A stretch of 64,000 nt of DNA. Source: Alistipes sp. (GTDB lineage: Bacteria > Bacteroidota > Bacteroidia > Bacteroidales > Rikenellaceae). The stretch covers positions 51,977 through 115,976 of the forward strand of contig JAFXFM010000005.1 of NCBI GenBank assembly GCA_017520545.1, read 5' to 3'. The notes below the pieces were generated by a model, which ran no database searches, had not been told where the DNA came from, and saw only the letters and a list, made by a program, of their open reading frames with translations. Shown piece after piece: positions 1-64,000 of the stretch (positions are counted from its first letter, which is position 1; each line of letters begins with the position of its first letter). Both the position numbers and the translations under genes were made by a program.

Positions 1-671
1 TTATAGCGCACGAACTGCCCGAACTCCGCAAGGTTTTCCGCAAGCCTATAATCGCGAACATCAGTGGTTTTTCGATTGAGGAGTATGTTGAGTGTTGCTC
101 GAAGTTGGACAAGGAGGAGCAGGTGGCAATTTTGGAGGTTAATATATCGTGTCCGAACGTACATAACGGAGGTATGGCATTCGGAACATCGCCCGAATCG
201 GCTGCGGCCGTTACAAAGGCGGTAAAAGCGGTTACCACAAAGCCCGTATTTATAAAACTTTCGCCCAATGTAACCGACATCGTTGCCATTGCAAAGGCGT
301 GCGAGGAGGCTGGTGCGGACGGTATTACACTAATAAATACGATGCTCGGTATGCGTATCGACATCGCTCGTCGCAAGCCCGTAATTGCCAACAAAATGGG
401 AGGTTTTTCGGGCGCAGCGATATTCCCGATTGCGGTGCGAATGGTCTATCAGGTGGCTCACGCTGTAAAAATTCCTGTAATCGGCTGCGGCGGTGTTTCC
501 TCGGCAGAGGATGTTGTCGAGATGATGATGGCAGGTGCTACGGGCGTTCAGGTGGGCGCCGAAAACCTGCGTAACCCCTACGCCTGCAAGGAGATTATCG
601 AGGAGTTACCATACGTTATGGAGCGACTCGGCATCGAGAAGTTAAGTGATATAATTGGAATAATCGAATAA
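1..671 (+). CDS. pyrD: Dihydroorotate dehydrogenase B catalytic subunit (5' partial)
   Basis: Oxidises dihydroorotate to orotate, the fourth step of UMP synthesis. The reading frame is open from base 3 to the stop, so the gene begins upstream of the window and roughly the first third is missing. The visible part has the FMN-barrel signature of class 1 enzymes: an NISCPN motif whose Cys is the usual catalytic base of class 1B enzymes, and a C-terminal phosphate-binding stretch GCGGVSS followed by GATGVQVG. It heads a pyrD-pyrF-pyrE-pyrB run on the same strand with short gaps, which fits one pyrimidine operon. Class 1B enzymes normally pair with a PyrK electron-transfer subunit; that gene would lie outside the window. 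Assignment is firm; the 1A/1B choice rests on the Cys motif. Confidence 0.95.
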   Translation, partial: IAHELPELRKVFRKPIIANISGFSIEEYVECCSKLDKEEQVAILEVNISCPNVHNGGMAFGTSPESAAAVTKAVKAVTTKPVFIKLSPNVTDIVAIAKACEEAGADGITLINTMLGMRIDIARRKPVIANKMGGFSGAAIFPIAVRMVYQVAHAVKIPVIGCGGVSSAEDVVEMMMAGATGVQVGAENLRNPYACKEIIEELPYVMERLGIEKLSDIIGIIE

Positions 672-732
672 AATTTAAAATAAAAAGCCAGTGGCTAATG
701 CCCAATGGCTAAAAGCCCAAAAAGAAAAAGTT

Positions 733-1434
733 ATGGCAAAAGATGTAATTATTGCGTGCGATTTCAGCAGCAAGGAGCAGACGCTCACATTCTTGGATAA
801 GTTTACTGGTCGCAAACCATTCGTGAAAATTGGTATGGAGCTATTCTACGCTGAAGGTCCTGCCATTGTGCGAGAGATTAAGGCTCGTGGACACAAAATT
901 TTCCTCGACCTCAAATTGCACGATATCCCCAACACCGTACGCAAAGCGATGAGTGTTTTGTCGCGCCTCGATGTCGATATGTGCAACGTTCACGCAGCCG
1001 GAACCATAGATATGATGCGTGGTGCATTAGAGGGATTGACACGTGAGGACGGAACTCGTCCGTTGCTCATTGCCGTAACACAACTCACCTCCACAAGCGA
1101 GAAGCGTATGCAGAAGGAGTTGCTCATCGACGCAACCATCAACGACTGCATCGCAAAGTATGCCGAAAATGCAAAAGAGGCGGGCTTGGACGGCGTAGTT
1201 TGCTCGCCACTCGAAGCGTCGCTCGTTAAGGAGCATTGCGGCAAGGAGTTCTTCACAATCACTCCGGGCGTACGTTTTGCTGACAGCTCGAAGGACGACC
1301 AAGTACGCATTATGACACCTGCTCAGGCACGCGAGATTGGCTCGGACTACATTGTTGTCGGTCGTCCTATCACAGCAGCCGAAAACCCCGTAGAGGCGTA
1401 CGAGCGTTGCTGCAAAGAGTTCTTAAATGAGTAA
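733..1434 (+). CDS. pyrF: Orotidine 5'-phosphate decarboxylase
   Basis: Decarboxylates OMP to UMP, the last step of the pathway. The 233-residue protein has the family active-site motif [10 protein letters not shown] (Asp-x-Lys-x2-Asp) and a C-terminal phosphate loop VVGRPIT, and its length is normal for the bacterial single-domain enzyme. An in-frame GTG at 691 would add 14 residues, but those bases match an intergenic sequence seen elsewhere in the window (gccaatggctaaaagcc type), so the ATG at 733 is preferred. It lies 61 bases after pyrD and 23 bases before pyrE. Confidence 0.96.
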
Positions 1435-1457
1435 TAACGAATAAAAAATATACTATT

Positions 1458-2087
1458 ATGGAAAAAACTATTGCAAAAGAGTTACTTTCGATCAACGCTG
1501 TATTTTTGCGTCCGGAGCAGCCTTTCACTTGGGCAAGCGGTATTAAGAGCCCTATCTACTGCGACAACCGCCTTATTTTAACTGCACCACGTGTTCGTGA
1601 ACAGGTGGAGGCCGGTTTGGCAGAGTTGGTAAAGAGGCATTTCCCCGAGTGCGAGGTGCTGATGGGTACTTCGACTGCTGGTATTGCTCACGCCGCAATA
1701 GTGGCTACAATTCTTGATTTGCCAATGGGTTATGTTCGTAGCGGTGCGAAGGACCACGGCCGTACAAACCGCATCGAAGGCAAGTTGGAGAGGGGACAGA
1801 AGGTTGTTGTTGTCGAGGACTTAATCTCAACAGGAGGCTCGTGCATCGAGGTTGTTGATGCATTGCGCGAGGCGGGTGCCGATGTTCTGGGCATCGTAAG
1901 CATCTTCACCTACGGAATGAAACGTGGTGTGGAGCGTATCGAGGCTGCCAACACCGTAAATTACTCGTTGTCGAATCTCGACGCACTCGTCGAGGTGGCT
2001 GCCGAAGAGGGCTATATTGCTCCGGAGTGGCAGGAGCGTATCCTCGCCTTCCGCAACAACCCAAGCGACGAGAGTTGGATTAAATAG
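1458..2087 (+). CDS. pyrE: Orotate phosphoribosyltransferase
   Basis: Transfers phosphoribose from PRPP to orotate, giving OMP. The 209-residue protein shows the type I PRTase PRPP loop [13 protein letters not shown] near residues 115-127 and the flexible-loop region [11 protein letters not shown], which carries the catalytic Lys and His usual in this family. It sits between pyrF and pyrB in a same-strand run, so co-transcription is likely. No anomaly seen. Confidence 0.95.
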
Positions 2088-2128
2088 ATTTATAATAGCC
2101 GATGGCTAAAAGCTAATCGCCCTAAAAA

Positions 2129-3214
2129 ATGAATACTATGAGACATTTAACAGACCCTACAGATTTGACTCGCAAAGAGACCGATGATATTGTCGCTTTG
2201 GCACTCGATATTATAGCAAATCGCTCAAAGTATAGCGAGGTATGCAAAGGCAAGAAGTTGGCGACACTATTCTACGAGCCAAGTACACGTACTCGTTTAA
2301 GCTTCACATCTGCAATGATGGAGTTGGGCGGTAACGTACTCGGATTCTCGGATGCAAATTCATCATCAGTGAGCAAGGGCGAAACGGTGGAAGATACCGT
2401 TCGCGTGGTGGGAAACTTTGTGGATATTATCGCTATGCGCCACCATATCGAGGGTGCTCCGTTGGACGCATCAATGGTTTCGCCTGTACCAATCATCAAC
2501 GCAGGCGATGGCTCGCACGCTCACCCAACGCAGACTTTGACCGATCTACTCACCATTACTCGCGAGTTGGGACACCTCGACAACCTTACAATCGGTTTCT
2601 GCGGCGATTTGCTCTATGGTCGTACCGTTCATTCACTCATTAAGGCTATGTCGCGCTACGAGGGTACCAAGTTTGTGCTTATCGCTCCCGATTCGCTCCG
2701 TTTGCCCGACTATATCAAGCACGACGTGTGCGAGAAGAACGGCATAGAGTACCGCGAAGTATCGTCGCTCGAAGAGGTTATTGGAGAGTTGGATATTCTC
2801 TATATGACTCGCGTTCAGCAGGAGCGCTTTACGGATAAGGCTGAGTATGAGCGTGTTAAAGATTGCTATATCCTCGACACCGAGAAGATGGCGCTGGCGA
2901 AGGAGAAGATGGCAGTTTTGCACCCACTCCCACGCGTAAACGAGATAACTAAGTCTGTCGATGCGGACCCTCGTGCTGCATATTTCCGTCAGGTTGAGAA
3001 TGGTAAGTTTGTGCGTATGGCACTGATATATACGTTGTTGAATTGGGCAAATGAGGGAGCCGCGCCACTCGAAAACCACAAGGCCGTAGAGGTCGAGGGT
3101 TTGGTTTGTCCGAATAAGAAGTGTATCTGCAATAACGAAAACGTAGAGTACAAATTCCAACTTTCAGAAGGTGGCGTTTATCGTTGCCTCTACTGCTCGG
3201 CAAAGGCGGAGTAG
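2129..3214 (+). CDS. pyrB: Aspartate carbamoyltransferase with fused C-terminal PyrI-like zinc domain
   Basis: Condenses carbamoyl phosphate with aspartate. The first ~310 residues are a normal catalytic chain with STRTR (carbamoyl-phosphate binding), HAHPTQ and HPLPR motifs. The protein is 361 residues, about 50 longer than a typical catalytic chain. The extra tail carries two Cys pairs, CPNKKC and CLYC, spaced like the zinc site of the regulatory chain PyrI, but without PyrI's N-terminal nucleotide-binding domain. In E. coli the zinc domain makes the contact between regulatory and catalytic chains; here it is covalently attached and there is no room for an allosteric domain, so CTP feedback through PyrI is unlikely from this gene alone. 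An alternative start lies at 2138. It is the last gene of the pyr run and is followed by a strong terminator. Confidence 0.93.
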
Positions 3215-3233
3215 GGTTTCGGAGTACGATACA

Positions 3234-3272
3234 CACAAAAAGGAGCGAGAAGTTTTTTCGCTCCTTTTTGTG
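3234..3272 (+). terminator. Rho-independent terminator after the pyr operon
   Basis: A perfect 15-bp stem (arms 3234-3248 and 3258-3272) built from cacaaaaaggagcga and its complement. The 3' arm carries a T5 run. It lies 20 bases after the pyrB stop and closes the pyr transcription unit. Confidence 0.85.
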
Positions 3273-3499
3273 CTCTTTATGAACTTCTATTCTTGGTTTC
3301 CAGAGAGCTTACAGCCTTGTAGATGTACAAAAAGATAAAAGACGCAAAAACCATTCCTCGAATTTTCGGGGTGTGTAGGGGTTATAGGAATTGATAGGTT
3401 AAATTCAAGTGTCAGTTGTCGGTTACCCTTAGGGCTTTCCAACCCAAACGCAAAACTCAAAAGTTTTCCGTTTTCCGCTTTCCGTTTTCCGTTTTTTAC

Positions 3500-3507
3500 T
3501 ATCTTTG
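3500..3507 (+). promoter_or_regulatory. Bacteroidetes -7 element for the rlmD-like gene
   Basis: TATCTTTG matches the TAnnTTTG -7 consensus and ends 18 bases before the ATG at 3526. No clear TTTG -33 box is visible at the usual distance. Apart from this site and the terminator, the 311-base gap 3215-3525 shows no other feature. Confidence 0.5.
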
Positions 3508-3525
3508 TGCCAAAGATCGAAAACA

Positions 3526-4935
3526 ATGGCAAGAAAAAAAGGTCCTATGCCCCTGATTGAGGGGCTGGAAATTACAACATTAGCCGCCGAAGGTAAGGCG
3601 ATGGGACACCACGAGGGTGTGGTGATTTTTGTGCCGATGACCATTCCGGGCGACGTAGTGGATGTGCAGATTACCAAGCGACACCGCCGCTTTATGGAGG
3701 GTAGAGTGGTGCGTTTTGTGCATAAGTCCGAAAATCGTGTAGAGCCTGTATGTCAGCACTTTGGCGTATGTGGAGGTTGCAAATGGCAAAACCTACCATA
3801 TCAGACACAGCTCGACTACAAGACACAGCAGGTGTGCGACCAGTTAGTGCGTATCGGCAAGCTTGAAATTCCCGAAGTGCGTCCTTGTCTTGGCTCGGAG
3901 CAACAACTCTACTACCGCAACAAAATCGAATACACCTTTGCCGATAAGCGTTGGCTGACATACGAGGAGATTGCGCAGCAGGGCGATATCGCACCACAGC
4001 CGGCACTTGGTTTCCACATTCCGAATATGTTCGACAAAATTCTCGATATCGAGGAGTGCCACTTGCAGGCATCGCCTTCGAACGAGATTCGTAACTTTAT
4101 AAAGAACTTCTGTATAGAGCAGGGATACTCGTTTCACAATGCACGTGCGCACGAGGGCTTGATGCGAGGAATCGTCCTACGTACCGCCTCGACTGGCGAT
4201 ATTATGCTCTCGGTAATCTTCAACGAAAACGACCAAAAGCGTATCTCTGCGCTCTTCGATGCCGTATTGAAGGAGTTTCCGCAGATCACCTCGGCAATCT
4301 ACTTCATCAACGAGAAGTGGAACGATTCGACGGGCGATTTGACACCAATCTGCTACGCCGGAAAAGACCATATTATGGAGGAGATGGAGGGCTTGCAATT
4401 TAAGGTAGGTCCGAAATCGTTCTATCAGACCAACTCGAAGCAGGCATACGAGCTCTACAAAGTTACGCGCGAATTTGCAGAGTTACGCGAGGGCGACACT
4501 CTCTACGACCTCTACACCGGTACGGGAACTATCGCAAACTTCTGCGCCAAGCGTTGCAAGAAGGTTGTCGGCATCGAGTACGTGCCCGAGGCTATCGAGG
4601 ACGCTAAAATCAACTCGCAGATTAACGGCATCGAGAATACATCGTTCTATGCGGGCGATATGAAGAAGGTCCTAAATAACGACTTTATAGCCAAAAATGG
4701 CCGTCCTGACGTAATTATACTCGACCCACCACGTGCGGGTGTTGATGAGCCTGTGATTGATGTTATTTTGAACGCGGCACCCGAACGCATTGTCTATGTG
4801 AGTTGCAACCCCGCAACCCAAGCCCGCGATTTGGCATTGATGAGCGGAATGTATCGAATCGTGGCGGTGCAACCTGTCGATATGTTCCCTCACACTCACC
4901 ACGTTGAAAATGTTGTAAAACTCGAAAAGCGATGA
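3526..4935 (+). CDS. rlmD: 23S rRNA (uracil-C5)-methyltransferase, RlmD/RumA family
   Basis: Predicted SAM-dependent methyltransferase acting on uracil in 23S rRNA. It starts with a TRAM-like RNA-binding domain, followed by an iron-sulfur-type Cys cluster (CQHFGVCGGC near residue 80), a SAM-binding segment (LYDLYTGTGTIANF) and the catalytic motif ILDPPRAGV / YVSCNPATQARDL, whose Cys forms the covalent intermediate in this family. Length (469 aa) is normal. A TTG seven codons upstream lies inside the -7 promoter element, so the ATG at 3526 is chosen. Its stop overlaps the start of the nuclease gene by 4 bases. The exact target base is inferred from the family. Confidence 0.88.
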   Translation: MARKKGPMPLIEGLEITTLAAEGKAMGHHEGVVIFVPMTIPGDVVDVQITKRHRRFMEGRVVRFVHKSENRVEPVCQHFGVCGGCKWQNLPYQTQLDYKTQQVCDQLVRIGKLEIPEVRPCLGSEQQLYYRNKIEYTFADKRWLTYEEIAQQGDIAPQPALGFHIPNMFDKILDIEECHLQASPSNEIRNFIKNFCIEQGYSFHNARAHEGLMRGIVLRTASTGDIMLSVIFNENDQKRISALFDAVLKEFPQITSAIYFINEKWNDSTGDLTPICYAGKDHIMEEMEGLQFKVGPKSFYQTNSKQAYELYKVTREFAELREGDTLYDLYTGTGTIANFCAKRCKKVVGIEYVPEAIEDAKINSQINGIENTSFYAGDMKKVLNNDFIAKNGRPDVIILDPPRAGVDEPVIDVILNAAPERIVYVSCNPATQARDLALMSGMYRIVAVQPVDMFPHTHHVENVVKLEKR

Positions 4936-5813
4936 AGAATTTAAGAGTGCCATTTGCGATACTGTGCGGTATAGTTATCGCCTGCTCGACATCGGGATTT
5001 AATGAAAATCTCGGCGACGTCCCAAAGCCTGCGGTTATCAATACCGATGGCTGGGCGGAGATGCCTGCAAGAATTGATGGTAACCCAACCTGGGAGTATT
5101 GCTACCACGATAAGTTACCTTCAAACAACCGTTTGCGCAACTACTCGTTCTGCTTCGACAAGGTGAAGTATTGCGCTGTGTGGGTGGCATATCCGTTACA
5201 CCCCTGCTACATCGATGGCGAAGGCGACCGTACAAATGCGTGGGGGTACGATCCGTGCTGCATTGACGACTACTACGAGCCGAATTTGCGAAATGCTTAC
5301 TATCCGCAGAATGGCGACAAGTATAGCCATTCGCGTGGTCATCAGCTTCCTTCGGCAGACCGTGTAGCGTCGAATGCCGACAATGCTACAACATTCTACT
5401 ACACCAATATGACTCCGCAGTTGCAGTCGCTTAATGGAGCAACGTGGGAGAACTTGGAGAGTGATATCCGCAAGAAGTGGATGTGTACAGACACGCTCTA
5501 CGTTGTTACAGGAGCACACTTTGCCGAGGGACACGGCTATGCCTACGACAATAAAGGCAAGGGTAAGGCGTGCGCTGTTCCGACTCACTATTACAAGGTT
5601 ATTCTGCGCACCAAGTCGGGCAATAGTGGCAAGTGGGTTAAGGAGTGCTCTGCCGAAGAGTTACAATGCGTAGGCTTCTGGTTTGACCACGCTGCGAAGG
5701 CTCCACGACAGATGATGTCCGTAGCCGAGATTGAGCGCAAGACGGGCCACACATTCTTTGTGAACGTGCCAAATGCGCCGAAAGAGGAGTGTAACGAGAA
5801 TGATTGGTTGTAA
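4932..5813 (+). CDS. Secreted DNA/RNA non-specific endonuclease (NUC1/EndoG family), lipoprotein-like
   Basis: 293 residues with a short hydrophobic N terminus ending in IACS, a plausible lipobox. The catalytic region contains SRGHQLPSADR, a variant of the DRGH motif of this family with Asp replaced by Ser but the catalytic His kept. It is followed by NMTPQLQSLNGATWENLE, which supplies the metal-binding Asn and the downstream Glu. It should cleave nucleic acid outside the cytoplasm, perhaps for nucleotide scavenging or to degrade extracellular DNA. Its ATG overlaps the preceding stop (ATGA), so translation is probably coupled although the two genes are functionally unrelated. Confidence 0.85.
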   Translation: MKNLRVPFAILCGIVIACSTSGFNENLGDVPKPAVINTDGWAEMPARIDGNPTWEYCYHDKLPSNNRLRNYSFCFDKVKYCAVWVAYPLHPCYIDGEGDRTNAWGYDPCCIDDYYEPNLRNAYYPQNGDKYSHSRGHQLPSADRVASNADNATTFYYTNMTPQLQSLNGATWENLESDIRKKWMCTDTLYVVTGAHFAEGHGYAYDNKGKGKACAVPTHYYKVILRTKSGNSGKWVKECSAEELQCVGFWFDHAAKAPRQMMSVAEIERKTGHTFFVNVPNAPKEECNENDWL

Positions 5814-5831
5814 GAGATTGCACCAAGAATA

Positions 5832-5864
5832 AAAATGGGTATCGAAAATTTCGATACCCATTTT
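5832..5864. terminator. Bidirectional terminator between convergent genes
   Basis: An almost perfect palindrome of 16-bp arms (aaaatgggtatcgaaa and complement) with A-rich and T-rich flanks on either side. It separates the plus-strand nuclease gene from the minus-strand FNT gene, whose stop is at 5871. Confidence 0.85.
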
Positions 5865-5870
5865 GTTTGC

Positions 5871-6485
5871 CTATTTTACGGTTAGAATACGTGGTATATT
5901 GCAACCGATAAGGTTTCCGAGGATTGCAAATGTCCACGGCATAATATAGTGGGTTGCGCTGCCGTTGGCAGTAAGCCAATCTACGCCATAATAGAAGATG
6001 TCGGCAACGCAGTGGGGTAGACCGCAAACGATAAATACAGGCACTCCAAGCAGCACAGTCATCCACTTATTTTCGTGTCCGTAACGCACTGCAATCTCCA
6101 TAATAAAGCCTGTTCCAATGGCACGAACAAGAATCTGCCACCACTCCGAAGATACTCTGTCGGCAATGATTCTAGACACCACCTCGTTGGCTTGGGCGAT
6201 AGCCGTACTGCTCGATGCAGCAACAATGAGCGCAAGAGCCATAACACCTACCCAATTGCCGGCAAGGATATAAAATAGACGCCCCCAATCTCTTACCTCG
6301 CGCCATACAAATGAGCCTGCATAACCCGTATAGAGTGCCCAACTGCCATAGAGAACACCGAAGAGTCCGAACGAAAATAGAAATGCGCCTACAACACCGC
6401 CAACCATACTGTACGCAAAACCTGCGCAGCCGATAAGCAATCCCGCGCAGATAGAGCGTTTTGTCAAATTCAGAAGCTCCTTCAA
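5871..6485 (-). CDS. Formate/nitrite transporter (FNT) family membrane protein
   Basis: A 204-residue integral membrane protein with about six hydrophobic segments. Family-like stretches appear in order: GAFLFSFGL...GYAGSF (helix 2 region), GNWVGV, VRAIGTGFIMEIAV, a GLPHCVADIFY segment resembling the conserved His-containing GFEHSVANM motif, and a final GNLIGCNIP. FNT proteins are pentameric channels for formate, nitrite or hydrosulfide. At ~200 residues it is shorter than FocA or NirC (~270), so the substrate cannot be predicted. It lies 12 bases downstream of manA on the same strand and may be co-transcribed. Confidence 0.75.
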   Translation of the reverse strand: MKELLNLTKRSICAGLLIGCAGFAYSMVGGVVGAFLFSFGLFGVLYGSWALYTGYAGSFVWREVRDWGRLFYILAGNWVGVMALALIVAASSSTAIAQANEVVSRIIADRVSSEWWQILVRAIGTGFIMEIAVRYGHENKWMTVLLGVPVFIVCGLPHCVADIFYYGVDWLTANGSATHYIMPWTFAILGNLIGCNIPRILTVK

Positions 6486-6497
6486 TGTAATTTAATT

Positions 6498-7481
6498 TTA
6501 GAGGTGGGTGGCAAGAATTTGAGCCTTACCCTCTACCAGAACCTCGTTGGCAATAGCGGGTACAAGCATAACCTCGCCAGTGCGGAGCGTTTCGCTCGTT
6601 TCATTATCCAGCGAAACCTTCACCTCGCCTTCAATGCAGATATAAATGGTAAATGAGTCGCGCTGGCAGTAATCCAGCTCTACCGAGCCTTCAACCACGA
6701 GCATATCGGTCTTGAAATAGTCGCAATCAACGATATTGACCTCACTATTAGGCGCAGCAGCATAGGTGCGACGACACTCACCAACACCCGACTCGAAGTC
6801 GATGGCATCGACCGCTAACGCTGTGTGCAACTCACGTGATTTACCCTCGCTATCAACCCTGTTCCAATCGAAAATGCGATATGTAATATCCGATGTCTGC
6901 TGAATTTCCACAACATTCAACCCCTTTGCCAAGGCGTGAACCGTGCCGGCGGGGATAAAAAAAACGTCGCCTTTTTTGACAGGCACAGCCTCCAAAATAT
7001 CTGCAACCGTACCCTCTGCAACTGCGCGAATATACTCCTCGCGCGTAATGTTCTTATCTTTGAAACCGAGGTATATTACCGCACCCTCCTCGGCATCGGC
7101 AATGTACCACATCTCGGTCTTGCCAAACGAATTGTGTCGCTCGGCTGCCAATTCATCATTGGGGTGCACCTGCACCGAAAGGGTGTCGTTGCAGTCCAAG
7201 TTCTTGATAAGCAACGGAAAGTCTAAACCGAAGCGTTCAAAGACCTCTTCGCCAACCAATTCGCCCATATAAACCTCAATAATCTCTTGAAGATTATTGC
7301 CTTTGAGGAAGCCGTTTGCGACCTTCGATATCGAGCCTTTTACTCCCGAAATATCCCAACTTTCGCCATACGATTTCGTTTTGTCTGTGGTGCGAGGATA
7401 CAACCCCTTCTTGATGTCGAGCAGACGCTGTCCACCCCAAAGATTCTCTTTAAGCTGTGGTTTGAATTTAATAGGATACAT
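6498..7481 (-). CDS. manA: Mannose-6-phosphate isomerase, class I
   Basis: Interconverts mannose-6-phosphate and fructose-6-phosphate, feeding GDP-mannose or glycolysis. The 327-residue protein has LWGGQRL and YGESWDISG at the N terminus, the zinc-ligand motif QVHPND near residue 100, a KGDVFFIPAGTVHAL cupin segment and TSDITYRIFDW. Length and motifs fit the short class I enzymes common in Bacteroidetes. A -7 element lies 22 bases upstream. Confidence 0.93.
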   Translation of the reverse strand: MYPIKFKPQLKENLWGGQRLLDIKKGLYPRTTDKTKSYGESWDISGVKGSISKVANGFLKGNNLQEIIEVYMGELVGEEVFERFGLDFPLLIKNLDCNDTLSVQVHPNDELAAERHNSFGKTEMWYIADAEEGAVIYLGFKDKNITREEYIRAVAEGTVADILEAVPVKKGDVFFIPAGTVHALAKGLNVVEIQQTSDITYRIFDWNRVDSEGKSRELHTALAVDAIDFESGVGECRRTYAAAPNSEVNIVDCDYFKTDMLVVEGSVELDYCQRDSFTIYICIEGEVKVSLDNETSETLRTGEVMLVPAIANEVLVEGKAQILATHL

Positions 7482-7503
7482 ACTTTGCGTAATTATTCGG
7501 ACG

Positions 7504-7511
7504 CAAAGTTA
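7504..7511 (-). promoter_or_regulatory. Bacteroidetes -7 element for manA
   Basis: On the minus strand this reads TAACTTTG, matching TAnnTTTG, 22 bases before the manA ATG. No convincing -33 box lies 19-20 bases upstream. Confidence 0.45.
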
Positions 7512-7521
7512 AGAAAATTTT

Positions 7522-8823
7522 TCATTGAAATAACTTTTCGACCCGCCTAATTACATCGTCGCAGTCGGGCGCAAGCGGAAAGATGTGGCTAGGCTTGATG
7601 TAAGAGATATTTCGCTCCGCCTTGTAGCGTCGCTCACCGCCACCCGTAATGTTGAGCATTATGGTTGCATCGCGTTCAATTCTACCGCATTGCACCTCCG
7701 TAACAAGTGTAGCCACCGCTACCGCAGCAGCCGGATGGATATCCACGCCCTCCGTATCGAGAAAGAGCCGTGCAGCACGCTGTACCTGCAAATTTGTCGC
7801 CTGCAAAACATCACCATCGGTCATTTGCAATACGTCGAAGAGCCCTCCCGCAATAGAGTATGGAGGTTGGCGATTAGAGAGCACCTTCGCTTCGATAGTT
7901 GCTGCATCCCGACGAGCAACGTCAGCATCGTAGGGTAGTATCTCGCGAGAATGGTTATGCCACGCATTGTATATCGGCAAAAATGGCGCATTTTGCGATA
8001 CCATCAACCGCATAAAATTAGAGCCAAATCGCCCATCTTCAATAAGCCGCATATTTGCCTCCCACGCTGCAATTGCTCCTGTGCCGCTACCTACGGCTTG
8101 GAAATAGTAGTCGGGGATATGACCTATTGTGGTTACGGCAGAGAGGACACAAGTGCCCATACCATCACGTCGTGCCACGTTTTTCGCACCACCCTCGGCA
8201 TAGAACATCGGCGAGCGAAGGACTATTTCGCTCAACGCAATCGCATCGTAGTAGTCGCCTCCTTTGGCACAAGCGATGACCTTCACGCAGTCCGCAATGG
8301 GGTAATCGATCCATAGTGCATCGAGGTTGTCTTCGGGGACAACAAGCAGAAGTTTTATGTTGTTTTCCGAACAGACCTTAGCAAATGCGCGGGCGGTATT
8401 TCCCGCCGATGCAACGACCAAAACGCGTTCCGCCTTATCGCTTATGCGTGCGCAGACGCTGTACGCCTCACACTCCTTGAATGAACAGGTAGTCATCGTA
8501 GCACCACGCTCGGGGAGGTAGCCGTTAAAGGTTATGTAGAGATTTTTTAGCCCCAATGCGACGGCTAATCTCTCGCTCTTGTAGGTGGCGTGGGAGGCTT
8601 CACAGTGCAACATTCGACGCATCGGCAACCAATCGCGAAATTTATAGAGTGAGTTGTCGTCGTATAGTTTCAGTTGCTTGGCAGCATATTGCGTACGAAT
8701 CAGCGACGGCCTGCGGCAAGTGGGGTAGTCGAGCGACCACCCACAATCCTCAAATACTTCGCCCGTCGCCACGCACCACAGCGTATATTTAGTTGGTCGA
8801 AATTTATTCATCTTCATCTGCAA
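7522..8823 (-). CDS. Cysteate synthase (PLP-dependent, threonine synthase-like)
   Basis: A fold-type II PLP enzyme of 433 residues. The pyridoxal Lys is probably Lys116 in TTCSFKECEA, the position equivalent to SFKD in threonine synthase; ASAGNTARA is the substrate/phosphate loop and ITGGGERR the C-terminal PLP-phosphate region. The NGYLPERGA...FKECEA arrangement fits the cysteate synthase subfamily, which makes L-cysteate from O-phosphoserine and sulfite, better than true threonine synthase. In Alistipes and relatives cysteate feeds sulfonolipid (capnine-type) synthesis, so this may supply that pathway; that step is inference. Translation may start at Met5. A true threonine synthase is the main alternative. 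Confidence 0.75.
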   Translation of the reverse strand: MQMKMNKFRPTKYTLWCVATGEVFEDCGWSLDYPTCRRPSLIRTQYAAKQLKLYDDNSLYKFRDWLPMRRMLHCEASHATYKSERLAVALGLKNLYITFNGYLPERGATMTTCSFKECEAYSVCARISDKAERVLVVASAGNTARAFAKVCSENNIKLLLVVPEDNLDALWIDYPIADCVKVIACAKGGDYYDAIALSEIVLRSPMFYAEGGAKNVARRDGMGTCVLSAVTTIGHIPDYYFQAVGSGTGAIAAWEANMRLIEDGRFGSNFMRLMVSQNAPFLPIYNAWHNHSREILPYDADVARRDAATIEAKVLSNRQPPYSIAGGLFDVLQMTDGDVLQATNLQVQRAARLFLDTEGVDIHPAAAVAVATLVTEVQCGRIERDATIMLNITGGGERRYKAERNISYIKPSHIFPLAPDCDDVIRRVEKLFQ

Positions 8824-8833
8824 TTATTTCAGA

Positions 8834-8866
8834 CAAAGATAGATAAGTATTCTTTTACGATGGCAA
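8834..8866 (-). promoter_or_regulatory. Possible promoter of the cysteate synthase gene
   Basis: On the minus strand, TATCTTTG (8834-8841) matches the -7 consensus just upstream of the start, with a TTG (8864-8866) 22 bases further up, slightly longer than the usual 19-20 spacing. Confidence 0.45.
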
Positions 8867-8943
8867 GGCTACGCCCTTGTGCGGTATCAATAGGGATAAA
8901 AGAGTTATTTTGAGGATCGTCTTCCTTGTTGGTTTATAGAATA

Positions 8944-9047
8944 AAAAGCCCCCTCACAGGAGGGGGATTTAGGGGGTGGGTAACACACTGGGCTTTTGTC
9001 GAAAAGCAAAAGCCCCCTCACAGGAGGGGGTTTGGGGGTGGGTAACA
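8944..9047. repeat. Two direct copies of a G/C-block hairpin repeat
   Basis: Two ~40-base near-identical copies start at 8944 and 9008. Each has ccccctcacaggaggggg, a self-complementary hairpin, followed by a second G run and gtgggtaaca. They lie in the gap between the GH3 gene and the divergently read cysteate synthase promoter region. The C5/G5 block design recalls the repeat at the right end of the window. It may act as a terminator for the minus-strand surface locus; no coding is seen. Confidence 0.7.
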
Positions 9048-9071
9048 TATATCCTCACGGCGATTATACTA

Positions 9072-11186
9072 TTACTCTGCCTCCACGGTCAAAGTCTGCG
9101 TTATATTTGCAGACGAGTTACCAATGTGCAAAGTATATGTACCCTTATTAACCTCCCAAGCGTGAGTCTTGTCGTTCCAGAATGCCAAATCCGAGTGCTT
9201 CAACTCGAACTCAACAGTTGTTTGCTTACCTGGTTCGAGGTGCACCTTCTTGAACGCCTTCAACTCCTTCTTTGGACGGAGTACGGTTGGGTTATTCTCC
9301 TGAACATAGAGCTGAACAACCTCAGCACCTGCCATCCTACCTGTATTCTCCAAGCGAACAGTAACCTTCAATGGTTTCTCTGCCGAAATCTGCTTAGCAG
9401 CCTTAGCCTTGCTCAACTCGAAAGTGGTATAAGACAAACCAAAGCCGAATGGGAACAATGGCTCGATATTCTTAGCCTCATACCAACGATAACCAACGAG
9501 AACTGACTCCTTGTACACCACATCGTAGTGGCGTGGAGCAATCCACAACTCATTGACATTCTTTTCTGTATGGCTAACCTTCAAGCCCTTTGGAATCATA
9601 CCGTAAGCAGGAGAATCCTTGAACGACTTCTCGATAGTTGCAGGCAACTTACCCGAAGGGTTAATCTTGCCAACCATAATGTCGGCGATAGCCTGCATAC
9701 CTGCCTGACCCGGATACCAGCCGTAGATGATAGCCGATACCTTATCGTGCCAAGCGCTCATATCGATACCTGAGCCCGAAAGAACAAGAACGATAACCTT
9801 CTTGTTAGCAGCGCAAGCCATACGCACCAAGGCCTCGTCCTTGCGCTCCATAGCAAATGGGCGCTCAATACTCTCGCTATCGAAAGTACCCGTAGCGACA
9901 ACCACAACATCAGCCTCCTGCAACTGTATAAAATCGGGATTCTCGACAGCCTTAACTCGTGCACGAAGTGCAGCACGGAGAGCCTGCTCAGAAGTTACGC
10001 AGTTAAAACCATCAACTTGTGAAGAGCCACCACCCTGTGGAGCAACCTTTGCCCAACGACCTACAAGCAGCACCTGCTGGCCCTCCTTTAATGGAAGAAT
10101 ACCGTTGTTCTTCAACAAGATAGAACCCTCGGCAGCAGTCTGATACGACACCTGCTCGTGGTGAGGGAATTTCGCTTCAAGAGCGTCCTCGTTTGGCTGA
10201 CCATTCCTGAAACGCTCGTATAAACCAAAGCGAATACAAGTGGCAATCATTGGACGGAGCATATCGTCGATATTCTTTTCGGTCAATTCGCCCGAAGCCA
10301 ATAAGCCACGTACAGAGTTGATGTGCTGTGGCTGATTGCGATCACCCGGCATCTCAACATTCTGGCCCGAAAGTACGATCTTCTTCCAATCGAATACTGA
10401 GCGCCAGTCGGTCATCACCAAGCCCTTGAAGCCGAGAGTGCCACGGAGAAGGTCGGTGATAACATACTTGCTCTGACCTGCCCACTCGCCATTCACGAGG
10501 TTGTACGAAGTCATTACAGAGCCTGCGCCTGCGTCGATACCCGCCTTAAATGCAGGGGTGTAAATCTCCATAATTGCACGCTCGTCTACAACCGAGTTCG
10601 ATATTCTACGCAAGAATTCGGTGTTATTGCATACAAAGTGTTTCAAACACGCCATTGTGCCTGTACCCTGCATACCGATAACGTAGTTCTCAACCATACG
10701 AGCTGCCAGGTATGGATCCTCGCCCATATACTCGAAGTTACGACCGCACTGCGACGAACGATAGATGTTCATACCAGGACCGAGCAATACACCGGCACCT
10801 GCCATACGAGTCTCGTAGCCAACAGCCTCGCCATAAGCCTTTGCCAACTCAGGGTTGAAGGTCGATGCAAGGGCAATAGTTGCAGGGAATTGAGTGGTCT
10901 TCTGTGGGTGACGCACCTCGTTCAAATCGGTCAATCTGTTGTTGATGCGCACACCTGCCGAAGCATCTACCGTATATACGTGTGGCAAACCTTTAGCTGG
11001 CGCTCCTGGAAGGAAGAATCTGTTGTGGCCTTGTGTCATCTCGACCTTCTCGTCAAGCGAGAGAGCCTTCAACACCTCATCAGCCTTACCATAAGCCTCG
11101 TCCCACGACATCATCTCGCCCTTCGTCTGAGCAAACGATGTTGTCGCCAATGCAATAGCAACAAACCAAAGAAGCAGTTTCTTCAT
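9072..11186 (-). CDS. Glycoside hydrolase family 3 (beta-glucosidase-type), secreted
   Basis: 704 residues with a Sec signal peptide (cleavage near TSFAQ, residue 20). Domains: GH3 N-terminal TIM barrel (about 35-330) with the KHF(V)CNN segment near 182 and the nucleophile in GLVMTDW (Asp260); GH3 C-terminal alpha/beta sandwich (about 350-560); and a fibronectin III-like domain to the end. It should remove terminal sugars from an oligosaccharide in the periplasm or at the surface; the sugar is not readable from sequence. It is the most distal gene of the surface locus and the only clear glycoside hydrolase in it, lying 60 bases after the phosphoesterase/GLUG gene. Confidence 0.92.
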   Translation of the reverse strand: MKKLLLWFVAIALATTSFAQTKGEMMSWDEAYGKADEVLKALSLDEKVEMTQGHNRFFLPGAPAKGLPHVYTVDASAGVRINNRLTDLNEVRHPQKTTQFPATIALASTFNPELAKAYGEAVGYETRMAGAGVLLGPGMNIYRSSQCGRNFEYMGEDPYLAARMVENYVIGMQGTGTMACLKHFVCNNTEFLRRISNSVVDERAIMEIYTPAFKAGIDAGAGSVMTSYNLVNGEWAGQSKYVITDLLRGTLGFKGLVMTDWRSVFDWKKIVLSGQNVEMPGDRNQPQHINSVRGLLASGELTEKNIDDMLRPMIATCIRFGLYERFRNGQPNEDALEAKFPHHEQVSYQTAAEGSILLKNNGILPLKEGQQVLLVGRWAKVAPQGGGSSQVDGFNCVTSEQALRAALRARVKAVENPDFIQLQEADVVVVATGTFDSESIERPFAMERKDEALVRMACAANKKVIVLVLSGSGIDMSAWHDKVSAIIYGWYPGQAGMQAIADIMVGKINPSGKLPATIEKSFKDSPAYGMIPKGLKVSHTEKNVNELWIAPRHYDVVYKESVLVGYRWYEAKNIEPLFPFGFGLSYTTFELSKAKAAKQISAEKPLKVTVRLENTGRMAGAEVVQLYVQENNPTVLRPKKELKAFKKVHLEPGKQTTVEFELKHSDLAFWNDKTHAWEVNKGTYTLHIGNSSANITQTLTVEAE

Positions 11187-11246
11187 AGCTTTATAGATTT
11201 CGATTGGTCTTTGTCAAATTGTAAAGTGATATTTTATATTTTATTA

Positions 11247-14096
11247 TTACCACTCGACCTTTTCGGTATAGGTCTTGCCGAAGTTGTCGGTTACGCGAAT
11301 CTCGCCACTGCGAACCCCCTCGCTCGGCTTGATGCGGAACATATATTGTGATTTGGCAGGCTGTGCATACTTCTTTGCTGTACCTCGCAAGTGGGTAAGT
11401 TTTGTGGCGTGAATTTCCACATAATCAGGGTCGAACTCGGCAAAATGCTCGAAGTTGCCGACCTTCTTGCCGTTCTCCCACCATTCAACATCGCCCCAAT
11501 AGCCTTCGGTGTAGCCCCAAACATTCGCCTTTACATAGCCATCGCCCGTACGGGTAGGGGAGTAGGTGCGCATCTGGTAGTTGCGGTCGTGGCCTACGGT
11601 CTTGTACCACCACTCGAAGTTCTCGCCATCGACCTCTACAACCATATAGCCATTCGGAATACCGACGTTATCCATCTCCATATTCGAGCGCAATACGCCG
11701 ATGCAGCGTGCGGCAGTGATAGCCGAGAAGTGCTGCATATCCTCGTAATTGGCCTTTCCTGCGTAGTCGAAGCCGTAGTTATTGTGGTAGTGTCCCGACC
11801 ACGAGATAACGCGCTTATAAGGCTGCAAAAGAGCTTTGTAACGCTCGTAATTGACGTTGTACTTGCCATAGGAACCTCGTGGCGATGTACCCGGCTTCTT
11901 GAAGAGATTTGCGTGGCCGCATACATATATTGTGTAGTCCTTCGGAACATACTTCAAATCCTCTTCCAGCCACTTGACTTGCTCGTCGTCCAAGCCCGAG
12001 CGGTAGTGCTTTTTGTAGTCCTCACGACTATACTCGATGCTATTTACCATTATGTAGTGAACCTTTCCGATGGTAAATGAGTAGTAGGTTGGCGATATAT
12101 ACTCCTCGAAGAATGGAGTTCCCAACTTACCTTCGATAATGTTCTGCTGGTCGTAGTCGTGGTTGCCTATAACGTGGCACATAGGGTAGGTGGTGCTTGC
12201 GCTGATATCCATATAGTCGTCATAACCTGCCATCCAGTTATACACCAAGTCGCCGAGGTTGATAGCGAAGAACTCGCCCGTAGTTGTCTTTTTGTACTCT
12301 TCAATATCCGGCAATACAACATCGCGGTAACGCTCGCCCGAACCATCAATGCCAAGACCACGCATTTGTGGATCGCCAATCATAATGATAGTGTACTTGT
12401 CGGTTGGCTCAGTGCGCTTTTCGAGTGTGAAGTTTGCAGTTGCGCCCTTCTGGTAGCGAGGAATGCGACGGAAATTCTGTATCACGCTCTTGCGGAACGG
12501 AATTTTGTACTCCGACGGAATCGAAACGAATACGAAACGAGTAGAGTTCATATCGCTCTTCAAGGCGTATTGTCCATTGTTATCGGTCACAACGCACTGT
12601 TTACCGTCCGAAACCACACAGCCTACAACAGGCTCACCTTGTGGCGTGGTTACACGACCATAGATTGTCGAGCCATCAACCATAGGCTCCACAGGCTCGG
12701 CATAGTTGTTAAACTCCTCGCCCTTGACATCTACGCTGGCAATGTATCCTGCGATATTGCCACGACGCCCCGAAACCGCCTTTACTTCGCCTTTGTTGGC
12801 GCAGTCGAGTAGGCGTATAAGATTCGATGGTGTGCCTGCTGCGTATCCGATAATACCGCCCGTATGAATTGCGTTGTTGTGGTTTTCGTAGTTGTTACCA
12901 CCCGAAAGACTCTCGACCTTGCCGTAGTTTACGCAACGGCGCAAATAGGCGTTGAACTTCGCTTTGCGAGTGGTGTATATGTTACCAACGATACCTCCAA
13001 TGTACGAAGCTTTTGTTGGGCTCGAACCGGCAAAATACACCTCGCCACGATTGGCGCAATTCACAAGATGCACTTCACGACCAATTGTTGCCGCAATACC
13101 TCCCACGTGCGAAGGAACATCGTTTGCACACTCTACCTTGCCGTAGTTTGTGCAGTCGGCAATAACAAGTTTGTTGTGCGGCATAGAGCAGATACCTGCT
13201 GTGTGAGCCATATTTACGCCCGACGACGACACCTTACCGAAGTTGTCGCAGCAGATAATATCGAATTTTGTGTAGCCTACAATTCCGGCAGCCCACGTTT
13301 CGCCCTGAGTGCCCGACTCGGAAGCAGTCGAGGTGCTTGTAACATCACCTCGGTTTACACACAATTTGACCGACGATCGGAACGCCTCGCCAATGATTCC
13401 GCCCACCTTATCGAATCGTGCATCGTTCAACGATTTGACCGCTCCATAATTCTCGCAACGAGCCGTAGTGGCACTCGGAAGGGACTTTGCGTAGGCTGCA
13501 CCGGCAATACCTCCGACATATACGGCAATATCCTTTGCGCAGGCTATACTTGCCGAGGAGACCTCGCCATAGTTGCGACAACGATATACGACATAGCGGT
13601 TCGAGCCCACCAAACCACCTACATAGATATTGCCATCTGTGTAGTTAGACTTATGGGTTAGCGTGCCGTGATTCTCGCAATTCTCGATGGTACCATTGTT
13701 GATGTTGGCAATCCAACCGAGGAAATACTCGCCACCTTTGCTCTGCGCCTTCATTACGCACGAAGCATCGATGCGGAGGTTGCAAACCTTGCCACCCTCC
13801 AAAATCTCGTGGAAGAGACCATCTTTCGCCTTCCAATTCTTCAAAGCGAAGCCCTGACCGTTGAATACACCGCCAAAGGTCTTTACGGCAACCATCTTCT
13901 TCGCCTTTGCCATATCGATATCGGCTTCGAGGCACACCTCGCCCTTATCGTTCTTATAGGCGGAGTAGTCCTTGCCGCTGTTTATGGCACTTACGAATGC
14001 CATCATCTCCTGCGCGTTTTTGATACCACCCGCATATACCGCAATCACGGATAGCAGGAGTATGAACGCAAGTGTTAATCTCTTGATGTAGTTCAT
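11247..14096 (-). CDS. Surface protein: GLUG-type repeats plus calcineurin-like phosphoesterase
   Basis: 949 residues with an N-terminal signal peptide. Residues ~30-470 are a GLUG-like repeat region (recurrent NxGxV ... VGGIxG ... CxNxG units) expected to form a beta-helix. A small beta-sandwich follows (IYGRVTTPQGEPVVG, MetallophosN/carboxypeptidase-regulatory type, ~475-545), then a metallophosphoesterase with GDPQMRG, NLGDLVYNW, GNHDYD, CGHANLF and SGHYHN motifs (~550-800), then a C-terminal beta domain. The metal ligands Asp, Asp, Asn-His, His and His-x-His are all present, so activity is likely. It probably binds and dephosphorylates or cleaves a phosphorylated extracellular ligand. Unlike its two neighbours it has no lipobox that I can see and carries the repeats on the same chain. 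Confidence 0.85.
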   Translation of the reverse strand: MNYIKRLTLAFILLLSVIAVYAGGIKNAQEMMAFVSAINSGKDYSAYKNDKGEVCLEADIDMAKAKKMVAVKTFGGVFNGQGFALKNWKAKDGLFHEILEGGKVCNLRIDASCVMKAQSKGGEYFLGWIANINNGTIENCENHGTLTHKSNYTDGNIYVGGLVGSNRYVVYRCRNYGEVSSASIACAKDIAVYVGGIAGAAYAKSLPSATTARCENYGAVKSLNDARFDKVGGIIGEAFRSSVKLCVNRGDVTSTSTASESGTQGETWAAGIVGYTKFDIICCDNFGKVSSSGVNMAHTAGICSMPHNKLVIADCTNYGKVECANDVPSHVGGIAATIGREVHLVNCANRGEVYFAGSSPTKASYIGGIVGNIYTTRKAKFNAYLRRCVNYGKVESLSGGNNYENHNNAIHTGGIIGYAAGTPSNLIRLLDCANKGEVKAVSGRRGNIAGYIASVDVKGEEFNNYAEPVEPMVDGSTIYGRVTTPQGEPVVGCVVSDGKQCVVTDNNGQYALKSDMNSTRFVFVSIPSEYKIPFRKSVIQNFRRIPRYQKGATANFTLEKRTEPTDKYTIIMIGDPQMRGLGIDGSGERYRDVVLPDIEEYKKTTTGEFFAINLGDLVYNWMAGYDDYMDISASTTYPMCHVIGNHDYDQQNIIEGKLGTPFFEEYISPTYYSFTIGKVHYIMVNSIEYSREDYKKHYRSGLDDEQVKWLEEDLKYVPKDYTIYVCGHANLFKKPGTSPRGSYGKYNVNYERYKALLQPYKRVISWSGHYHNNYGFDYAGKANYEDMQHFSAITAARCIGVLRSNMEMDNVGIPNGYMVVEVDGENFEWWYKTVGHDRNYQMRTYSPTRTGDGYVKANVWGYTEGYWGDVEWWENGKKVGNFEHFAEFDPDYVEIHATKLTHLRGTAKKYAQPAKSQYMFRIKPSEGVRSGEIRVTDNFGKTYTEKVEW

Positions 14097-14120
14097 ATTT
14101 TAGTAGTTTAGTTAGTTGTT

Positions 14121-16580
14121 TTACCACGAAATTTTCGACGAGTAGTTATTGCCGAAACGGTCAGTTACGGTAACCGTTCCCGAACCACTTGCGCGATCCT
14201 CTACTGCGCGGAAGATGGTGTGGATGTTGTTGTCCTCAGGTCCATATCCGCTGTCGGTCTTTAGGGTGTAACCATAAGTCTTATAGTGGTTTCGAACCTC
14301 GTATGTTGCCAAGCAGTAGGCATCTTTGTAGCCCACAGCCTCCATCTCTACGCCGTTGTACTTCGGCTTTTCCCACTTGTTATCCCAAAGGAATACGTTT
14401 ACATAGACATAGTTGTTTGTCGGATTACCGGCAATCATATCGGCATAGGTGTTGTGATACTGGCCAGGCTTATAAACCTTCATCTGGTACGCCTCGGATA
14501 GGGTTGAGTTGTCCGACTTCATCTTGGCCACTCCATTGGTGTAGTTCCAATCACGATAGAGGTAATTAGGCTTCTTCGAGGTGTATTTGCTGGTCGAAAC
14601 AAACGAGCCCATCTGGTAGCTTGTAGGCTTGAAGTGCCACTCTATGTTGTTACCATTAACCTCAACAACGGTATAACCTCGCGGAGTACCATCTGCGAGG
14701 TACTCGTTGGTCCACAACTCACCGGTTGAGCGAGCTACGGTGTGCTCCTCGATAACGGCCCACTTGCTCGAAGCAGGGTAGTTGTAGTTATAGGTATTGT
14801 GGGTATGTCCTGTCCATACGTGCACCTTTGCAAACTTGGCAAACAGATCGCCATACTCCTCGCGATATTGAGCGGTACGGTTGTTAGTGTTTATAAGCTT
14901 GAACATTGGCGAGTGAGCTGCCACCATAAGGGTTGTCGAGCGGTCCACATACTGAAGGTCGTTCTGCAACCATTGCCAAATCTCGTCGGTAAGGCCCTGA
15001 ACATCATACTTCTTCAACTCGCCATTCTCGTCGAGGTTCATAATGAGGTTATCCAACACTACGAAGTGCAACTTGCCGATGTTGAACGAGTAGTAGGTCG
15101 GGCCTAACTTCTCCTCGAATACGCGGCGACCTTCGACGTCGGTCTTTGCAGTCTTGTCGTTGTCGTGGTTACCCAAAACATTAAACATAGGGAAACCGAG
15201 TGTCTTTAGGCCTGCAACATAGTTGTTGTATAATGTCATATCCTCGTGAACAATATCGCCAAGCATCAAGCCATAGACATTTCTGTCGGTTATGGTTGCA
15301 GCCTTCTCGCGCATATCGCGATAGAGGTCCTCACAGCAATCGAGCGAGTGGTATGCGTTGTTATCGTAGCCATAAGAGCTTGGTCGTGGCTGTGGGTCGG
15401 CACCTATGAGCAAGGTGAAGCGCTCCGAGTTGTTCGAAATCTTGTTGAACGAGAAGTCTGCAACGCAGAGGTTGTTATTCTTCTCGCTGTCGGTTACTCG
15501 GTGATAGAAGATTGGCAAACCATTCGTGTCGGTTGGTGCGGTGTAGCCCGAAGGGATACTTACCATAACAAACTTTGTGTCTGCCAAGTTGCTCTTCAAC
15601 GAGTAGAACCCATTTACATTGGTCTTGGTACACAACAGACCGTCCGATACTACAACGCCCTCCAAGCCTTTGCCATTACTCTTTACATAACCCTTTACGG
15701 TTACTCCATTATTGTCGGCCCACTCATCAACAACGGTTTCGGTCATCTCTTCGAGCATATTCTCGACCTTGCACTCCTTGAAGACGAGCGAGAACTTCTT
15801 GACAATGCCAGGCTCAACATTAGAGCCCCTTGCCTTTGCCTTCAATACTCGACCATCCTTGGCTGTAAAGGTGATGTGACATATACCCAAATCGCCATAA
15901 GGAAGAGTTATGAATGCCAATCGTTCCTCCGATGTCGATAGGGTGAACTCGTCGGTTGTGGTGTAGGTGATACTCTTGCTACAATTTGCGGTTGGAGTGA
16001 TAGTTTCATTCTCGCAATCTACATTGAATGTGCCCGACAAAGGCTTCTCCGATGTTATAGTTATGGATTTCAACACCGTTTTGTCGTCATCGCACTTTAT
16101 GGCGAAGCAGAATACTCCTGCTAAGTGGTGGAGTTTTAAAGCCTCGTTCATTGTTGTCTTGTATCCACACATCGGAGCATATCCCGAAGCGAAGGTATTT
16201 GCGGTGTAGACCTGCTCAGCAGGGAAAACTACCTGTGGTTGCTCTGCTGTTGTACTTTCAACATATGGGTATGTTACGGCGTATGGCAAATTGAGCAGAC
16301 CATTGCGAACTTCGTATGTAGCCTTTCGTGGGTCGTTAGAGTCGATTTTTACCTCCTCTGACAAGATTCCATTTACCACTATTTTGTCGCCCTCCGACCA
16401 ATATACGGGATAGTTGCCATCCACCTTCTCTCCTAATTCGGTACGAGGCTTTTCAGCAGAAGGCAACTCTACTGTCAATACGGTTACGCCGTCCTCTTTG
16501 AAAATCTCTTCTGTCGCAAGTTCCTGACACGCCGGGAAAAGCATCAAGAATGCGACAATTACCCATAAAAATCTCTTCAT
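14121..16580 (-). CDS. Lipoprotein: fimbrillin-like N-terminal domain plus calcineurin-like phosphoesterase
   Basis: 819 residues. A lipoprotein signal ends in FPACQ. Residues ~30-265 resemble the fimbrillin (Mfa/FimA-type) N-terminal beta domain, with the ...PRTELGEKVDGNYPVYWSEGD pattern that in this group precedes an HHLAG strand. A MetallophosN-type domain (~290-370) is followed by the phosphoesterase core with GADPQPR, LGDIVHED, GNHDND, AHSPMF and TGHTHN, then a MetallophosC-type domain. All usual metal ligands are present. It is strongly similar over the last ~530 residues to the next upstream protein (16604-18313), so the two are tandem paralogues, one with and one without the fimbrillin-like module. 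Confidence 0.85.
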   Translation of the reverse strand: MKRFLWVIVAFLMLFPACQELATEEIFKEDGVTVLTVELPSAEKPRTELGEKVDGNYPVYWSEGDKIVVNGILSEEVKIDSNDPRKATYEVRNGLLNLPYAVTYPYVESTTAEQPQVVFPAEQVYTANTFASGYAPMCGYKTTMNEALKLHHLAGVFCFAIKCDDDKTVLKSITITSEKPLSGTFNVDCENETITPTANCSKSITYTTTDEFTLSTSEERLAFITLPYGDLGICHITFTAKDGRVLKAKARGSNVEPGIVKKFSLVFKECKVENMLEEMTETVVDEWADNNGVTVKGYVKSNGKGLEGVVVSDGLLCTKTNVNGFYSLKSNLADTKFVMVSIPSGYTAPTDTNGLPIFYHRVTDSEKNNNLCVADFSFNKISNNSERFTLLIGADPQPRPSSYGYDNNAYHSLDCCEDLYRDMREKAATITDRNVYGLMLGDIVHEDMTLYNNYVAGLKTLGFPMFNVLGNHDNDKTAKTDVEGRRVFEEKLGPTYYSFNIGKLHFVVLDNLIMNLDENGELKKYDVQGLTDEIWQWLQNDLQYVDRSTTLMVAAHSPMFKLINTNNRTAQYREEYGDLFAKFAKVHVWTGHTHNTYNYNYPASSKWAVIEEHTVARSTGELWTNEYLADGTPRGYTVVEVNGNNIEWHFKPTSYQMGSFVSTSKYTSKKPNYLYRDWNYTNGVAKMKSDNSTLSEAYQMKVYKPGQYHNTYADMIAGNPTNNYVYVNVFLWDNKWEKPKYNGVEMEAVGYKDAYCLATYEVRNHYKTYGYTLKTDSGYGPEDNNIHTIFRAVEDRASGSGTVTVTDRFGNNYSSKISW

Positions 16581-16603
16581 AATTATCTCAGTTTAATAAT
16601 TTC

Positions 16604-18313
16604 TTACCACGCAATGCTCTGCGAATACTCGTTTCCGAAGCGATCCACCACCGTAACAGTTCCCTTGCCTGACGATTTAGGCTCGTAGGCACGGAATATG
16701 GTGTGAATGTTATTGTCGGCAGGACCGTAATCATCAGAGTCCTTCAACTTGTAGCCTACGGTGCTATAATGACTCTTAATATCGTAGTCCGTCAAGCAGT
16801 AAGCGTCCTTGAAGCCCACCTTTGTCATCGTTGTACCGTTATACTTCGGCTTCTCCCACATATCGTCCCAGAGGAAGACATTTACATAGATATAATTCTT
16901 GTCGGCAGCCTTATCCTCCACCAAGTTGGTGTAGGTCTTGTGGTACTCGCCGGGCTTATAGACCTTCATCTGGTAACGTTCCGTTAGGGTAGAGCCATCG
17001 CTACGCATCTTCGCCACACCAGCCTCATCGTAGTCCCAATCGCGGTACTTGTACTCCATAAGTGGCGAGTTGCCCGTAGGTTGTGTGCGCTGATAGATTG
17101 TCGGCTTGAAATACCACGATATGTTGTCGCCATCAACCTCCACTACGGTATATCCGCGCGGTGTGCCATTTGCCCAATACTCGTTGGTCCAGAGTTCGCC
17201 CGTAGAGCGTGCTACGGTGTGTACTTCGAGGTTTCGGAGGTTCGACGACTCGGGATATACATAGTTGAATGTCGTGTGCGAGTGTCCTGCCCAAGCGTGT
17301 ACCTTCGCAAACTTCGAGAAGAGGTTTGCATAATCGCTGCGGTGTCCCTGTGCAGCGTTGGAACGCTCACCCATCGTATCGCCCATAAACATCGGCGAGT
17401 GCGCTGCCACCATAATCGTGGTAGAGCGATCGACATAAGCGAGGTCGTTCTGCAACCACTGCCAAACTTCGTCTGTCAAGCCTTGGTCATACTCGCGCAA
17501 CGAGCCGTCGCTTGCTCGAAGTTTCATAATGAGGTTGTCCAACACTACATAGTGCTGCTTGCCGATATTAAACGAGTAGTAGGTTGGTCCTAACCACTGC
17601 TCATAAACACGGCGACCATCTGTGTCGGTCTTTGCCGAAGGGTCGTTGTCGTGGTTGCCGAGGATGTTGAACATTGGGAAACCAAGCGATTTCAGACCCG
17701 CAACATACTCGTCGTAGAGGTTCATATTCTCGTGAACCAGGTCGCCGAGCATCATACCATAGACGTTGCGGTCGGTGATTGTTGCTGCCTTCTCCTTCAT
17801 ATCGAGGTAGAAGTCGTCGCAGATGTCGAGCGAGTGGTAGGCTATGTTGTCGTAGCCAGCAGTGCGTGCTCGTGGTTGAGGGTCAGCACCCACAATAAGG
17901 GTGTAACGCTCCGGATTATTTGTTATGGGATAGAACTCGAAGGTGTGTTGTACCAACCCCTTTGCTCTATCCTCGTCAGTTACGCGGTAATAGAATATCG
18001 GCAGACCATTCGCATCCACCGGAGCAGAATATCCCGAAGGGATACTTGCCGTAATGAATTTCGTGCGCGAGAGGTCACTGTCAATCTCGAAGTAACCCTT
18101 TTCGTCGGTCTGCACGCACAGCAAACCGTCCGATATTACCACTCCGGCAAGTTTATCGTTGCCACCGCCATAGACAATACCTTTGACGGTTATCTTGCCC
18201 GTAGGCTTGTAACCGCCACTGTTGCTGTTGTTATTATTGTTGTCATCACCATTGTCGGGTGTGCACGCCAACGCAAATATGAGAGTTAAAATTGGAATGA
18301 AAAGTCGTTTCAT
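16604..18313 (-). CDS. Lipoprotein calcineurin-like phosphoesterase
   Basis: 569 residues with a lipoprotein signal (FALACTPD), an Asn-rich linker, a MetallophosN-type domain (~45-120), a metallophosphoesterase core with GADPQPR, LGDLVHEN, GNHDND, AHSPMF and AGHSHT, and a MetallophosC-type domain. Metal ligands look intact. It is a paralogue of the 819-residue neighbour. The location is probably outer membrane, facing outward if exported with the SusCD lipoproteins. The substrate is not readable; the SusC/SusD context suggests a phosphorylated glycan, glycerophosphate polymer or phospholipid head group. Confidence 0.85.
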   Translation of the reverse strand: MKRLFIPILTLIFALACTPDNGDDNNNNNSNSGGYKPTGKITVKGIVYGGGNDKLAGVVISDGLLCVQTDEKGYFEIDSDLSRTKFITASIPSGYSAPVDANGLPIFYYRVTDEDRAKGLVQHTFEFYPITNNPERYTLIVGADPQPRARTAGYDNIAYHSLDICDDFYLDMKEKAATITDRNVYGMMLGDLVHENMNLYDEYVAGLKSLGFPMFNILGNHDNDPSAKTDTDGRRVYEQWLGPTYYSFNIGKQHYVVLDNLIMKLRASDGSLREYDQGLTDEVWQWLQNDLAYVDRSTTIMVAAHSPMFMGDTMGERSNAAQGHRSDYANLFSKFAKVHAWAGHSHTTFNYVYPESSNLRNLEVHTVARSTGELWTNEYWANGTPRGYTVVEVDGDNISWYFKPTIYQRTQPTGNSPLMEYKYRDWDYDEAGVAKMRSDGSTLTERYQMKVYKPGEYHKTYTNLVEDKAADKNYIYVNVFLWDDMWEKPKYNGTTMTKVGFKDAYCLTDYDIKSHYSTVGYKLKDSDDYGPADNNIHTIFRAYEPKSSGKGTVTVVDRFGNEYSQSIAW

Positions 18314-18395
18314 CGTGTTAGTTTTTGGCCATTAGCTTTTAGCCATTGGCCATTAGCTTTTTTAGTTTTCAGTTTTAATCCTGCTTCGCAGGCTT

Positions 18396-18460
18396 TTCCT
18401 CCTTCGCACCAAGGCATAGTCTACAAGCAACCTCTGCTCTTGGCTTGGCGTCGGTTCCGC
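18396..18460 (-). repeat. Dispersed 65-bp intergenic repeat, copy A
   Basis: Read on the minus strand, this matches copy B at 30684-30748 (plus strand) at 52 of 65 positions without gaps, starting gc-gaaccga and ending gcgaaggaggaa. Both copies are non-coding. It lies in the 219-base gap between two genes of the surface locus, next to the terminator at 18484-18518. Confidence 0.7.
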
Positions 18461-18483
18461 TTTCAGTTTTCCGTTATAAAAAC

Positions 18484-18518
18484 CTTTGCCGAGTGGCTGC
18501 AAGAGCCACCCGACAAAG
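18484..18518 (-). terminator. Terminator after the fimbrillin/GLUG gene
   Basis: A 15-bp stem (arms 18484-18498 and 18504-18518, one mismatch) with a 5-base loop. On the minus strand it is followed by gtttttat. It lies 14 bases after the stop at 18533, so transcription from SusC probably ends or is attenuated here before the phosphoesterase genes. Confidence 0.8.
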
Positions 18519-18532
18519 AGATTGAAAGTGTG

Positions 18533-21500
18533 TTACTCGGTATAGAGTGTAGTACCTGTTACGGTTGGAGTACCAGCAACAAGGTTGTCACCACCACCAC
18601 CAGGACCACACATTAGACTTGAAAGAGTAATTTCAGCACCCTGGAAAGTTCCGCTAATCTTATTGTCTGTAATAGAAGTTTCACTATCTGCAAGACCAAC
18701 CATAACAGCCGCTGATACAACTGCCGTATTGAAGCCAAGAGCTACATTAGCAAGAGTGTTATTGTGGATAGTCGAAGCTACCGAGTAGGCAACAAAACCA
18801 CCTGCGGTACCGCCACCGCCGTTACCAAGTGTCGAATCAGACAATGTACAACCCTCCAAATTCGAGTTGATTAACTGACAAACCAAACCGCCGATATCTG
18901 TGGTGTTCTGCTGCCACAATGTAACAATACAGTCACAATTCTTTATATCTGCATACTTTGCAAGGCCAACCAAGCAACCAACTTCACCGCGGTTAGAGCT
19001 ATGAGCATAATCCGCCTTATAAGAGTAAGTTGCATTGCCTACCTTATTGTTGAAAGTACACTGCTCAATTACAATCTTTGAATCCGCTGTACCCTCTACA
19101 AAGCCTGCGATACCTCCTGCAAACGAACAACCGCCAGATGTACGAATAACTCGTGCATTATCTCCAGAGCCTACGCGATTGTTATTATCGGTCTTATTTC
19201 CAATTACACCTGTAACGGTACAGTTAGAAACTTTTGAAGCGCTATTTGTAAGTGCACCTACAATGCCACCCATTGCCAAAGAACGACCATTCGAACGAGT
19301 TTTTGTATATCCTGCAACCACGCCACTATTAGTAGAGTCTGTTATAGTAACCGAACAAACAGCGCTACCAGCATCAGTAGCAGAACAATCGCTACCTACG
19401 ATACCTCCAACACATACATTATAAGAACGATAACCGGTAGAGTTGTTGTCGTAGAAATAAACGACACCCTCATTGGTTGCACTATCAATAGTAGTATTTT
19501 TAGTTGAAAGACCTAAAATACCTCCAACATATACATTCTTATAAGCAAGTGCTCCGTTCGTAAATTGAACCTGTCCCAAATTCTTAACTTCGGTCAAACT
19601 TGCAGAAGATACACCTGCAATACCACCAAGAGCATTGTATTTAATATTAGAACCTTGGTTAGATATCACAGTACCATAGTTTACGATCTGGTTGTTACCG
19701 TCGATCTCGTTAGTAGCCTCGAGTTTACCTACGATACCACCCATCGAGAGTGTTGCAGTTGCATTATTGTTCATACGCGAGCAAGCAACCTCTGCCTTGT
19801 TCGAAAGCTGCGAAAGGGCTGCCGAGTACGAAACACCGATTACACCGCCGAGATTGTTGTTACGAGCCTGATAGTAGCCAAGGCTTGTTGTTCCGGCTGT
19901 GACTGATGCACCCTCGTTTGCGCAGTTGCTGATTGTTGCAGTAGCCTGAACATTACCTACAACACCACCGATATACTGCTGCAAGCACGAACTGCGGTTG
20001 GTGAGGTTTGCGTACATTGTACAGTTCGATATGCTACCATCGGTATAACCTACGATACCGCCACCATACAAGTAACGCGAAACATCAGATGAGCCATTGC
20101 GGCTACCATTGTATTGGTTGAATACAACGGCTGCTTTGTTTGTACAGTCCGAAACCGAACCGCCCTCGGCGACCTCTCCTATGATACCACCTACGCTCTG
20201 GGTACGGTAGTGGTTCTCTACTTGGCTATTAGCTTCACCATAAACGAAGTTACCATAGAAGAAGGTCTTGGTCTCGTCGGTGAGGTGACAGTTGGTAACA
20301 GTACCAGCCGACAAACCAACAATACCACCATACTTTACATAAGCGTCGCTTGCATTCTCAGAGCCATCTGCAATGTAGGTAGAACCTGCGCTGTGCGATA
20401 CGTTACCCGAAACATTAACACCCTTAACAACGCCTGCTGCGTTCGAAACACGACCAACAGCACCACCATAGTAAGAGGTCTTACCATTGGTTACGAGAGT
20501 GTTTGTGATAGTTACATCGCCCGAAACAGTACAGTTCTCAACACTACCTACAACTACACGACCTACGAGAGCTCCTACGTGTGGCTCCGCTTCGCCCCAG
20601 TTGCCCGAAGCGGTGAGGTTTGCGTTTACGTGGCAGTTGATGAGCGAACCACGGTGGTAGCCTACGAAAGCAGCATAGTACTGCTCCTCGTCTGCATAGT
20701 TTGCAGTCAAAGTACACGAAGCGTCGATAGTCAAGTTCTCGATGATACCATCAATGTTTGTGTAAGCGAACAATGGACGAGTCGAGTTCCAATTCTTGAT
20801 AGCGAAACCTGCACCATTGAAGTAGCCGTTGAAGTAGTTGTCGTCCTCGCCCTCAACAACAGCCTTAACACCGATTGGAGTCCAAGCAGCGTTTGTTGCA
20901 TCGTCGAATACGATGTCCTGAGTGAGGTTTACATTGAGTGGCTGCATATCTGCATAGTCGCCAGCGTTGTATGCGTTAGCAAAAGCGATCAACTCCTCTG
21001 CGCTCGAAATCTCAACACCTACGAGTGTGCCGGTAGGAACGAACTCTACAACAGGCATAGCCTTAATCTCGCCAGCCTCGATGGTCATAGCCTTCGATGC
21101 GATATCCATATAGTGGCCAGCCTTGTCAATCAAGCGAACGGTGATACCCTGTGGGTACTCGCGAGCTGGAACTACGATGAATACATCGTCAGTCTCCTCT
21201 GCCGAGAGATCCTTGATAGCACTTGTTGTAACAACCTTGTCAGCCTCGGCTGTCGAAGTTGCGGTGAGGGTTACTGCCTCGTAGTCGATAGCGAAGTCGC
21301 CTGACATCTGCTCGCCAGTGTTGCCCTTTGTCTCAACCTTGTTCAATGGGTGGGCACTGTGTGGGTTCTCTGCTGACAACTTAACCTGCAAGCGGATAAC
21401 ACCTGCGAGGTGGTGCATCTGAACGGTACCCTCTGCTGCTTGGTACGATGCCATAGGAGCTGTATCCTTCGCGAAGTTGTTGGTTGCACCCGCCTGAACA

Positions 21501-21847
21501 GCAGGAAGAGTGATTGTCTGTGGGTCCTTATACATCGAAGCAGGGTAGAGTACCGAGTATGGGTGAGTCAAATCTGGACCAAACTCGAATACTGCCGAGG
21601 TCTTATCCTCGTTGAGAGTGATAGCGGTAGATGCATTGCCATTGATAGCAATCTGGTCGCCATTGTGCCAATATACCTTGCGTGCACCATCCACCAAATC
21701 TCCAAGATAGGTCTTGGTATCTGCAATACCTACGGTTACGGTTGTGCCTCCTTCAATCGGAGCGACAACATCATTTGTCAAATCGTTTGTACAGCCTGCA
21801 AACATTACTACTGCGAGGGCTGCAACTGTTCTAAAAATCTTTTTCAT
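18533..21847 (-). CDS. Large lipoprotein: fimbrillin-like domain plus GLUG-type repeats
   Basis: 1104 residues with a lipoprotein signal (VVMFAGCTND). Residues ~35-270 have the fimbrillin-like pattern (TKTYLGDLVDGARKVYWHNG, then MHHLAGVIRLQ). A short linker leads into a long series of GLUG-like repeats of the form xVGGIxG...I-x-NCxNxGxV (~330-1060), expected to form a right-handed beta-helix. No catalytic motif is visible. It is likely a surface-exposed binding or adhesin component. Its promoter-proximal neighbours are a BACON/GLUG lipoprotein and SusCD. Long reverse-strand open frames in this region are shadows of its repeats. Confidence 0.85.
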   Translation of the reverse strand: MKKIFRTVAALAVVMFAGCTNDLTNDVVAPIEGGTTVTVGIADTKTYLGDLVDGARKVYWHNGDQIAINGNASTAITLNEDKTSAVFEFGPDLTHPYSVLYPASMYKDPQTITLPAVQAGATNNFAKDTAPMASYQAAEGTVQMHHLAGVIRLQVKLSAENPHSAHPLNKVETKGNTGEQMSGDFAIDYEAVTLTATSTAEADKVVTTSAIKDLSAEETDDVFIVVPAREYPQGITVRLIDKAGHYMDIASKAMTIEAGEIKAMPVVEFVPTGTLVGVEISSAEELIAFANAYNAGDYADMQPLNVNLTQDIVFDDATNAAWTPIGVKAVVEGEDDNYFNGYFNGAGFAIKNWNSTRPLFAYTNIDGIIENLTIDASCTLTANYADEEQYYAAFVGYHRGSLINCHVNANLTASGNWGEAEPHVGALVGRVVVGSVENCTVSGDVTITNTLVTNGKTSYYGGAVGRVSNAAGVVKGVNVSGNVSHSAGSTYIADGSENASDAYVKYGGIVGLSAGTVTNCHLTDETKTFFYGNFVYGEANSQVENHYRTQSVGGIIGEVAEGGSVSDCTNKAAVVFNQYNGSRNGSSDVSRYLYGGGIVGYTDGSISNCTMYANLTNRSSCLQQYIGGVVGNVQATATISNCANEGASVTAGTTSLGYYQARNNNLGGVIGVSYSAALSQLSNKAEVACSRMNNNATATLSMGGIVGKLEATNEIDGNNQIVNYGTVISNQGSNIKYNALGGIAGVSSASLTEVKNLGQVQFTNGALAYKNVYVGGILGLSTKNTTIDSATNEGVVYFYDNNSTGYRSYNVCVGGIVGSDCSATDAGSAVCSVTITDSTNSGVVAGYTKTRSNGRSLAMGGIVGALTNSASKVSNCTVTGVIGNKTDNNNRVGSGDNARVIRTSGGCSFAGGIAGFVEGTADSKIVIEQCTFNNKVGNATYSYKADYAHSSNRGEVGCLVGLAKYADIKNCDCIVTLWQQNTTDIGGLVCQLINSNLEGCTLSDSTLGNGGGGTAGGFVAYSVASTIHNNTLANVALGFNTAVVSAAVMVGLADSETSITDNKISGTFQGAEITLSSLMCGPGGGGDNLVAGTPTVTGTTLYTE

Positions 21848-21869
21848 AATCTTTTCCAGTTTTTTAGGT

Positions 21870-22013
21870 TTAATAATCGGCCCATGCGCCCTCTGTCTCC
21901 TTCATATCGTCCAACTGCGACGACTGTGCAAATCCTTGCTCAACTTGGAGCAGGATTGTCGTTACTTGCGGCTGCTCGTAGTCGATAGCCGCCTTTCTTG
22001 TTACCTTTCTCAT
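21870..22013 (-). CDS. Small 47-residue protein between two GLUG lipoproteins
   Basis: Open frame from ATG at 22013 to TAA at 21870. It starts with a basic segment (MRKVTRKA), has a central IDYEQPQVTTILLQVEQGF and ends in the acidic, aromatic tail DDMKETEGAWADY. It is preceded by an A/T-rich leader and followed after 22 bases by the fimbrillin/GLUG start. It has no signal peptide. Short ORFs of this look occur near fimbrillin-type genes in Bacteroidales in my recollection, but no function is known to me. Codon use (GCC, GAG, ACG) resembles the flanking genes. Confidence 0.5.
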   Translation of the reverse strand: MRKVTRKAAIDYEQPQVTTILLQVEQGFAQSSQLDDMKETEGAWADY

Positions 22014-22095
22014 AGTTTTTTGGTTTTTTTAGAAATTAGTTTGTTTTTAGCTTGTATAACTGTTACTGTTATATTCCTCTCTCAATTGAGGTTTA

Positions 22096-22157
22096 AGGGA
22101 CGAGATTTAAAAAATTGAAACTAATAGATGAAAAATTTTGACCAAATTCTCGTCCCT
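22096..22157 (-). terminator. Possible terminator or attenuator after the BACON/GLUG gene
   Basis: 10-bp complementary arms agggacgaga (22096-22105) and its complement (22148-22157) enclose a 42-base A/T-rich loop, 15 bases after the stop at 22172. The large loop makes a standard terminator uncertain. Confidence 0.4.
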
Positions 22158-22171
22158 AAACCGCGACAATG

Positions 22172-25100
22172 CTATTTACCACTCCAATACTCTACACTCT
22201 CTACTACCGCAGCACACTTGTCGCCATTATGATGGTCTATACCTGTTGCGTAAGCAAGAACATTGTTGGCAGAGATTGTAACACCATCTACGACACCTCC
22301 GTAGCGACAACCCTTAACCTTAGTCTGTGCATCGCCGTAGCCAACAATACCGCCATAGTATTCATTTGTGGATATATCTTTGTTGAAGTTGTATGTGATA
22401 GTGCCAAAGTATGAACAACCCTCGATAAGGGTAGTGCCACTCGAAATAGCAACGATACCTGCTGCGCGTGCAGTACAAGAACCTCCGGTACCGCAATTGA
22501 TGTCTACGATTGCTGTACAGTTCTTGACATTTGTCGAGGTGTATGCTCCTGCGATGATACCTGCCGCGTGTGGGTTGATGTCCTGCTCGAAAGCACCTAC
22601 GGTGTAGTTACACTCCTCGATGGTAGCATTCTGTGCCCAACCTACAATACCTGCAACATAGCCACGCAATGCTCGCAACTTGCCCTGATTTGTACAGTTG
22701 CGTACGGTCAATGTCTCCGAAATGGTATTAGCCGAAAGACCGAAACTACCAACGATACCACCTGTACAGTTTGGCTTGGCTGTAGCATCGTACGATGCGT
22801 TGTTGTAGCTGCCGTTATAAAAGTGTGCGTTGCTGTTGCAGTTCTCAATCAAAGCGTTACCGCCCAAAATACGACCTGCAATACCTCCGATTGCAACACT
22901 GCTATACTGCACACGGTTGCTCGAAGATGCTCTATCCCAAGTGATTGCTGCTGCATTGTTCGAGTTCTTGATGGTTACAGCGTCGTTACACTCACCAACA
23001 ATACCTCCGAGAGAGTGATTTACCTGCTTCGATGTCTTGGTATTCCAACGGTGAGCGGTCGAAATCGAACCCGCAACGGTTGCACCGGTGATGTTTACGA
23101 TACCATTGACCTGTGCGACGATACCACCAGCCTTGGTAGGGCAGTAGTTGTCCACATCAACGAACTTCGAGCCGATAGTACCCTCCCACATAGGAGCGTT
23201 AAAGGTTATATCGCCATCGATCAAACCAAAGTGACCACCCATACAGAGAATTGCATTTGTGAGGTCCGAAACGCCGTCGGTTACATTGATTGTACCTGCT
23301 GCGTTGCTACCGTCCTTTGCGTAGTCGATTGCGAACTCTGTAACCTGAACATAGCCTGCAAGACCGCCGAAGTATGCATAGCGTGCCTCGCCCTCCGACA
23401 AGATGTCCGAAGCATTGCCCTGCAAGTTAGCTTCGAACTTGGTGTTTTCTGCAGGCAAAAGTGCTGTAACACCACCAACATAGAGCTTATCTACATTCGA
23501 CTTCAAAGCGATGTCGCCCTCGTTGGTGTTGCCGTAAATCTCACCACTACCAAACGCTACAACACCTGCTACCTGAGCCTCGTAGGTGCCAGCTGAGCCC
23601 CTCTGAGCATTGAATGTGATAGCGGCTGCGTTCTGGCTATTGCGAACGATTGCTCCATTTGCGTTGTAGGCTACAACACCCGCAGTATACGAATTCAATG
23701 CCTGTACACCAGCCACGATAGGGCCATTGTTGAAGCTGTCCTCTACGATGCCATCGTTGTGAGCTACCAAGCCTCCAACCTTGCACAAAGTCTCATTGCC
23801 ACTTACGGTGCAAGAGCTTGGTACGCTGATTGCTCCGATGTTCGAGCAGAGTGTGAGCTTCGAGGTTGCATCAACCTTTGCTACCATACCTGCAACAAAG
23901 ATAGACTTGTTGTCGGCACTCGCAATGGCATCAATCGAAACCTTTGCGTTGTTGGTACAATACTCCACTACGGTGTTGTTTCTAATCTCGGCTGCCAATG
24001 ATGCGAGATAGATGTCGTCAGCGAACTGACCTACACGCTCAAACACCGAAGTCTCGTCAATTACGATGTTCTTCAATGTAGCGTTATCCACAACGCCAAA
24101 CAATGGCTGTGAAGACTTAAGGTTGATAATCTTGTGGTTTTTACCGTTGAACTCGCCTGTCCAAGGATGCTCTGCGGTACCGATTGATACCCACTCCTCG
24201 ATCTCGGTCATATCAATATCGCCCACTATTGTAGGAACGCCATCAACATACCACTGCGATACATCACCACCAGAGTTCCAAGTCTCGGCAAAGAGCTTCA
24301 GACCCGGACCCGATACCAAGCCCTCCATTGCGTAGAACTTCTGCTTGATAACCGGAAGTTTGATATTTGCTGCACCCGAGAGCATAGTCAACTCGAGTTC
24401 GGTTGTACGAATGTGATTTGCATCGCTTGGGTTGCCCGCAAATTGGAGCATATAGGATACGCTGTTGTCTGCATTCTCAACCACGGTGTAGGTAACCCAC
24501 GAAGGCATTACAATCTCCTTAACGGTCTGCTTTGGAACGCGGAGTTCGAGTGGAGCGGGATCCTGCGCCTCGAGCAAGAGGTTGCCATCTGCGTCGTACT
24601 CCATCTCGATGCCATACTGCCATACATTGATAGTACCATCTACACGCTCAACGCCATCCTTCTTGAGTTTAATCTCGCCATAGCGCGATGCGTCGCTGTT
24701 CTCTGTCCAAGCAACTGTAACCTCGGTAACGGTGAAGCCTTCGGCATCGGTCGAAACTGCGCCTTTGGTTGCTGTAAGCCAAGGGTCGCACTCCAACGAC
24801 CAAGCCTCGCCTGCGTCGCGGGTTTTAACCTTTGTTGCAAAGCTATTTGCACCCTTTGTCGAGGCGGCATAAATCTGATCGAGTACGAATACATTGCCAT
24901 TGTGCGAAACAACGAGTTTCTCCACCTCGTATGCACCAGCCTTGAATGTGATGGTTGCATCCTCACGAGCATCGAAAGTGTCGTTAGCATTGATAACCAT
25001 AGTAAATGAGCCTGTACCACGATGTGGCTCCTCTACGATTTGGCACCAATCCTGATTGGCTTCAACATTCCAATATATGCCCTCGTTGTTCAGCGCAACA

Positions 25101-25288
25101 TCGACCGTGATAGTGTGGCTTACCGATGCGAGGTCGAGCGAACGAACCTCCTCGCCACCTACGCTGAATGTAACCTCGATATCGCCAACTTCAACCATCT
25201 CCGGGCTCTTGTCGGTTACATCCTCGGTGGTACAGCCCACGAACAAGGCTGCAACCACCATTACTATATATATAAAGTATCGTTTCAT
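22172..25288 (-). CDS. Large lipoprotein: BACON-type domain(s) plus GLUG-type repeats
   Basis: 1038 residues with a lipoprotein signal (ALFVGCTTED). The N-terminal ~300 residues contain a BACON-type beta domain (WNVEANQDWCQIVEE...GSFTMVI...DAREDATITFKAGAYEVEKLVVSHNG) and a second, related segment. GLUG-like repeats follow (~360-1000), ending with CxYGGVVDG-type units. BACON domains are thought to bind carbohydrate or mucin. It directly follows susD (20-base gap), the usual place for the extra surface glycan-binding lipoprotein of a PUL, so a ligand-capture role is inferred. Confidence 0.85.
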   Translation of the reverse strand: MKRYFIYIVMVVAALFVGCTTEDVTDKSPEMVEVGDIEVTFSVGGEEVRSLDLASVSHTITVDVALNNEGIYWNVEANQDWCQIVEEPHRGTGSFTMVINANDTFDAREDATITFKAGAYEVEKLVVSHNGNVFVLDQIYAASTKGANSFATKVKTRDAGEAWSLECDPWLTATKGAVSTDAEGFTVTEVTVAWTENSDASRYGEIKLKKDGVERVDGTINVWQYGIEMEYDADGNLLLEAQDPAPLELRVPKQTVKEIVMPSWVTYTVVENADNSVSYMLQFAGNPSDANHIRTTELELTMLSGAANIKLPVIKQKFYAMEGLVSGPGLKLFAETWNSGGDVSQWYVDGVPTIVGDIDMTEIEEWVSIGTAEHPWTGEFNGKNHKIINLKSSQPLFGVVDNATLKNIVIDETSVFERVGQFADDIYLASLAAEIRNNTVVEYCTNNAKVSIDAIASADNKSIFVAGMVAKVDATSKLTLCSNIGAISVPSSCTVSGNETLCKVGGLVAHNDGIVEDSFNNGPIVAGVQALNSYTAGVVAYNANGAIVRNSQNAAAITFNAQRGSAGTYEAQVAGVVAFGSGEIYGNTNEGDIALKSNVDKLYVGGVTALLPAENTKFEANLQGNASDILSEGEARYAYFGGLAGYVQVTEFAIDYAKDGSNAAGTINVTDGVSDLTNAILCMGGHFGLIDGDITFNAPMWEGTIGSKFVDVDNYCPTKAGGIVAQVNGIVNITGATVAGSISTAHRWNTKTSKQVNHSLGGIVGECNDAVTIKNSNNAAAITWDRASSSNRVQYSSVAIGGIAGRILGGNALIENCNSNAHFYNGSYNNASYDATAKPNCTGGIVGSFGLSANTISETLTVRNCTNQGKLRALRGYVAGIVGWAQNATIEECNYTVGAFEQDINPHAAGIIAGAYTSTNVKNCTAIVDINCGTGGSCTARAAGIVAISSGTTLIEGCSYFGTITYNFNKDISTNEYYGGIVGYGDAQTKVKGCRYGGVVDGVTISANNVLAYATGIDHHNGDKCAAVVESVEYWSGK

Positions 25289-25308
25289 AGTTCTACGTAT
25301 ATTTAGTG

Positions 25309-27033
25309 TTATTTGCGACCTAAACTGCGTATAGCCTTACTCTCGGCAGTCGATGACCACCATATCTCGGTCAGCATATTGTTGTCGCCATTAAGCCAGC
25401 CATTTACGGCATTGGTGTAGTGCTCCGCGTTCTGGAATGCCTCGGTCGAAGGATAACGCAAACGAGTAGGGAGAGTGCCGTTATTCATCGCAGCAGGACC
25501 ATTTGTACGCATTACAGGGTAACCTGTACGGCGGTAGTCTGCCCACGCTTCAACGCCTACCCAAAACATCGCTACGTACTTCTGACGCATAACGGTTTCG
25601 AGAGCCTTGTTATAGTCGAACTCGTCATCGAGGTAGTCCATCCAGTTGATAACCTCGACCGAAGAGGCTGTGTAGTAGTCGGTAGCCCTCTCCCAACCAA
25701 CCTGCCACTGCAAGATAGATTGAAGGTTAGCGTCGAGGTACAGATCCTTGTATGCCTTCTGCGACATTGGGATCCAAGTACGAACTCCCGCCTCGGCAAA
25801 GATGAAGAGTATCTCGTCGTAGTTGAGAATGGCGTATGCAGGGTCCATCTTCAAGTCGCCAATGTGATCGCCCGTGTAGCCACCCTTCGGATAGCGACCA
25901 ATTAGTGAGTTGCCCAACGAACTAACCTTCTCGTCGAAGTAGTCGCTCAAGTACTCGCGAGTCTCCTGCGAAGGTGCTCCCATAGCCTTTGTAAAGTAGC
26001 GGAAGTAGCGTGGGTCCCACTTGTATGTAGGATTTACCTCGTTTTCCTTACCACTCTTGTAGTTGATAAGCATCTTATCTACCAAAGTCGAGCAAGCCGC
26101 CTCGCCATTCCAGTTACCACTTGTGGTAGCATAGAACGATGTATAGAGCGCCGAATCCTTCGAGCTGAACTGCACACGTGCGCTGTCGTCGATGCCACGC
26201 ATAACAGGGTAGTCGCCCTCGCCCGAGAGGAAACTGTCGTAAATCTCGTTGATTTTAGCCACAACGTTGATATCGCCAAACTCATCACCCAATGATATGA
26301 TGCCCTGCGACTCCTCGATAGCCTTGTTCGAAACACGCATCAACAGACGGAGGTAGAGCGAGTTTCCGAAGCGACGCCACTTCTCCACATCGCCATTATA
26401 CATAAAGTCGCAAATAGGGTTGAAGTTTGCGCTTGTGAGAGTTCCCGCTTCAACCTTCTCCTGCGCCTTTGCAAAGCAGGCATTTGCCTCCTCCAACGAA
26501 CGCAACAGGTCGATATAAATCGACTTTTGATCGTCGTATGGTACGGTATAATCAAACTCGTTACCCTGCAAAGCGATGATTCCCGCCTTCGAGTATGGAA
26601 CATTTCCGTAGGTGTCGGTTAAAAGGTGTCCGATCCACGAGCGAAGTACCAACGCTACGCCGACCATTGCGGGGTTGCCCTTGTCGCTTTCGCACTCCTT
26701 GCGTGCTGTTGCAAGCATATATTGGGCGTTACCGAATTGGTTATACAAAGTCCACATCTGGTTGATGAAGTTCTCCGAAATAACGTAGTTGTAAACCAAC
26801 TGTGCCGAGTTCTCGAAGTTGGTGTTGATGGTGTATTGCATCAAATCGCCAAATATGTAGTAGTCGCAATATGCCAACTGCTTTCGTGTGTTGTAAAGTA
26901 TAGGCTGCACGAACGACTCCGAGTTGGTTTCATAAACCACATACGGGTTCTTGTTCATATCGTCGAAATGGGTACAGCCCACCGACGCAAACACCGCAGC
27001 CAACGCTATAATATATTTAGTGTATTTCTTCAT
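25309..27033 (-). CDS. susD: SusD/RagB-family outer-membrane lipoprotein
   Basis: Partner of the SusC channel that captures ligand at the cell surface. 574 residues with a lipoprotein signal (ASVGCTHFDDMNKNP); the C-terminal part has the family-like RQKYVAMFWVGVEAWADYRRTGYP block. GGAGG at 27046-27050 is only 2 bases from the ATG at 27039 but 8 bases from the ATG at 27033, so the second start is preferred. It lies 13 bases after susC and is surely co-transcribed with it. The symbol denotes family, not starch specificity. Confidence 0.9.
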   Translation of the reverse strand: MKKYTKYIIALAAVFASVGCTHFDDMNKNPYVVYETNSESFVQPILYNTRKQLAYCDYYIFGDLMQYTINTNFENSAQLVYNYVISENFINQMWTLYNQFGNAQYMLATARKECESDKGNPAMVGVALVLRSWIGHLLTDTYGNVPYSKAGIIALQGNEFDYTVPYDDQKSIYIDLLRSLEEANACFAKAQEKVEAGTLTSANFNPICDFMYNGDVEKWRRFGNSLYLRLLMRVSNKAIEESQGIISLGDEFGDINVVAKINEIYDSFLSGEGDYPVMRGIDDSARVQFSSKDSALYTSFYATTSGNWNGEAACSTLVDKMLINYKSGKENEVNPTYKWDPRYFRYFTKAMGAPSQETREYLSDYFDEKVSSLGNSLIGRYPKGGYTGDHIGDLKMDPAYAILNYDEILFIFAEAGVRTWIPMSQKAYKDLYLDANLQSILQWQVGWERATDYYTASSVEVINWMDYLDDEFDYNKALETVMRQKYVAMFWVGVEAWADYRRTGYPVMRTNGPAAMNNGTLPTRLRYPSTEAFQNAEHYTNAVNGWLNGDNNMLTEIWWSSTAESKAIRSLGRK

Positions 27034-27052
27034 AATCATATCCTCCCAAGCA

Positions 27053-30000
27053 TTAGAATGTTATCGAAATGCTACCACCGTACGATGCTGTGCCCGGCAT
27101 CTGCAAGAGGTCGAAGCCCGGCGAGAGTGCCGAACCACGCATTGTTACAGCCTCAGGGTCGAAGCCGGGGAACTTGCTCCAACAGTAGAGGTTATTGCCG
27201 AATACCGATATAGACAAGCCCTGAATAACCTTGGTCTTGGCGAGTAACTTCTTCGGGAATGAGTACTCCAAGCGTACCTCGCGCAACTTCAAGAACGAAG
27301 TCTCGACGAAGTTAGCCTCGCAACACTCACGTGCGTAGAGTGCCTGATAGTATGCCTGGATTGAGGTTGAGGTGTGCTCGTAGTCGCAAATTTTGTAGTT
27401 GCCGTCTGCCATCTGCATAACGCCCTTTGGTACGAAACCGCCCTCACGACCTTCGAGAGTTGCGATACCTTTACCACGATAGTTCAATGCCCAGTTGGTC
27501 TCTGACCAAACCCTTCCACCGAACTGACCGTCGAACTTAACGCTCGCCTTCAAGCCCTTCCAGCTGAACGAAGTGCCGAAGCCGCCACGCCATTTTGGCA
27601 TACACTCTCCGACATACTCGATCTCCTCGTTGATGATTGGCGAACCATTCATATCGTGTACCACCTGTCCGCTAACATCAACCATCTTACCCGATGCATC
27701 AATCACGTACGAACCCTCCGGAGCACGCTTGTAGCGACGACCATACATCGAAGTAAGCGAGCTGCCCTCGTAGGCGTACATATAGGCGTATGAACCACGA
27801 CCTGCAACCTGCCAGAAGTCGATGCCATCGCCAAGTTCGAGAATTTTATTGCGGTTGATTGACCAGTTAGCCGAGATATTCCAACGGATATCCTTCGTGC
27901 GGATGATTGTTCCAACAGCCTGAATTTCGAAACCGTGGTTGCGGATAGAACCGGCATTGGTGAATACGCTTGTCATACCTGCCGAAGCCGATACAGGCAT
28001 CGAAGCCAAGGCGTTGGTAGTCTTGCTGTTGTAGTATGCCATATCGATGTTCAAGCGGTTGCGGAACATACGCAAGTCGATACCAACCTCCCACGACGAT
28101 ACCTTTTCCGGCAACAACAGACCATTAACCTTCGAGGTTGGTGTTGTAACGTTACCCGGGAAGGCGGTGCTGTTGAGATACTCCTCGATGCGATAAGGTT
28201 TTGTGTCGTGTCCGACCTGCGCCCACGATGCACGCACCTTCAACAAGTTTACGAGTCCGTTGGTGCGACCAAAGTCTGCCAACTCGTTGATTACAACACT
28301 ACCCGAAACAGAAGGGTAGAAGTAGGAACGGTTGCTTGCCGGGAGTGTACTCGACCAGTCGTTACGACCTGTTACGTCGAGGAAGAGAGCATTGCGCCAC
28401 GAGAACTGCACCAAGCCATAGAGCGAGTTGGTCTGACGACGCTCGGCGTAGTTATTGGTCTTAACGAGCGATGCCGAGTTGGCAAGGGTATAAACGCTCG
28501 GATTTTTGAGGTTGTCTGCCCACTGCTGATGACGCTCATACTTGCGGTTGATGATGCTACCGCCAAAGTTTGCAGTGAGGTTGATGTCGTGCTTAAAATC
28601 GTGTGTGTAACGGAAGAGAAACTCGCCCGAGTACTGCATCGAACGAATCATCTGCTCACGATAGAAGCCGTTAGGGTCGCTCTGTGTCGAGGTCGCGTAT
28701 CGCTGCGTGCGGAAATCCCACTGCGAATCCAAACCTGCACGAACCATCAAGGTTAAGCCCTTGTAGATGTCGAAGTTTAACTTTACGTTTCCGTAGATAC
28801 GGTCGCGATCTTGTGTGTTGATACTCTCGTTTGCCACGAAATAGGCGTTATTTTTGCCACCCGTGAGCGAGGTGTCTTGCTGAACACCCTCCTGACCATC
28901 TAACCAGTAGTGCTTTGCCCAATCCATATCGATATTTGGGGCGTAGCACCACAAACTATACATAATACCTGCGCCTGCACTATATCCCGATGATACCGGT
29001 ATGTTATCGCGCTGATTGCGACGATAGTTGAGCGAAATTTCCGATGTGAACCACTTGGCAATCTCATTGCGAGTACGCAATGCAACGTGCTGCATATTAC
29101 TTGGCGAGTTTGGGATAATGCCCTCCGAATGGGAGTCGCGCACCGATACACGAATCGAGTTGCGCTTGTTGATACGTCCCGACACCGAAATGGAGTTGGT
29201 CCAAGTATGACCAGTCTTGAAGAAGTCCTTAAACCAGTCGCCGTGGCTGATGAATGGGGTAGCCTCACGACGGAAATCACCAAACTGGTCTATGCTGCCG
29301 CCAATGCCTGCACTCTCGTCGTAGTACTGATAGTAGAGCGTTCCATCCATTCGAGGACCCCACGAGAGCAGACCTGTTTGGTTAGAGTAGCTTGGTTCTG
29401 GGTGATAGCCTGAACCTTTGCCGGTGTCGGTACTGCGCACGAAGTAATAGTAGTCGTCGCGAGTTCCCTGACCATACTCATACTGCAAGTCGGGCGAAGT
29501 GTTTACCGTTTCGAAAGTGAGATTTGTCGAATAGGTTACGCTAATCTTCGATGCCAACTTGTCTGCCGACTTGGTGGTGATGATAATCGCACCATTTGCT
29601 GCTGCTGAGCCGTAGAGTGCCGTTGCAGCAGGTCCCTTCAATACGGTTACATTCTCGATATCCTCAGGGTTAATATCGCCCGTGCCATCGCCATAGTCAA
29701 TAGCATTGAGCGAGCCCTCGCCACCTGCATCCGACGTTGTCGAGTGGTTATACATAGGCACGCCATCCACCACGAAGAGTGCAGTGTTGTTGGCAAAGTC
29801 CACCGACGACTCACCACGGAGCGTTACACGAGTGGTACCACCACCTCCCGTGTTCGATTGCTGGATGTTCAAGCCTGCCACCTGACCGGATAAGCCCGAT
29901 AGCCAGTTCGAAGAGTTTGTTGCCGACGCCAATACATCGCCACCAACCTTCTGCGCAGCATAACCGAGTGACTTCTCGTCACGCTTGATTCCAAGTGCGG

Positions 30001-30392
30001 TTACGATAACCTGCTCCACAGCCTGCGCCTCCTCAACCATCGAAATGTCGATAGTGGTGCGCGAGCCTACCTTCACAGACTCTGTCTTGTAACCAATAAA
30101 ACTGAATTGAAGTTCTTGAACCGGTGTTGCCTTAATCTCGTAATTACCGTTGATGTCGGTAACAACACCTTGGAGTGTTGAGGCGATGATTACGCCCACT
30201 CCTGCCATTGGCTTGCCATTTTGGTCGAGAACCTTACCTCGCACTATGTGCGGTTTGGCAGCCTCCGGACTCTGCGATGATTTAAATTCCCCCCCCCCTA
30301 GAATTTTGAGCGTATATCATTGATATACTGCTCGTTAGGGTGAGAATTGCGACCGCAAGAGTCTTGAAAAATCTCTGTGTAGAAATTCTCAT
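27053..30392 (-). CDS. susC: SusC/RagA-family TonB-linked outer-membrane channel, out of frame at a poly-G tract (apparent phase OFF)
   Basis: The long open frame (GTG at 30244 to 27053) encodes a carboxypeptidase-regulatory-like domain (VRGKVLDQNGKPMAG...), a plug (IVTALGIKRDEKSLGYA...) and a ~800-residue beta-barrel, but lacks a signal peptide. A good one starts at the ATG at 30392: MRISTQRFFKTLAVAILTLT followed by ...SMIYAQNS, in a different frame. The two frames meet at ten consecutive G residues (plus-strand C run 30289-30298). With ten G, translation from 30392 ends at TAA just after the tract; with nine or twelve the frame continues EFKSSQSPEAAKPHIVRGKV into the channel. As sequenced the protein cannot be exported. 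Either a slipped-strand switch caught OFF or a homopolymer sequencing error explains this. Confidence 0.88.
30289..30298 (-). repeat. Homopolymer tract (G10 on the coding strand) in the susC 5' coding region
   Basis: Ten consecutive C on the plus strand, the longest G/C homopolymer I noticed in the window. It sits immediately after the signal-peptide codons (…AQNSR) and before the first SusC domain. The length sets the reading frame: 9 or 12 in frame, 10 (as here) and 11 out of frame. Confidence 0.9.
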
Positions 30393-30683
30393 AAAAGTTA
30401 AGGTTTAATTAGGTTATTATTTATTTTGGGTTATTTATGTCGTAAATATGCGTATTACAATTGCGAATTTAATATATATTTTTGAAATAGCAAATAAAAA
30501 TGGAATATTTTTCATAAAAAAGACGAAAACCTTTTATTGATAATTGATAATTATAGGCTATTACGGGTATGGCGCATCCTCTCACAATCTCTAACAACCT
30601 CTAATTCTGTTGTGTCGTGAGCCTACGGAGTGCGTATCAAAATGGAAAAGAATGACAACTAATGGCAATTGCTCGTTGCATTC

Positions 30684-30748
30684 GCTGAACCGATGCCAAA
30701 CCGAGAGCATAGGCTACTTGCAGACTTTGCTGAGGAGCGAAGGAGGAA
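30684..30748 (+). repeat. Dispersed 65-bp intergenic repeat, copy B
   Basis: Ungapped match at 52 of 65 positions to the minus strand of 18396-18460. Same end motif gcgaaggaggaa. Function unknown. Confidence 0.7.
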
Positions 30749-30959
30749 GACCGAAGGTCAATGGCAAATGCGCCTGTTATTAAGCACTCCAATAAGAGTT
30801 AGCAGTTATTCAATGCCGAAAATGAGTAGGCACGACGGATACGCAAGGGCGTTGCACGCAATTCATTGCGTGGTGGAGTTTGAGGTTACAGGCATCGTGC
30901 TTGCACGAAATGGCTGATAATCGCAAACTACACACTGAAAGCAACGCCCATAATTCACA

Positions 30960-30990
30960 AAAAAAGACAGCCTAAAAAGCTGTCTTTTTT
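30960..30990 (-). terminator. Ancestral terminator of tRNA-Lys, now separated from it by the island
   Basis: 12-bp perfect arms (aaaaaagacagc 30960-30971 and complement 30979-30990) with T-rich 3' ends. It abuts the 18-bp tRNA 3'-end copy at 30992. Before insertion it would have followed the tRNA directly, on the same (minus) strand. Confidence 0.8.
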
Positions 30991-30991
30991 C

Positions 30992-31009
30992 CGTGAATCC
31001 GCCGGGGCT
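30992..31009 (-). repeat. attL: 18-bp copy of the tRNA-Lys 3' end
   Basis: cgtgaatccgccggggct is identical to 60341-60358, which covers the 3' acceptor and part of the T arm of tRNA-Lys. The match stops exactly at both edges (31010 t versus 60359 c; 30991 c versus 60340 t). This is the left boundary of the genomic island. Confidence 0.88.
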
Positions 31010-31080
31010 TTAATGCTTTTCCGTTACTCTCAATTACTCAAAGAGTTGTGTGCGTTTGTCAATTTACACTCACGCAACAC

Positions 31081-31308
31081 TCACTGTCCTTGCACACTTG
31101 CCTGATACTCCTCGTACAAAGCAACTGGGCCGAGGTGCCATAACTTTGTGGACTCGTCTGCCAATCGTGTGTAAAACGAAGAGTTATAGAGTATCTTCAT
31201 CGCCTCTACTATGGTAATACCTTTGTCTTCTGCCAGCATATTCGCCAACCAGCTTATTTTTGATGGCAGGAGCAGATATAAATTTTGTTGCGTAATATTC
31301 AGATTCAT
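31081..31308 (-). CDS. Small helical protein of the DUF3990/DUF3791 module
   Basis: 75 residues with a conserved-looking core: LPSKISWLANMLAED...EAMKILYNSSFYTRLADE...KLWHLGPVALYEE. Its ATG overlaps the stop of the DUF3990-like gene (TAATG), so the two are translationally coupled. Proteins of this type usually accompany DUF3990/DUF3791 pairs; I cannot assign an activity. It is the first gene inside the left att site. Confidence 0.6.
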   Translation of the reverse strand: MNLNITQQNLYLLLPSKISWLANMLAEDKGITIVEAMKILYNSSFYTRLADESTKLWHLGPVALYEEYQASVQGQ

Positions 31309-31790
31309 TACTCTACCTCCTTTGCTTCTATAAAAGTTAATGCTTGCAAGGCCTTTTCGGTATGGAACAGATATTGGTCGACAAGTTTATATGCTTTCAA
31401 CTCCGCAATCAAAGCCTGCTTATTTATCAGACCACCCTCATATAACGCAAATGCTGCATAGACTCTATCATTAGCCACAGGGCCATATACAATGTCAAAC
31501 TCGTGGACATATCCTCTTTGAGTACGATTCTTCATTACGAAGTCCACCCACTCTTCGGTCGGTTGCTCGAATATAAGCGTCTTCAAACTCTCCAATGCAG
31601 CCTCGTTAAGTTCATAAACGCAAACATAACCACGAGAAGTTCTCTTCTCATTCATTCTTCGCCTTACCCAAGCTTCGGCTTGCTCATACGAGGTCGTAGT
31701 ATAGAAACCCTGACCATAATCGAGAGTACGGTTTGACTCTCTGATTTCAGGGGATTCTACTTTTTCGATACTTCCGTGGTATATTTTCAT
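31308..31790 (-). CDS. DUF3990-like protein, possible ADP-ribosyltransferase fold
   Basis: 160 residues starting MKIYHGS and continuing LDYGQGFYTTTSYEQAEAWVRRR, an arrangement (H near the N terminus, then DFGxGFYxT...QAxxWA) typical of DUF3990 and reminiscent of the NAD-binding half of ADP-ribosyltransferases. It lies between a DUF3791-like gene and a coupled small helical gene, with gaps of 5 and -1 bases. Such tight triplets behave in genomes like toxin-antitoxin or modification modules; that role is inference. Placement next to attL would suit a stabilisation function for the island. Confidence 0.65.
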   Translation of the reverse strand: MKIYHGSIEKVESPEIRESNRTLDYGQGFYTTTSYEQAEAWVRRRMNEKRTSRGYVCVYELNEAALESLKTLIFEQPTEEWVDFVMKNRTQRGYVHEFDIVYGPVANDRVYAAFALYEGGLINKQALIAELKAYKLVDQYLFHTEKALQALTFIEAKEVE

Positions 31791-31795
31791 AACTC

Positions 31796-32011
31796 CTATG
31801 CTTTGCGTTCCTTTATAAACTCGTCAATATCCTCGATAATCCATTGACGGCTCTGTGTATGCAGAATCTCAAAATGCTCCATAAGATAATCAAGAACTCC
31901 ATATGCCGAGAATAGAGCCATTACCTCATCCTGGTTAAGCTTCTTCTCATTCATGTACTGCTCAATGCAAAATGAGAGAAAATAGGAGATATCTTGATTT
32001 TTCTTGTTCAT
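31796..32011 (-). CDS. DUF3791-like small protein
   Basis: 71 residues: FLSFCIEQYMNEKKL, then FSAYGVLDYLMEHFEILHT and a C-terminal IIEDIDEFIKER. This pattern matches DUF3791, an all-helical family that typically precedes DUF3990 genes. It is the first gene of the three-gene unit and probably co-transcribed with the two downstream genes. A possible partner or antitoxin role is inferred only from context. Confidence 0.7.
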   Translation of the reverse strand: MNKKNQDISYFLSFCIEQYMNEKKLNQDEVMALFSAYGVLDYLMEHFEILHTQSRQWIIEDIDEFIKERKA

Positions 32012-32073
32012 ATAGCATAAATTTATCTGCTAATATCGCAAATAACATTCCGATATTACAGCTCTATTTTTCA

Positions 32074-32081
32074 CAAAGATA
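32074..32081 (-). promoter_or_regulatory. -7 element for the DUF3791/DUF3990 unit
   Basis: On the minus strand TATCTTTG, a TAnnTTTG match 62 bases upstream of the 32011 start. No clear -33 partner. Confidence 0.4.
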
Positions 32082-32200
32082 AATCAAAAAATCGAAAAAA
32101 CATAATCTTGGGCCGTTTCTTAAACTCTCTTGAACTTTGTATTTTGCGATTACACGACTCTCACGGAGATTAATTAAGAAAAATGAGCTAGCATTTTCTC

Positions 32201-32914
32201 CTACCAAAGTTGATTGTGCGGATTCTCTTTGAGAATGTCTTTTATCTCTTCGGTGGTTAGACCGAGAGGCTCGTCAACGAGGTCAGAGCCACGCACATCG
32301 TAGCCCTCAATCGCTACTGGGTCGCTCTCATTGACAAAGCTATACACCCAAAAGCGTAGCGAAAAGCTTGTGTCATCGACAAATGCAATATGCATCCAAG
32401 CACCACCGCCCATAAAAGGCTCAATTGAGCAGATGCAGAACTTGCCTTTCAATGCTGCCTTATGTTTGTCAAGCTCCTCGTCTTTTACAAGTCCAAGATT
32501 GTAAGCATCAATATAAAGACGCACCGAGCGGATATAGTTGTTGTTTAACCACTCCTTGTCGCCCCACTCCTCGAAACGAATACCATTGAGTCCATCGTTG
32601 GCAGTTTCGGGGTCTTTGAGAACGATTTTCTCGTTAGACAAAACTACAAATGGGTCGAGGGTTTCAATCTCGGTCAAACCATATTGGCTGTATCGAGCAA
32701 CATTAATCTTTGCCAACAATTCGGAAGTTGCAGTAACCATTCCAAGTCCATCATTTATGAGGCCCTCGGCAAGTTGCTCTGCTGTCAATGGCTCTACTTC
32801 TACTGTGGTATCGGTTGCCGAAGGCTCGGCTGTTTGGGTGTTGTTTGTGCGTGTTTTGCCTGCGCATCCTGCAAGCACCAATGCTGTCATCAAAATTAAA
32901 AGTTTGTATGTCAT
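32201..32914 (-). CDS. Hypothetical lipoprotein
   Basis: 237 residues. A lipoprotein signal (ALVLAGCAGK) is followed by a Thr/Glu-rich linker and a ~180-residue globular part with FMGGGAWMHIAFVDD and WVYSFVNESDPVAIEGYD. I do not recognise the family. It lies 2 bases after the phosphatase-like gene and is the last gene of the minus-strand block, so it is probably in that transcription unit. Confidence 0.7.
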   Translation of the reverse strand: MTYKLLILMTALVLAGCAGKTRTNNTQTAEPSATDTTVEVEPLTAEQLAEGLINDGLGMVTATSELLAKINVARYSQYGLTEIETLDPFVVLSNEKIVLKDPETANDGLNGIRFEEWGDKEWLNNNYIRSVRLYIDAYNLGLVKDEELDKHKAALKGKFCICSIEPFMGGGAWMHIAFVDDTSFSLRFWVYSFVNESDPVAIEGYDVRGSDLVDEPLGLTTEEIKDILKENPHNQLW

Positions 32915-32916
32915 AG

Positions 32917-33387
32917 TTATCCTATTTTTGTTGTTTGTGCTAATTGTAATAACTCTAGCTCAACGACCTCCAAAGGCGGAAGGTGGCAATTTGAGCAATT
33001 GTAGATTATGCGGTTGCTATAACAGTGATACTCATCGGTGAAGTGTTCGCCAAATTTCGCAAAATGGAACGCCTCGACTACCAAGCGGCTGCGGTGCACT
33101 CCAAAGTCACAATGGACAACCACTCGTTTATTCTCCTTGTCGGCTTGCAGAATAATCGCCACCGCCTTTTTGATATTCTCCCAGCCGATATCATCGACCT
33201 CCTCTTCGAGTGGTAGATAGTGATACTCCGCTCCTCGCTGTTTGAATACATCGGCAAGAGCCTCATCGTAGTATTGCGACACACATATAACGACCGCAAC
33301 ATCGTTTGGAAATATCCACGGGTTGCGAATGTCGGCAGGCGTAGGAAAATTTCGTGCCGAAATCTTTGCAAATGGGTAGGTACGCAT
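32917..33387 (-). CDS. Dual-specificity/tyrosine phosphatase-like protein
   Basis: 156 residues. The motif VVHCDFGVHRSR supplies the HCX5R P-loop of cysteine phosphatases (Cys93, Arg99, followed by Ser), and an Asp-rich stretch EEEVDDIGW upstream could supply the general acid. An in-frame TTG at 33405 would overlap the preceding gene; the ATG at 33387 lies 1 base after that gene's stop and is preferred. The likely substrate is a phosphoprotein or phosphonucleotide; the family is diverse in mobile elements. It belongs to a dense minus-strand block. Confidence 0.7.
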   Translation of the reverse strand: MRTYPFAKISARNFPTPADIRNPWIFPNDVAVVICVSQYYDEALADVFKQRGAEYHYLPLEEEVDDIGWENIKKAVAIILQADKENKRVVVHCDFGVHRSRLVVEAFHFAKFGEHFTDEYHCYSNRIIYNCSNCHLPPLEVVELELLQLAQTTKIG

Positions 33388-33388
33388 A

Positions 33389-33718
33389 TTACTTTTTTTC
33401 GTCAATGGGAATTTCGGGGTTACAATCCAAAAACATATCTCTCAGGTATGGCGCCCAAAATCGGGTATCACTCCTATATTCAATGATTTCGCCATTTTCA
33501 TATATGTCGAAACACATCGAATGGTATCCCTTATACCCAAACTCTGATAGCATAATAATTGTTTTAGAGCGCAGAACTCCGATATGGGAGATTTGATATC
33601 TTTTACCAATCTCCAATTCGGTATATTCGTCACCATACAAGGAGTTGCGGGATGTGCAAACCGCAGTCAATGTACTAACCTCGTTAAAAGTCTTTTTTAT
33701 GTATTCGTTGTCTTTCAT
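33389..33718 (-). CDS. Hypothetical protein
   Basis: 109 residues without signal peptide or membrane segment. The core (YTELEIGKRYQISHIGVLRSKTIIML, then GYHSMCFDIYENGEII) looks like a small beta-rich domain. It lies 5 bases after the 439-residue membrane protein and 1 base before the phosphatase start, so it is in the same operon. Family not recognised. Confidence 0.65.
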   Translation of the reverse strand: MKDNEYIKKTFNEVSTLTAVCTSRNSLYGDEYTELEIGKRYQISHIGVLRSKTIIMLSEFGYKGYHSMCFDIYENGEIIEYRSDTRFWAPYLRDMFLDCNPEIPIDEKK

Positions 33719-33723
33719 TTTGT

Positions 33724-35043
33724 TTAACCTTTATTGTAATCCGTTGATGCTTCGATCTGCTTGTCGTTGCTAAATATCCACTCGATAAAGTGGTCAAGGT
33801 CGGCACTCTCTGCCTCGCCATAGTTGAGGTGGCGATCCTCCGAAACTCCGCCATAGTACCACTTATCTTCAACAGACATCTCTAAGGTGTAGTAGTTGCT
33901 GTCCAAAGTGTTGGTATTCAGCAATACCGCGCCATACTTCGCTTCGGGTGCAACCTTTGGCTCTGGGAACTGATAAATAATCAGTTTATAGTCGCCAAAC
34001 TTATTTACACGGTTGATTTTGAATGAGTCCCACTCCTCTTTGCACTCGTTGCTACTGCATCTAGTCTGTATCTCCCTGCGAATCCACTCCTCATCTACAA
34101 GCGCATCAGGGAGAAGATGGTCGGTCTTCACACCTTGCAATATACGCGGAATTAGACGATATTCAGGGTTGTAGATATCGCCACGAGAGTTATCCTCATT
34201 TTGCTCCTCTCTATTGCATCTATTCAAAGAGACAAAAAGGTTGTTTACGGCAAGCTCCACACTGTGGAGATAGCGAGGAAATGCACGCTCGAAATAATCC
34301 ACATACTCCGCAAAGAAATCGATTTCGCACATCAGGGCATATTTAACCTCTCCGTCTTTTGTAAACTCGTAAACCTTGCGGAATGCGCCAAAGACATCTC
34401 CATCATAGGTGTTGATGATCTTTTGAGCAATTTTCGCATCATTCTCCTCCAACTCGCATCCGTAGCGGATAGTCAGATCGCGCTCTCCATCATAAAGCAA
34501 CCTATAATAGGTGTCGTGCGATGTGAAGTTAAAACCATCGTTACCATCGATTGGCTCTGGCGAAAGACCTCGTTGAGTAAGGAAGTCCTTTATTGCATTT
34601 CGAGTAAGCAGTCTTGGCAATGCCTTTTGGCGAGCCTCTACCTCCAACTCTTTGCGAAGCTCTTGGGATATGCTGTTGCGGCGCAGGCGCAGAGCATTGC
34701 GAAGTATGGCCGCCACAACAATACCCAACACCCCTGTCGCTATCATTGCCCATACGAATGGATTATCCCAGACATTTCCAACTGCATTCTCGAAACCAGC
34801 AAGAATGACGCAGAAAACAGCAAACGCAATAAGTGTAATTCCTACCCAAGTAAGAGGGGTGGAGATTGAATCTGCTACAAGACTTTTTGCATATCGCTCT
34901 GCAATATCATCGTGTTTTGGCGCAAAGGCACGGCATTTTCGGGCGTGCGTATCGTAGTTGATAGCGCACACCTGCTCGTTGTTCTCGTCTGCTACGCAGT
35001 GCAGACAGTTGGCGCAGACATCTATTCGTTGGTCTTCGTTCAT
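33724..35043 (-). CDS. Membrane protein with N-terminal zinc-ribbon-like Cys cluster
   Basis: 439 residues. The N terminus carries CANCLHC...VCAINYDTHARKC, a four- to five-Cys cluster typical of a zinc ribbon. Two hydrophobic segments follow (~70-92 and ~98-118) and then a ~300-residue soluble domain with FNFTSHDTYYRLLYDGERDL. The membrane hairpin suggests both ends lie on the same side, probably cytoplasmic. Family and function not recognised. It is in the same-strand block as the VWA, WG-repeat and PIF1 genes. Confidence 0.65.
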   Translation of the reverse strand: MNEDQRIDVCANCLHCVADENNEQVCAINYDTHARKCRAFAPKHDDIAERYAKSLVADSISTPLTWVGITLIAFAVFCVILAGFENAVGNVWDNPFVWAMIATGVLGIVVAAILRNALRLRRNSISQELRKELEVEARQKALPRLLTRNAIKDFLTQRGLSPEPIDGNDGFNFTSHDTYYRLLYDGERDLTIRYGCELEENDAKIAQKIINTYDGDVFGAFRKVYEFTKDGEVKYALMCEIDFFAEYVDYFERAFPRYLHSVELAVNNLFVSLNRCNREEQNEDNSRGDIYNPEYRLIPRILQGVKTDHLLPDALVDEEWIRREIQTRCSSNECKEEWDSFKINRVNKFGDYKLIIYQFPEPKVAPEAKYGAVLLNTNTLDSNYYTLEMSVEDKWYYGGVSEDRHLNYGEAESADLDHFIEWIFSNDKQIEASTDYNKG

Positions 35044-35076
35044 ATTTTTTTATGTTATTAGTTTCCTCTCTCAAAG

Positions 35077-35592
35077 TTAGTGATAATTCTCTACAAGTAA
35101 GTTGTGGGTGGCTGGAAAATTTATATTAATTTTTCGTTGCACAAAATCAGGCAAGTGTTGTTTTAGCCACTTGGCACATCTATCCATCGTGGCACTCATA
35201 TCGCCTGCGCAACGGCTGAACTCTCGCAAGCCCATCCAGCGATAGTGGATAAATGCTGAAACACAATATACAACTCTGTCGTTAAACTCCATCATCGCCC
35301 CAAGATGCAGGTGGGCAGAGTTAAACTCTCGGCTAAACTCCGCCTGCAGTTGCTCCCGTTGCTCGGCGGTAAGATGCATTTCGGTAACACCATCAATGCT
35401 GTATAAAAGCGTATTGTCATTCCAGAGAGTGAACACATATCTCTCTCCGCTTGCGGTTGTAGCCTCGATATCGAATATTGGCTTGCGCTTCGTGCAACTA
35501 TACCAGCAATCTAACCTGCGCACATTTAGGATTTTGTTATTTGCCTTGACGATATCCCAGATTATTTCTTTGTATGGTTTTAGTTGTTTCAT
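35077..35592 (-). CDS. Hypothetical protein
   Basis: 171 residues from the ATG at 35592. A GTG at 35619 would overlap the previous stop and add nine residues, so it is less likely. Features: LDCWYSCTKRKPIFDIEATTASGERY and a C-terminal RCAKWLKQHLPDFVQRK helix. No signal peptide or membrane segment. The N-terminal half may be a small beta-sheet domain. Not recognised; same block as its neighbours. Confidence 0.6.
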   Translation of the reverse strand: MKQLKPYKEIIWDIVKANNKILNVRRLDCWYSCTKRKPIFDIEATTASGERYVFTLWNDNTLLYSIDGVTEMHLTAEQREQLQAEFSREFNSAHLHLGAMMEFNDRVVYCVSAFIHYRWMGLREFSRCAGDMSATMDRCAKWLKQHLPDFVQRKININFPATHNLLVENYH

Positions 35593-35612
35593 TGCTGATT
35601 CGATTTTAGTTA

Positions 35613-35882
35613 TTACCACGAAATTGTTAATTCGCCATCAATGCTATAGTGTGTTGTATAGCCGTTTGCAGCTAACTCTTTCTCTATCAGTATGCACATC
35701 TCTCCAATTTCAGCAAGATTTTCAGCCCCCTGCGTAATCTTGGTGATATCTATTTCTACACAATTCTTTCCTCTTGCAGCCTCTCGGTCAATTGCTTCCG
35801 ACAATTTTCGCATTGATTGTTTAATCCACCAATCACGGTTATATTCTTGCATCTTTCTTCTTGCGGTCTCTGCTGTAATCAT
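35613..35882 (-). CDS. Small hypothetical protein
   Basis: 89 residues. The N-terminal half is helical and Arg/Lys-rich (ETARRKMQEYNRDWWIK), followed by EIDITKITQGAENLAEI and a short beta-hairpin-like end. No known motif. It sits just downstream of the structured element at 35905-36036. Confidence 0.55.
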   Translation of the reverse strand: MITAETARRKMQEYNRDWWIKQSMRKLSEAIDREAARGKNCVEIDITKITQGAENLAEIGEMCILIEKELAANGYTTHYSIDGELTISW

Positions 35883-35904
35883 AGTTCTATTTTAATTTTA
35901 TATT

Positions 35905-36036
35905 CTAAAAATAAGGAGGAACCTCGCTACCCATCTTCGTTCCCGAGCCCATTTCGTCTCGGATGTTCCTAAGCAAATTAGTGATGCTGCGATAGAACGC
36001 CGAGTAATACGAGGTTTTTATCCTCCCCTGTGTCAA
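35905..36036 (-). ncRNA. Candidate structured RNA (alternatively a 43-residue ORF)
   Basis: Read on the minus strand, the ends pair strongly: GGAGG pairs with CCTCC and AACCTCG with CGAGGTT (12 bp, interrupted by a 5-base bulge; 35915-35926 with 36010-36026). Inside, CTCGG-c-GTTC pairs with GAAC-at-CCGAG (9 bp), giving a two-stem cloverleaf-like shape of ~112 nt. The same bases can be read from a TTG at 36036 as a 43-residue peptide (TQGRIKTSYYSAFYRS..., ending KMGSEVPPYF), whose composition is unusually protein-like. It fills the gap between the VWA gene and the next small gene. I cannot match it to a named RNA family. Confidence 0.4.
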
Positions 36037-36039
36037 TAC

Positions 36040-36819
36040 CTACTCATCAAAGAAGCCTTCCGCTCTCTCGCAGTTAGTTGCGGCTTCATCATACCACCTT
36101 GAACGAGAATAGTTCAGTCTTTCCGACATATAAGCTGTGCCCTCTCTTGTGCTTTCCCAACGCATTGCGTTATCTATTGACATCGAGAAGGCTACCTCCT
36201 CCGCATCTTGATTTGCACCGAGATAGGCGAATACCCAACCTTTGGTTTCCAACTTTTCTACAAGAGCCTTAATTGTTCGAAGGTTATACTCCTGCGAAGC
36301 ATTCTCGTAGCCATCGGTAACAATCGTCACCAACACCTTATCTTCTTTCGACACCTTCTTCCGCAAGGCGCTCAACGATATGCCCATAGCATCGTAAAGT
36401 GCAGTGCAACAATCCGGGCGGTAACTCTCTGCGGTTAGCTCCTTAATCTCATTTATAGGAGCGCAGTCGTTGACGATGGTCGCAGTGTCATTGAAAGTGA
36501 CAAGCGTTACAAAATGCTCTTGATTTTCGTTTCGCTCCTGCGCAGCACGAATTGTCTGGATAGTCTCATTTACGCTATCCATCGCCTGTTGACGGATACA
36601 ATCCATCGAGCCACTCTCATCGATAATGATAAGGTTGTAAATCTTTGTTTCGGTACATTCCGCTAATGCCTTATGTACTGCATTCTTTTTATCCTCTTTA
36701 TCCACATTCTCTCCTGTATTTTGCCTAGATGATAAGATTAACCATAGGCCAACAATAGCGCAAATAACAGCAACTACCAACAAAACAACAACTAACCACA
36801 CATTGCTAAACTCTTTCAT
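36040..36819 (-). CDS. Membrane-anchored von Willebrand factor A domain protein
   Basis: 259 residues. An N-terminal membrane helix (~8-30) is followed by a VWA domain with an intact metal-site pattern: DESGSMD (DxSxS), CTALYDAMG (the Thr) and IVTDGYEN (the Asp). It is probably exposed on one face of the inner membrane and binds a protein partner through a divalent metal. VWA proteins often work with AAA+ or helicase-type ATPases; the nearby PIF1-family ATPase is a possible partner (inference). Confidence 0.8.
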   Translation of the reverse strand: MKEFSNVWLVVVLLVVAVICAIVGLWLILSSRQNTGENVDKEDKKNAVHKALAECTETKIYNLIIIDESGSMDCIRQQAMDSVNETIQTIRAAQERNENQEHFVTLVTFNDTATIVNDCAPINEIKELTAESYRPDCCTALYDAMGISLSALRKKVSKEDKVLVTIVTDGYENASQEYNLRTIKALVEKLETKGWVFAYLGANQDAEEVAFSMSIDNAMRWESTREGTAYMSERLNYSRSRWYDEAATNCERAEGFFDE

Positions 36820-36926
36820 AATTCAATTCCTCCTTAATTTCATTTAGTTTATATTAACATTTATAGGCTTAATGATCTTTCCGTTCTTATCGACAAACTT
36901 TATTTCTTTTATAGTTTTTCAGGTTG

Positions 36927-37988
36927 TTATTTGGTCTTAATCGGTACGACTGTGCCATCTTTGTAGCCCAAGTATGTTTGCAAGCCCATCGTCAACTCGA
37001 AGATATCTCTGCTCTTCATTTCGATATTGTCATATATTGCCGGCAAAACAACCTCTTTGGTGCGAATATTCAGCACACCACACGCTTTGTCATCTATATA
37101 GAATTTGAAATACTCTGTTGCTATGCCATCGCCACCGTTATCGTATCCTGCTGGATAGTAGAACAACTGCTCGCTGGAGTCGTAGATAAGCGGCTTGGTA
37201 GTTTTACCCTCTAAGTCGGCCTCCCAACAAATGCCGTTGTTGGTAATTTCAAATCTATCGCCCAATCTCTCTTCGATATTTTCGTAAATAGGTTCGAATA
37301 TCCAACCCTTCGATGCACTCCAAGCACCATATTTGTAGTTCTCAGCGATGACAATATATACTCCGTTATCAACATACTCTATGTTGTCGTATTTTGACTC
37401 CAATGCCCATTCGCCACTAACGGAGATTATGCCATATTTCTTGTCGTGAGTCCTTACGATGGCCGTTCCTTTGTGTATTTTGGCTCTCTTGCCACCTACA
37501 ATACAACCTTTGACTGGCACTACAATTTTACCAGTTGTGTCAATAAAGCCTACGCCATTTTCGCCCCTTGCAGCAGCCAAACCTTCTGAAAATTCGCCAG
37601 CATAATAGAATTGTGGCTCGATAGCTACTTTGCCCGTACGGGCATCTATATAGCCAAATCGCTCTTTATTTCCCCAGAAATCCTTGCGTGAGAAACGAAT
37701 AAGTGAATCTTCACCAAAGTTTTTGTCGATTGACGACAGCCACTTGGCTGTTTTCTTGTCATTCTGACCATCGTAGATATAGTATCGATCTATCATATTA
37801 TGCTTATAGACATAGTATCGATTTGATACTGTATGGCTGATTTCTGTGTCAACAAAAATCAAAACTACGAATGTCGCTGTAAGCCCAACAATGATAAGAG
37901 CCGCAAGTGTCCACGCCACCTTAATAAGTCCACAAATCCATCTCCATAGGATTTTCGCGATAGTTCCAATTTCCGTAAAAGCCTTCAT
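36927..37988 (-). CDS. WG-repeat protein with N-terminal membrane anchor
   Basis: 353 residues. A hydrophobic helix (~20-43) is followed by ~300 residues of WG-type repeats: FGYIDARTGKVAIEPQF, then VGFIDTTGKIVVPV, KYGIISVSGEWALESKYD and YGAWSASKGWIFEPIYEN. Repeats of this class form a beta-structure and probably bind ligands. It lies 21 bases after the PIF1-like gene and 107 bases before the VWA gene; its membrane anchor parallels that of the VWA protein. Function unknown. Confidence 0.75.
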   Translation of the reverse strand: MKAFTEIGTIAKILWRWICGLIKVAWTLAALIIVGLTATFVVLIFVDTEISHTVSNRYYVYKHNMIDRYYIYDGQNDKKTAKWLSSIDKNFGEDSLIRFSRKDFWGNKERFGYIDARTGKVAIEPQFYYAGEFSEGLAAARGENGVGFIDTTGKIVVPVKGCIVGGKRAKIHKGTAIVRTHDKKYGIISVSGEWALESKYDNIEYVDNGVYIVIAENYKYGAWSASKGWIFEPIYENIEERLGDRFEITNNGICWEADLEGKTTKPLIYDSSEQLFYYPAGYDNGGDGIATEYFKFYIDDKACGVLNIRTKEVVLPAIYDNIEMKSRDIFELTMGLQTYLGYKDGTVVPIKTK

Positions 37989-38009
37989 AATTTTTCTGTT
38001 TTTAATGGT

Positions 38010-40052
38010 TTAACTGAAAATTTGTCTTGCAAGTATTTCGAGATACTCCTTGTGAGTATCGTCATTAGCCTCGTAGTGCGGCATATAAACAGCCATAAAT
38101 GAGTCGCTATCCAGGTCGGCATTATTGAAGGCTGCATATATCTCATTATCCACCTCCTCGCTAACTCTAAGCTCAATACTGCGTTTCTGCATCAACTCTC
38201 TGATGGTCTGATGCAACTGGCAGGTATGCGGAGCATACTCAACAAGTTGTGTTAAAATAGACAGGCCGTCCGTATTACAATATGTCTCATTCAGGATTCC
38301 CCCACGATACAACACCTTGAGGTTGATGCCATCATCGAACTTCTCCATAATCTCATCGTGAAGTTCATCTGCCAATTGCTCATTGCCGCAGAGGACGCAA
38401 GCTCTTGACTTGAGATATAGAACATTTGCCGTTGCACCATACTTCTGGATATACTTATCGCACAAGTTAATGGCTTGAGCGTAATCTCTTTTGCCGTACA
38501 ACGAAATGATAGCGACTGCAAATAGAGTGTGAGCATCCTCCGAAGATGCTGATATCTCGCACTGCTGATTAAATTTACCCTGCATTAAATCGAAGAAGCA
38601 GTCATCGCATACTACGCAATCCAAAGCCTTAATGTAGAATCTGGCAGCAGCAAGGCTATCATTTTGGAGTGATGACTCGATACCGTGACCGAACAAAACG
38701 CTTGCAGCAGCATCATAGTCGTATCTGCGAAGATGTTCATATATCTCTTCACCAATGTTAATCTCCTCTTCGAGCTGTGGAGCGTTAAATGTTGATGCCA
38801 ACTCTAAAACATCTTCGTGGGTCTTGACATGTCCTGCCAAAACTGGCTTTTGAAGATAAAGTCCATCGAGAGAGCGAGCTCGGCTCAATGCGACATAGGT
38901 TTGTCCAGCAGCAAATACACCACCAGAAAGGTCTATTTTGACCTGGTCGAAAGTCAAGCCTTGGCTTTTATGAATGGTAATAGCCCAAGCGAGTTTTAGT
39001 GGAAACTGTGTAAATGTTCCCACAATCTTCTTCTCGGTTTCTTTGGTCTCTTTGTTATAGGAGTACTTAACTTTCTCCCAGGTAACTCTCTCAACCAAAT
39101 GTGTAGTGCCGTTATTGAGCTTTACTGAGATGGTATCATCCTCTATCTTCTCAACCTTACCTAGGGTGCCATTCACCCAGCGCTTCGCAATGTCATTTTT
39201 GGTAAACATCACTTGTGCGCCAACTCGCAAGTGCAGAGTTTGCTCAGTTGAAGAGAATTTCGCAACATCAAAATCGCCCTCTACTGTCCCCTCAAACACA
39301 TAATCAGGCTCTTGCATTTGAGCAAGTAATGTTTCGTTAATCTTTCGAGCCACTCGATTGGTACTTGTGAGTGTAATCACTGCCTTGTCCTTATCGCAAG
39401 TCTTACCCACACGGCTATTGAGTGTCTGCAAATCAACCGCCTTAACATTCTCGTTACGAATATTATCCAATAACGAGATAAACTTGGTGTCAGTTTGGCG
39501 ATATACCATCTGCAACTCAATCGGATTAACCGTAATGCGTGAGAATACATCGGCATTAAAGAAGAAGTGCTTGCGATCGCCATACAATTTCTTTAACTCT
39601 GCTCTATCGTCATCAACTACGACTGGCTCCAACTGGAACATATCGCCGACAAAAAGCATCTGCTTGCCACCAAAAGGAAGAGTATTTTTCATACATTTCT
39701 GCAAGGTTCGGTCTATTGCATCGATCATATCACAACGCACCATCGACACCTCGTCGATAATAATGGTGTCAGCCGAGCGCAAAATGGAATAATGCTCTTT
39801 GTTAAGGCGTGCCTTGTCAAATGGAGTGAGCACCTTCGGTTCAAAGCCGAAGAATGAATGAATTGTTACTCCTCCGGCGTTAATTGCAGCAACACCAGTA
39901 GGTGCTAATACGATAAAATTCTTGTGGATCTCCTTCTGGGCATTCTTTACAAAGGTCGTCTTACCAGTACCAGCACGACCTGTCAAAAAGAATGAAGTGT
40001 TTGTGTTGCGGAGCAGACGATACGCCTGCATCATCTCTTTATTATTTTCCAT
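38010..40052 (-). CDS. PIF1/RecD2-like SF1 DNA helicase with helical C-terminal extension
   Basis: 680 residues. Walker A is GRAGTGKTT (~24-32) and Walker B TIIIDEVSMV. GDMFQLEPV (motif III), MVYRQTD (motif IV), AWAITIHKSQGLTFD (motif V) and YVALSRAR (motif VI) are all present, so an active 5'-3' helicase of the PIF1 type is likely. About 240 residues after the core look like helical repeats (RRYDYDAAASVLF..., AQAINLCDKYIQKYGA), TPR-like and perhaps for partner binding. This is a common cargo gene in Bacteroidetes mobile elements. Confidence 0.85.
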   Translation of the reverse strand: MENNKEMMQAYRLLRNTNTSFFLTGRAGTGKTTFVKNAQKEIHKNFIVLAPTGVAAINAGGVTIHSFFGFEPKVLTPFDKARLNKEHYSILRSADTIIIDEVSMVRCDMIDAIDRTLQKCMKNTLPFGGKQMLFVGDMFQLEPVVVDDDRAELKKLYGDRKHFFFNADVFSRITVNPIELQMVYRQTDTKFISLLDNIRNENVKAVDLQTLNSRVGKTCDKDKAVITLTSTNRVARKINETLLAQMQEPDYVFEGTVEGDFDVAKFSSTEQTLHLRVGAQVMFTKNDIAKRWVNGTLGKVEKIEDDTISVKLNNGTTHLVERVTWEKVKYSYNKETKETEKKIVGTFTQFPLKLAWAITIHKSQGLTFDQVKIDLSGGVFAAGQTYVALSRARSLDGLYLQKPVLAGHVKTHEDVLELASTFNAPQLEEEINIGEEIYEHLRRYDYDAAASVLFGHGIESSLQNDSLAAARFYIKALDCVVCDDCFFDLMQGKFNQQCEISASSEDAHTLFAVAIISLYGKRDYAQAINLCDKYIQKYGATANVLYLKSRACVLCGNEQLADELHDEIMEKFDDGINLKVLYRGGILNETYCNTDGLSILTQLVEYAPHTCQLHQTIRELMQKRSIELRVSEEVDNEIYAAFNNADLDSDSFMAVYMPHYEANDDTHKEYLEILARQIFS

Positions 40053-40094
40053 AGTATACTGAATTTGATTTGTTATTTTTATTTTGTTTAGTTG

Positions 40095-40583
40095 TTACTC
40101 TGCGAGGAGTAGTTGTTGATACGCTTGCTTTAATGCCATAGCCGAGCGAATCGGGTTCTCGTACATCTGCTGTAAGAGTTCTGTGGATTTGTGCTTGATT
40201 TGAGTTTCATTCATCAATGCGCCAGTAATGCGAGCTGAATCTTCAAGGTAATTACCTATGAGAGTCGTTGCATCTTCCTTGATTCGGTCTACATTGTAGA
40301 AAACCTTATCGTAATCCATTCTGCCGATAAGTACTTTTTCTTCACCATTGAAGGCGTAGATTTCGATTGAATCGATATAAGAAAAGTTCTTATAGAGTCC
40401 CACTTTTTCGATCATCACCAATCGATCGGTAAATCGCAGACCTTTGTAGTACATATTCCCAGTAGCACTTGTATAGTGCGATGACATAAACATCTTTTGT
40501 GAGTCGCAATAGATTGGGATATTCTCTCGTGCATTACCAAACTTAGGCAGTATTTTGTCCAAAAAACTATTTGTCGTTTTCAT
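40095..40583 (-). CDS. Hypothetical protein, paralogue of the next gene upstream
   Basis: 162 residues, soluble. Shares with the 148-residue neighbour the pattern YxSAxGNxYFxG...DRxxxIE...YIDSIxIYxFNGxEKxLI and a helical C terminus. This indicates a recent-to-moderate tandem duplication of a small alpha/beta protein. Its ATG lies 42 bases upstream of the PIF1-like gene, so the pair and the helicase may act together. Family not recognised. Confidence 0.65.
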   Translation of the reverse strand: MKTTNSFLDKILPKFGNARENIPIYCDSQKMFMSSHYTSATGNMYYKGLRFTDRLVMIEKVGLYKNFSYIDSIEIYAFNGEEKVLIGRMDYDKVFYNVDRIKEDATTLIGNYLEDSARITGALMNETQIKHKSTELLQQMYENPIRSAMALKQAYQQLLLAE

Positions 40584-40601
40584 ACTCTTTGTATTTAGTT
40601 G

Positions 40602-41048
40602 TTATGCAATAAGTTTTTGGTTAGTAGCCTCTATGAGCTGCTTCGAAAAGTCTTGAAGTATTGAGTCTTCAACCACACCTCCAGCCAACTGGGCTTGCGA
40701 TTTAAGATATCCGCAAATCATCTCAACACACTCTCGATAGCAGAAATTCTCGTTGAAGAATTGACACGAGTATGTGCGGGTTGCAATCAACTGTTTTTCA
40801 TTTCCGTTGAAACAATAGACTCGAATACAGTTGATAAATCGATGATACCAACCATCTCCGCAACAGAATTCGAGAATAATGCGATCCGATAGTTTGATGC
40901 CTCGGAAATAGGCATTTCCAGCTGCGCTTACATAGCGTTCAGTTTCGTACATTTGGGTGCGTTTATTATAAGAAATCGCACCATTATTTGACGGCAATGC
41001 TCGCTCAACAAGAGTTGCAAGTGCCATTGTTTGATTATTTACTCTCAT
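40602..41048 (-). CDS. Hypothetical protein, paralogue of the next gene downstream
   Basis: 148 residues with the same YVSAAGNAYFRGIKLSDRI...INCIRVYCFNGNEKQLI pattern as the 162-residue protein at 40095-40583. It is the first gene of the minus-strand block that follows the GGTTACC-type repeat at 41159-41244, which may be its control region. No known motif or membrane segment. Confidence 0.65.
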   Translation of the reverse strand: MRVNNQTMALATLVERALPSNNGAISYNKRTQMYETERYVSAAGNAYFRGIKLSDRIILEFCCGDGWYHRFINCIRVYCFNGNEKQLIATRTYSCQFFNENFCYRECVEMICGYLKSQAQLAGGVVEDSILQDFSKQLIEATNQKLIA

Positions 41049-41158
41049 AATTTTGAATTTTTAAATTTATTATTGTTATTATTTGCAATTTTGTTTTGTC
41101 TTCGTTTTTGTCTCAAATATGTCAAAGAACCTATTTCTAACCTTTAATCGGGTGAAAT

Positions 41159-41244
41159 CCGAAAAGGTAACCACTTCCAGTAATTTTTTTATTCCTTTCT
41201 GGTTGCCTTCATATATTAATCTCACAAAAACAGAAAAGGTAACC
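41159..41244 (-). repeat. GGTTACC repeat pair 1, upstream of the 148-residue gene
   Basis: Two copies of gaaaaggtaacc (starting at 41161 and 41233) 72 bases apart. On the minus strand each reads GGTTACCTTTTC. The whole ~85-base unit resembles the unit at 42041-42128 (taatcnCACnAAAACnnGAAAGGTAACC end). It lies about 105 bases before the gene start, a typical operator position. The heptamer GGTTACC is near-palindromic. Confidence 0.6.
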
Positions 41245-41256
41245 TTACAAGTGAAA

Positions 41257-41979
41257 TTATTTTGTTAGATACCGCTCTTGAATAAATGCAAGGATTTTCT
41301 CCATTGTCATACAGACTTGACCATCCCATTCCACATCCAAAAGAGGGAAGTACTTGTATAAATAATAATCTTTGCTGTGCCAACTAACTTGGACATTGTT
41401 CGGTAGATACACATAGACTATATAGCTAGCATTCTTACCCTTGGCATCATTGAGACCATAGCGCCAACCACACTCCTTTAACAACTGCTGAGCGCGATGA
41501 AGCAAAATGTCCTTTCTCTCGTATATCTTTGTTCTTTGATCATTGCTGTATTGATTGTGCTTTGCCGACAGGTTTGCAAACTCCAATTCCAAAAGGAGAA
41601 GCGCTAGTTGAGCCTCTTTGTTGCAAGAACTCTTGCAGTATCTACGCATCCGAGACAACACTTTGCGCAGACCTATACCAAGTGCAGATGCCTTGAATGT
41701 CTGCAACTTTTCCAAACTCAGTTTGTTCTGGTCGTTACTCCTTGTGCGCTTCTGCTGATACTCTTCTATCGCCTGTTTGATGCGCAACTTCAACAAAGGA
41801 TTATGCGTATCCTTCTCTGCGAGAGTCAAATCGCGCATCGTATAGCCAAATAATGAGAACTCGTTTGCTTCTTTTACATTGCGCTCGTATTGCTTAACTA
41901 GCATTCGCTCCGAAATTGCTCCACTCTGAAAACTCAGAAGCACCTTCTTGCTTACTCCTTTTAGAATTGCCTGTGTCAT
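41257..41979 (-). CDS. Hypothetical protein
   Basis: 240 residues, basic and helical, with no signal peptide. The N terminus (KKVLLSFQSGAISERMLVKQYERNVKEANEF) and middle (RKVLSRMRRYCKSSCNKEAQLALLLLELEFANL) look like helical DNA- or protein-binding segments. The C terminus (YIVYVYLPNNVQVSWHSKDYYLYKYF) is a beta-rich tail. Not recognised. It is flanked on both sides by GGTTACC-type repeats, so it may encode a regulator of the block, but this is only positional. Confidence 0.6.
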   Translation of the reverse strand: MTQAILKGVSKKVLLSFQSGAISERMLVKQYERNVKEANEFSLFGYTMRDLTLAEKDTHNPLLKLRIKQAIEEYQQKRTRSNDQNKLSLEKLQTFKASALGIGLRKVLSRMRRYCKSSCNKEAQLALLLLELEFANLSAKHNQYSNDQRTKIYERKDILLHRAQQLLKECGWRYGLNDAKGKNASYIVYVYLPNNVQVSWHSKDYYLYKYFPLLDVEWDGQVCMTMEKILAFIQERYLTK

Positions 41980-42040
41980 ATCTAGAAATTTTATTTATAA
42001 TGTTCCACTCTTTTTTATTTACCTATTAATCTTCAAAATC

Positions 42041-42128
42041 CCGAAAAGGTAACCTATAGGCCTATTTTTTCTACCGATCCTACTACCTTTTCCATTATCT
42101 AATCGCACGAAAACAAGAAAGGTAACCT
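42041..42128 (-). repeat. GGTTACC repeat pair 2, upstream of the 240-residue gene
   Basis: gaaaaggtaacc at 42043 and agaaaggtaacc at 42116, 73 bases apart, in a unit similar to 41159-41244. It ends about 60 bases before the 41979 start, again upstream of a minus-strand gene. Confidence 0.6.
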
Positions 42129-42151
42129 GCTATGATTACCTTTCTTGTTTT
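42110..42151. promoter_or_regulatory. 16-bp perfect inverted repeat in a divergent intergenic region
   Basis: aaaacaagaaaggtaa (42110-42125) and its exact complement (42136-42151) flank a 10-base spacer. It overlaps the last GGTTACC-type copy. It lies between divergently transcribed genes, so an operator or attenuator fits better than a terminator. The rest of the gap 42152-42382 shows no gene. Confidence 0.6.
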
Positions 42152-42382
42152 TCTCAACGAAACACTTCCGTTATTTTAGTTTGTAGTTCTTTCAAACTTT
42201 TGATTTCTCGTTTGTTTGATTGAATTTTTCTTCATAGCTTTGTCTCGCAAATGTGGAGGGATTTGGACTGATTGCAACCACAATAAATTGTGCTAAAACA
42301 GTATTGGCATATCTGCCTTCCACGTATATTATCAATCAACCCATACTGTCATTAACCAGCACGTAGTGGTGGTAATTGTTGT

Positions 42383-43159
42383 ATGCTATTAACAGAAAAA
42401 CAGATGAATAATATTTGTAACTTTATAAACTATTTGAATTATGTAGCCGTCTTAACAAAAACAATACGGCGATTTGAAGAGTGTTCACATTCGAACACAA
42501 ATGAACTTATATCTTTCCTAGACGACTGCTCTATTTATGATTTTGATGCGGCAATGAACATGATCGATGGAAGCCATCTCCCTTCTGTATTGGCTGATAT
42601 TATAAGTGCACTGTATATGAGTCCATCAGCAGATCGACAGTATATATTAAAGTTGCTGGTTGAAAAACTCGATTTAGAGTATGATACGAACTATGAATAC
42701 CCACAGTTTAGAAATTATATACGCACATCTGATTATGACAATTCATCTACGAATATCGAAACATTCATGAAGGAGATGCCGATACTTCGCAAGCGTATTG
42801 AACTCACTTTTGGTGTTGATATATACGCTAAAAAAGATGCCAGAGAAGGTCTCTCCAGCAACTTTGTAAGTGAGGCATTCCTTCGCAAAGTCTATAATAT
42901 TGTCAATGGAGATGCGTTTGCGGATATTTCATTTAATGAGTTCGAGAGATGTGTAGCAGAAAGAGACTTCTCAAAAATATACAACTCTAAGGATGCTAGG
43001 TGTACCAAAGTTAAGTATGTAATCTACACCATAAGTCGTGCTGCAGGCAAAGAGTGGTATATAGATGCTGCGCACAGCATTAATACCGAGCCGCAAAAGT
43101 GTAGTGGCGCAACTGTCCCAAAACTGTGGCGAAAAAAGCTAGATAGCATCAGAGTATAA
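42383..43159 (+). CDS. Hypothetical protein
   Basis: 258 residues, soluble and mostly helical. A basic C-terminal region (KYVIYTISRAAGKEWY...KLWRKKLDSIRV) could contact DNA. The general shape (helical, ~250 aa, next to mobile-element control genes) recalls RteC-like regulators of Bacteroides elements, but I cannot support that by motif. Codon use is more A/T-rich than the core genes, as in the rest of the island. Confidence 0.6.
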   Translation: MLLTEKQMNNICNFINYLNYVAVLTKTIRRFEECSHSNTNELISFLDDCSIYDFDAAMNMIDGSHLPSVLADIISALYMSPSADRQYILKLLVEKLDLEYDTNYEYPQFRNYIRTSDYDNSSTNIETFMKEMPILRKRIELTFGVDIYAKKDAREGLSSNFVSEAFLRKVYNIVNGDAFADISFNEFERCVAERDFSKIYNSKDARCTKVKYVIYTISRAAGKEWYIDAAHSINTEPQKCSGATVPKLWRKKLDSIRV

Positions 43160-43342
43160 AATAATCGAATGCATTATTCATTGTCAATCAGCGTGTTGCA
43201 ATCATCCTGCAGCACGCTGTTTATTTTGTGGCAATATGCCACATCGCCCGCCACATCACCACAGCTATACTTTTGCCATTGCAACGAGGGCTTTCAAGTC
43301 GTTGCAGGATTTTTATTGTATAACCTTAAATCAGGTAAAATT

Positions 43343-43657
43343 ATGGCTAAATTGTTAGATCTTGTAGAGAGCCATCCGGACGTTATTGTGAGCATTCGGG
43401 CAGCAGACTTGCTGGCGGCAAACGAGGAGCTTATTAGGCGCACACGACAGGAGTTGGAGCAACTTATAACCGATACCAACACAGAGACCTATCCGAGTGC
43501 CAAGAAGGTGGCGGAGATGCTCGATGTTGATAAATCGACACTCTGGCGTTGGGCGAAGGTCGGATACCTCGTGCCTATAAATGTGGGAGGCAAGAGGCGT
43601 TACCGCATGAGCGATGTCAAACGAATCCTTGAAGGCGATAAGGGATGCAGAACCTAA
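43343..43657 (+). CDS. Excisionase-like helix-turn-helix protein
   Basis: 104 residues from ATG 43343 (the frame extends upstream without a better start). The C-terminal half is a MerR/HTH_17-type winged helix: PSAKKVAEMLDVDKSTLWRW followed by AKVGYLVPINVGGKRRYRMS. Such proteins are standard in Bacteroidetes integrative elements as excision factors or regulators. It overlaps the iteron-containing initiator gene by 13 bases. Confidence 0.8.
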   Translation: MAKLLDLVESHPDVIVSIRAADLLAANEELIRRTRQELEQLITDTNTETYPSAKKVAEMLDVDKSTLWRWAKVGYLVPINVGGKRRYRMSDVKRILEGDKGCRT

Positions 43658-44418
43658 ACAAACAAATGAGAGCTTTTTATGCCTGGCAAGAGCAGCATTC
43701 GCTATCAACGGTTGCCATCGCACTATACTATACACTGCTAAATCACGCTGGCAAGTGTAACAGTATGGAGTTCTCCGTTGCCATCTCAACATTATCGAAA
43801 CATACCGGGATGTCAGAGCGCTCAGTATTTAGAGCAAGAGAGTTATTAAGCAACCACAACCTAATTCACATTGAGCAAACAGCATATAGAGATTGTGCAA
43901 GATATACTATTCTTAGTTTGCCGAGTGATGATAGTGACACCAAGTCAGACAGTATGACACACAGTCGTACAGTACGACACCAGGTCATACAGTGTGACAC
44001 CGTGTCACCATTAACATCACATACAGATACATGTACATCAATCATCATTAACAATGATAGTATGTATAGTAAGTTTAATGTATGGTTAAGTCAGCACGCA
44101 CCAAGAGTGCGGCAGATGCGGCAACCGATGTCCGAGGCACAACTTTGTACGCTTGTTTCGGAGTACTCAAAACAAGAGGTGATGGAGGTAATACTTGCCA
44201 TGGAGAACTATGCCGACCTCCACAAAAAGAATATCTCAGCATACCTAACAGCTCGGAATTGGCTTAAACGACGCACGCAGGTGCCGCAGCGTTCAGTGCC
44301 ACAGCAGCCCAAACCAGGTAAAGTGGATATGATGTTAAATGTATTAAATAGGATTTCAGATGACGACAAACGAAATTATGGCTGCGATACAACAGACGCC
44401 ACGCTGCTCGAATATTGA
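43645..44418 (+). CDS. Winged-helix replication-initiator-like protein with internal iterons
   Basis: 257 residues. The N-terminal region (residues ~10-90) is a winged helix: ALYYTLLNHAGK, FSVAISTLSKHTGMSERSVF, ARELLSNHNLIHIEQ. A Thr/Ser-rich linker (94-121) is encoded by 20-bp DNA repeats. The C-terminal part (~137-215) is helical with YLTARNWLKRR. This is the layout of lambda O-type initiators: a DNA-binding domain, origin iterons inside the gene, and a C-terminal domain that contacts the helicase. An alternative start at ATG 43666 lies 8 bases after the previous stop. The next gene overlaps its 3' end by up to 59 bases. Confidence 0.65.
   Translation: MQNLNKQMRAFYAWQEQHSLSTVAIALYYTLLNHAGKCNSMEFSVAISTLSKHTGMSERSVFRARELLSNHNLIHIEQTAYRDCARYTILSLPSDDSDTKSDSMTHSRTVRHQVIQCDTVSPLTSHTDTCTSIIINNDSMYSKFNVWLSQHAPRVRQMRQPMSEAQLCTLVSEYSKQEVMEVILAMENYADLHKKNISAYLTARNWLKRRTQVPQRSVPQQPKPGKVDMMLNVLNRISDDDKRNYGCDTTDATLLEY
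43924..44009 (+). repeat. Iteron array: three to four 20-bp repeats inside the initiator-like gene
   Basis: Full units start at 43944, 43964 and 43984 with consensus GTCnnACAGTnnGACACnnn. A degenerate unit lies at 43924 (shares GTGACACC) and a partial one at 44004 (GTCACC). The period is 20, not a multiple of three, so the DNA and not the peptide is repeated. Each unit has internal GTC/GAC symmetry. Confidence 0.75.
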
Positions 44419-45085
44419 TAAACGGAAACTTCTTGACTTCTTAAAGGGTATAATCGGTAAAACCTCTTTGTATATAGGAGGACAAATGTATGAAAATGAC
44501 ATATATTTTGTGCGAGAAGAGATATTAAAGCGCATATACAAAGATTATTCATTTCTACATATAGGAGAGTTGCAAATTATTTTTGAGGAAGGATCAGCTG
44601 AAAAATTTGGCCAAGTATATAGTTTAACCCCACTAGCTATTAATCGATGGATTGTTGCCTATGTGGATTCCGATTGTCGCAAAAAGGCAATACAAGAGAT
44701 TCATCGGATATCAGCAGAGCGACAACTTCCAGCCAAAGCACCCATAACACCACAAAGTGAGTATGCCTCACTTCGTAAGATGCTCGGAGAATCCTATGAT
44801 GGATATTTGCGTGGAGAAGAGATATGTGATTTAGGATGCTGTCGGTATAAGTTTTTGGCACAGCTCGGGATATTGAAGCCGTGTAACAAATTCAAACCAT
44901 ACATAGACCGTAAAGGCAACGTTAAAAAGGGAGAGTATGAGCTCCCAACTGAGAGCGAGAGAGTCTCGGATATAACAAGTTTGTTTGATAAACTAAGAGC
45001 CGCTGGACAACATATCTTAGATATCGTACCGGAGCAAATGGTCGAAGGTTATTGGATAATGTTCCCTGGTTATAGTAGCAACTAA
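44360..45085 (+). CDS. Hypothetical protein
   Basis: 241 residues, soluble. The N-terminal ~115 residues include a helical segment and LQIIFEEGSAEKFGQVYSLT. The C-terminal half has YLRGEEICDLGCCRYKFLAQL with GILKPCNKFKPYIDRKGNVK, reminiscent of a helix-turn-helix followed by a winged strand. The start may be ATG 44360 or 44381; either overlaps the initiator-like gene, indicating coupled translation and perhaps an accessory replication role. Confidence 0.6.
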   Translation: MTTNEIMAAIQQTPRCSNIDKRKLLDFLKGIIGKTSLYIGGQMYENDIYFVREEILKRIYKDYSFLHIGELQIIFEEGSAEKFGQVYSLTPLAINRWIVAYVDSDCRKKAIQEIHRISAERQLPAKAPITPQSEYASLRKMLGESYDGYLRGEEICDLGCCRYKFLAQLGILKPCNKFKPYIDRKGNVKKGEYELPTESERVSDITSLFDKLRAAGQHILDIVPEQMVEGYWIMFPGYSSN

Positions 45086-45572
45086 GCGAAATCTCGAAAT
45101 AATTTTAATTTTCTCGATTATGGTTGAATGAAGGCAGTATTAATTGCAGTGTTAGATATTTAATTTTCAAAGAGTTCAGATTTCGCCATATGGCCCGAAA
45201 TATCGCCGTAACTCTTTGATAAAGGGTCTCGAAAATGGTGCAATTAACCACGACTTAATTTCGACCTCTCACTGCCCAATACTCCCAACACTATACACCT
45301 GACACGCAGCAACACGACAACACTCACAGACTCCTCCTCTACCCCGCCATGGTGGTGGGGGGCTACCGCTCCGCCAGGGGGTAGGGGGTCAAATTCCTTG
45401 GGAGGTTTCAAAACATAATCGCTCCCCCAATCTATTACACACGCGTGCAGAATCGGGAAAATCTGTGGAAGCAACAAAGTGTTCTATCGATAAGTTATAG
45501 TTAGTTTTGGTCGCCACCAAGACCTCACGCAGTCGCCAGGAGGAGTAGATTGTAACGAACTACTAACAAAAA
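45086..45572. other. Non-coding region with a G/C-rich block, candidate oriT
   Basis: No convincing gene is present (a minus-strand frame 45244-45477 runs through the G/C block and lacks protein-like character). Bases 45340-45400 are strikingly G-rich in an otherwise A/T-rich island: ccgccatggtggtgggggg, then ctaccgctccgccagggggtag, which can form a ctacc/ggtag-closed hairpin, then ggggtcaaattccttggg. G/C hairpins of this look occur near mobilisation regions of Bacteroides elements, but no relaxase gene is present. Confidence 0.3.
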
Positions 45573-45604
45573 GAGCCTAACTGCTCGAATAAGTAGTTAG
45601 GCTC
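45573..45604 (-). terminator. Terminator of the 191-residue secreted protein gene
   Basis: 10-bp arms gagcctaact (45573-45582) and complement (45595-45604). On the minus strand it is followed by tttttgttag. It begins 20 bases after the stop at 45625. Confidence 0.8.
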
Positions 45605-45624
45605 CTATGAATTAAATGTATGTA

Positions 45625-46200
45625 TTACAAATCGTCCATTGCTTGCCGGCGAACGGTATCAGTATTGATCTTGTCGTAGTATTTAAGCAGGACAAAATAA
45701 CCACCATATTCTCCTTTTTGAAGTGATAATTGAATATCACCTTTGGGTGTTGTGAATGTAGTGTACCAAGTGCAGCGATCCATATATAATTCATGTAATC
45801 TTGAATTGTTATCTCTTGGTGTTCCGTTCTGGAAACGCTCAACCACATCAGAAGGCTGACCATATTTCTCTGTAAGCATTGATTTTAAGTGATCATAGTT
45901 TTGCTCTAATGAACTCCAATCATCGCATGATGGAAATATTACGCCAATTGTGCTAACAACATTAACCGATTTGAGTGTAGAAACGCCAACTGTACAACCC
46001 TTGAAACCTGCAAAATCACCTTGAAGGATAGCCGTACCATCTTGCTGCCCAAGATAAGTGAAACCCGCAGCCTTCATTTTGGCAACATACTGATCGAGTG
46101 TACCATCGATAGGTACTCCCTTAAACGACAAGTGCTCGCTTTGAGCCATTGCAGATACAGCAAACAATACCGAAACAATGCAAAGTAGAATCTTTTTCAT
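45625..46200 (-). CDS. Secreted hypothetical protein
   Basis: 191 residues with a Sec signal peptide (cleavage after VSAMA). The mature part (LSFKGVPIDGTLDQYVAKMKAAGF, then GDFAGFKGCTVGVST and KYGQPSDVVERFQNG) looks like a small periplasmic alpha/beta protein of a type common in Bacteroidetes. Function unknown. It is monocistronic with its own terminator. TAAATTTG at 46224-46231 (minus strand) may be its -7 element. Confidence 0.7.
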   Translation of the reverse strand: MKKILLCIVSVLFAVSAMAQSEHLSFKGVPIDGTLDQYVAKMKAAGFTYLGQQDGTAILQGDFAGFKGCTVGVSTLKSVNVVSTIGVIFPSCDDWSSLEQNYDHLKSMLTEKYGQPSDVVERFQNGTPRDNNSRLHELYMDRCTWYTTFTTPKGDIQLSLQKGEYGGYFVLLKYYDKINTDTVRRQAMDDL

Positions 46201-46351
46201 ACTCGTTAGCTTTTAATTTGTTACAAATTTAGTAAAATTTTCCGTAACTGGATATGAAATACAGATAATAATGTACAAATACATTTTGAAGCCCTCTTCT
46301 AACCGATTGAAAATAAAGTGCTTAATGCGTTGCAGATTCTTGCAAATTAAC

Positions 46352-46382
46352 TTGCGTGTTCCAAAATGTGATGTTATGTTTG
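46352..46382 (+). promoter_or_regulatory. Shared island promoter, copy 1
   Basis: TTG (46352-46354), 20 bases, then TATGTTTG (46375-46382), a full Bacteroidetes promoter. The sequence cttgcgtgttcc...tgatgttatgtttgca is almost identical to copies at 47283-47313 and 60075-60105. It lies 43 bases upstream of the 46426 start. Confidence 0.85.
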
Positions 46383-46425
46383 CACTACAATAAAGCAGAG
46401 TTAAACACTTAATACTGAATAGATT

Positions 46426-47142
46426 ATGACACGCAAAGAGAACCTTTTAGTTGAGATTTACAACCTTCGCAACCAGATTGCCGAGATTAAGGGCAACACG
46501 ATCGTAAACATCGAGGAGTTTAGCCAGACACGCAAGTTCCGCGATGAGGCTGCCGAGTGGAAGGAGTACGAACTCAAACTCCGCATCGAGGAGCTCAAAA
46601 AGAGTCTTGAAAAGGCAAAGGTCGAAGCTGCACAGCAGGCTGCTGCCGATGCCTTCTATGCAACCGAGCAGGGTCAAGCCTTTAAGCGCGAGTGCGAGGA
46701 GAAGCGCATCCTACTCAGTAATGAGTACGACTGCGCAGAGAGTGCAACCCTCGAACTTATCGAAAGCCACCTCCAGGCAACGCTCGGCAAGCAGTGGCGA
46801 GCTAATCGCCTCTCGACAAGTTATGTGGAGTTTGCGGTTGTAGATGCCGAGAACAAGCCGATCTTCGGTCAGAGCGTGTCGATCTACTACGAAAAGAAGT
46901 ATTGGCTCGGTGGCGAACGCTTCCAGATAAATATAGGTACCTGCGGTAGCCACGACCTGCTCCCAGAGGAGCGCGGCTACACGATGGCAGATTTCTACAT
47001 CGGCATTGGCAAGCTCCACGCCAACACCGAGCTCCTTGAAACAATCAAGGATGTACTTTTCTACTACGCAGAACGCATCGCAGATATTCAGAAAGAGGTG
47101 CGTGAGTTGGACGAGCTGATCAAGAATCCAACCCGCGCCTAA
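46426..47142 (+). CDS. Coiled-coil hypothetical protein, cassette 1
   Basis: 238 residues. The N-terminal ~115 residues are strongly helical and charged (YELKLRIEELKKSLEKAKVEAAQQAA), a likely coiled coil. The C-terminal part has VEFAVVDAENKPIFGQSVSIYYE and a helical end (YAERIADIQKEVRELDELIK). No enzyme motif. It has its own strong promoter and a 3' hairpin of ggagccgac and its complement (47198-47225). Codon use (CGC, GAG, CTC) is more G/C-rich than the island's right part. Confidence 0.7.
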   Translation: MTRKENLLVEIYNLRNQIAEIKGNTIVNIEEFSQTRKFRDEAAEWKEYELKLRIEELKKSLEKAKVEAAQQAAADAFYATEQGQAFKRECEEKRILLSNEYDCAESATLELIESHLQATLGKQWRANRLSTSYVEFAVVDAENKPIFGQSVSIYYEKKYWLGGERFQINIGTCGSHDLLPEERGYTMADFYIGIGKLHANTELLETIKDVLFYYAERIADIQKEVRELDELIKNPTRA

Positions 47143-47197
47143 ACGACAAACCTAACCCAGGTCTTCGCTGCCTGATGCAAGAATAAGCACGCAGGCA

Positions 47198-47225
47198 GGA
47201 GCCGACTTCCAACGAGGTCGGCTCC
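47198..47225 (+). terminator. 3' hairpin of cassette 1
   Basis: 9-bp arms ggagccgac / gtcggctcc around a 10-base loop. Preceded by gcctgatgcaagaataagcacgc, which resembles the sequence before the hairpin of cassette 2. No long T run follows, so it may be an RNA-stabilising or regulatory hairpin. Confidence 0.5.
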
Positions 47226-47282
47226 ACTCTCTTGGAGTGTTGAAAAAAGTGCTTAACTCATTGAATATAAAGGGGATAATAC

Positions 47283-47313
47283 TTGCGTGTTCCGAATAGT
47301 GATGTTATGTTTG
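47283..47313 (+). promoter_or_regulatory. Shared island promoter, copy 2
   Basis: TTG (47283-47285), 20 bases, TATGTTTG (47306-47313). Same flanks as copy 1, including a shared upstream ttgaaaa-agtgcttaa motif. It drives the 70-residue gene, whose ATG is 33 bases downstream. Confidence 0.85.
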
Positions 47314-47345
47314 CACTACAATAAACAACTAAAACAGAGTGAGTT

Positions 47346-47558
47346 ATGAAGACCAAGAACACGAAAGAGATTGCAAAGATTGACCGCCAGCTTGACCGCC
47401 TTGAGGCTGAGTTCGCAACCATCAAGAAACGCGCTGACGAGTTGACCGCTGAGTTCAAACGCCTCTCGCCCGAATACACCAAGTTGATGGAGCGCACCGA
47501 GCAGATTAACAAGGAGCACCGCGCCCTCCTGAAGCAGCGTTGGGCACTCGAAGAATAG
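47346..47558 (+). CDS. Small coiled-coil protein, cassette 2
   Basis: 70 residues, almost entirely one helix (KIDRQLDRLEAEFATIKKRA...LMERTEQINKEHRALLKQRW). It resembles the N-terminal coiled coil of the cassette-1 protein in composition. It is controlled by copy 2 of the shared promoter and followed by an 8-bp G/C hairpin (47603-47625). Function unknown. Confidence 0.65.
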   Translation: MKTKNTKEIAKIDRQLDRLEAEFATIKKRADELTAEFKRLSPEYTKLMERTEQINKEHRALLKQRWALEE

Positions 47559-47602
47559 ACCACTAGGCCTTGGCTACCTGCCGCGGATAAGCAATGCAGG
47601 CC

Positions 47603-47625
47603 GGAGCCGGCTCACCCCCGGCTCC
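47603..47625 (+). terminator. 3' hairpin of cassette 2
   Basis: ggagccgg / ccggctcc arms, 7-base loop, then acattttag. Its upstream sequence (ggataagcaatgcaggcc) parallels that of cassette 1, so the two 3' ends look duplicated. Confidence 0.5.
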
Positions 47626-47662
47626 ACATTTTAGAGACAAATAACACTAAATACCGCAAGCT

Positions 47663-47953
47663 ATGTTTAACAGACTTGGAAACTTTTTAGAGCAGTTCCC
47701 TACTAACGCGACATGCTGGTCGCAGGCTACCGATGAAGTGTACGACTTGGCACGCACCTCACGCGAGTTCCTTGATGAGTATGACGATGTCAAAGTCGAG
47801 GCAGTAGATTTCGCAACACTCGACACCCCCGCTAAATGGAACAGCGTATGCCGCGAGGCCATTTGGCGCAACTACGACCTGATGCGCCCGCATACCCAGC
47901 TACTGTTCCACGACTACTTTATGGAGAGATATGGCGAAAAATTTAGCAAATAA
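47663..47953 (+). CDS. Small hypothetical protein
   Basis: 96 residues, acidic and helical: FLEQFPTNATCWSQATDEVYDLARTS, then WNSVCREAIWRNYDLMRPHTQLLFHDYF. No known motif. It follows cassette 2 by 104 bases and is closed by a strong terminator, so it may be read from the cassette-2 promoter. Confidence 0.65.
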   Translation: MFNRLGNFLEQFPTNATCWSQATDEVYDLARTSREFLDEYDDVKVEAVDFATLDTPAKWNSVCREAIWRNYDLMRPHTQLLFHDYFMERYGEKFSK

Positions 47954-47985
47954 ATAGGCAATTGTCAGAAGTTGTCAAAAACTAG

Positions 47986-48010
47986 GGGTTACTTTGCGAC
48001 AAAGTAACCC
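47986..48010 (+). terminator. Rho-independent terminator of the cassette region
   Basis: Perfect 11-bp arms gggttactttg / caaagtaaccc with a 3-base loop, followed by ttaattgttttt. Confidence 0.8.
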
Positions 48011-48025
48011 TTAATTGTTTTTGTT

Positions 48026-48175
48026 ATGTCACTTTGGGATTGGCTGCTTGCAGTATGGATTTATGAGGAAGTGTTAGATGATGAGTCGAACAATAGGTCG
48101 CACGACAACACTCACGACTATGATTCATTTCACAACCACGTCTATAATGACGACTTCGAAGATGGATTTTATTAA
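48026..48175 (+). CDS. Possible 49-residue protein
   Basis: Open frame from ATG 48026 to TAA 48175: MSLWDWLLAVWIYEEVLDDE, then an Asp/Asn/His-rich tail ending DDFEDGFY. It could be a small amphipathic peptide with a metal-binding-like tail. It follows a terminator without a recognisable promoter, so coding status is uncertain. Confidence 0.35.
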   Translation: MSLWDWLLAVWIYEEVLDDESNNRSHDNTHDYDSFHNHVYNDDFEDGFY

Positions 48176-48227
48176 ATTTACTATGTAAATTTTCCTGTTT
48201 TTATGTGCTTCGAATTTGAAAAATTCT

Positions 48228-48235
48228 TAACTTTG
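48228..48235 (+). promoter_or_regulatory. -7 element for the DUF1848 gene
   Basis: TAACTTTG, 18 bases before the preferred ATG at 48254. It lies inside the upstream extension of the frame, which argues against the earlier ATG at 48203. Confidence 0.5.
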
Positions 48236-48253
48236 AGGAAGATTTCTGATTAT

Positions 48254-49285
48254 ATGGCAAAAGATAAACTTCAAATCACTCGAGAAAATGGCGAGATTGT
48301 AGAGGCGCAGGCTCCGGTTATTGTATCGGCAAGTCGCTCTACTGATATTCCTGCGTTCTATGCAGATTGGTTTCTGCATCGTCTAAAGCTTGGATATTCG
48401 GCTTGGACAAATCCATTTAACGGAGTGCGTAGTTATGTTGCGTATGACAATACGCGTCTAATTGTATTTTGGTCAAAGGATCCCGGACCACTTTTGAATG
48501 AAGGAGGTTGTTTAGACTATCTTGCTATGAAGGGTATTAACTGCTATATACAATACACTCTCAATGATTATGTTTCTGAAAAATTAGAGAGGGGCGTAAG
48601 ATCGTCATTACAACAGCGTATTGACATTTTCAAGCGCTTAGTTGATAGGTTAGGATTTGGAAAGATTATTTGGCGTTTTGATCCGATGATTCTCACCGAT
48701 ACTATCGGTATAGAGGAGTTGTTGGCAAAGGCGCAGAATATTGGCGACCAACTCAAAGGTTATACCGAGAAGATGGTATTCAGTTATGCCGATATTCGCA
48801 CCTATCGTAAGGTGCAAGCGAACCTCACTAAGAATTGCATCAACTTCCGCGAATTCGAGGAGGAAGATATGCACGCTATAGCAAAGGGTCTGTCGGAACT
48901 TAATCGTTCGTGGGGGTATGCCCTTGCCACTTGTGGTGAACGAATAAAGTTGGAAGAGTATGGCATCATCATGAATAAATGTGTAGATGATGATTTGATG
49001 ATTAAATACTTCTCTGACGACCAAAAGTTGATGGATCATTTAGGCGTAGAGATTATCCGAGGAACTCTTTTCGATCCTGAAGAAAAGATTATCAAGAATA
49101 AAAACAACAAAGATAAAGGCCAACGAGAGTTTTGCGGTTGCATAGCGAGCAAAGATATAGGCGAGTATAACACCTGCCCGCACCTTTGCGAGTATTGCTA
49201 TGCAAACACTAGCAAAGAGTCAGCTGTTCGTAACTACAATCAGCACAAGCTTAACCCATTTGCAGAAACTATAATAGGGAGATAA
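48254..49285 (+). CDS. DUF1848 family protein, Cys-rich, possible iron-sulfur/radical-SAM-related
   Basis: 343 residues. The N-terminal VIVSASRSTDIPAFYADWF and NPFNGVRSYV, the central IIWRFDPMIL and the C-terminal Cys cluster CGCIASKDIGEYNTCPHLCEYCYAN (read in parts) are characteristic of DUF1848. The terminal CxC and CPxxCxxC arrangement suggests an iron-sulfur cluster, and the fold resembles spore-photoproduct-lyase-like radical SAM barrels; activity is unknown. An upstream ATG at 48203 overlaps the -7 element. It starts the right-hand accessory block, 82 bases before the helicase fusion. Confidence 0.8.
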   Translation: MAKDKLQITRENGEIVEAQAPVIVSASRSTDIPAFYADWFLHRLKLGYSAWTNPFNGVRSYVAYDNTRLIVFWSKDPGPLLNEGGCLDYLAMKGINCYIQYTLNDYVSEKLERGVRSSLQQRIDIFKRLVDRLGFGKIIWRFDPMILTDTIGIEELLAKAQNIGDQLKGYTEKMVFSYADIRTYRKVQANLTKNCINFREFEEEDMHAIAKGLSELNRSWGYALATCGERIKLEEYGIIMNKCVDDDLMIKYFSDDQKLMDHLGVEIIRGTLFDPEEKIIKNKNNKDKGQREFCGCIASKDIGEYNTCPHLCEYCYANTSKESAVRNYNQHKLNPFAETIIGR

Positions 49286-49367
49286 AACGATTAATAATAG
49301 ACCAGCCAATCTCTTTTATTGTGTCCACTAGCAATTTGTTGAAAGAGGTTAATAAAATAGATACGAT

Positions 49368-51962
49368 ATGACATATCGAGAAAAAATAGCAGGTTTGCGA
49401 GAGCTGGCAATGTTAGATATAATTCGCATTTGTCGAGAGTTATTACCACATCAATATCGCAAACAACCTTGGGATATAGTTAATCACGGTACAGACTTAT
49501 TGAGTACCGAAGATCAACTTAATGCATACATAGCAGCTTATGGCGAGATGCATTGGGTGAAATGTAGGGCTGCTTTCCAAAATTTTTCGTTTGAAGAAGA
49601 ATTAATATCGAGCATTGAGATCGTGGATTGGGGATGCGGTCAGGGCATTGCATCTATATCGTTAATTGAGATGCTGAGAGAGCGAAACAAGCTCAATTTA
49701 CTAAGAAAAGCAACTCTTATTGAGCCGTCGGAAGTAGCATTGAATAGGGCTTATATGAATGTAGATAAAGCGACAAATCATCGTATCTCTATATTGCCTT
49801 TGTCAAAGTATTTGCCGTGCAATAGCAATAATATATATGATTCTATTGATGGCGTATCATATGAGTATCCAATTGTAATACACTTGTTCTCTAATATTCT
49901 GGATATACCTAACATAGACTTAGCAAAGTTGGCACGCGTTGTTGCTACGCCTGGTCGTAAACACTATATTATGTGTATGGGGCCCAAGAATACTGGAGCG
50001 TATCGAATAGATCAATTTTGTAGCATATTTAACGCTTTGAAGTTTATTTCCGATATTGATAGTGTGCGGTATGGATATACTTCAGATACGCACCATTCGT
50101 TTAGTTGTAAAACTAAATGTTTAGTGTTTGAAAATGGAATATTATCGAATCAAAATATCCATCATTTTGTTGCTCCAACTCTTATTTTTGACACACCTAT
50201 TTATGACGATTATGACTCACGAATGTTACAACTAAATGGTGTTGTAAATGGGAATATTGCAAAGCTAAATGACTTATTTGGACACATCTTAGATGAGCAA
50301 GATCTTATCTATGTTAAGCCGAGCATTAATGGGGATACACCCGACATAGTGATAGTAAGACCGAACAAGGGCGTGTTGCTGATTAATGTTTGTGAGTCTA
50401 CAGAAAAAGAAGGTGTCCAACAAGCAATCAATACAATTAATGCGTATCAACAAAATATCATACAAGTGCATATCAAAGATATGATGGGAAAGGTCCTGAT
50501 CAACTCCAAAGATTGGTCTTTAATAAAGATGATGTTATATTTCCCACATAGTACGACTGAAGAGATAAATGATAAATATAGTGAATCTCTTGGTTATGTT
50601 CGTGCATTCGGCAATGATGTTTTTGACGAAAGAAATAAAACTCAACTTCTAAAACAACTTAAATTTAACTATACAAATAGGAGTTTTGATGATGTTGTTT
50701 ACAACTATTTTGTCAATTTACTATCACCTCAATGGCACTCATATAAGCAAGGTAAACATATAGAACTTTTGGGCGCCCAAAAGCCATTAGCAAAGAGTGT
50801 TGCTGGTGCTCAAAGAAAGATAAATGGCGTTGCTGGTTCTGGCAAAACTCAGGTTCTTGCAACAAGAGCAGTAAATGCCCATCTGCGTACTGGAAAAAAG
50901 GTACTCATTTTAACATTTAATATAGCACTGGTAAACTATATTAAATACCGCATAGGTGAAATTCGAGCTGATTTTGGATGGGATAATTTTGTAATTAGTA
51001 ATTATCATCAATTCTTCAAAACGGTCGCAAATAACCACGGCGAGAGATTGCGCTTAGGAGCCTTTGAAGATTTAAGTTTCTTTGAACTTATCAAAAATAA
51101 ACTTCCGAAGTATTCAGCCATATTTATTGATGAGGTTCAAGACTACAAAACTGAGTGGTTGAAAATATTAAGTAGTTATTTTTTAGAACCAGGTGGCGAG
51201 TTTGTCGTATTTGGTGATGCAAAGCAGAATATCTACAAACGAGAATTGGACGAAAATGGACAAATAAAACTAGAATTTATTAGAGGAGGATGGAATAATT
51301 CGCTTAATAAAAGTATGAGATTTGCTAATTCTCAATTAGCCAATTTGGCAATGTCGTTTCAGAAAGTTTTCTATCCAAATCAACTAGTAGACAACATCGA
51401 GGCAGAACAAACTTTGTCATTTGATACTTGTATAAAATATTGGCCTATAGGGCCTACTGAAGATTGGCAAACCATAATATCCAATTGTCGATGGATTATG
51501 AAAAAATATAATATTGACGAAAAGGATGTTGTAATTCTTTCTCAATATTGTAAGAATGTCAGGGAATTAGATTATGCGTATAGACAGCCGAATCAACATA
51601 CTATAACTACTTGCGAGTCCAAAGAGCAATATGATGCACTTGCAAATAAGTTTTGTGTTCAGGATGGAGTCCCAACGGATTTTCGTTTTGAGTCTGATAT
51701 AAAACAATTGCGTAGAAGTAAACGTATACACTTCACAATGGACACAAATCTAGTTAAATTGTCTACTATACATAGCTATAAAGGCTGGGAGTCGAAAACC
51801 GTAATTCTGGTATTAACGCCTAAAATACACCATGATTTTGAGGAAGATATACAAAATGAGCCAAATTTAATATACACGGCCATAACACGAGCCAAAGAGA
51901 AATTATTTGTCTTGAATCTCGGGAACCAAACATATCACTCATTTTTTAGCACATATAAATAA
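49368..51962 (+). CDS. Three-part fusion: class I methyltransferase, NERD-like domain, UvrD/Rep-type helicase
   Basis: 864 residues. Residues ~80-260 are a Rossmann methyltransferase with SAM motif EIVDWGCGQGIAS (~84-96) and ATLIEPSE as the acidic strand-2 motif. Residues ~300-430 resemble a NERD nuclease-like domain (PDIVIVRPNKGVLLINV), but the catalytic ExK is replaced by NxC, so it may be inactive. Residues ~480-864 are an SF1 helicase: GVAGSGKTQ (487-495), FIDEVQDY (586-593), STIHSYKGWESKTV and YTAITRAKEKLFV. NERD-helicase fusions are known; the N-terminal methyltransferase is unusual. It is followed 11 bases later by a TerB gene. A role in nucleic-acid modification, repair or defence is inference. 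Confidence 0.8.
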   Translation: MTYREKIAGLRELAMLDIIRICRELLPHQYRKQPWDIVNHGTDLLSTEDQLNAYIAAYGEMHWVKCRAAFQNFSFEEELISSIEIVDWGCGQGIASISLIEMLRERNKLNLLRKATLIEPSEVALNRAYMNVDKATNHRISILPLSKYLPCNSNNIYDSIDGVSYEYPIVIHLFSNILDIPNIDLAKLARVVATPGRKHYIMCMGPKNTGAYRIDQFCSIFNALKFISDIDSVRYGYTSDTHHSFSCKTKCLVFENGILSNQNIHHFVAPTLIFDTPIYDDYDSRMLQLNGVVNGNIAKLNDLFGHILDEQDLIYVKPSINGDTPDIVIVRPNKGVLLINVCESTEKEGVQQAINTINAYQQNIIQVHIKDMMGKVLINSKDWSLIKMMLYFPHSTTEEINDKYSESLGYVRAFGNDVFDERNKTQLLKQLKFNYTNRSFDDVVYNYFVNLLSPQWHSYKQGKHIELLGAQKPLAKSVAGAQRKINGVAGSGKTQVLATRAVNAHLRTGKKVLILTFNIALVNYIKYRIGEIRADFGWDNFVISNYHQFFKTVANNHGERLRLGAFEDLSFFELIKNKLPKYSAIFIDEVQDYKTEWLKILSSYFLEPGGEFVVFGDAKQNIYKRELDENGQIKLEFIRGGWNNSLNKSMRFANSQLANLAMSFQKVFYPNQLVDNIEAEQTLSFDTCIKYWPIGPTEDWQTIISNCRWIMKKYNIDEKDVVILSQYCKNVRELDYAYRQPNQHTITTCESKEQYDALANKFCVQDGVPTDFRFESDIKQLRRSKRIHFTMDTNLVKLSTIHSYKGWESKTVILVLTPKIHHDFEEDIQNEPNLIYTAITRAKEKLFVLNLGNQTYHSFFSTYK

Positions 51963-51973
51963 TCGTTTGTATT

Positions 51974-52273
51974 ATGTACAGATATACACACAAACAGAAA
52001 TATGCAATAGCATATATATTGATGCAGATTATTGAAGCAGATACAATAATTCACGATAGAGAGATTGAATATATGAATTCGATCTTAAAACAGTTAGCTT
52101 TTACGACACAAGATATTGAGTATCTAGAAAATCTTGAATTATCGTACTGTATGGACATTGTAAAGGATATGCAGCAAGAACAAAAAAATGAGGTGATTGA
52201 GATGTTTCGAACAATGATTTCAATAGATGGGCGTATTGACCCCAGAGAAGTTGCGGTCATAGAGAATCTGTAA
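51974..52273 (+). CDS. TerB-like protein
   Basis: 99 residues with the TerB pattern of acidic helical repeats: ILMQIIEADTIIHDREIEYM near the N terminus and MISIDGRIDPREVAVIENL near the C terminus. It is short for the family (~140), and its stop is followed in the same frame by an ABC ATPase-like sequence, so it may be a truncated part of a longer protein. It is closely spaced after the methyltransferase-helicase gene, suggesting co-expression. TerB domains often accompany phage-defence and stress loci. Confidence 0.7.
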   Translation: MYRYTHKQKYAIAYILMQIIEADTIIHDREIEYMNSILKQLAFTTQDIEYLENLELSYCMDIVKDMQQEQKNEVIEMFRTMISIDGRIDPREVAVIENL

Positions 52274-52666
52274 CATATAACAACTATTACATTATGGAAT
52301 GACAATGCTAGTTACTCGCAAGTGAAGGATGTAGTATCAATCATTGGTCTAAACAACTTTGCAAATGTATCCGATAGCATATTAGAACATAAAATCGGCG
52401 ATGGAGGTATGTGTTTGTCTGGAGAACAAAAACAATGCGTAGCTCTCGCAAGAGCGTTGTTGAAAGATTCTGATATTTATATTTTTAATGAGGCGTTCTC
52501 TGCTATCGACAAGGAACTAAAGCAAGATATTGCGACCTTTTTAACTTCTCGTTTGAAGAATAAGACTGTGATAGTTGTCTCTCATCAGTTGGATGCATAT
52601 GATGCATTTGACGCTGTATACGAGATTAGGAATGGCGGATTAAACAAAATCCATTGTCATGAGTAA
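52274..52666 (+). pseudogene. ABC exporter ATPase remnant (C-terminal half)
   Basis: The frame reads directly on from the TerB stop as HITTITLWNDNASY...VVSIIGLNNF, which matches the helical subdomain of peptide/lipid exporter ATPases. It continues with signature CLSGEQKQ (LSGGQ-like), Walker B IYIFNEAFS (the usual Asp is Asn), a D-loop (SAID) and VIVVSHQ (H-loop). Walker A, the Q-loop and the membrane domain are missing. The first possible start is GTG at 52322. Its last 8 bases overlap the phosphoesterase start, which looks like a preserved coupling. Either a remnant left by recombination or a small ABC-like accessory protein. Confidence 0.65.
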
Positions 52667-53420
52667 TATCAGAATACTTCATATATCAGATATTCATCTC
52701 ACCGATCAAGGCGTGCCGATATGGGGAGTCAATACGATGGATAATTTCCATCGGTTGATTGAGCGTATAAAAAAGCTGTCTAACATAGATGCAATTATCA
52801 TATCTGGTGATATATCGAACGATGGAACGGAATGGACGTATAAATATGTTGATAAAACTTTTCAAGCAATCGGTATTCCGACATATTGGTGTATGGGAAA
52901 TCACGATAATCTCGAAAGATTAAAGGAGTCTGCGTCTTTTTGTCAGTATGTGCCTGAATTTTGCATTTCCAATTGGGGTTTTATATTTCTTAACTCAGTT
53001 ATTCCAGACGAAGATAGCCAGAAGAAAAATAAGGCCCGAGGTTATCTTGGCGTAGATCAACTAGAACATATTAAAGAAGCTGCTAGAAAATACGATAATT
53101 TGGCGATAGTTATGCATCATCCACCAGTTGAAACTGGCGGTTGGTTAGATCGAAGAATTTTGGAAGATAGAGAGTCCTTTAAGCGAGAAATAGAAAGTCT
53201 TGGGAATGTAAAATTAGTAATGTATGGACACATACATTGTTTTACTAACTCGGTGCAGAATGGTATTGGTATTACATATACTTCTGCACCTGCAATCAGC
53301 TATGCTTTTAATAACAAGCTTGCAAAATTCGAGATAGACTTTGGATCCGAAGGATATAATGTTATAGAAATTGAGAACAGCGTAGTATCTGTCGAGTATC
53401 ACATATTGATCAATATATAA
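52659..53420 (+). CDS. Cytoplasmic calcineurin-like phosphoesterase (CpdA/YfcE-type)
   Basis: 253 residues without signal peptide. Metal motifs are complete: HISDIHL (D, H), ISGDISNDG, GNHDN, MHHPPVE and YGHIHC. This resembles cyclic-nucleotide phosphodiesterase-like proteins. It is unrelated in architecture to the secreted phosphoesterases of the surface locus. It overlaps the ABC remnant by 8 bases, and the sigma-factor unit begins 105 bases downstream. A nucleotide or nucleic-acid substrate is plausible for a gene in this setting, but this is inference. Confidence 0.8.
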   Translation: MSNIRILHISDIHLTDQGVPIWGVNTMDNFHRLIERIKKLSNIDAIIISGDISNDGTEWTYKYVDKTFQAIGIPTYWCMGNHDNLERLKESASFCQYVPEFCISNWGFIFLNSVIPDEDSQKKNKARGYLGVDQLEHIKEAARKYDNLAIVMHHPPVETGGWLDRRILEDRESFKREIESLGNVKLVMYGHIHCFTNSVQNGIGITYTSAPAISYAFNNKLAKFEIDFGSEGYNVIEIENSVVSVEYHILINI

Positions 53421-53445
53421 TATATGCTAATTTAAATTGTTTATT

Positions 53446-53476
53446 TTGACTAAACTCAGAAATATGATTAACTTTG
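53446..53476 (+). promoter_or_regulatory. Promoter of the sigma/anti-sigma/CHAT operon
   Basis: TTTTG (TTG at 53446-53448), 20 bases, TAACTTTG (53469-53476): a textbook Bacteroidetes promoter 48 bases before the sigma-factor ATG. Confidence 0.85.
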
Positions 53477-53505
53477 CAATATAAACAAACGATCTCGCAA
53501 AGTTA
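53469..53505. promoter_or_regulatory. Inverted repeat overlapping the -7 element
   Basis: taactttgc (53469-53477) and its exact complement gcaaagtta (53497-53505) are 19 bases apart. The right arm, on the minus strand, is itself a TAnnTTTG element. It could be an operator for autoregulation or a cryptic divergent start. Confidence 0.5.
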
Positions 53506-53524
53506 GAATTGATAAAAGATATTT

Positions 53525-54268
53525 ATGGCAACAAATCAATCTTATTCCGATGTAGAATATGTATTAGGGATACTATATGACAATTTAGAGGTATCAACAC
53601 ATTTCTACAAAAAAAATAGAGACCCTTTTATTAAGTATATTAAAAGTAGATTTTCAAAGTTGAGTTCAGAGTATATTTGTGAGATTTATGGAACATCTTG
53701 TTCGTGTCTATATGAGCAAATATTTAAAGAGAATCTCCGAGTAGAGGGTCCTCGTATTATCAAAAAAGCTAAGAAAGATAGTAATGAATGGATACCAGTA
53801 ACACTTCGCGGATATCTCTATGGTATTGGTTATCGAAAAGCTATTGATTTATGTAGAGAAATGTCTATACCAATCAAGACAAAATCAATAGGCACTACGG
53901 AGTCAAATACTACTAGACGAATCTTTAATTTGGTGAGATTTGGTGAAAATTTAAAATCAAATTCCGTATTCACAGGATACGAGGATTTAGAGAATGAATA
54001 TGAACAAAATCCGGAATGGGCTGGAATTTTATATGAAGATGAAAATGAAGAAAAGGAAAGATTATGGTCGACTCTTCAGCAAGCTATGGATAAAATATCC
54101 AAAAAATGCAATGATATATTTACTATGTATTATTGGGACAAAGTTAGTATGAATATTATTGCCGATACATTAGGATATTCCAGCGCAAAAACTGCAAAAG
54201 CTCAAAAATGGAAGTGTATGGAGAATCTCAAATCTTTTGTTAATACATTATTAAAGGAGGAAAAATAA
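53525..54268 (+). CDS. ECF-like sigma-70 family factor
   Basis: 247 residues, A/T-rich coding. The C-terminal region 4 is clear: AMDKISKKCNDIFTMYYW, then DKVSMNIIADTLGYSSAKTAKAQKWKCMENL, a helix-turn-helix expected to read a -35-type element. Region 2 is poorly conserved but probably lies around YLYGIGYRKAIDLCRE. It starts a three-gene operon with a 2-base gap to the membrane protein; an AGGAGG near its own end (TTAAAGGAGGAAAAATAA) serves as ribosome site for the next gene. It likely directs expression of the operon or an unlinked regulon when released by its partner. Confidence 0.8.
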   Translation: MATNQSYSDVEYVLGILYDNLEVSTHFYKKNRDPFIKYIKSRFSKLSSEYICEIYGTSCSCLYEQIFKENLRVEGPRIIKKAKKDSNEWIPVTLRGYLYGIGYRKAIDLCREMSIPIKTKSIGTTESNTTRRIFNLVRFGENLKSNSVFTGYEDLENEYEQNPEWAGILYEDENEEKERLWSTLQQAMDKISKKCNDIFTMYYWDKVSMNIIADTLGYSSAKTAKAQKWKCMENLKSFVNTLLKEEK

Positions 54269-54270
54269 GT

Positions 54271-54975
54271 ATGATCGAACAAAAAATAGATAAAGCAGAG
54301 CGTATAGACAATTATATATTAGCTAGGATGTCAGACGAGGAGCGTTTGGCATTTGAGCAGGAGATGTCGCAAGATAAGAGCCTCCAAGAAGAAGTTACAT
54401 TGCAGCGTGATATCGTACGAGCGATTCGTCTGAAAGCAGCAAAGGAACATTTACAAGCAGTCGAGCGTGAGATACAAGCCAAGGAGCAGCGTGAAATGCA
54501 AGCGAAGGAACGCAGACGCCAAGTTTTTATTGTCAAATTATCAAATGCGACAAGACTAGTTGCCGCTTGCTTGATTATAGGTGTTATAGCTGGAAGCTCA
54601 TACTATTATGTTGATAAGGCTAATAAGTATGAAGACTATATACAAACAATGCGCTGTGAAAACCTCTGTGAAAATGCTCAAGTGAGTGGTTTTGCAGATC
54701 AAGCATATATAGCTATACAAGCTGGGGAATACAATGAGGCATTGAATATTATTACAGAAGGCAAACAATCGCTATTGTCTGTAATTACAAATGCATCATT
54801 AACCGAAGACGGACATCAATGGTATATAACAGAGCAAGATAGATTACAGTGGTATGAAGCCTTAGCATACATGGGTAAAGGACGATGGATTAAAGCCCGA
54901 AGACTTCTTAAAAACATAGCAAAATCTGATAGTTTCTATAGGTCAGATGCTAATAGATTATTAGAGGAATTATAG
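54271..54975 (+). CDS. Single-pass membrane protein, anti-sigma-factor-like
   Basis: 234 residues. The N-terminal cytoplasmic part starts with IDNYILARMSDEERLAFEQEM, the pattern of zinc-less anti-sigma domains in Bacteroidetes. A long charged helix follows (~45-85), then one membrane helix (ATRLVAACLIIGVIAG, ~92-110) and a C-terminal outer part with a TPR-like pair (AYIAIQAGEYNEALNII; YEALAYMGKGRWIKARRLL). It lies directly after the sigma gene, 2 bases apart, so it is the natural candidate for its inhibitor and for the target of the CHAT protease encoded next. The function is inferred from layout. Confidence 0.7.
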   Translation: MIEQKIDKAERIDNYILARMSDEERLAFEQEMSQDKSLQEEVTLQRDIVRAIRLKAAKEHLQAVEREIQAKEQREMQAKERRRQVFIVKLSNATRLVAACLIIGVIAGSSYYYVDKANKYEDYIQTMRCENLCENAQVSGFADQAYIAIQAGEYNEALNIITEGKQSLLSVITNASLTEDGHQWYITEQDRLQWYEALAYMGKGRWIKARRLLKNIAKSDSFYRSDANRLLEEL

Positions 54976-55009
54976 GGAGAGGTATATAAATGGATAAAAT
55001 AACAATTAG

Positions 55010-58000
55010 ATGAAAGTCCTTTTAAAAAAAATATTAAGTTCAATTTTATCAATAGTTTTGACGATAATTGGTTTTACTGCGTCTATCGCTCCTGCCGTAG
55101 CGCCAGTATTAACAATTGTGCTTATTGTAAAAAAATGTACCCACAAGCCGAAGATCACAGAGGAAAGTATAGAAAAGATTGACCAAACTCTTCAAAGCAC
55201 AATAAAATTATATCAAAATGGAGAATATACAGAATTCAAAAAGAAAAGTTTTGAGTTTATAGAAGAGTGTACTAAGCTGCCTAATGATATCGGAGTGCCA
55301 TATTCTAGCTTTATTCATATTTTATTAGGTCGCATATATTTTGAAGAGGGCGATTATGTTTCTTCTAAAATACATTTACAACGATTTGTTGACATATTTA
55401 GTATATATGAAGATGAGATGCAGTCCATAGAAGGGGGAAGAGAAATGTACTATGAATCTTTGGCTGTAGCGTACACCATGTTAGGTAGTATATCTATGTC
55501 CGACCAAAATTGGAAAGATTGTGAAAAATATATAACTGAATTTATACAAGTCGCAAAAAAAACTAAAAATACAGAGGTTAGGCAGGTTTTACCAATGATG
55601 TTGGTAAAGTTTGGTCATATGGCTTGTAAATTACAAAACTATCCCAAGGCCGAAGAACTGTATAATGATTTGCTCTCTAATAAGGATCAATATAGTACAT
55701 ATCCAGAATTTGACAAATGGTATAGTGAGGCAATATATAGTCTAATGGCTGTTTATACGGCACAATTGAACTTTGATAAGGCTCTATTAGTGTATGAGAA
55801 CATTTGCAATGATGTCAATGCTAATAATTTGGATGGTACTATAATGCGCAATGCTTCAATGAACTTAATAGCAATATCTTACATATTAGCCAATGATGCT
55901 GCGAAAGGAGTGGGTTTAGTCAATGATTTCAAAAGTAAAGAAATTGCCAAATATAACATAGGTAGCGTTCAACACATCATTGCAAATGCAAGTGAAGTCT
56001 ATATTAAAATTATGGCAGGTATGATAAATGATTTTGCTTGGAATAGCAATGATATTGCACATAAATATAATGATGATGTAACATTTTGGAAGGCCAAAAA
56101 CATTCTCAAATATCCAAACGAATACAAGTACTTTGTTGATTGTTATACGCCTTATCTACAAACTGCTGGTCGCTATGAAGAACTTGATATACATAGTACA
56201 AAATTGATTAAACTGTTTTCCACTCCAGATAAGCAAGAAGAGAATATTGATGCGAGCCTATTGAAAATAGAGTGCCTTATAAATAGTTCAAATTTGGTAG
56301 AGGCGAATTCATTGGCATATAAAATATACGACTCAATAAAGGATAATCCTTTGTATTTTAAGCAATGTATAGAGGTTTTATCATTACTTGCATCTATATA
56401 TTCACAACTCGGATTAGTAGAAGAAAATCAAGATGTTAACAATGAAATATATAATCACATCACCCGCCATAATTATGCTGACATTCGTCAAACTAATCCA
56501 ATATTATATGCAGAGATTCTCTCAAAGATGTTTTATGATTATGTAAAATTTGGTGATTACAAGAGAGCATTATCTATTGGAGAGTATATTACCAATGTAC
56601 ATCAAAAGGTTAGCAAAAAGTCTGCAATAGGATATATGTATCAAGCTATAGCATATAGAGGCTTGTCGGACTCTGATAATATGATTAAGTTTGGTAAGTT
56701 AGTACTATCTTCAACAATACAACCGAATTTAGTTTGTCAAGCCAATGAAATTATTGGATATGGTTATATGCTAAAAGGAGATTATGCTGCAGCTGAAAAT
56801 ACATTTTCGTTGGCATTATCTAACATAGAAGCTGAACAAGTCGAATTAAAGGATAAACTTCTAGAAGATTTAGCAAACTTATATGCTCAAAAAGGGAATT
56901 ATAGAAAAGCACAAAACCTTGCCTCTCGGATTATAGGAAATAACAATGAAATTCTATTACTTATAGCTTGGCTAAGTTCCAATGAAGAGCAGGTGGAGAA
57001 GCATATAAAAGAATATTATTCTCAATACTGTGAAGAACTAACAAAGATGTCTACAAGTTTGAGTAATAGCCAGTTGGAGATATTTGCGATGAATGCTCTT
57101 AATATAAGGATTGTACCTTCTATTGCTGTTTCCTTTCCAAATAGTGAGACTTGCTCTCAATATGCATATAATGCTATTCTAAACTTTAAGGGCGTAGCAT
57201 TGCAGACTGCACAAACTATCGTTCATTACATTAGAAAATCTAATAATACCTTATTGAATTCAAAATTAGATTATATATTTAGTTTGTTGTCTGCATTAGA
57301 AAAGACTAATAATGTGCAAGAACAAGAAAACATACAAAATGAAATAAATAGTGCTGAGATAGAGCTAAAGAAAGAGTTAGCAGACCTTGATGATAGTAGA
57401 CTACTACAACAATATAGTATAGATGATATTGCTAAGAAGCTAAATAATAATGATGTAGCCATCGAACTTGTGGAGTGCATTAGCCCCAAGTTAGAAAATG
57501 AATATGTTGCATTTGTGCTTCGCAAAGATTGGGTCTCTCCAAAGTTTATAAAATTATCTGGCACAAAAGGGATCAAAAGTTATTTTGAAAAAGCGACTGA
57601 GGCTGTTGGGGCTGTTGATGCAATGAGTTCGTTGCGAAGATTGTTTCAAGATAGTTCATATCATCAGCAAGGATACCAACTTATCTGGTCCAAGTTAGAA
57701 CCATATATAAACGAAGGTGACAATGTGTATTTTTCGCCAGATGGACTATTACACCAAATAAATATCGAGGTACTACAAGATGCTAATGGTAGGCGCGCAA
57801 ACGAGAAATGGAATCTACACAGAGTATCTTCTACCCGAGAATTGTGTATGAAAAAATCTAATATCAAGCACACTTCTGCAGTACTATATGGCGGTTTAAC
57901 TTACGAGATGGATAATGCATCGCTAATTGCGCAAAGCCGAACAACTATGCGCGCCAACAACAAATCAGTATCAAGAGGTTTTATTGCAGATTCAAGCATG

Positions 58001-58675
58001 CGTGCCGGCTGGAAGTCCCTCCCTGCAACAAAAACAGAGGTTGATGCAATTTCTAATATGTTAGAATCTCACAAGATAGGTGTTAAAACATACACAGGTG
58101 TTGTTGGCAACGAGGAGTCTTTCAAATCTCTATCTGGCAAGAAAACACCGATAATACACCTTGCGACACATGGTTTCTTCTACAAAAATGACGATGTGAA
58201 CAAGAAACCGTTCTTAGAACAGATTTGTATGGAATCTCAGAATTACTTTAAGCCCGACAATTCGCTTAAACGCTCTGGGTTGATACTTGCCGGAGCGCAG
58301 CGAGCCTGGGCTGGCGAACAAATTCCAAGCAATGTTGAGGATGGTATTTTGTTGGCCGAGGAGATTGCTGCAATGGATTTGAGTGGAACAGACTTAGTGG
58401 TATTGTCGGCTTGCGAAACTGGCTTAGGCGAGATTACGAGTGAGGGCGTATTCGGATTGCAACGAGCTTTCAAGAAGGCTGGTGTACAAACTTTGATAAT
58501 GAGCCTATGGCGAGTTGATGATAATGCAACCTCTCTATTTATGCAGACTTTCTACAAGCATTGGCTTGATGGCAAATCCAAACACGAGGCATTTTCTATT
58601 GCGCAATCTACGGTTAGGGATAATGAGTCATATTCTAATCCATACTATTGGGCAGCATTTATAATGCTTGACTAA
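55010..58675 (+). CDS. TPR-CHAT protein (caspase-like protease)
   Basis: 1221 residues. A hydrophobic N-terminal segment (~8-42) may anchor it. Residues ~50-700 are tetratricopeptide-type helical repeats (e.g. FIHILLGRIYFEEGDYVSSKIH-like units). The C-terminal ~350 residues form a CHAT domain with the catalytic His in HLATHGFF (His1054) and Cys in VLSACETGLGE (Cys1135), both intact, followed by the conserved SLWRVDDNAT and NPYYWAAF blocks. CHAT domains are clan CD (caspase/separase-like) proteases. It is the third gene of the sigma/anti-sigma operon, 34 bases downstream. A role in cutting the membrane partner to free the sigma factor is a testable inference. Confidence 0.88.
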   Translation: MKVLLKKILSSILSIVLTIIGFTASIAPAVAPVLTIVLIVKKCTHKPKITEESIEKIDQTLQSTIKLYQNGEYTEFKKKSFEFIEECTKLPNDIGVPYSSFIHILLGRIYFEEGDYVSSKIHLQRFVDIFSIYEDEMQSIEGGREMYYESLAVAYTMLGSISMSDQNWKDCEKYITEFIQVAKKTKNTEVRQVLPMMLVKFGHMACKLQNYPKAEELYNDLLSNKDQYSTYPEFDKWYSEAIYSLMAVYTAQLNFDKALLVYENICNDVNANNLDGTIMRNASMNLIAISYILANDAAKGVGLVNDFKSKEIAKYNIGSVQHIIANASEVYIKIMAGMINDFAWNSNDIAHKYNDDVTFWKAKNILKYPNEYKYFVDCYTPYLQTAGRYEELDIHSTKLIKLFSTPDKQEENIDASLLKIECLINSSNLVEANSLAYKIYDSIKDNPLYFKQCIEVLSLLASIYSQLGLVEENQDVNNEIYNHITRHNYADIRQTNPILYAEILSKMFYDYVKFGDYKRALSIGEYITNVHQKVSKKSAIGYMYQAIAYRGLSDSDNMIKFGKLVLSSTIQPNLVCQANEIIGYGYMLKGDYAAAENTFSLALSNIEAEQVELKDKLLEDLANLYAQKGNYRKAQNLASRIIGNNNEILLLIAWLSSNEEQVEKHIKEYYSQYCEELTKMSTSLSNSQLEIFAMNALNIRIVPSIAVSFPNSETCSQYAYNAILNFKGVALQTAQTIVHYIRKSNNTLLNSKLDYIFSLLSALEKTNNVQEQENIQNEINSAEIELKKELADLDDSRLLQQYSIDDIAKKLNNNDVAIELVECISPKLENEYVAFVLRKDWVSPKFIKLSGTKGIKSYFEKATEAVGAVDAMSSLRRLFQDSSYHQQGYQLIWSKLEPYINEGDNVYFSPDGLLHQINIEVLQDANGRRANEKWNLHRVSSTRELCMKKSNIKHTSAVLYGGLTYEMDNASLIAQSRTTMRANNKSVSRGFIADSSMRAGWKSLPATKTEVDAISNMLESHKIGVKTYTGVVGNEESFKSLSGKKTPIIHLATHGFFYKNDDVNKKPFLEQICMESQNYFKPDNSLKRSGLILAGAQRAWAGEQIPSNVEDGILLAEEIAAMDLSGTDLVVLSACETGLGEITSEGVFGLQRAFKKAGVQTLIMSLWRVDDNATSLFMQTFYKHWLDGKSKHEAFSIAQSTVRDNESYSNPYYWAAFIMLD

Positions 58676-58752
58676 ACGGTAAAAATATATTTGGGGGCTG
58701 AGAATACTAGACCCGGCGATTGCCGAGCCTAGTAGAGTAAGGTATAAAAGTG

Positions 58753-59970
58753 TTATAACCCAACTCTTTGGAGCCTGGTTGACAAGTTCGCCATATCCTC
58801 GGCGAGCTTGTCATGTATAATCTTTGCATATACCTGCGTGGTGCGTAGGCTGCGATGACCGAGCATTTTAGAAACAGACTCGATTGGTACTCCGTTAGTT
58901 AGTGTTACGGTTGTAGCGAAGGTGTGTCGAGCGAGGTGGAAAGTTAAGCGTTTTTCGATACCACATATAGCTGCTATCTCCTTGAGGTAGTCATTGCATT
59001 TCTGATTGCTTGGTATCGGTAGCAGCTTGTCATTGCCGCTATTTCCCTCGTATTTGGCTAGAATTTCGCGTGGAAGATCCAAGAGGGGTACATCTACCGG
59101 TGTCGAGGTCTTTTTGCGATGTGTGCGAAGCCAAGGGGCTCCGTTAGGGCCTATGATAATGTGTTCTTGTGTGAGAGCCTGAGCATCGCAGTAGGCAAGG
59201 CCTGTATAACAACTAAACACAAATATATCTCGTATCTGCTCCAAGCGAGTAGATGGCATCTTCTTGTGCATCAAAGTTGATAGTTCATCCTTGGTTAAAT
59301 ATCCTCGTTCGGTATCTTCGAATCGCATCTTGAAACTAGCGAAAGGGTTGCTATTAACCCAGCCATTGTCGATAGCAACTTGGTATATCGTGCGAAAGCG
59401 TTGAATCATCTTCATTACATAGTTGTTTGATAGACGATAGTGAGAGCGTAGGAATATCCCCAATTTTGTGATAAATTGCGGTGTTACCTCATTGACTGCA
59501 ATATCTGTGCGTTTATACTCGGTATTCATAAACTCCTCAATGCGTCTTTGCGTAAGTTTGTATCTGTCGCAAGTCTTCTTCGTTTTGGATATACCGACAA
59601 GCTTCGCGTAGTCCTTGATGTAATCATCGAAGAGGTCGAGTAGTGTCATTGCCTTCTCATCTTTTGAGATTAGTCGGCATTTGAGCTTCCTAGCCGTTAC
59701 AACCTCGCCCGCTAGAAACATCTCGTTGTACTTCGAGTAGATCAATCCTCGCAGGTTGTCGAGATAGGCATTGACCTCCTTCTCCTCCTTAGTGCGACCA
59801 ACGGTGCGCCCCTCCTTCGGGAGCCAGCGCTCCGGCGGAAGGTAGTAGCGTGTTGCAAGATGTGTCATTTGGTGATTGATTGTAATGCGGGCAAAGATGG
59901 GAGCATTGCCCTGGGCGTTTGGCTTGCCCTTCTGCATAATAAACAGAATCGAAAATGTACTTTTATCCAT
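58753..59970 (-). CDS. int: Tyrosine recombinase (integrase) of the island
   Basis: 405 residues with the Bacteroidetes integrase layout: arm-binding N-terminal domain (~5-95), SAM-like core-binding domain (~105-205) and catalytic domain (~225-395). Visible catalytic residues: Lys286/287 (THRKKTS), His345 and Arg348 (HLARHTF), His372 (LGHRS) and Tyr381 (TQVYAKI). The first catalytic Arg of the classical TGLR motif is absent (TGLAYCD, Ala at 259), as in the CTnDOT-type IntDOT subgroup. It faces away from the tRNA-Lys att site 0.4 kb upstream and is expressed from promoter copy 3 (60075-60105). Confidence 0.93.
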   Translation of the reverse strand: MDKSTFSILFIMQKGKPNAQGNAPIFARITINHQMTHLATRYYLPPERWLPKEGRTVGRTKEEKEVNAYLDNLRGLIYSKYNEMFLAGEVVTARKLKCRLISKDEKAMTLLDLFDDYIKDYAKLVGISKTKKTCDRYKLTQRRIEEFMNTEYKRTDIAVNEVTPQFITKLGIFLRSHYRLSNNYVMKMIQRFRTIYQVAIDNGWVNSNPFASFKMRFEDTERGYLTKDELSTLMHKKMPSTRLEQIRDIFVFSCYTGLAYCDAQALTQEHIIIGPNGAPWLRTHRKKTSTPVDVPLLDLPREILAKYEGNSGNDKLLPIPSNQKCNDYLKEIAAICGIEKRLTFHLARHTFATTVTLTNGVPIESVSKMLGHRSLRTTQVYAKIIHDKLAEDMANLSTRLQRVGL

Positions 59971-60011
59971 AGGTGCAAATTTTTGTGTTATGTCTGGTTA
60001 TTTGGCTTATT

Positions 60012-60053
60012 GCACAGCGTTGCAAATTTGCTTAAAACGATGCAACACGCTGT
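60012..60053 (-). promoter_or_regulatory. Imperfect inverted repeat in the integrase leader
   Basis: cacagcgttgcaa (60012-60024) and tgcaacacgctgtg (60040-60053) are complementary with one bulged base, 15 bases apart. It lies between the int promoter and ATG, so it could be an RNA hairpin or an operator controlling integrase level. Confidence 0.55.
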
Positions 60054-60074
60054 GGTAAAGCGTTTTATGTACTG

Positions 60075-60105
60075 CAAACATAACATCACACTTTGGAACA
60101 CGCAA
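60075..60105 (-). promoter_or_regulatory. Shared island promoter, copy 3 (drives int)
   Basis: On the minus strand TTG (60105-60103), 20 bases, TATGTTTG (60082-60075), with the same cttgcgtgttccaaa-tgtgatgt core as copies 1 and 2. It leaves a leader of about 100 bases before the int ATG. The stretch 60106-60306 between this promoter and the terminator shows nothing else. Confidence 0.85.
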
Positions 60106-60306
60106 GTGTTTTTGCGAAAAGTTGTAACCTTTTTTGAAGAATGTAAAAGTTGGTCACACCTTTCTCTCTGCGTTTGGGATTGGATTTTCGAGGAGTGGGG
60201 GATTGCATCGGATTGCGACCGATTTCATGGCGTTGCAAAGTGCGTAACCGCTGGAATTTGGCTGGATCTGTGCGGTGGAACCCGCCATTTCGTAACTATC
60301 TAAAAA

Positions 60307-60340
60307 AGAAAGAAGAACAGAATTTTCTGTTCTTCTTTCT
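60307..60340 (-). terminator. Island-borne terminator placed directly after tRNA-Lys
   Basis: 16-bp perfect arms (agaaagaagaacagaa 60307-60322 and complement 60325-60340); on the minus strand a T6 run follows. It replaces the ancestral terminator at 30960-30990 and so keeps the tRNA transcription unit intact after insertion. Confidence 0.85.
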
Positions 60341-60358
60341 CGTGAATCCGCCGGGGCT
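60341..60358 (-). repeat. attR: 18-bp att core within tRNA-Lys
   Basis: Identical to 30992-31009. It covers the acceptor 3' strand and part of the T arm of the intact tRNA. Confidence 0.88.
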
Positions 60359-60415
60359 CGAACCCGGGACCCCAACATTAAAAGTGTTGTGCTCTACCTG
60401 CTGAGCTACGGATTC
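60343..60415 (-). tRNA. tRNA-Lys (anticodon TTT)
   Basis: 73 nt, GAATCCG acceptor pairing with CGGATTC plus discriminator A. D arm GCTC/GAGC, anticodon stem CAACA/TGTTG with loop CTTTTAA (anticodon TTT), T arm CCGGG/CCCGG with loop TTCGAGC. No CCA is encoded. All stems pair fully. It is the integration target of the island and remains intact. Confidence 0.97.
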
Positions 60416-60523
60416 ATCGTTCCAAATAGGAGTTCCTCCGTTTTTGGTGGTGCAAATGTAGGCAATTTTTTCTTTACTGCCAAATTTATTTTACGTTTAT
60501 TGCGATTATTACCATTTTCGCAC

Positions 60524-61000
60524 CTATCTAATGCGGTCGAGCGAGCGCACAAGTGCCTCATCTTTGGCTATACCACGAATGGCAAACACAACAAAAACTA
60601 TTGCAAATACAGGCATCAACGACGTAAAGCCGAGTGTAAACACAGCATCCATAGGGATAATCTCACAAAGACGATAGCAGTAGATGCCGATAAACGCCAA
60701 CGCTCCAACCAATAAAACAATCTCCGACACACACAAACGAATTTGCAGCAAGCGGTTTTTGTAGAGGAAAATTATAACCAAAGACATCAGCGTAGGCAGT
60801 GCCAACAAGCAACACAAGCAAATGAGATATATCTGCAAGTCTGTTCCGAGTTCTGCTGCGGGCCAATTCTCTATGGTATATGCTTTTAGTGTCATCTCGG
60901 GGTAATCCTTGGGTGCTATGGTTCCCAATGGCAAAAAAAGTGTCAGCGACATCACGACTGCCGCCAAAAAGAGGTAGAGTGTCTGTATTCTCTGAATCAT
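60524..61000 (-). CDS. DUF4293 family membrane protein
   Basis: 158 residues starting MIQRIQTLYLFLAAVVMSL, the typical DUF4293 start, with four hydrophobic segments. The function of the family is unknown. Its ATG overlaps the stop of the glycosyltransferase gene (60997) by 4 bases, so it is the last gene of a DUF4199-GT2-DUF4293 operon read toward the tRNA. Confidence 0.85.
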   Translation of the reverse strand: MIQRIQTLYLFLAAVVMSLTLFLPLGTIAPKDYPEMTLKAYTIENWPAAELGTDLQIYLICLCCLLALPTLMSLVIIFLYKNRLLQIRLCVSEIVLLVGALAFIGIYCYRLCEIIPMDAVFTLGFTSLMPVFAIVFVVFAIRGIAKDEALVRSLDRIR

Positions 61001-61959
61001 AGTTTTTCGTCTATTAAGTATTTATTCCTATCTGTCGAATTGCGATTTATCAACTCACCAAGGAAGCCCGCCAAGAAGAGTTGCACACCAAGCACTATCG
61101 CCAAAATTGCTAAATAGAAGAGTGGCTGATCTGCCACAGCACGCAATGGCAAATCGTGATACTGCTTGTAGAGTTTCTCGGCTATAACCCAAATTGTAGT
61201 GAAACCGCCGACCAAGAACATCAACGTTCCGAGCGAACCGAAGAAGTACATCGGTGAACGTCCGAAGCGCGACATAAAGGTTACTGAAATAAGGTCAAGA
61301 TAGCCCTTCAGCATACGCTCAATGCCGAATTTCGACACGCCGTACTTGCGTGCCTGATGCTGCACCTCCTTCTCTCCAATGCGCTTAAAGCCTGCATACT
61401 TCGCAAGAATAGGGATATAGCGATGCATCTCGCCATAGACCTCGATGCTCTTCACAACCTTCTTTCTGTAACACTTTAATCCACAGTTAAAATCGTGCAA
61501 TTTTATGCCCGATACACACCGCGCCGTAGCGTTAAAGAACTTGCTTGGAAGTCGCTTCGAAAGTGGGTCGTAGCGACGCTTTTTCCAACCCGAAACAAGG
61601 TCGTAGCCCTCCTCCAAAACCATTCTACGCATCTCGGGAATCTCATCGGGCGAATCCTGCAAATCGGCGTCCATCGTAAACACCACCTCGCCCTCGGCAG
61701 CCTCAAAACCACAATAGAGAGCGGCAGATTTGCCATAATTGCGAGCGAAGCGAATAGCCTTCAACTTCTCGCCATACTCCTTTTTGAGACTCTCAACAAC
61801 GCTCCACGACGAGTCAGACGACCCATCATCGACCATTATGACCTCGTACGAGAGCATATTGGCACTACAAACGCGGTCAATCCACGCCATCAATTCCGGC
61901 AACGACTCCTCCTCGTTGTAGAGGGGTACAACTACCGATACATCTATTATATTATTGCT
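60997..61959 (-). CDS. GT2 family glycosyltransferase, polyprenyl-phosphate type
   Basis: 320 residues from ATG 61959. Nucleotide-sugar motifs: VSVVVPLYNEEESL, MVDDGSSDSS, FTMDADLQDSPDEI (DxD) and SGWKKRRYDPLSKRLPSKF. Two C-terminal membrane helices (~230-255 and ~275-300) match the GtrB/dolichyl-phosphate mannosyltransferase-like group, which transfers a sugar to a polyprenyl phosphate at the inner membrane. A start at 62004 would overlap the upstream gene by 53 bases; the ATG at 61959 overlaps by only 8 and is preferred. Confidence 0.9.
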   Translation of the reverse strand, partial: SNNIIDVSVVVPLYNEEESLPELMAWIDRVCSANMLSYEVIMVDDGSSDSSWSVVESLKKEYGEKLKAIRFARNYGKSAALYCGFEAAEGEVVFTMDADLQDSPDEIPEMRRMVLEEGYDLVSGWKKRRYDPLSKRLPSKFFNATARCVSGIKLHDFNCGLKCYRKKVVKSIEVYGEMHRYIPILAKYAGFKRIGEKEVQHQARKYGVSKFGIERMLKGYLDLISVTFMSRFGRSPMYFFGSLGTLMFLVGGFTTIWVIAEKLYKQYHDLPLRAVADQPLFYLAILAIVLGVQLFLAGFLGELINRNSTDRNKYLIDEKL

Positions 61960-62566
61960 CATCGCTTGGCTCTTTTTTGTCATTTGAGTTATCGGCTCCG
62001 CCAATCATCGGTTCACGCTTCGTAAAGGCGGCAATCACAAGACCCACAAGCGTACCCGACATAAGGTAGGTCCATACCGTACCGAAGATATTCGAGAGAA
62101 TCGACGGTTCCTCTGCCTTCTGCAACTCGGTGAATAATTCATTCAGCATATTGATATCTTGCGAGGTCAATTTCACCTGCGACAGTGCATCTTGAAACAA
62201 CTTTATATAATTGGCAACAAAATTCTCATAGCCAATTACATAGTGCATAAATACATACTCGCCGCAACCTACTACAACACCCGCCAACATCGACACATTA
62301 ACCCAATAGAGCAGACCCTCGCCATAGGTAAAATATGGAGCCTGCTGACGCTCGGATACCACCAAGCCTGCGTAGTTGCGAGTAAAGCGATAAGCAAGGT
62401 AGATATAGAGTGCCAATGCGCACAAAATAACCAGCAACAGCACAAGCGCCCAACTCATACCGCCATAATAAAAGAGCGACGATTTGGCGATATTTAACGC
62501 CACCATCACACAACCGAGGATTGCACCCTTGGTCAATACATCGTTACGAAAAATTGAAAAATTCAT
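61952..62566 (-). CDS. DUF4199 family membrane protein
   Basis: 204 residues with four membrane helices: AILGCVMVALNIAKSSLFYY, ALVLLLVILCALALYIYLAY, VSMLAGVVVGCGEYVFMHYV and a C-terminal LMSGTLVGLVIAAF. This pattern and size match DUF4199. It commonly precedes a GT2 gene in Bacteroidetes, as here, with an 8-base overlap. Function unknown; possibly a partner of the glycosyltransferase. Confidence 0.85.
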   Translation of the reverse strand: MNFSIFRNDVLTKGAILGCVMVALNIAKSSLFYYGGMSWALVLLLVILCALALYIYLAYRFTRNYAGLVVSERQQAPYFTYGEGLLYWVNVSMLAGVVVGCGEYVFMHYVIGYENFVANYIKLFQDALSQVKLTSQDINMLNELFTELQKAEEPSILSNIFGTVWTYLMSGTLVGLVIAAFTKREPMIGGADNSNDKKEPSDEQ

Positions 62567-62591
62567 ATTGTTAATTCCCTTTTTAACAACG

Positions 62592-62599
62592 CAAATATA
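62592..62599 (-). promoter_or_regulatory. -7 element for the DUF4199 operon
   Basis: Minus strand TATATTTG, 25 bases before the 62566 start. No -33 match. Confidence 0.4.
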
Positions 62600-62618
62600 A
62601 CAAAATTATTTTTACTTT

Positions 62619-63650
62619 CTACTTTACACCTCGCTTATTCAACGCCTCTGCGTATTTTCGAGCATTGGCATTGTGCTCGTCCAAAGTTCGTGCAAAGTTG
62701 TGGCGGCCATCGAACTCCGGACGTGCACAGAAGTAGATATACTCGTGCTCCTCGAAATTCAGCACCGCATCAATAGCCGCAATACTCGGAATACAGATAG
62801 GCGCAGGTGGAAGACCTGCATTCAAATAGGTATTGAATGGAGATTCGTATTTGAGATGCTTGCGAAGTATACGTCGCAAAGCAAAATCACCCATTGCATA
62901 CTTTACCGTAGGGTCCGCCTGCAAGCGCATATTTTTACGCAAACGATTGACATAGACACCCGCCACAGTAGCCATCTCTTCACGAGCCTTGGTCTCCTCA
63001 TAGACTATCGAAGCCATAGTCATAACCTCATACTTCGACATACCGCAACGCTCCAGCTTTGCAGTGCGCTCACTATTCCAAAAGCGCTTGTACTCCTTGT
63101 GCATACGTCGCAGAAGTTCCTCGGGTGTAATATCCCAATAGACCTGATAGGTGTTAGGTATAAACATCGCTATCGTGCTATCCTTATCAAAGCCGAACTC
63201 CTTGCGTAACTTATCATCACGCATAGCCGCAAGTAGGGCTGTGGTGTCGGCATCTATCTGCTTCGCCAACTTTTTAGCCAAGTGGGGTAGTGTACGGGCG
63301 GTGCTTACAACCAACTTAACGGGAATCTGCTCGCCAAGTACTATATTTCGGACTATTCGTATCACTCCGACATCGCCACCGAACGAGAAATTTCCCGTTT
63401 CGTATCGCTTTTCGAGGTTCAATCGCTTGGCGTAGAGGTCGAATGCAAGACGATGAATAGGTGTGCGCAACGATGGGCGTATCTGCGCCACAATCTCGTC
63501 GTAAGTAGTCTTTGTACCAATTCGGACAGTTACCTCATTATCAAGTGCTTTGCCAAAGAAACCAACATATACGGCAGCCACAGCAGCAACTCCGACCACT
63601 GCGAAAATCACCGCTGTACAGACGAAGCGATTTAGACTTTTTTTGCTCAT
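62619..63650 (-). CDS. mltG: Endolytic murein transglycosylase MltG
   Basis: 343 residues with a single N-terminal membrane helix (~10-32), a LysM-like segment (VTVRIGTKTTYDEIVAQI) and the YceG catalytic domain. The family motif MASIVYEETKAREEMATVAG holds the catalytic Glu, and RLRKNMRLQADPTVKYAMG and YNTY-like SPFNTYLNAGLPPAPI follow. It cuts nascent peptidoglycan strands and limits glycan length. Length is normal. Confidence 0.93.
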   Translation of the reverse strand: MSKKSLNRFVCTAVIFAVVGVAAVAAVYVGFFGKALDNEVTVRIGTKTTYDEIVAQIRPSLRTPIHRLAFDLYAKRLNLEKRYETGNFSFGGDVGVIRIVRNIVLGEQIPVKLVVSTARTLPHLAKKLAKQIDADTTALLAAMRDDKLRKEFGFDKDSTIAMFIPNTYQVYWDITPEELLRRMHKEYKRFWNSERTAKLERCGMSKYEVMTMASIVYEETKAREEMATVAGVYVNRLRKNMRLQADPTVKYAMGDFALRRILRKHLKYESPFNTYLNAGLPPAPICIPSIAAIDAVLNFEEHEYIYFCARPEFDGRHNFARTLDEHNANARKYAEALNKRGVK

Positions 63651-63667
63651 TTGCTCTATTTTTTTTG

Positions 63668-63675
63668 CAAAGATA
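63668..63675 (-). promoter_or_regulatory. -7 element for mltG
   Basis: Minus strand TATCTTTG, 17 bases upstream of the mltG ATG. Confidence 0.5.
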
Positions 63676-63806
63676 TAAAAAAAGTTTTACTTTTGCACCT
63701 CGGGTAAGTCTTATACGACCAGCTCCTGCAGAACTCCCCCAGGCAAGGAATTGAGCAAGGGTATGCGGTTGTAGCGGTGCGATATAAGTAGCTTACCCTT
63801 TTTTTT

Positions 63807-64000
63807 ATTGTCGGCTGATGCCGAATAAAAAAAGGGTAAAGTATTGACATTCCCCCTAAATCCCCCTGTTGAAAAAGGGGGACTTGGTCCTGCTTCGCAG
63901 GATAAAATGTCCATTGTCGGCTGATGCCGAATAAAAAAAGGGTAAAGTATTGACATTCCCCCTAAATCCCCCTGTTGAAAAAGGGGGACTTGGTCCTGCT
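63807..64000. repeat. 106-bp tandem repeat with three hairpins (second copy cut by the window end)
   Basis: The unit starting attgtcggctgatgccgaat at 63807 recurs identically at 63913 and runs into the window end. Each unit holds cggctgatgccg, ccccctgttgaaaaaggggg and tcctgcttcgcagga hairpins. The sequence before it (ttacccttttttttatt, 63793-63809) is complementary to the aataaaaaaagggtaa of the first unit. The stretch 63651-64000 contains no supported gene beyond the mltG promoter. Confidence 0.85.

What the first reader, a model, noticed from the sequence alone, without database searches (positions are those of the whole stretch)
30244..30392. Poly-G tract switches the SusC channel of this surface locus on and off
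Seen: a complete signal peptide (ATG 30392) and the full SusC body (open from 30244) are in frames offset by one base, joined at G10. With G9 or G12 the frames fuse into a normal SusC precursor; with G10 translation stops at TAA right after the tract. Known: G/C homopolymers over about eight are slippage hot spots used for phase variation in other bacteria, and Bacteroidales usually vary SusC expression by DNA inversion. Inference: slipped-strand phase variation of an outer-membrane channel, with possible polar effects on SusD and the lipoproteins downstream.
Basis: partly seen in the sequence, partly recalled or inferred. Interest (0 to 1): 0.85.

Follow-up and report, generated by a model that had tools for sequence, protein, structure and literature searches.

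The report
Poly-G on/off switch in SusC gene
A run of ten Gs just after the signal peptide puts a gut bacterium's SusC outer-membrane channel gene out of frame, and related species carry similar runs near the start of the same gene, some in frame and some out, which points to a reversible on/off switch, although switching itself was not observed.

Summary
A G10 run (30289-30298, minus strand) separates the signal-peptide frame (ATG 30392, stop TAA 30284-30282) from an intact 1063-codon SusC body. It is the window's only G/C run of 7 or more.

Comparison favours a slipped-strand contingency locus over a dead gene or an assembly slip. Among 15 SusC genes (13 genomes) at 57% identity or more, 9 carry a run of 8-10 G or C between start and body, at different positions: 5 in frame, 3 out of frame, 1 undetermined. 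Bodies stay intact (dN/dS about 0.1 in five genes). GGG is 2.1% of Gly codons here. In 64 SusC genes, bodies hold 2 such runs in about 188 kb, both within 200 nt of the body start.

The genome has a separate length class at G9 (7 G8, 33 G9, 3 G10, 1 G11). A 400 kb sample of a single-contig relative shows the same mode. C. jejuni slippage rates also give a mode at 9.

Not shown: length variation within a strain, switching, or effects on SusD. Most of the genome's tracts are intergenic or in short frames and unexplained. The mechanism is known elsewhere; nine searches of open-access papers showed me none on SusC or Alistipes.

The parts
30289..30298 (-). G10 homopolymer tract, the proposed switch
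   Evidence: ten G on the minus strand; only G/C run of 7 or more in the window
30300..30392 (-). start codon, signal peptide and first residues of SusC (MRISTQRFFKTLAVAILTLTSSISMIYAQNS), upstream of the tract
   Evidence: MRIST/MGIST N-termini in six relatives
30282..30392 (-). 36-codon reading frame made by the G10 allele, ending at TAA 30284-30282
27053..30244 (-). SusC body (1063 codons; CarbopepD_reg_2 and TonB plug domains), frame open upstream to 30316
   Evidence: TIGR04056 643.7 bits, cut-off 368.25
25309..27039 (-). SusD-like lipoprotein gene, 13 nt downstream of SusC, intact
   Evidence: SusD-like_2 2.9e-58; next to SusC in 6 of 6 named loci from 5 genomes
22172..25288 (-). BACON-domain protein with a lipoprotein-like N-terminus, same strand
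   Evidence: PF13004 2e-9; found in the same order in 6 of 6 named loci
18533..21847 (-). GLUG-repeat protein with a lipoprotein-like N-terminus, same strand
   Evidence: PF07581 3.2e-22; N-terminal part found after the BACON gene in 6 of 6 named loci, which end within it
16604..18313 (-). calcineurin-like phosphoesterase, possible last gene of the locus
   Evidence: no match in the named loci, which end before its expected place, so not tested

Best explanation
The tract is a slipped-strand contingency locus. Replication slippage adds or removes single Gs. At lengths in one residue class modulo 3 the signal peptide is joined to the SusC body and the channel is made and exported; at other lengths translation stops soon after the tract and no exported SusC is made. 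The assembled genome caught an OFF allele (G10). Shown here: the two frames, the tract, its recurrence near the start of related genes in both frame states, the intact body, and the genome-wide G9 length mode. Inferred: slippage as the cause, reversibility, loss of the channel in OFF cells, and reduced expression of SusD and the lipoproteins by polarity. The likely benefit (escape from a phage, antibody or toxic substrate that uses this channel) is inference only.
For: Runs of 8-10 G or C lie between start and body in 9 of 15 homologues at 57% identity or more, and in 3 of 17 at 41-44%. By eye the positions differ: inside the signal peptide (G137, G190), before its hydrophobic core (G134, G181), after it (window, G072, G093), after an STN-like domain (G047, G156; Pfam STN on G156's named copy 25.4 bits, below the cut-off of 28.4), in the linker as poly-C (G069, G102). 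Of the 9 close ones 5 are in frame (G137, G093, G047, G156, G069), 3 out of frame (window G10, G072 G9, G102 C8), 1 cut by a contig end (G085). Six of 32 other SusC genes (own genome and six of the genus) also have coding N-terminal runs, all exactly 9 and in frame. SusC bodies: 2 runs in about 188 kb, at body nt 123 and 188. GGG is 98 of 4584 Gly codons in long open frames; relatives G072b and G139 encode Glu-Gly-Gly-Gly without a run. Body dN/dS is 0.08-0.15 in 10 pairs of 5 genes, two of them out of frame. In six named loci (9-15 kb, 5 genomes) the only runs of 8 or more are four, all before the SusC body. Genome run lengths: 7 G8, 33 G9, 3 G10, 1 G11; C. jejuni slippage rates (PMC8224891 Table 2) give a stationary mode at 9.
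Against: No length variation was seen within a strain or species; only one genome per species is held. 29 of the genome's 37 tracts of 9 or more are intergenic or overlap only mechanical frames under 145 codons, so a tract alone does not mark a switch, and a tolerant N-terminal linker could collect them passively. MutS1 and MutL are present, so there is no mismatch-repair loss to explain instability. The window is part of a 24-contig assembly without reads, so G10 itself may be a consensus error. The G9 peak (75% of runs of 8-11) is sharper than C. jejuni rates predict (47%). The out-of-frame G072 allele has an ATG in the body frame 69 nt before the body, so a product without signal peptide could be made there.
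Confidence: 0.77

Rival explanations
1. Assembly or sequencing slip: the true tract is in frame, the gene is simply ON, and nothing switches.
For: The window comes from a 24-contig assembly and homopolymers are where indel errors fall.
Against: Out-of-frame alleles also occur in G072 and in G102, whose SusC lies on a 3.79 Mb contig. The presence of a tract is borne out by recurrence in relatives. The G9 mode also appears in a 400 kb sample of G177, a single-contig genome.
Confidence: 0.1
2. Passive tolerance: G9 runs form all over genomes of this genus and persist wherever they do no harm, including flexible N-terminal linkers of SusC. Out-of-frame alleles are transient, mildly harmful mutants and the switch has no selected role.
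For: 29 of 37 tracts are intergenic or in short frames only; bodies are kept clean. Linkers encode Gly-Gly-Gly, which an unstructured stretch would tolerate.
Against: Runs recur at different positions of the same short region in related genes, including inside the signal peptide. Three of 8 readable close alleles are out of frame although bodies evolve under constraint. The window and G072 both keep a run at the same site at dS about 0.9.
Confidence: 0.25
3. Pseudogene: the gene has been lost by a frameshift at the tract.
For: One reading-frame break separates start and body.
Against: No stop in 1063 codons, SusD and downstream genes intact, body dN/dS 0.08-0.12 against four relatives, which reflects the long run more than the recent past.
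Confidence: 0.04
4. Programmed frameshifting or transcriptional slippage on the G run lets a fraction of SusC be made from the out-of-frame gene at all times.
For: Long homopolymers can be slippery for ribosome or RNA polymerase (recalled, no test here).
Against: The offset is not conserved: 5 of 8 readable close homologues with a run are in frame, and 6 of 15 have no run.
Confidence: 0.07
5. Promoter inversion controls this locus as in Bacteroides and the G run is incidental.
For: SusCD orthologues are among the genes switched by DNA inversion in Bacteroides (PMC12632263 passages). Two of five inverted pairs found in 30100-32200 bracket the promoter: 13 nt at 92%, 1007 nt apart, and 12 nt at 92%, 1770 nt apart.
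Against: Both bracketing pairs have one arm inside the SusC body and are short; no chance level was computed. The others (24 nt at 79%, 17 nt at 82%, a perfect 12-nt terminator-like hairpin) lie upstream of the promoter region.
Confidence: 0.03

Closest known systems
Poly-G phase-variable haemoglobin receptors HmbR and HpuAB of Neisseria meningitidis (start of abstract in search listing, PMC3786947; that they are TonB-dependent is recalled)
   Same: Outer-membrane receptor switched ON and OFF by length change of a poly-G run inside the reading frame.
   Different: Not SusC/RagA family, no SusD partner, another phylum (recalled); there the switching is reported, here it is inferred.
Poly-G/poly-C contingency loci of Campylobacter jejuni (passages of PMC8224891 and PMC4965091)
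   Same: Tens of G/C tracts per genome, single-base slippage, insertion bias at G8-G9 and deletion bias at G10-G11; the tabulated rates give a mode at 9.
   Different: There 23 of 29 tracts lie in the main part of reading frames and 3 are intergenic; here 29 of 37 are intergenic or in short frames, and the SusC runs sit near the start. C. jejuni lengths run from G7 to G13.
SusC/SusD genes switched by site-specific DNA inversion in Bacteroides fragilis (Nakayama-Imaohji 2009, seen only as a citation)
   Same: Phase variation of a SusC/SusD outer-membrane pair in Bacteroidales.
   Different: Site-specific invertase there; a homopolymer in the reading frame here.
Suggested replication slippage in a run of Cs in an acetyltransferase gene of Bacteroides fragilis 638R (passage of PMC3090145)
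   Same: A frameshift in a C run of a surface-polysaccharide gene of a Bacteroidales, offered there as a possible source of variation.
   Different: A run of 4 Cs with one added, one strain, a suggestion; not a SusC and not a long tract.

Membership tests
SusC/RagA TonB-dependent outer-membrane protein | score over the TIGR04056 cut-off | tested here: met
   643.7 bits, cut-off 368.25
SusC/RagA TonB-dependent outer-membrane protein | N-terminal carboxypeptidase-like domain and plug | tested here: met
   PF13715 3.2e-16 and PF07715 5.4e-15
SusC/RagA TonB-dependent outer-membrane protein | adjacent SusD partner | tested here: met
   25309-27039, PF12771 2.9e-58; next to SusC in 6 of 6 named loci
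SusC/RagA TonB-dependent outer-membrane protein | signal peptide joined in frame to the body | tested here: not met
   present but in another frame in this assembly; this is the proposed OFF state
Slipped-strand (simple-repeat) phase-variable gene | homopolymer of 7 or more inside the reading frame, near the 5' end | tested here: met
   G10 starting 94 nt downstream of the first base of the ATG
Slipped-strand (simple-repeat) phase-variable gene | length change shifts translation between full product and early stop | tested here: met
   frames read on the sequence, and in-frame and out-of-frame homologues; no expression test
Slipped-strand (simple-repeat) phase-variable gene | length differs among isolates or cells of one strain | not testable with these tools
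   one genome per species, no reads
Slipped-strand (simple-repeat) phase-variable gene | high-frequency reversible change of expression | not testable with these tools
   needs culture or single-colony sequencing
Invertible-promoter SusC locus | inverted repeats flanking the promoter | tested here: inconclusive
   five pairs of 12-24 nt; two short ones bracket the promoter 1.0 and 1.8 kb apart with an arm inside SusC; no chance level computed
Programmed frameshift gene | frame offset conserved among orthologues | tested here: not met
   5 of 8 readable close homologues with a run are in frame

The most novel reading that the evidence does not exclude
This genus (Alistipes by the titles of named relatives) has a genus-wide slippage-based contingency system: G9-class tracts, tens in some genomes, held near an intrinsic equilibrium length of 9, which as three codons makes ON the default state. 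Those near the starts and in the leaders of SusC operons and surface lipoproteins act as switches, giving many combinations of surface transporters in an order where phase variation is ascribed to DNA inversion.
Probability: 0.45. Interest if true: 0.75.

Novelty: new variant of a known kind. Interest (0 to 1): 0.6.

Why it matters
SusC channels are main nutrient gates and often phage receptors in gut Bacteroidales (recalled). Their phase variation, where I saw it described, is by DNA inversion. A homopolymer switch at the start of a SusC operon would add a second, recombinase-free way to vary the surface. It would be missed by tools that look for inversions, and could be annotated as a pseudogene or a start-less gene. 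It can be tested in existing metagenomes by counting tract lengths in single reads.

Tried and rejected
Viral-contig pattern search for other tract lengths at this site: 0 matches. Mismatch-repair loss as the source of instability: rejected, MutS1 and MutL are present in the own genome over their cut-offs. Promoter inversion: weak, inconclusive repeats.

Paper searches. Searches returned 0 papers. Searches (20 of 194 listed; 20 of 33; 17 of 17; 12 of 143; 8 of 8; 7 of 7) gave lists in which I saw no paper on homopolymer switching of SusC or in Alistipes; I saw titles and starts of abstracts. In the word-start searches 'susc' also matches words such as susceptible. One search was a search on Campylobacter only. 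Passages read: PMC12632263, PMC11868660, PMC12118408 (no mention of homopolymer or slipped), PMC8224891, PMC4965091, PMC3090145, PMC5306329 and PMC7366714, the last two irrelevant, and PMC3711429 (its one mention of Bacteroidetes was not among the passages shown). Only open-licence PubMed Central papers are held.

Mistakes mended. One search read minus-strand loci in the wrong orientation; one search picked wrong strands for some loci; one search was one base off. In one search two rows (L140, L141) were misplaced at contig ends; their N-termini were read and have no run. L214 was left out because its row was not printed. L067, a distant Chitinophagaceae match, is in no count.

Rows not read: 15 of the 47 SusC places listed (one of them, G102:C5:1755531, has a run of 9 near its start and is not counted) and 6 of the 36 lipoprotein places listed. 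One search scored at most 4 candidates per genome.

Full report
OBSERVATION. On the minus strand ATG 30392 opens a signal-peptide frame that runs into ten Gs (30298-30289) and stops at TAA 30284-30282 after 36 codons. The SusC body lies in another frame, open from 30316 to 27053, with no ATG before its first domain. The body is a SusC/RagA protein (643.7 bits against a cut-off of 368.25) with CarbopepD_reg_2 and plug domains, followed 13 nt later by an intact SusD-like gene and two large genes with lipoprotein-like N-termini. The run is the only G or C run of 7 or more in the window.

GENOME CONTEXT. The window lies in a 1.93 Mb, 24-contig genome. The genome's G runs form a separate length class: 7 of exactly 8, 33 of 9, 3 of 10, 1 of 11, while 464 kb of it have 5 runs of 6 and none of 7. 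Markov models expect 0.2-2.1 runs of 9 per genome. The mode is not peculiar to fragmented assemblies: 400 kb of G177, a single-contig genome of the genus, have runs 7:3, 8:2, 9:13, 10:0, and 400 kb of G102 have 7:1, 8:2, 9:4, 10:1. All 81 genomes of the genus examined have at least one nine-G match, median 10.0 per Mb (a run longer than 9 counts more than once), against 1.17 per Mb in 98 other genomes of the order, 18 of which have none. Slippage rates tabulated for C. jejuni in PMC8224891 (passages) give a stationary length distribution with its mode at 9; the peak here is sharper (75% against 47% among lengths 8-11).

RELATIVES. A search of 180 genomes of the genus found this SusC at E 1e-200 or better in 36, with 47 places listed and at most 4 candidates scored per genome. 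I read the N-termini of 32. Among the 15 at 57% identity or more (13 genomes), 9 have a run of 8-10 between start and body; among the 17 at 41-44%, 3 do. The runs are not one inherited site: by eye they sit within or just before the signal-peptide core, just after it, after an STN-like domain (25.4 bits, below Pfam's 28.4), or in the linker as poly-C. Frame state in the 9 close ones: 5 in frame, 3 out of frame (window, G072, G102), 1 cut by a contig end. The window and G072 share the site and have opposite offsets modulo 3. Every in-frame run is exactly 9. In six named loci from five genomes, three of them from sheep or yak gut, the order SusC-SusD-BACON-GLUG is conserved. These loci of 9-15 kb hold four runs of 8 or more, all before the SusC body.

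POSITION. Across 64 SusC genes (32 of this family, 4 others of the own genome, 28 top-scoring ones from six genomes of the genus) 18 have a coding N-terminal run (for G085 the start itself is not on the contig), one has a run only in its leader, and bodies hold 2 in about 188 kb, both within 200 nt of the body start. A uniform-position binomial gives 1.4e-12, but the genes are related and the region counted reaches 500 nt before the body, so this is indicative only. GGG is 98 of 4584 Gly codons in long open frames, and G072b and G139 encode Glu-Gly-Gly-Gly without a run, so the runs are not simply a way to write glycine. The bodies evolve under constraint (dN/dS 0.08-0.15 in 10 pairs of 5 genes).

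OTHER GENES. In the own genome 5 of 37 runs of 9 or more lie in the first 110 nt of a gene on its coding strand: this SusC, two proteins (L017, L028/L094) related to the window's GLUG protein (28-29% identity, E 7e-22 and 2e-30), a small lipoprotein-like protein without a Pfam match (L073) and an acyltransferase-3 membrane protein (L023; PF01757 6.3e-14). The last four are G9 and in frame. One run lies mid-gene (L070), one inside a frame on the other strand (L013), one at a gene end (L077), and 29 are intergenic or overlap only frames under 145 codons (mechanical frames). In 30 of 36 listed relatives of the L094 protein, 3 have coding N-terminal runs and 8 have leader runs (the script's own count is 4 coding, because it took an upstream in-frame ATG of L230), with none in 93 kb of body.

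MECHANISM. The best reading is a translational slipped-strand switch, with ON as the default because the usual length of 9 keeps frame in most of these genes, and OFF variants arising by single-base slips. The alternatives (assembly slip, passive accumulation in a tolerant linker, pseudogene decay, frameshifting, promoter inversion) are weighed in their sections. The strongest rival is passive accumulation, because most runs in the genome are not in genes. What would separate the two is tract-length polymorphism within a population, which could not be examined here.

KNOWN AND NEW. Poly-G switching of haemoglobin receptors is reported in Neisseria (listing) and poly-G contingency loci in Campylobacter; SusC/SusD phase variation in Bacteroides is by inversion; slippage has been suggested for a B. 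fragilis acetyltransferase gene. I saw no paper on homopolymer switching of SusC, or in Alistipes, in the nine searches, some of whose lists were capped and all of which cover open-licence papers only. I therefore rate it a new variant of a known kind.

Noticed in passing
own genome, 29 of 37 G>=9 tracts (L001-L030, L068-L077, L085-L091): Most G9 tracts are intergenic or in short frames. Over all 37, T is common before the run (22 of 37 at -5 and at -4) and T then A after it (23 and 20 of 37; both together 16); several follow T runs directly (L002, L009, L020, L071). No role is known.
   Followed up: partly
L023:568-1539 (-): Acyltransferase-3 membrane protein with an in-frame G9 at residues 11-13, a class of gene often switched in other bacteria (recalled).
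   Followed up: partly
L229, L230, L234, L235, L238, L241, L247, L248: Leader regions of genes of the L094 family carry G8-G11 runs upstream of the likely start codon, which could be a second, transcriptional kind of switch.
   Followed up: no
L101, starting 85 nt upstream of the ATG: Another SusC gene of the same genome has a G9 in its leader.
   Followed up: no
L063:1-20: The contig holding the G085 SusC begins 10 nt before its G10 tract, perhaps because the tract varies in the sample.
   Followed up: no
G078:C2:769062-769166: A cluster of several long G runs within about 100 bases in a 6-contig genome of the genus.
   Followed up: no
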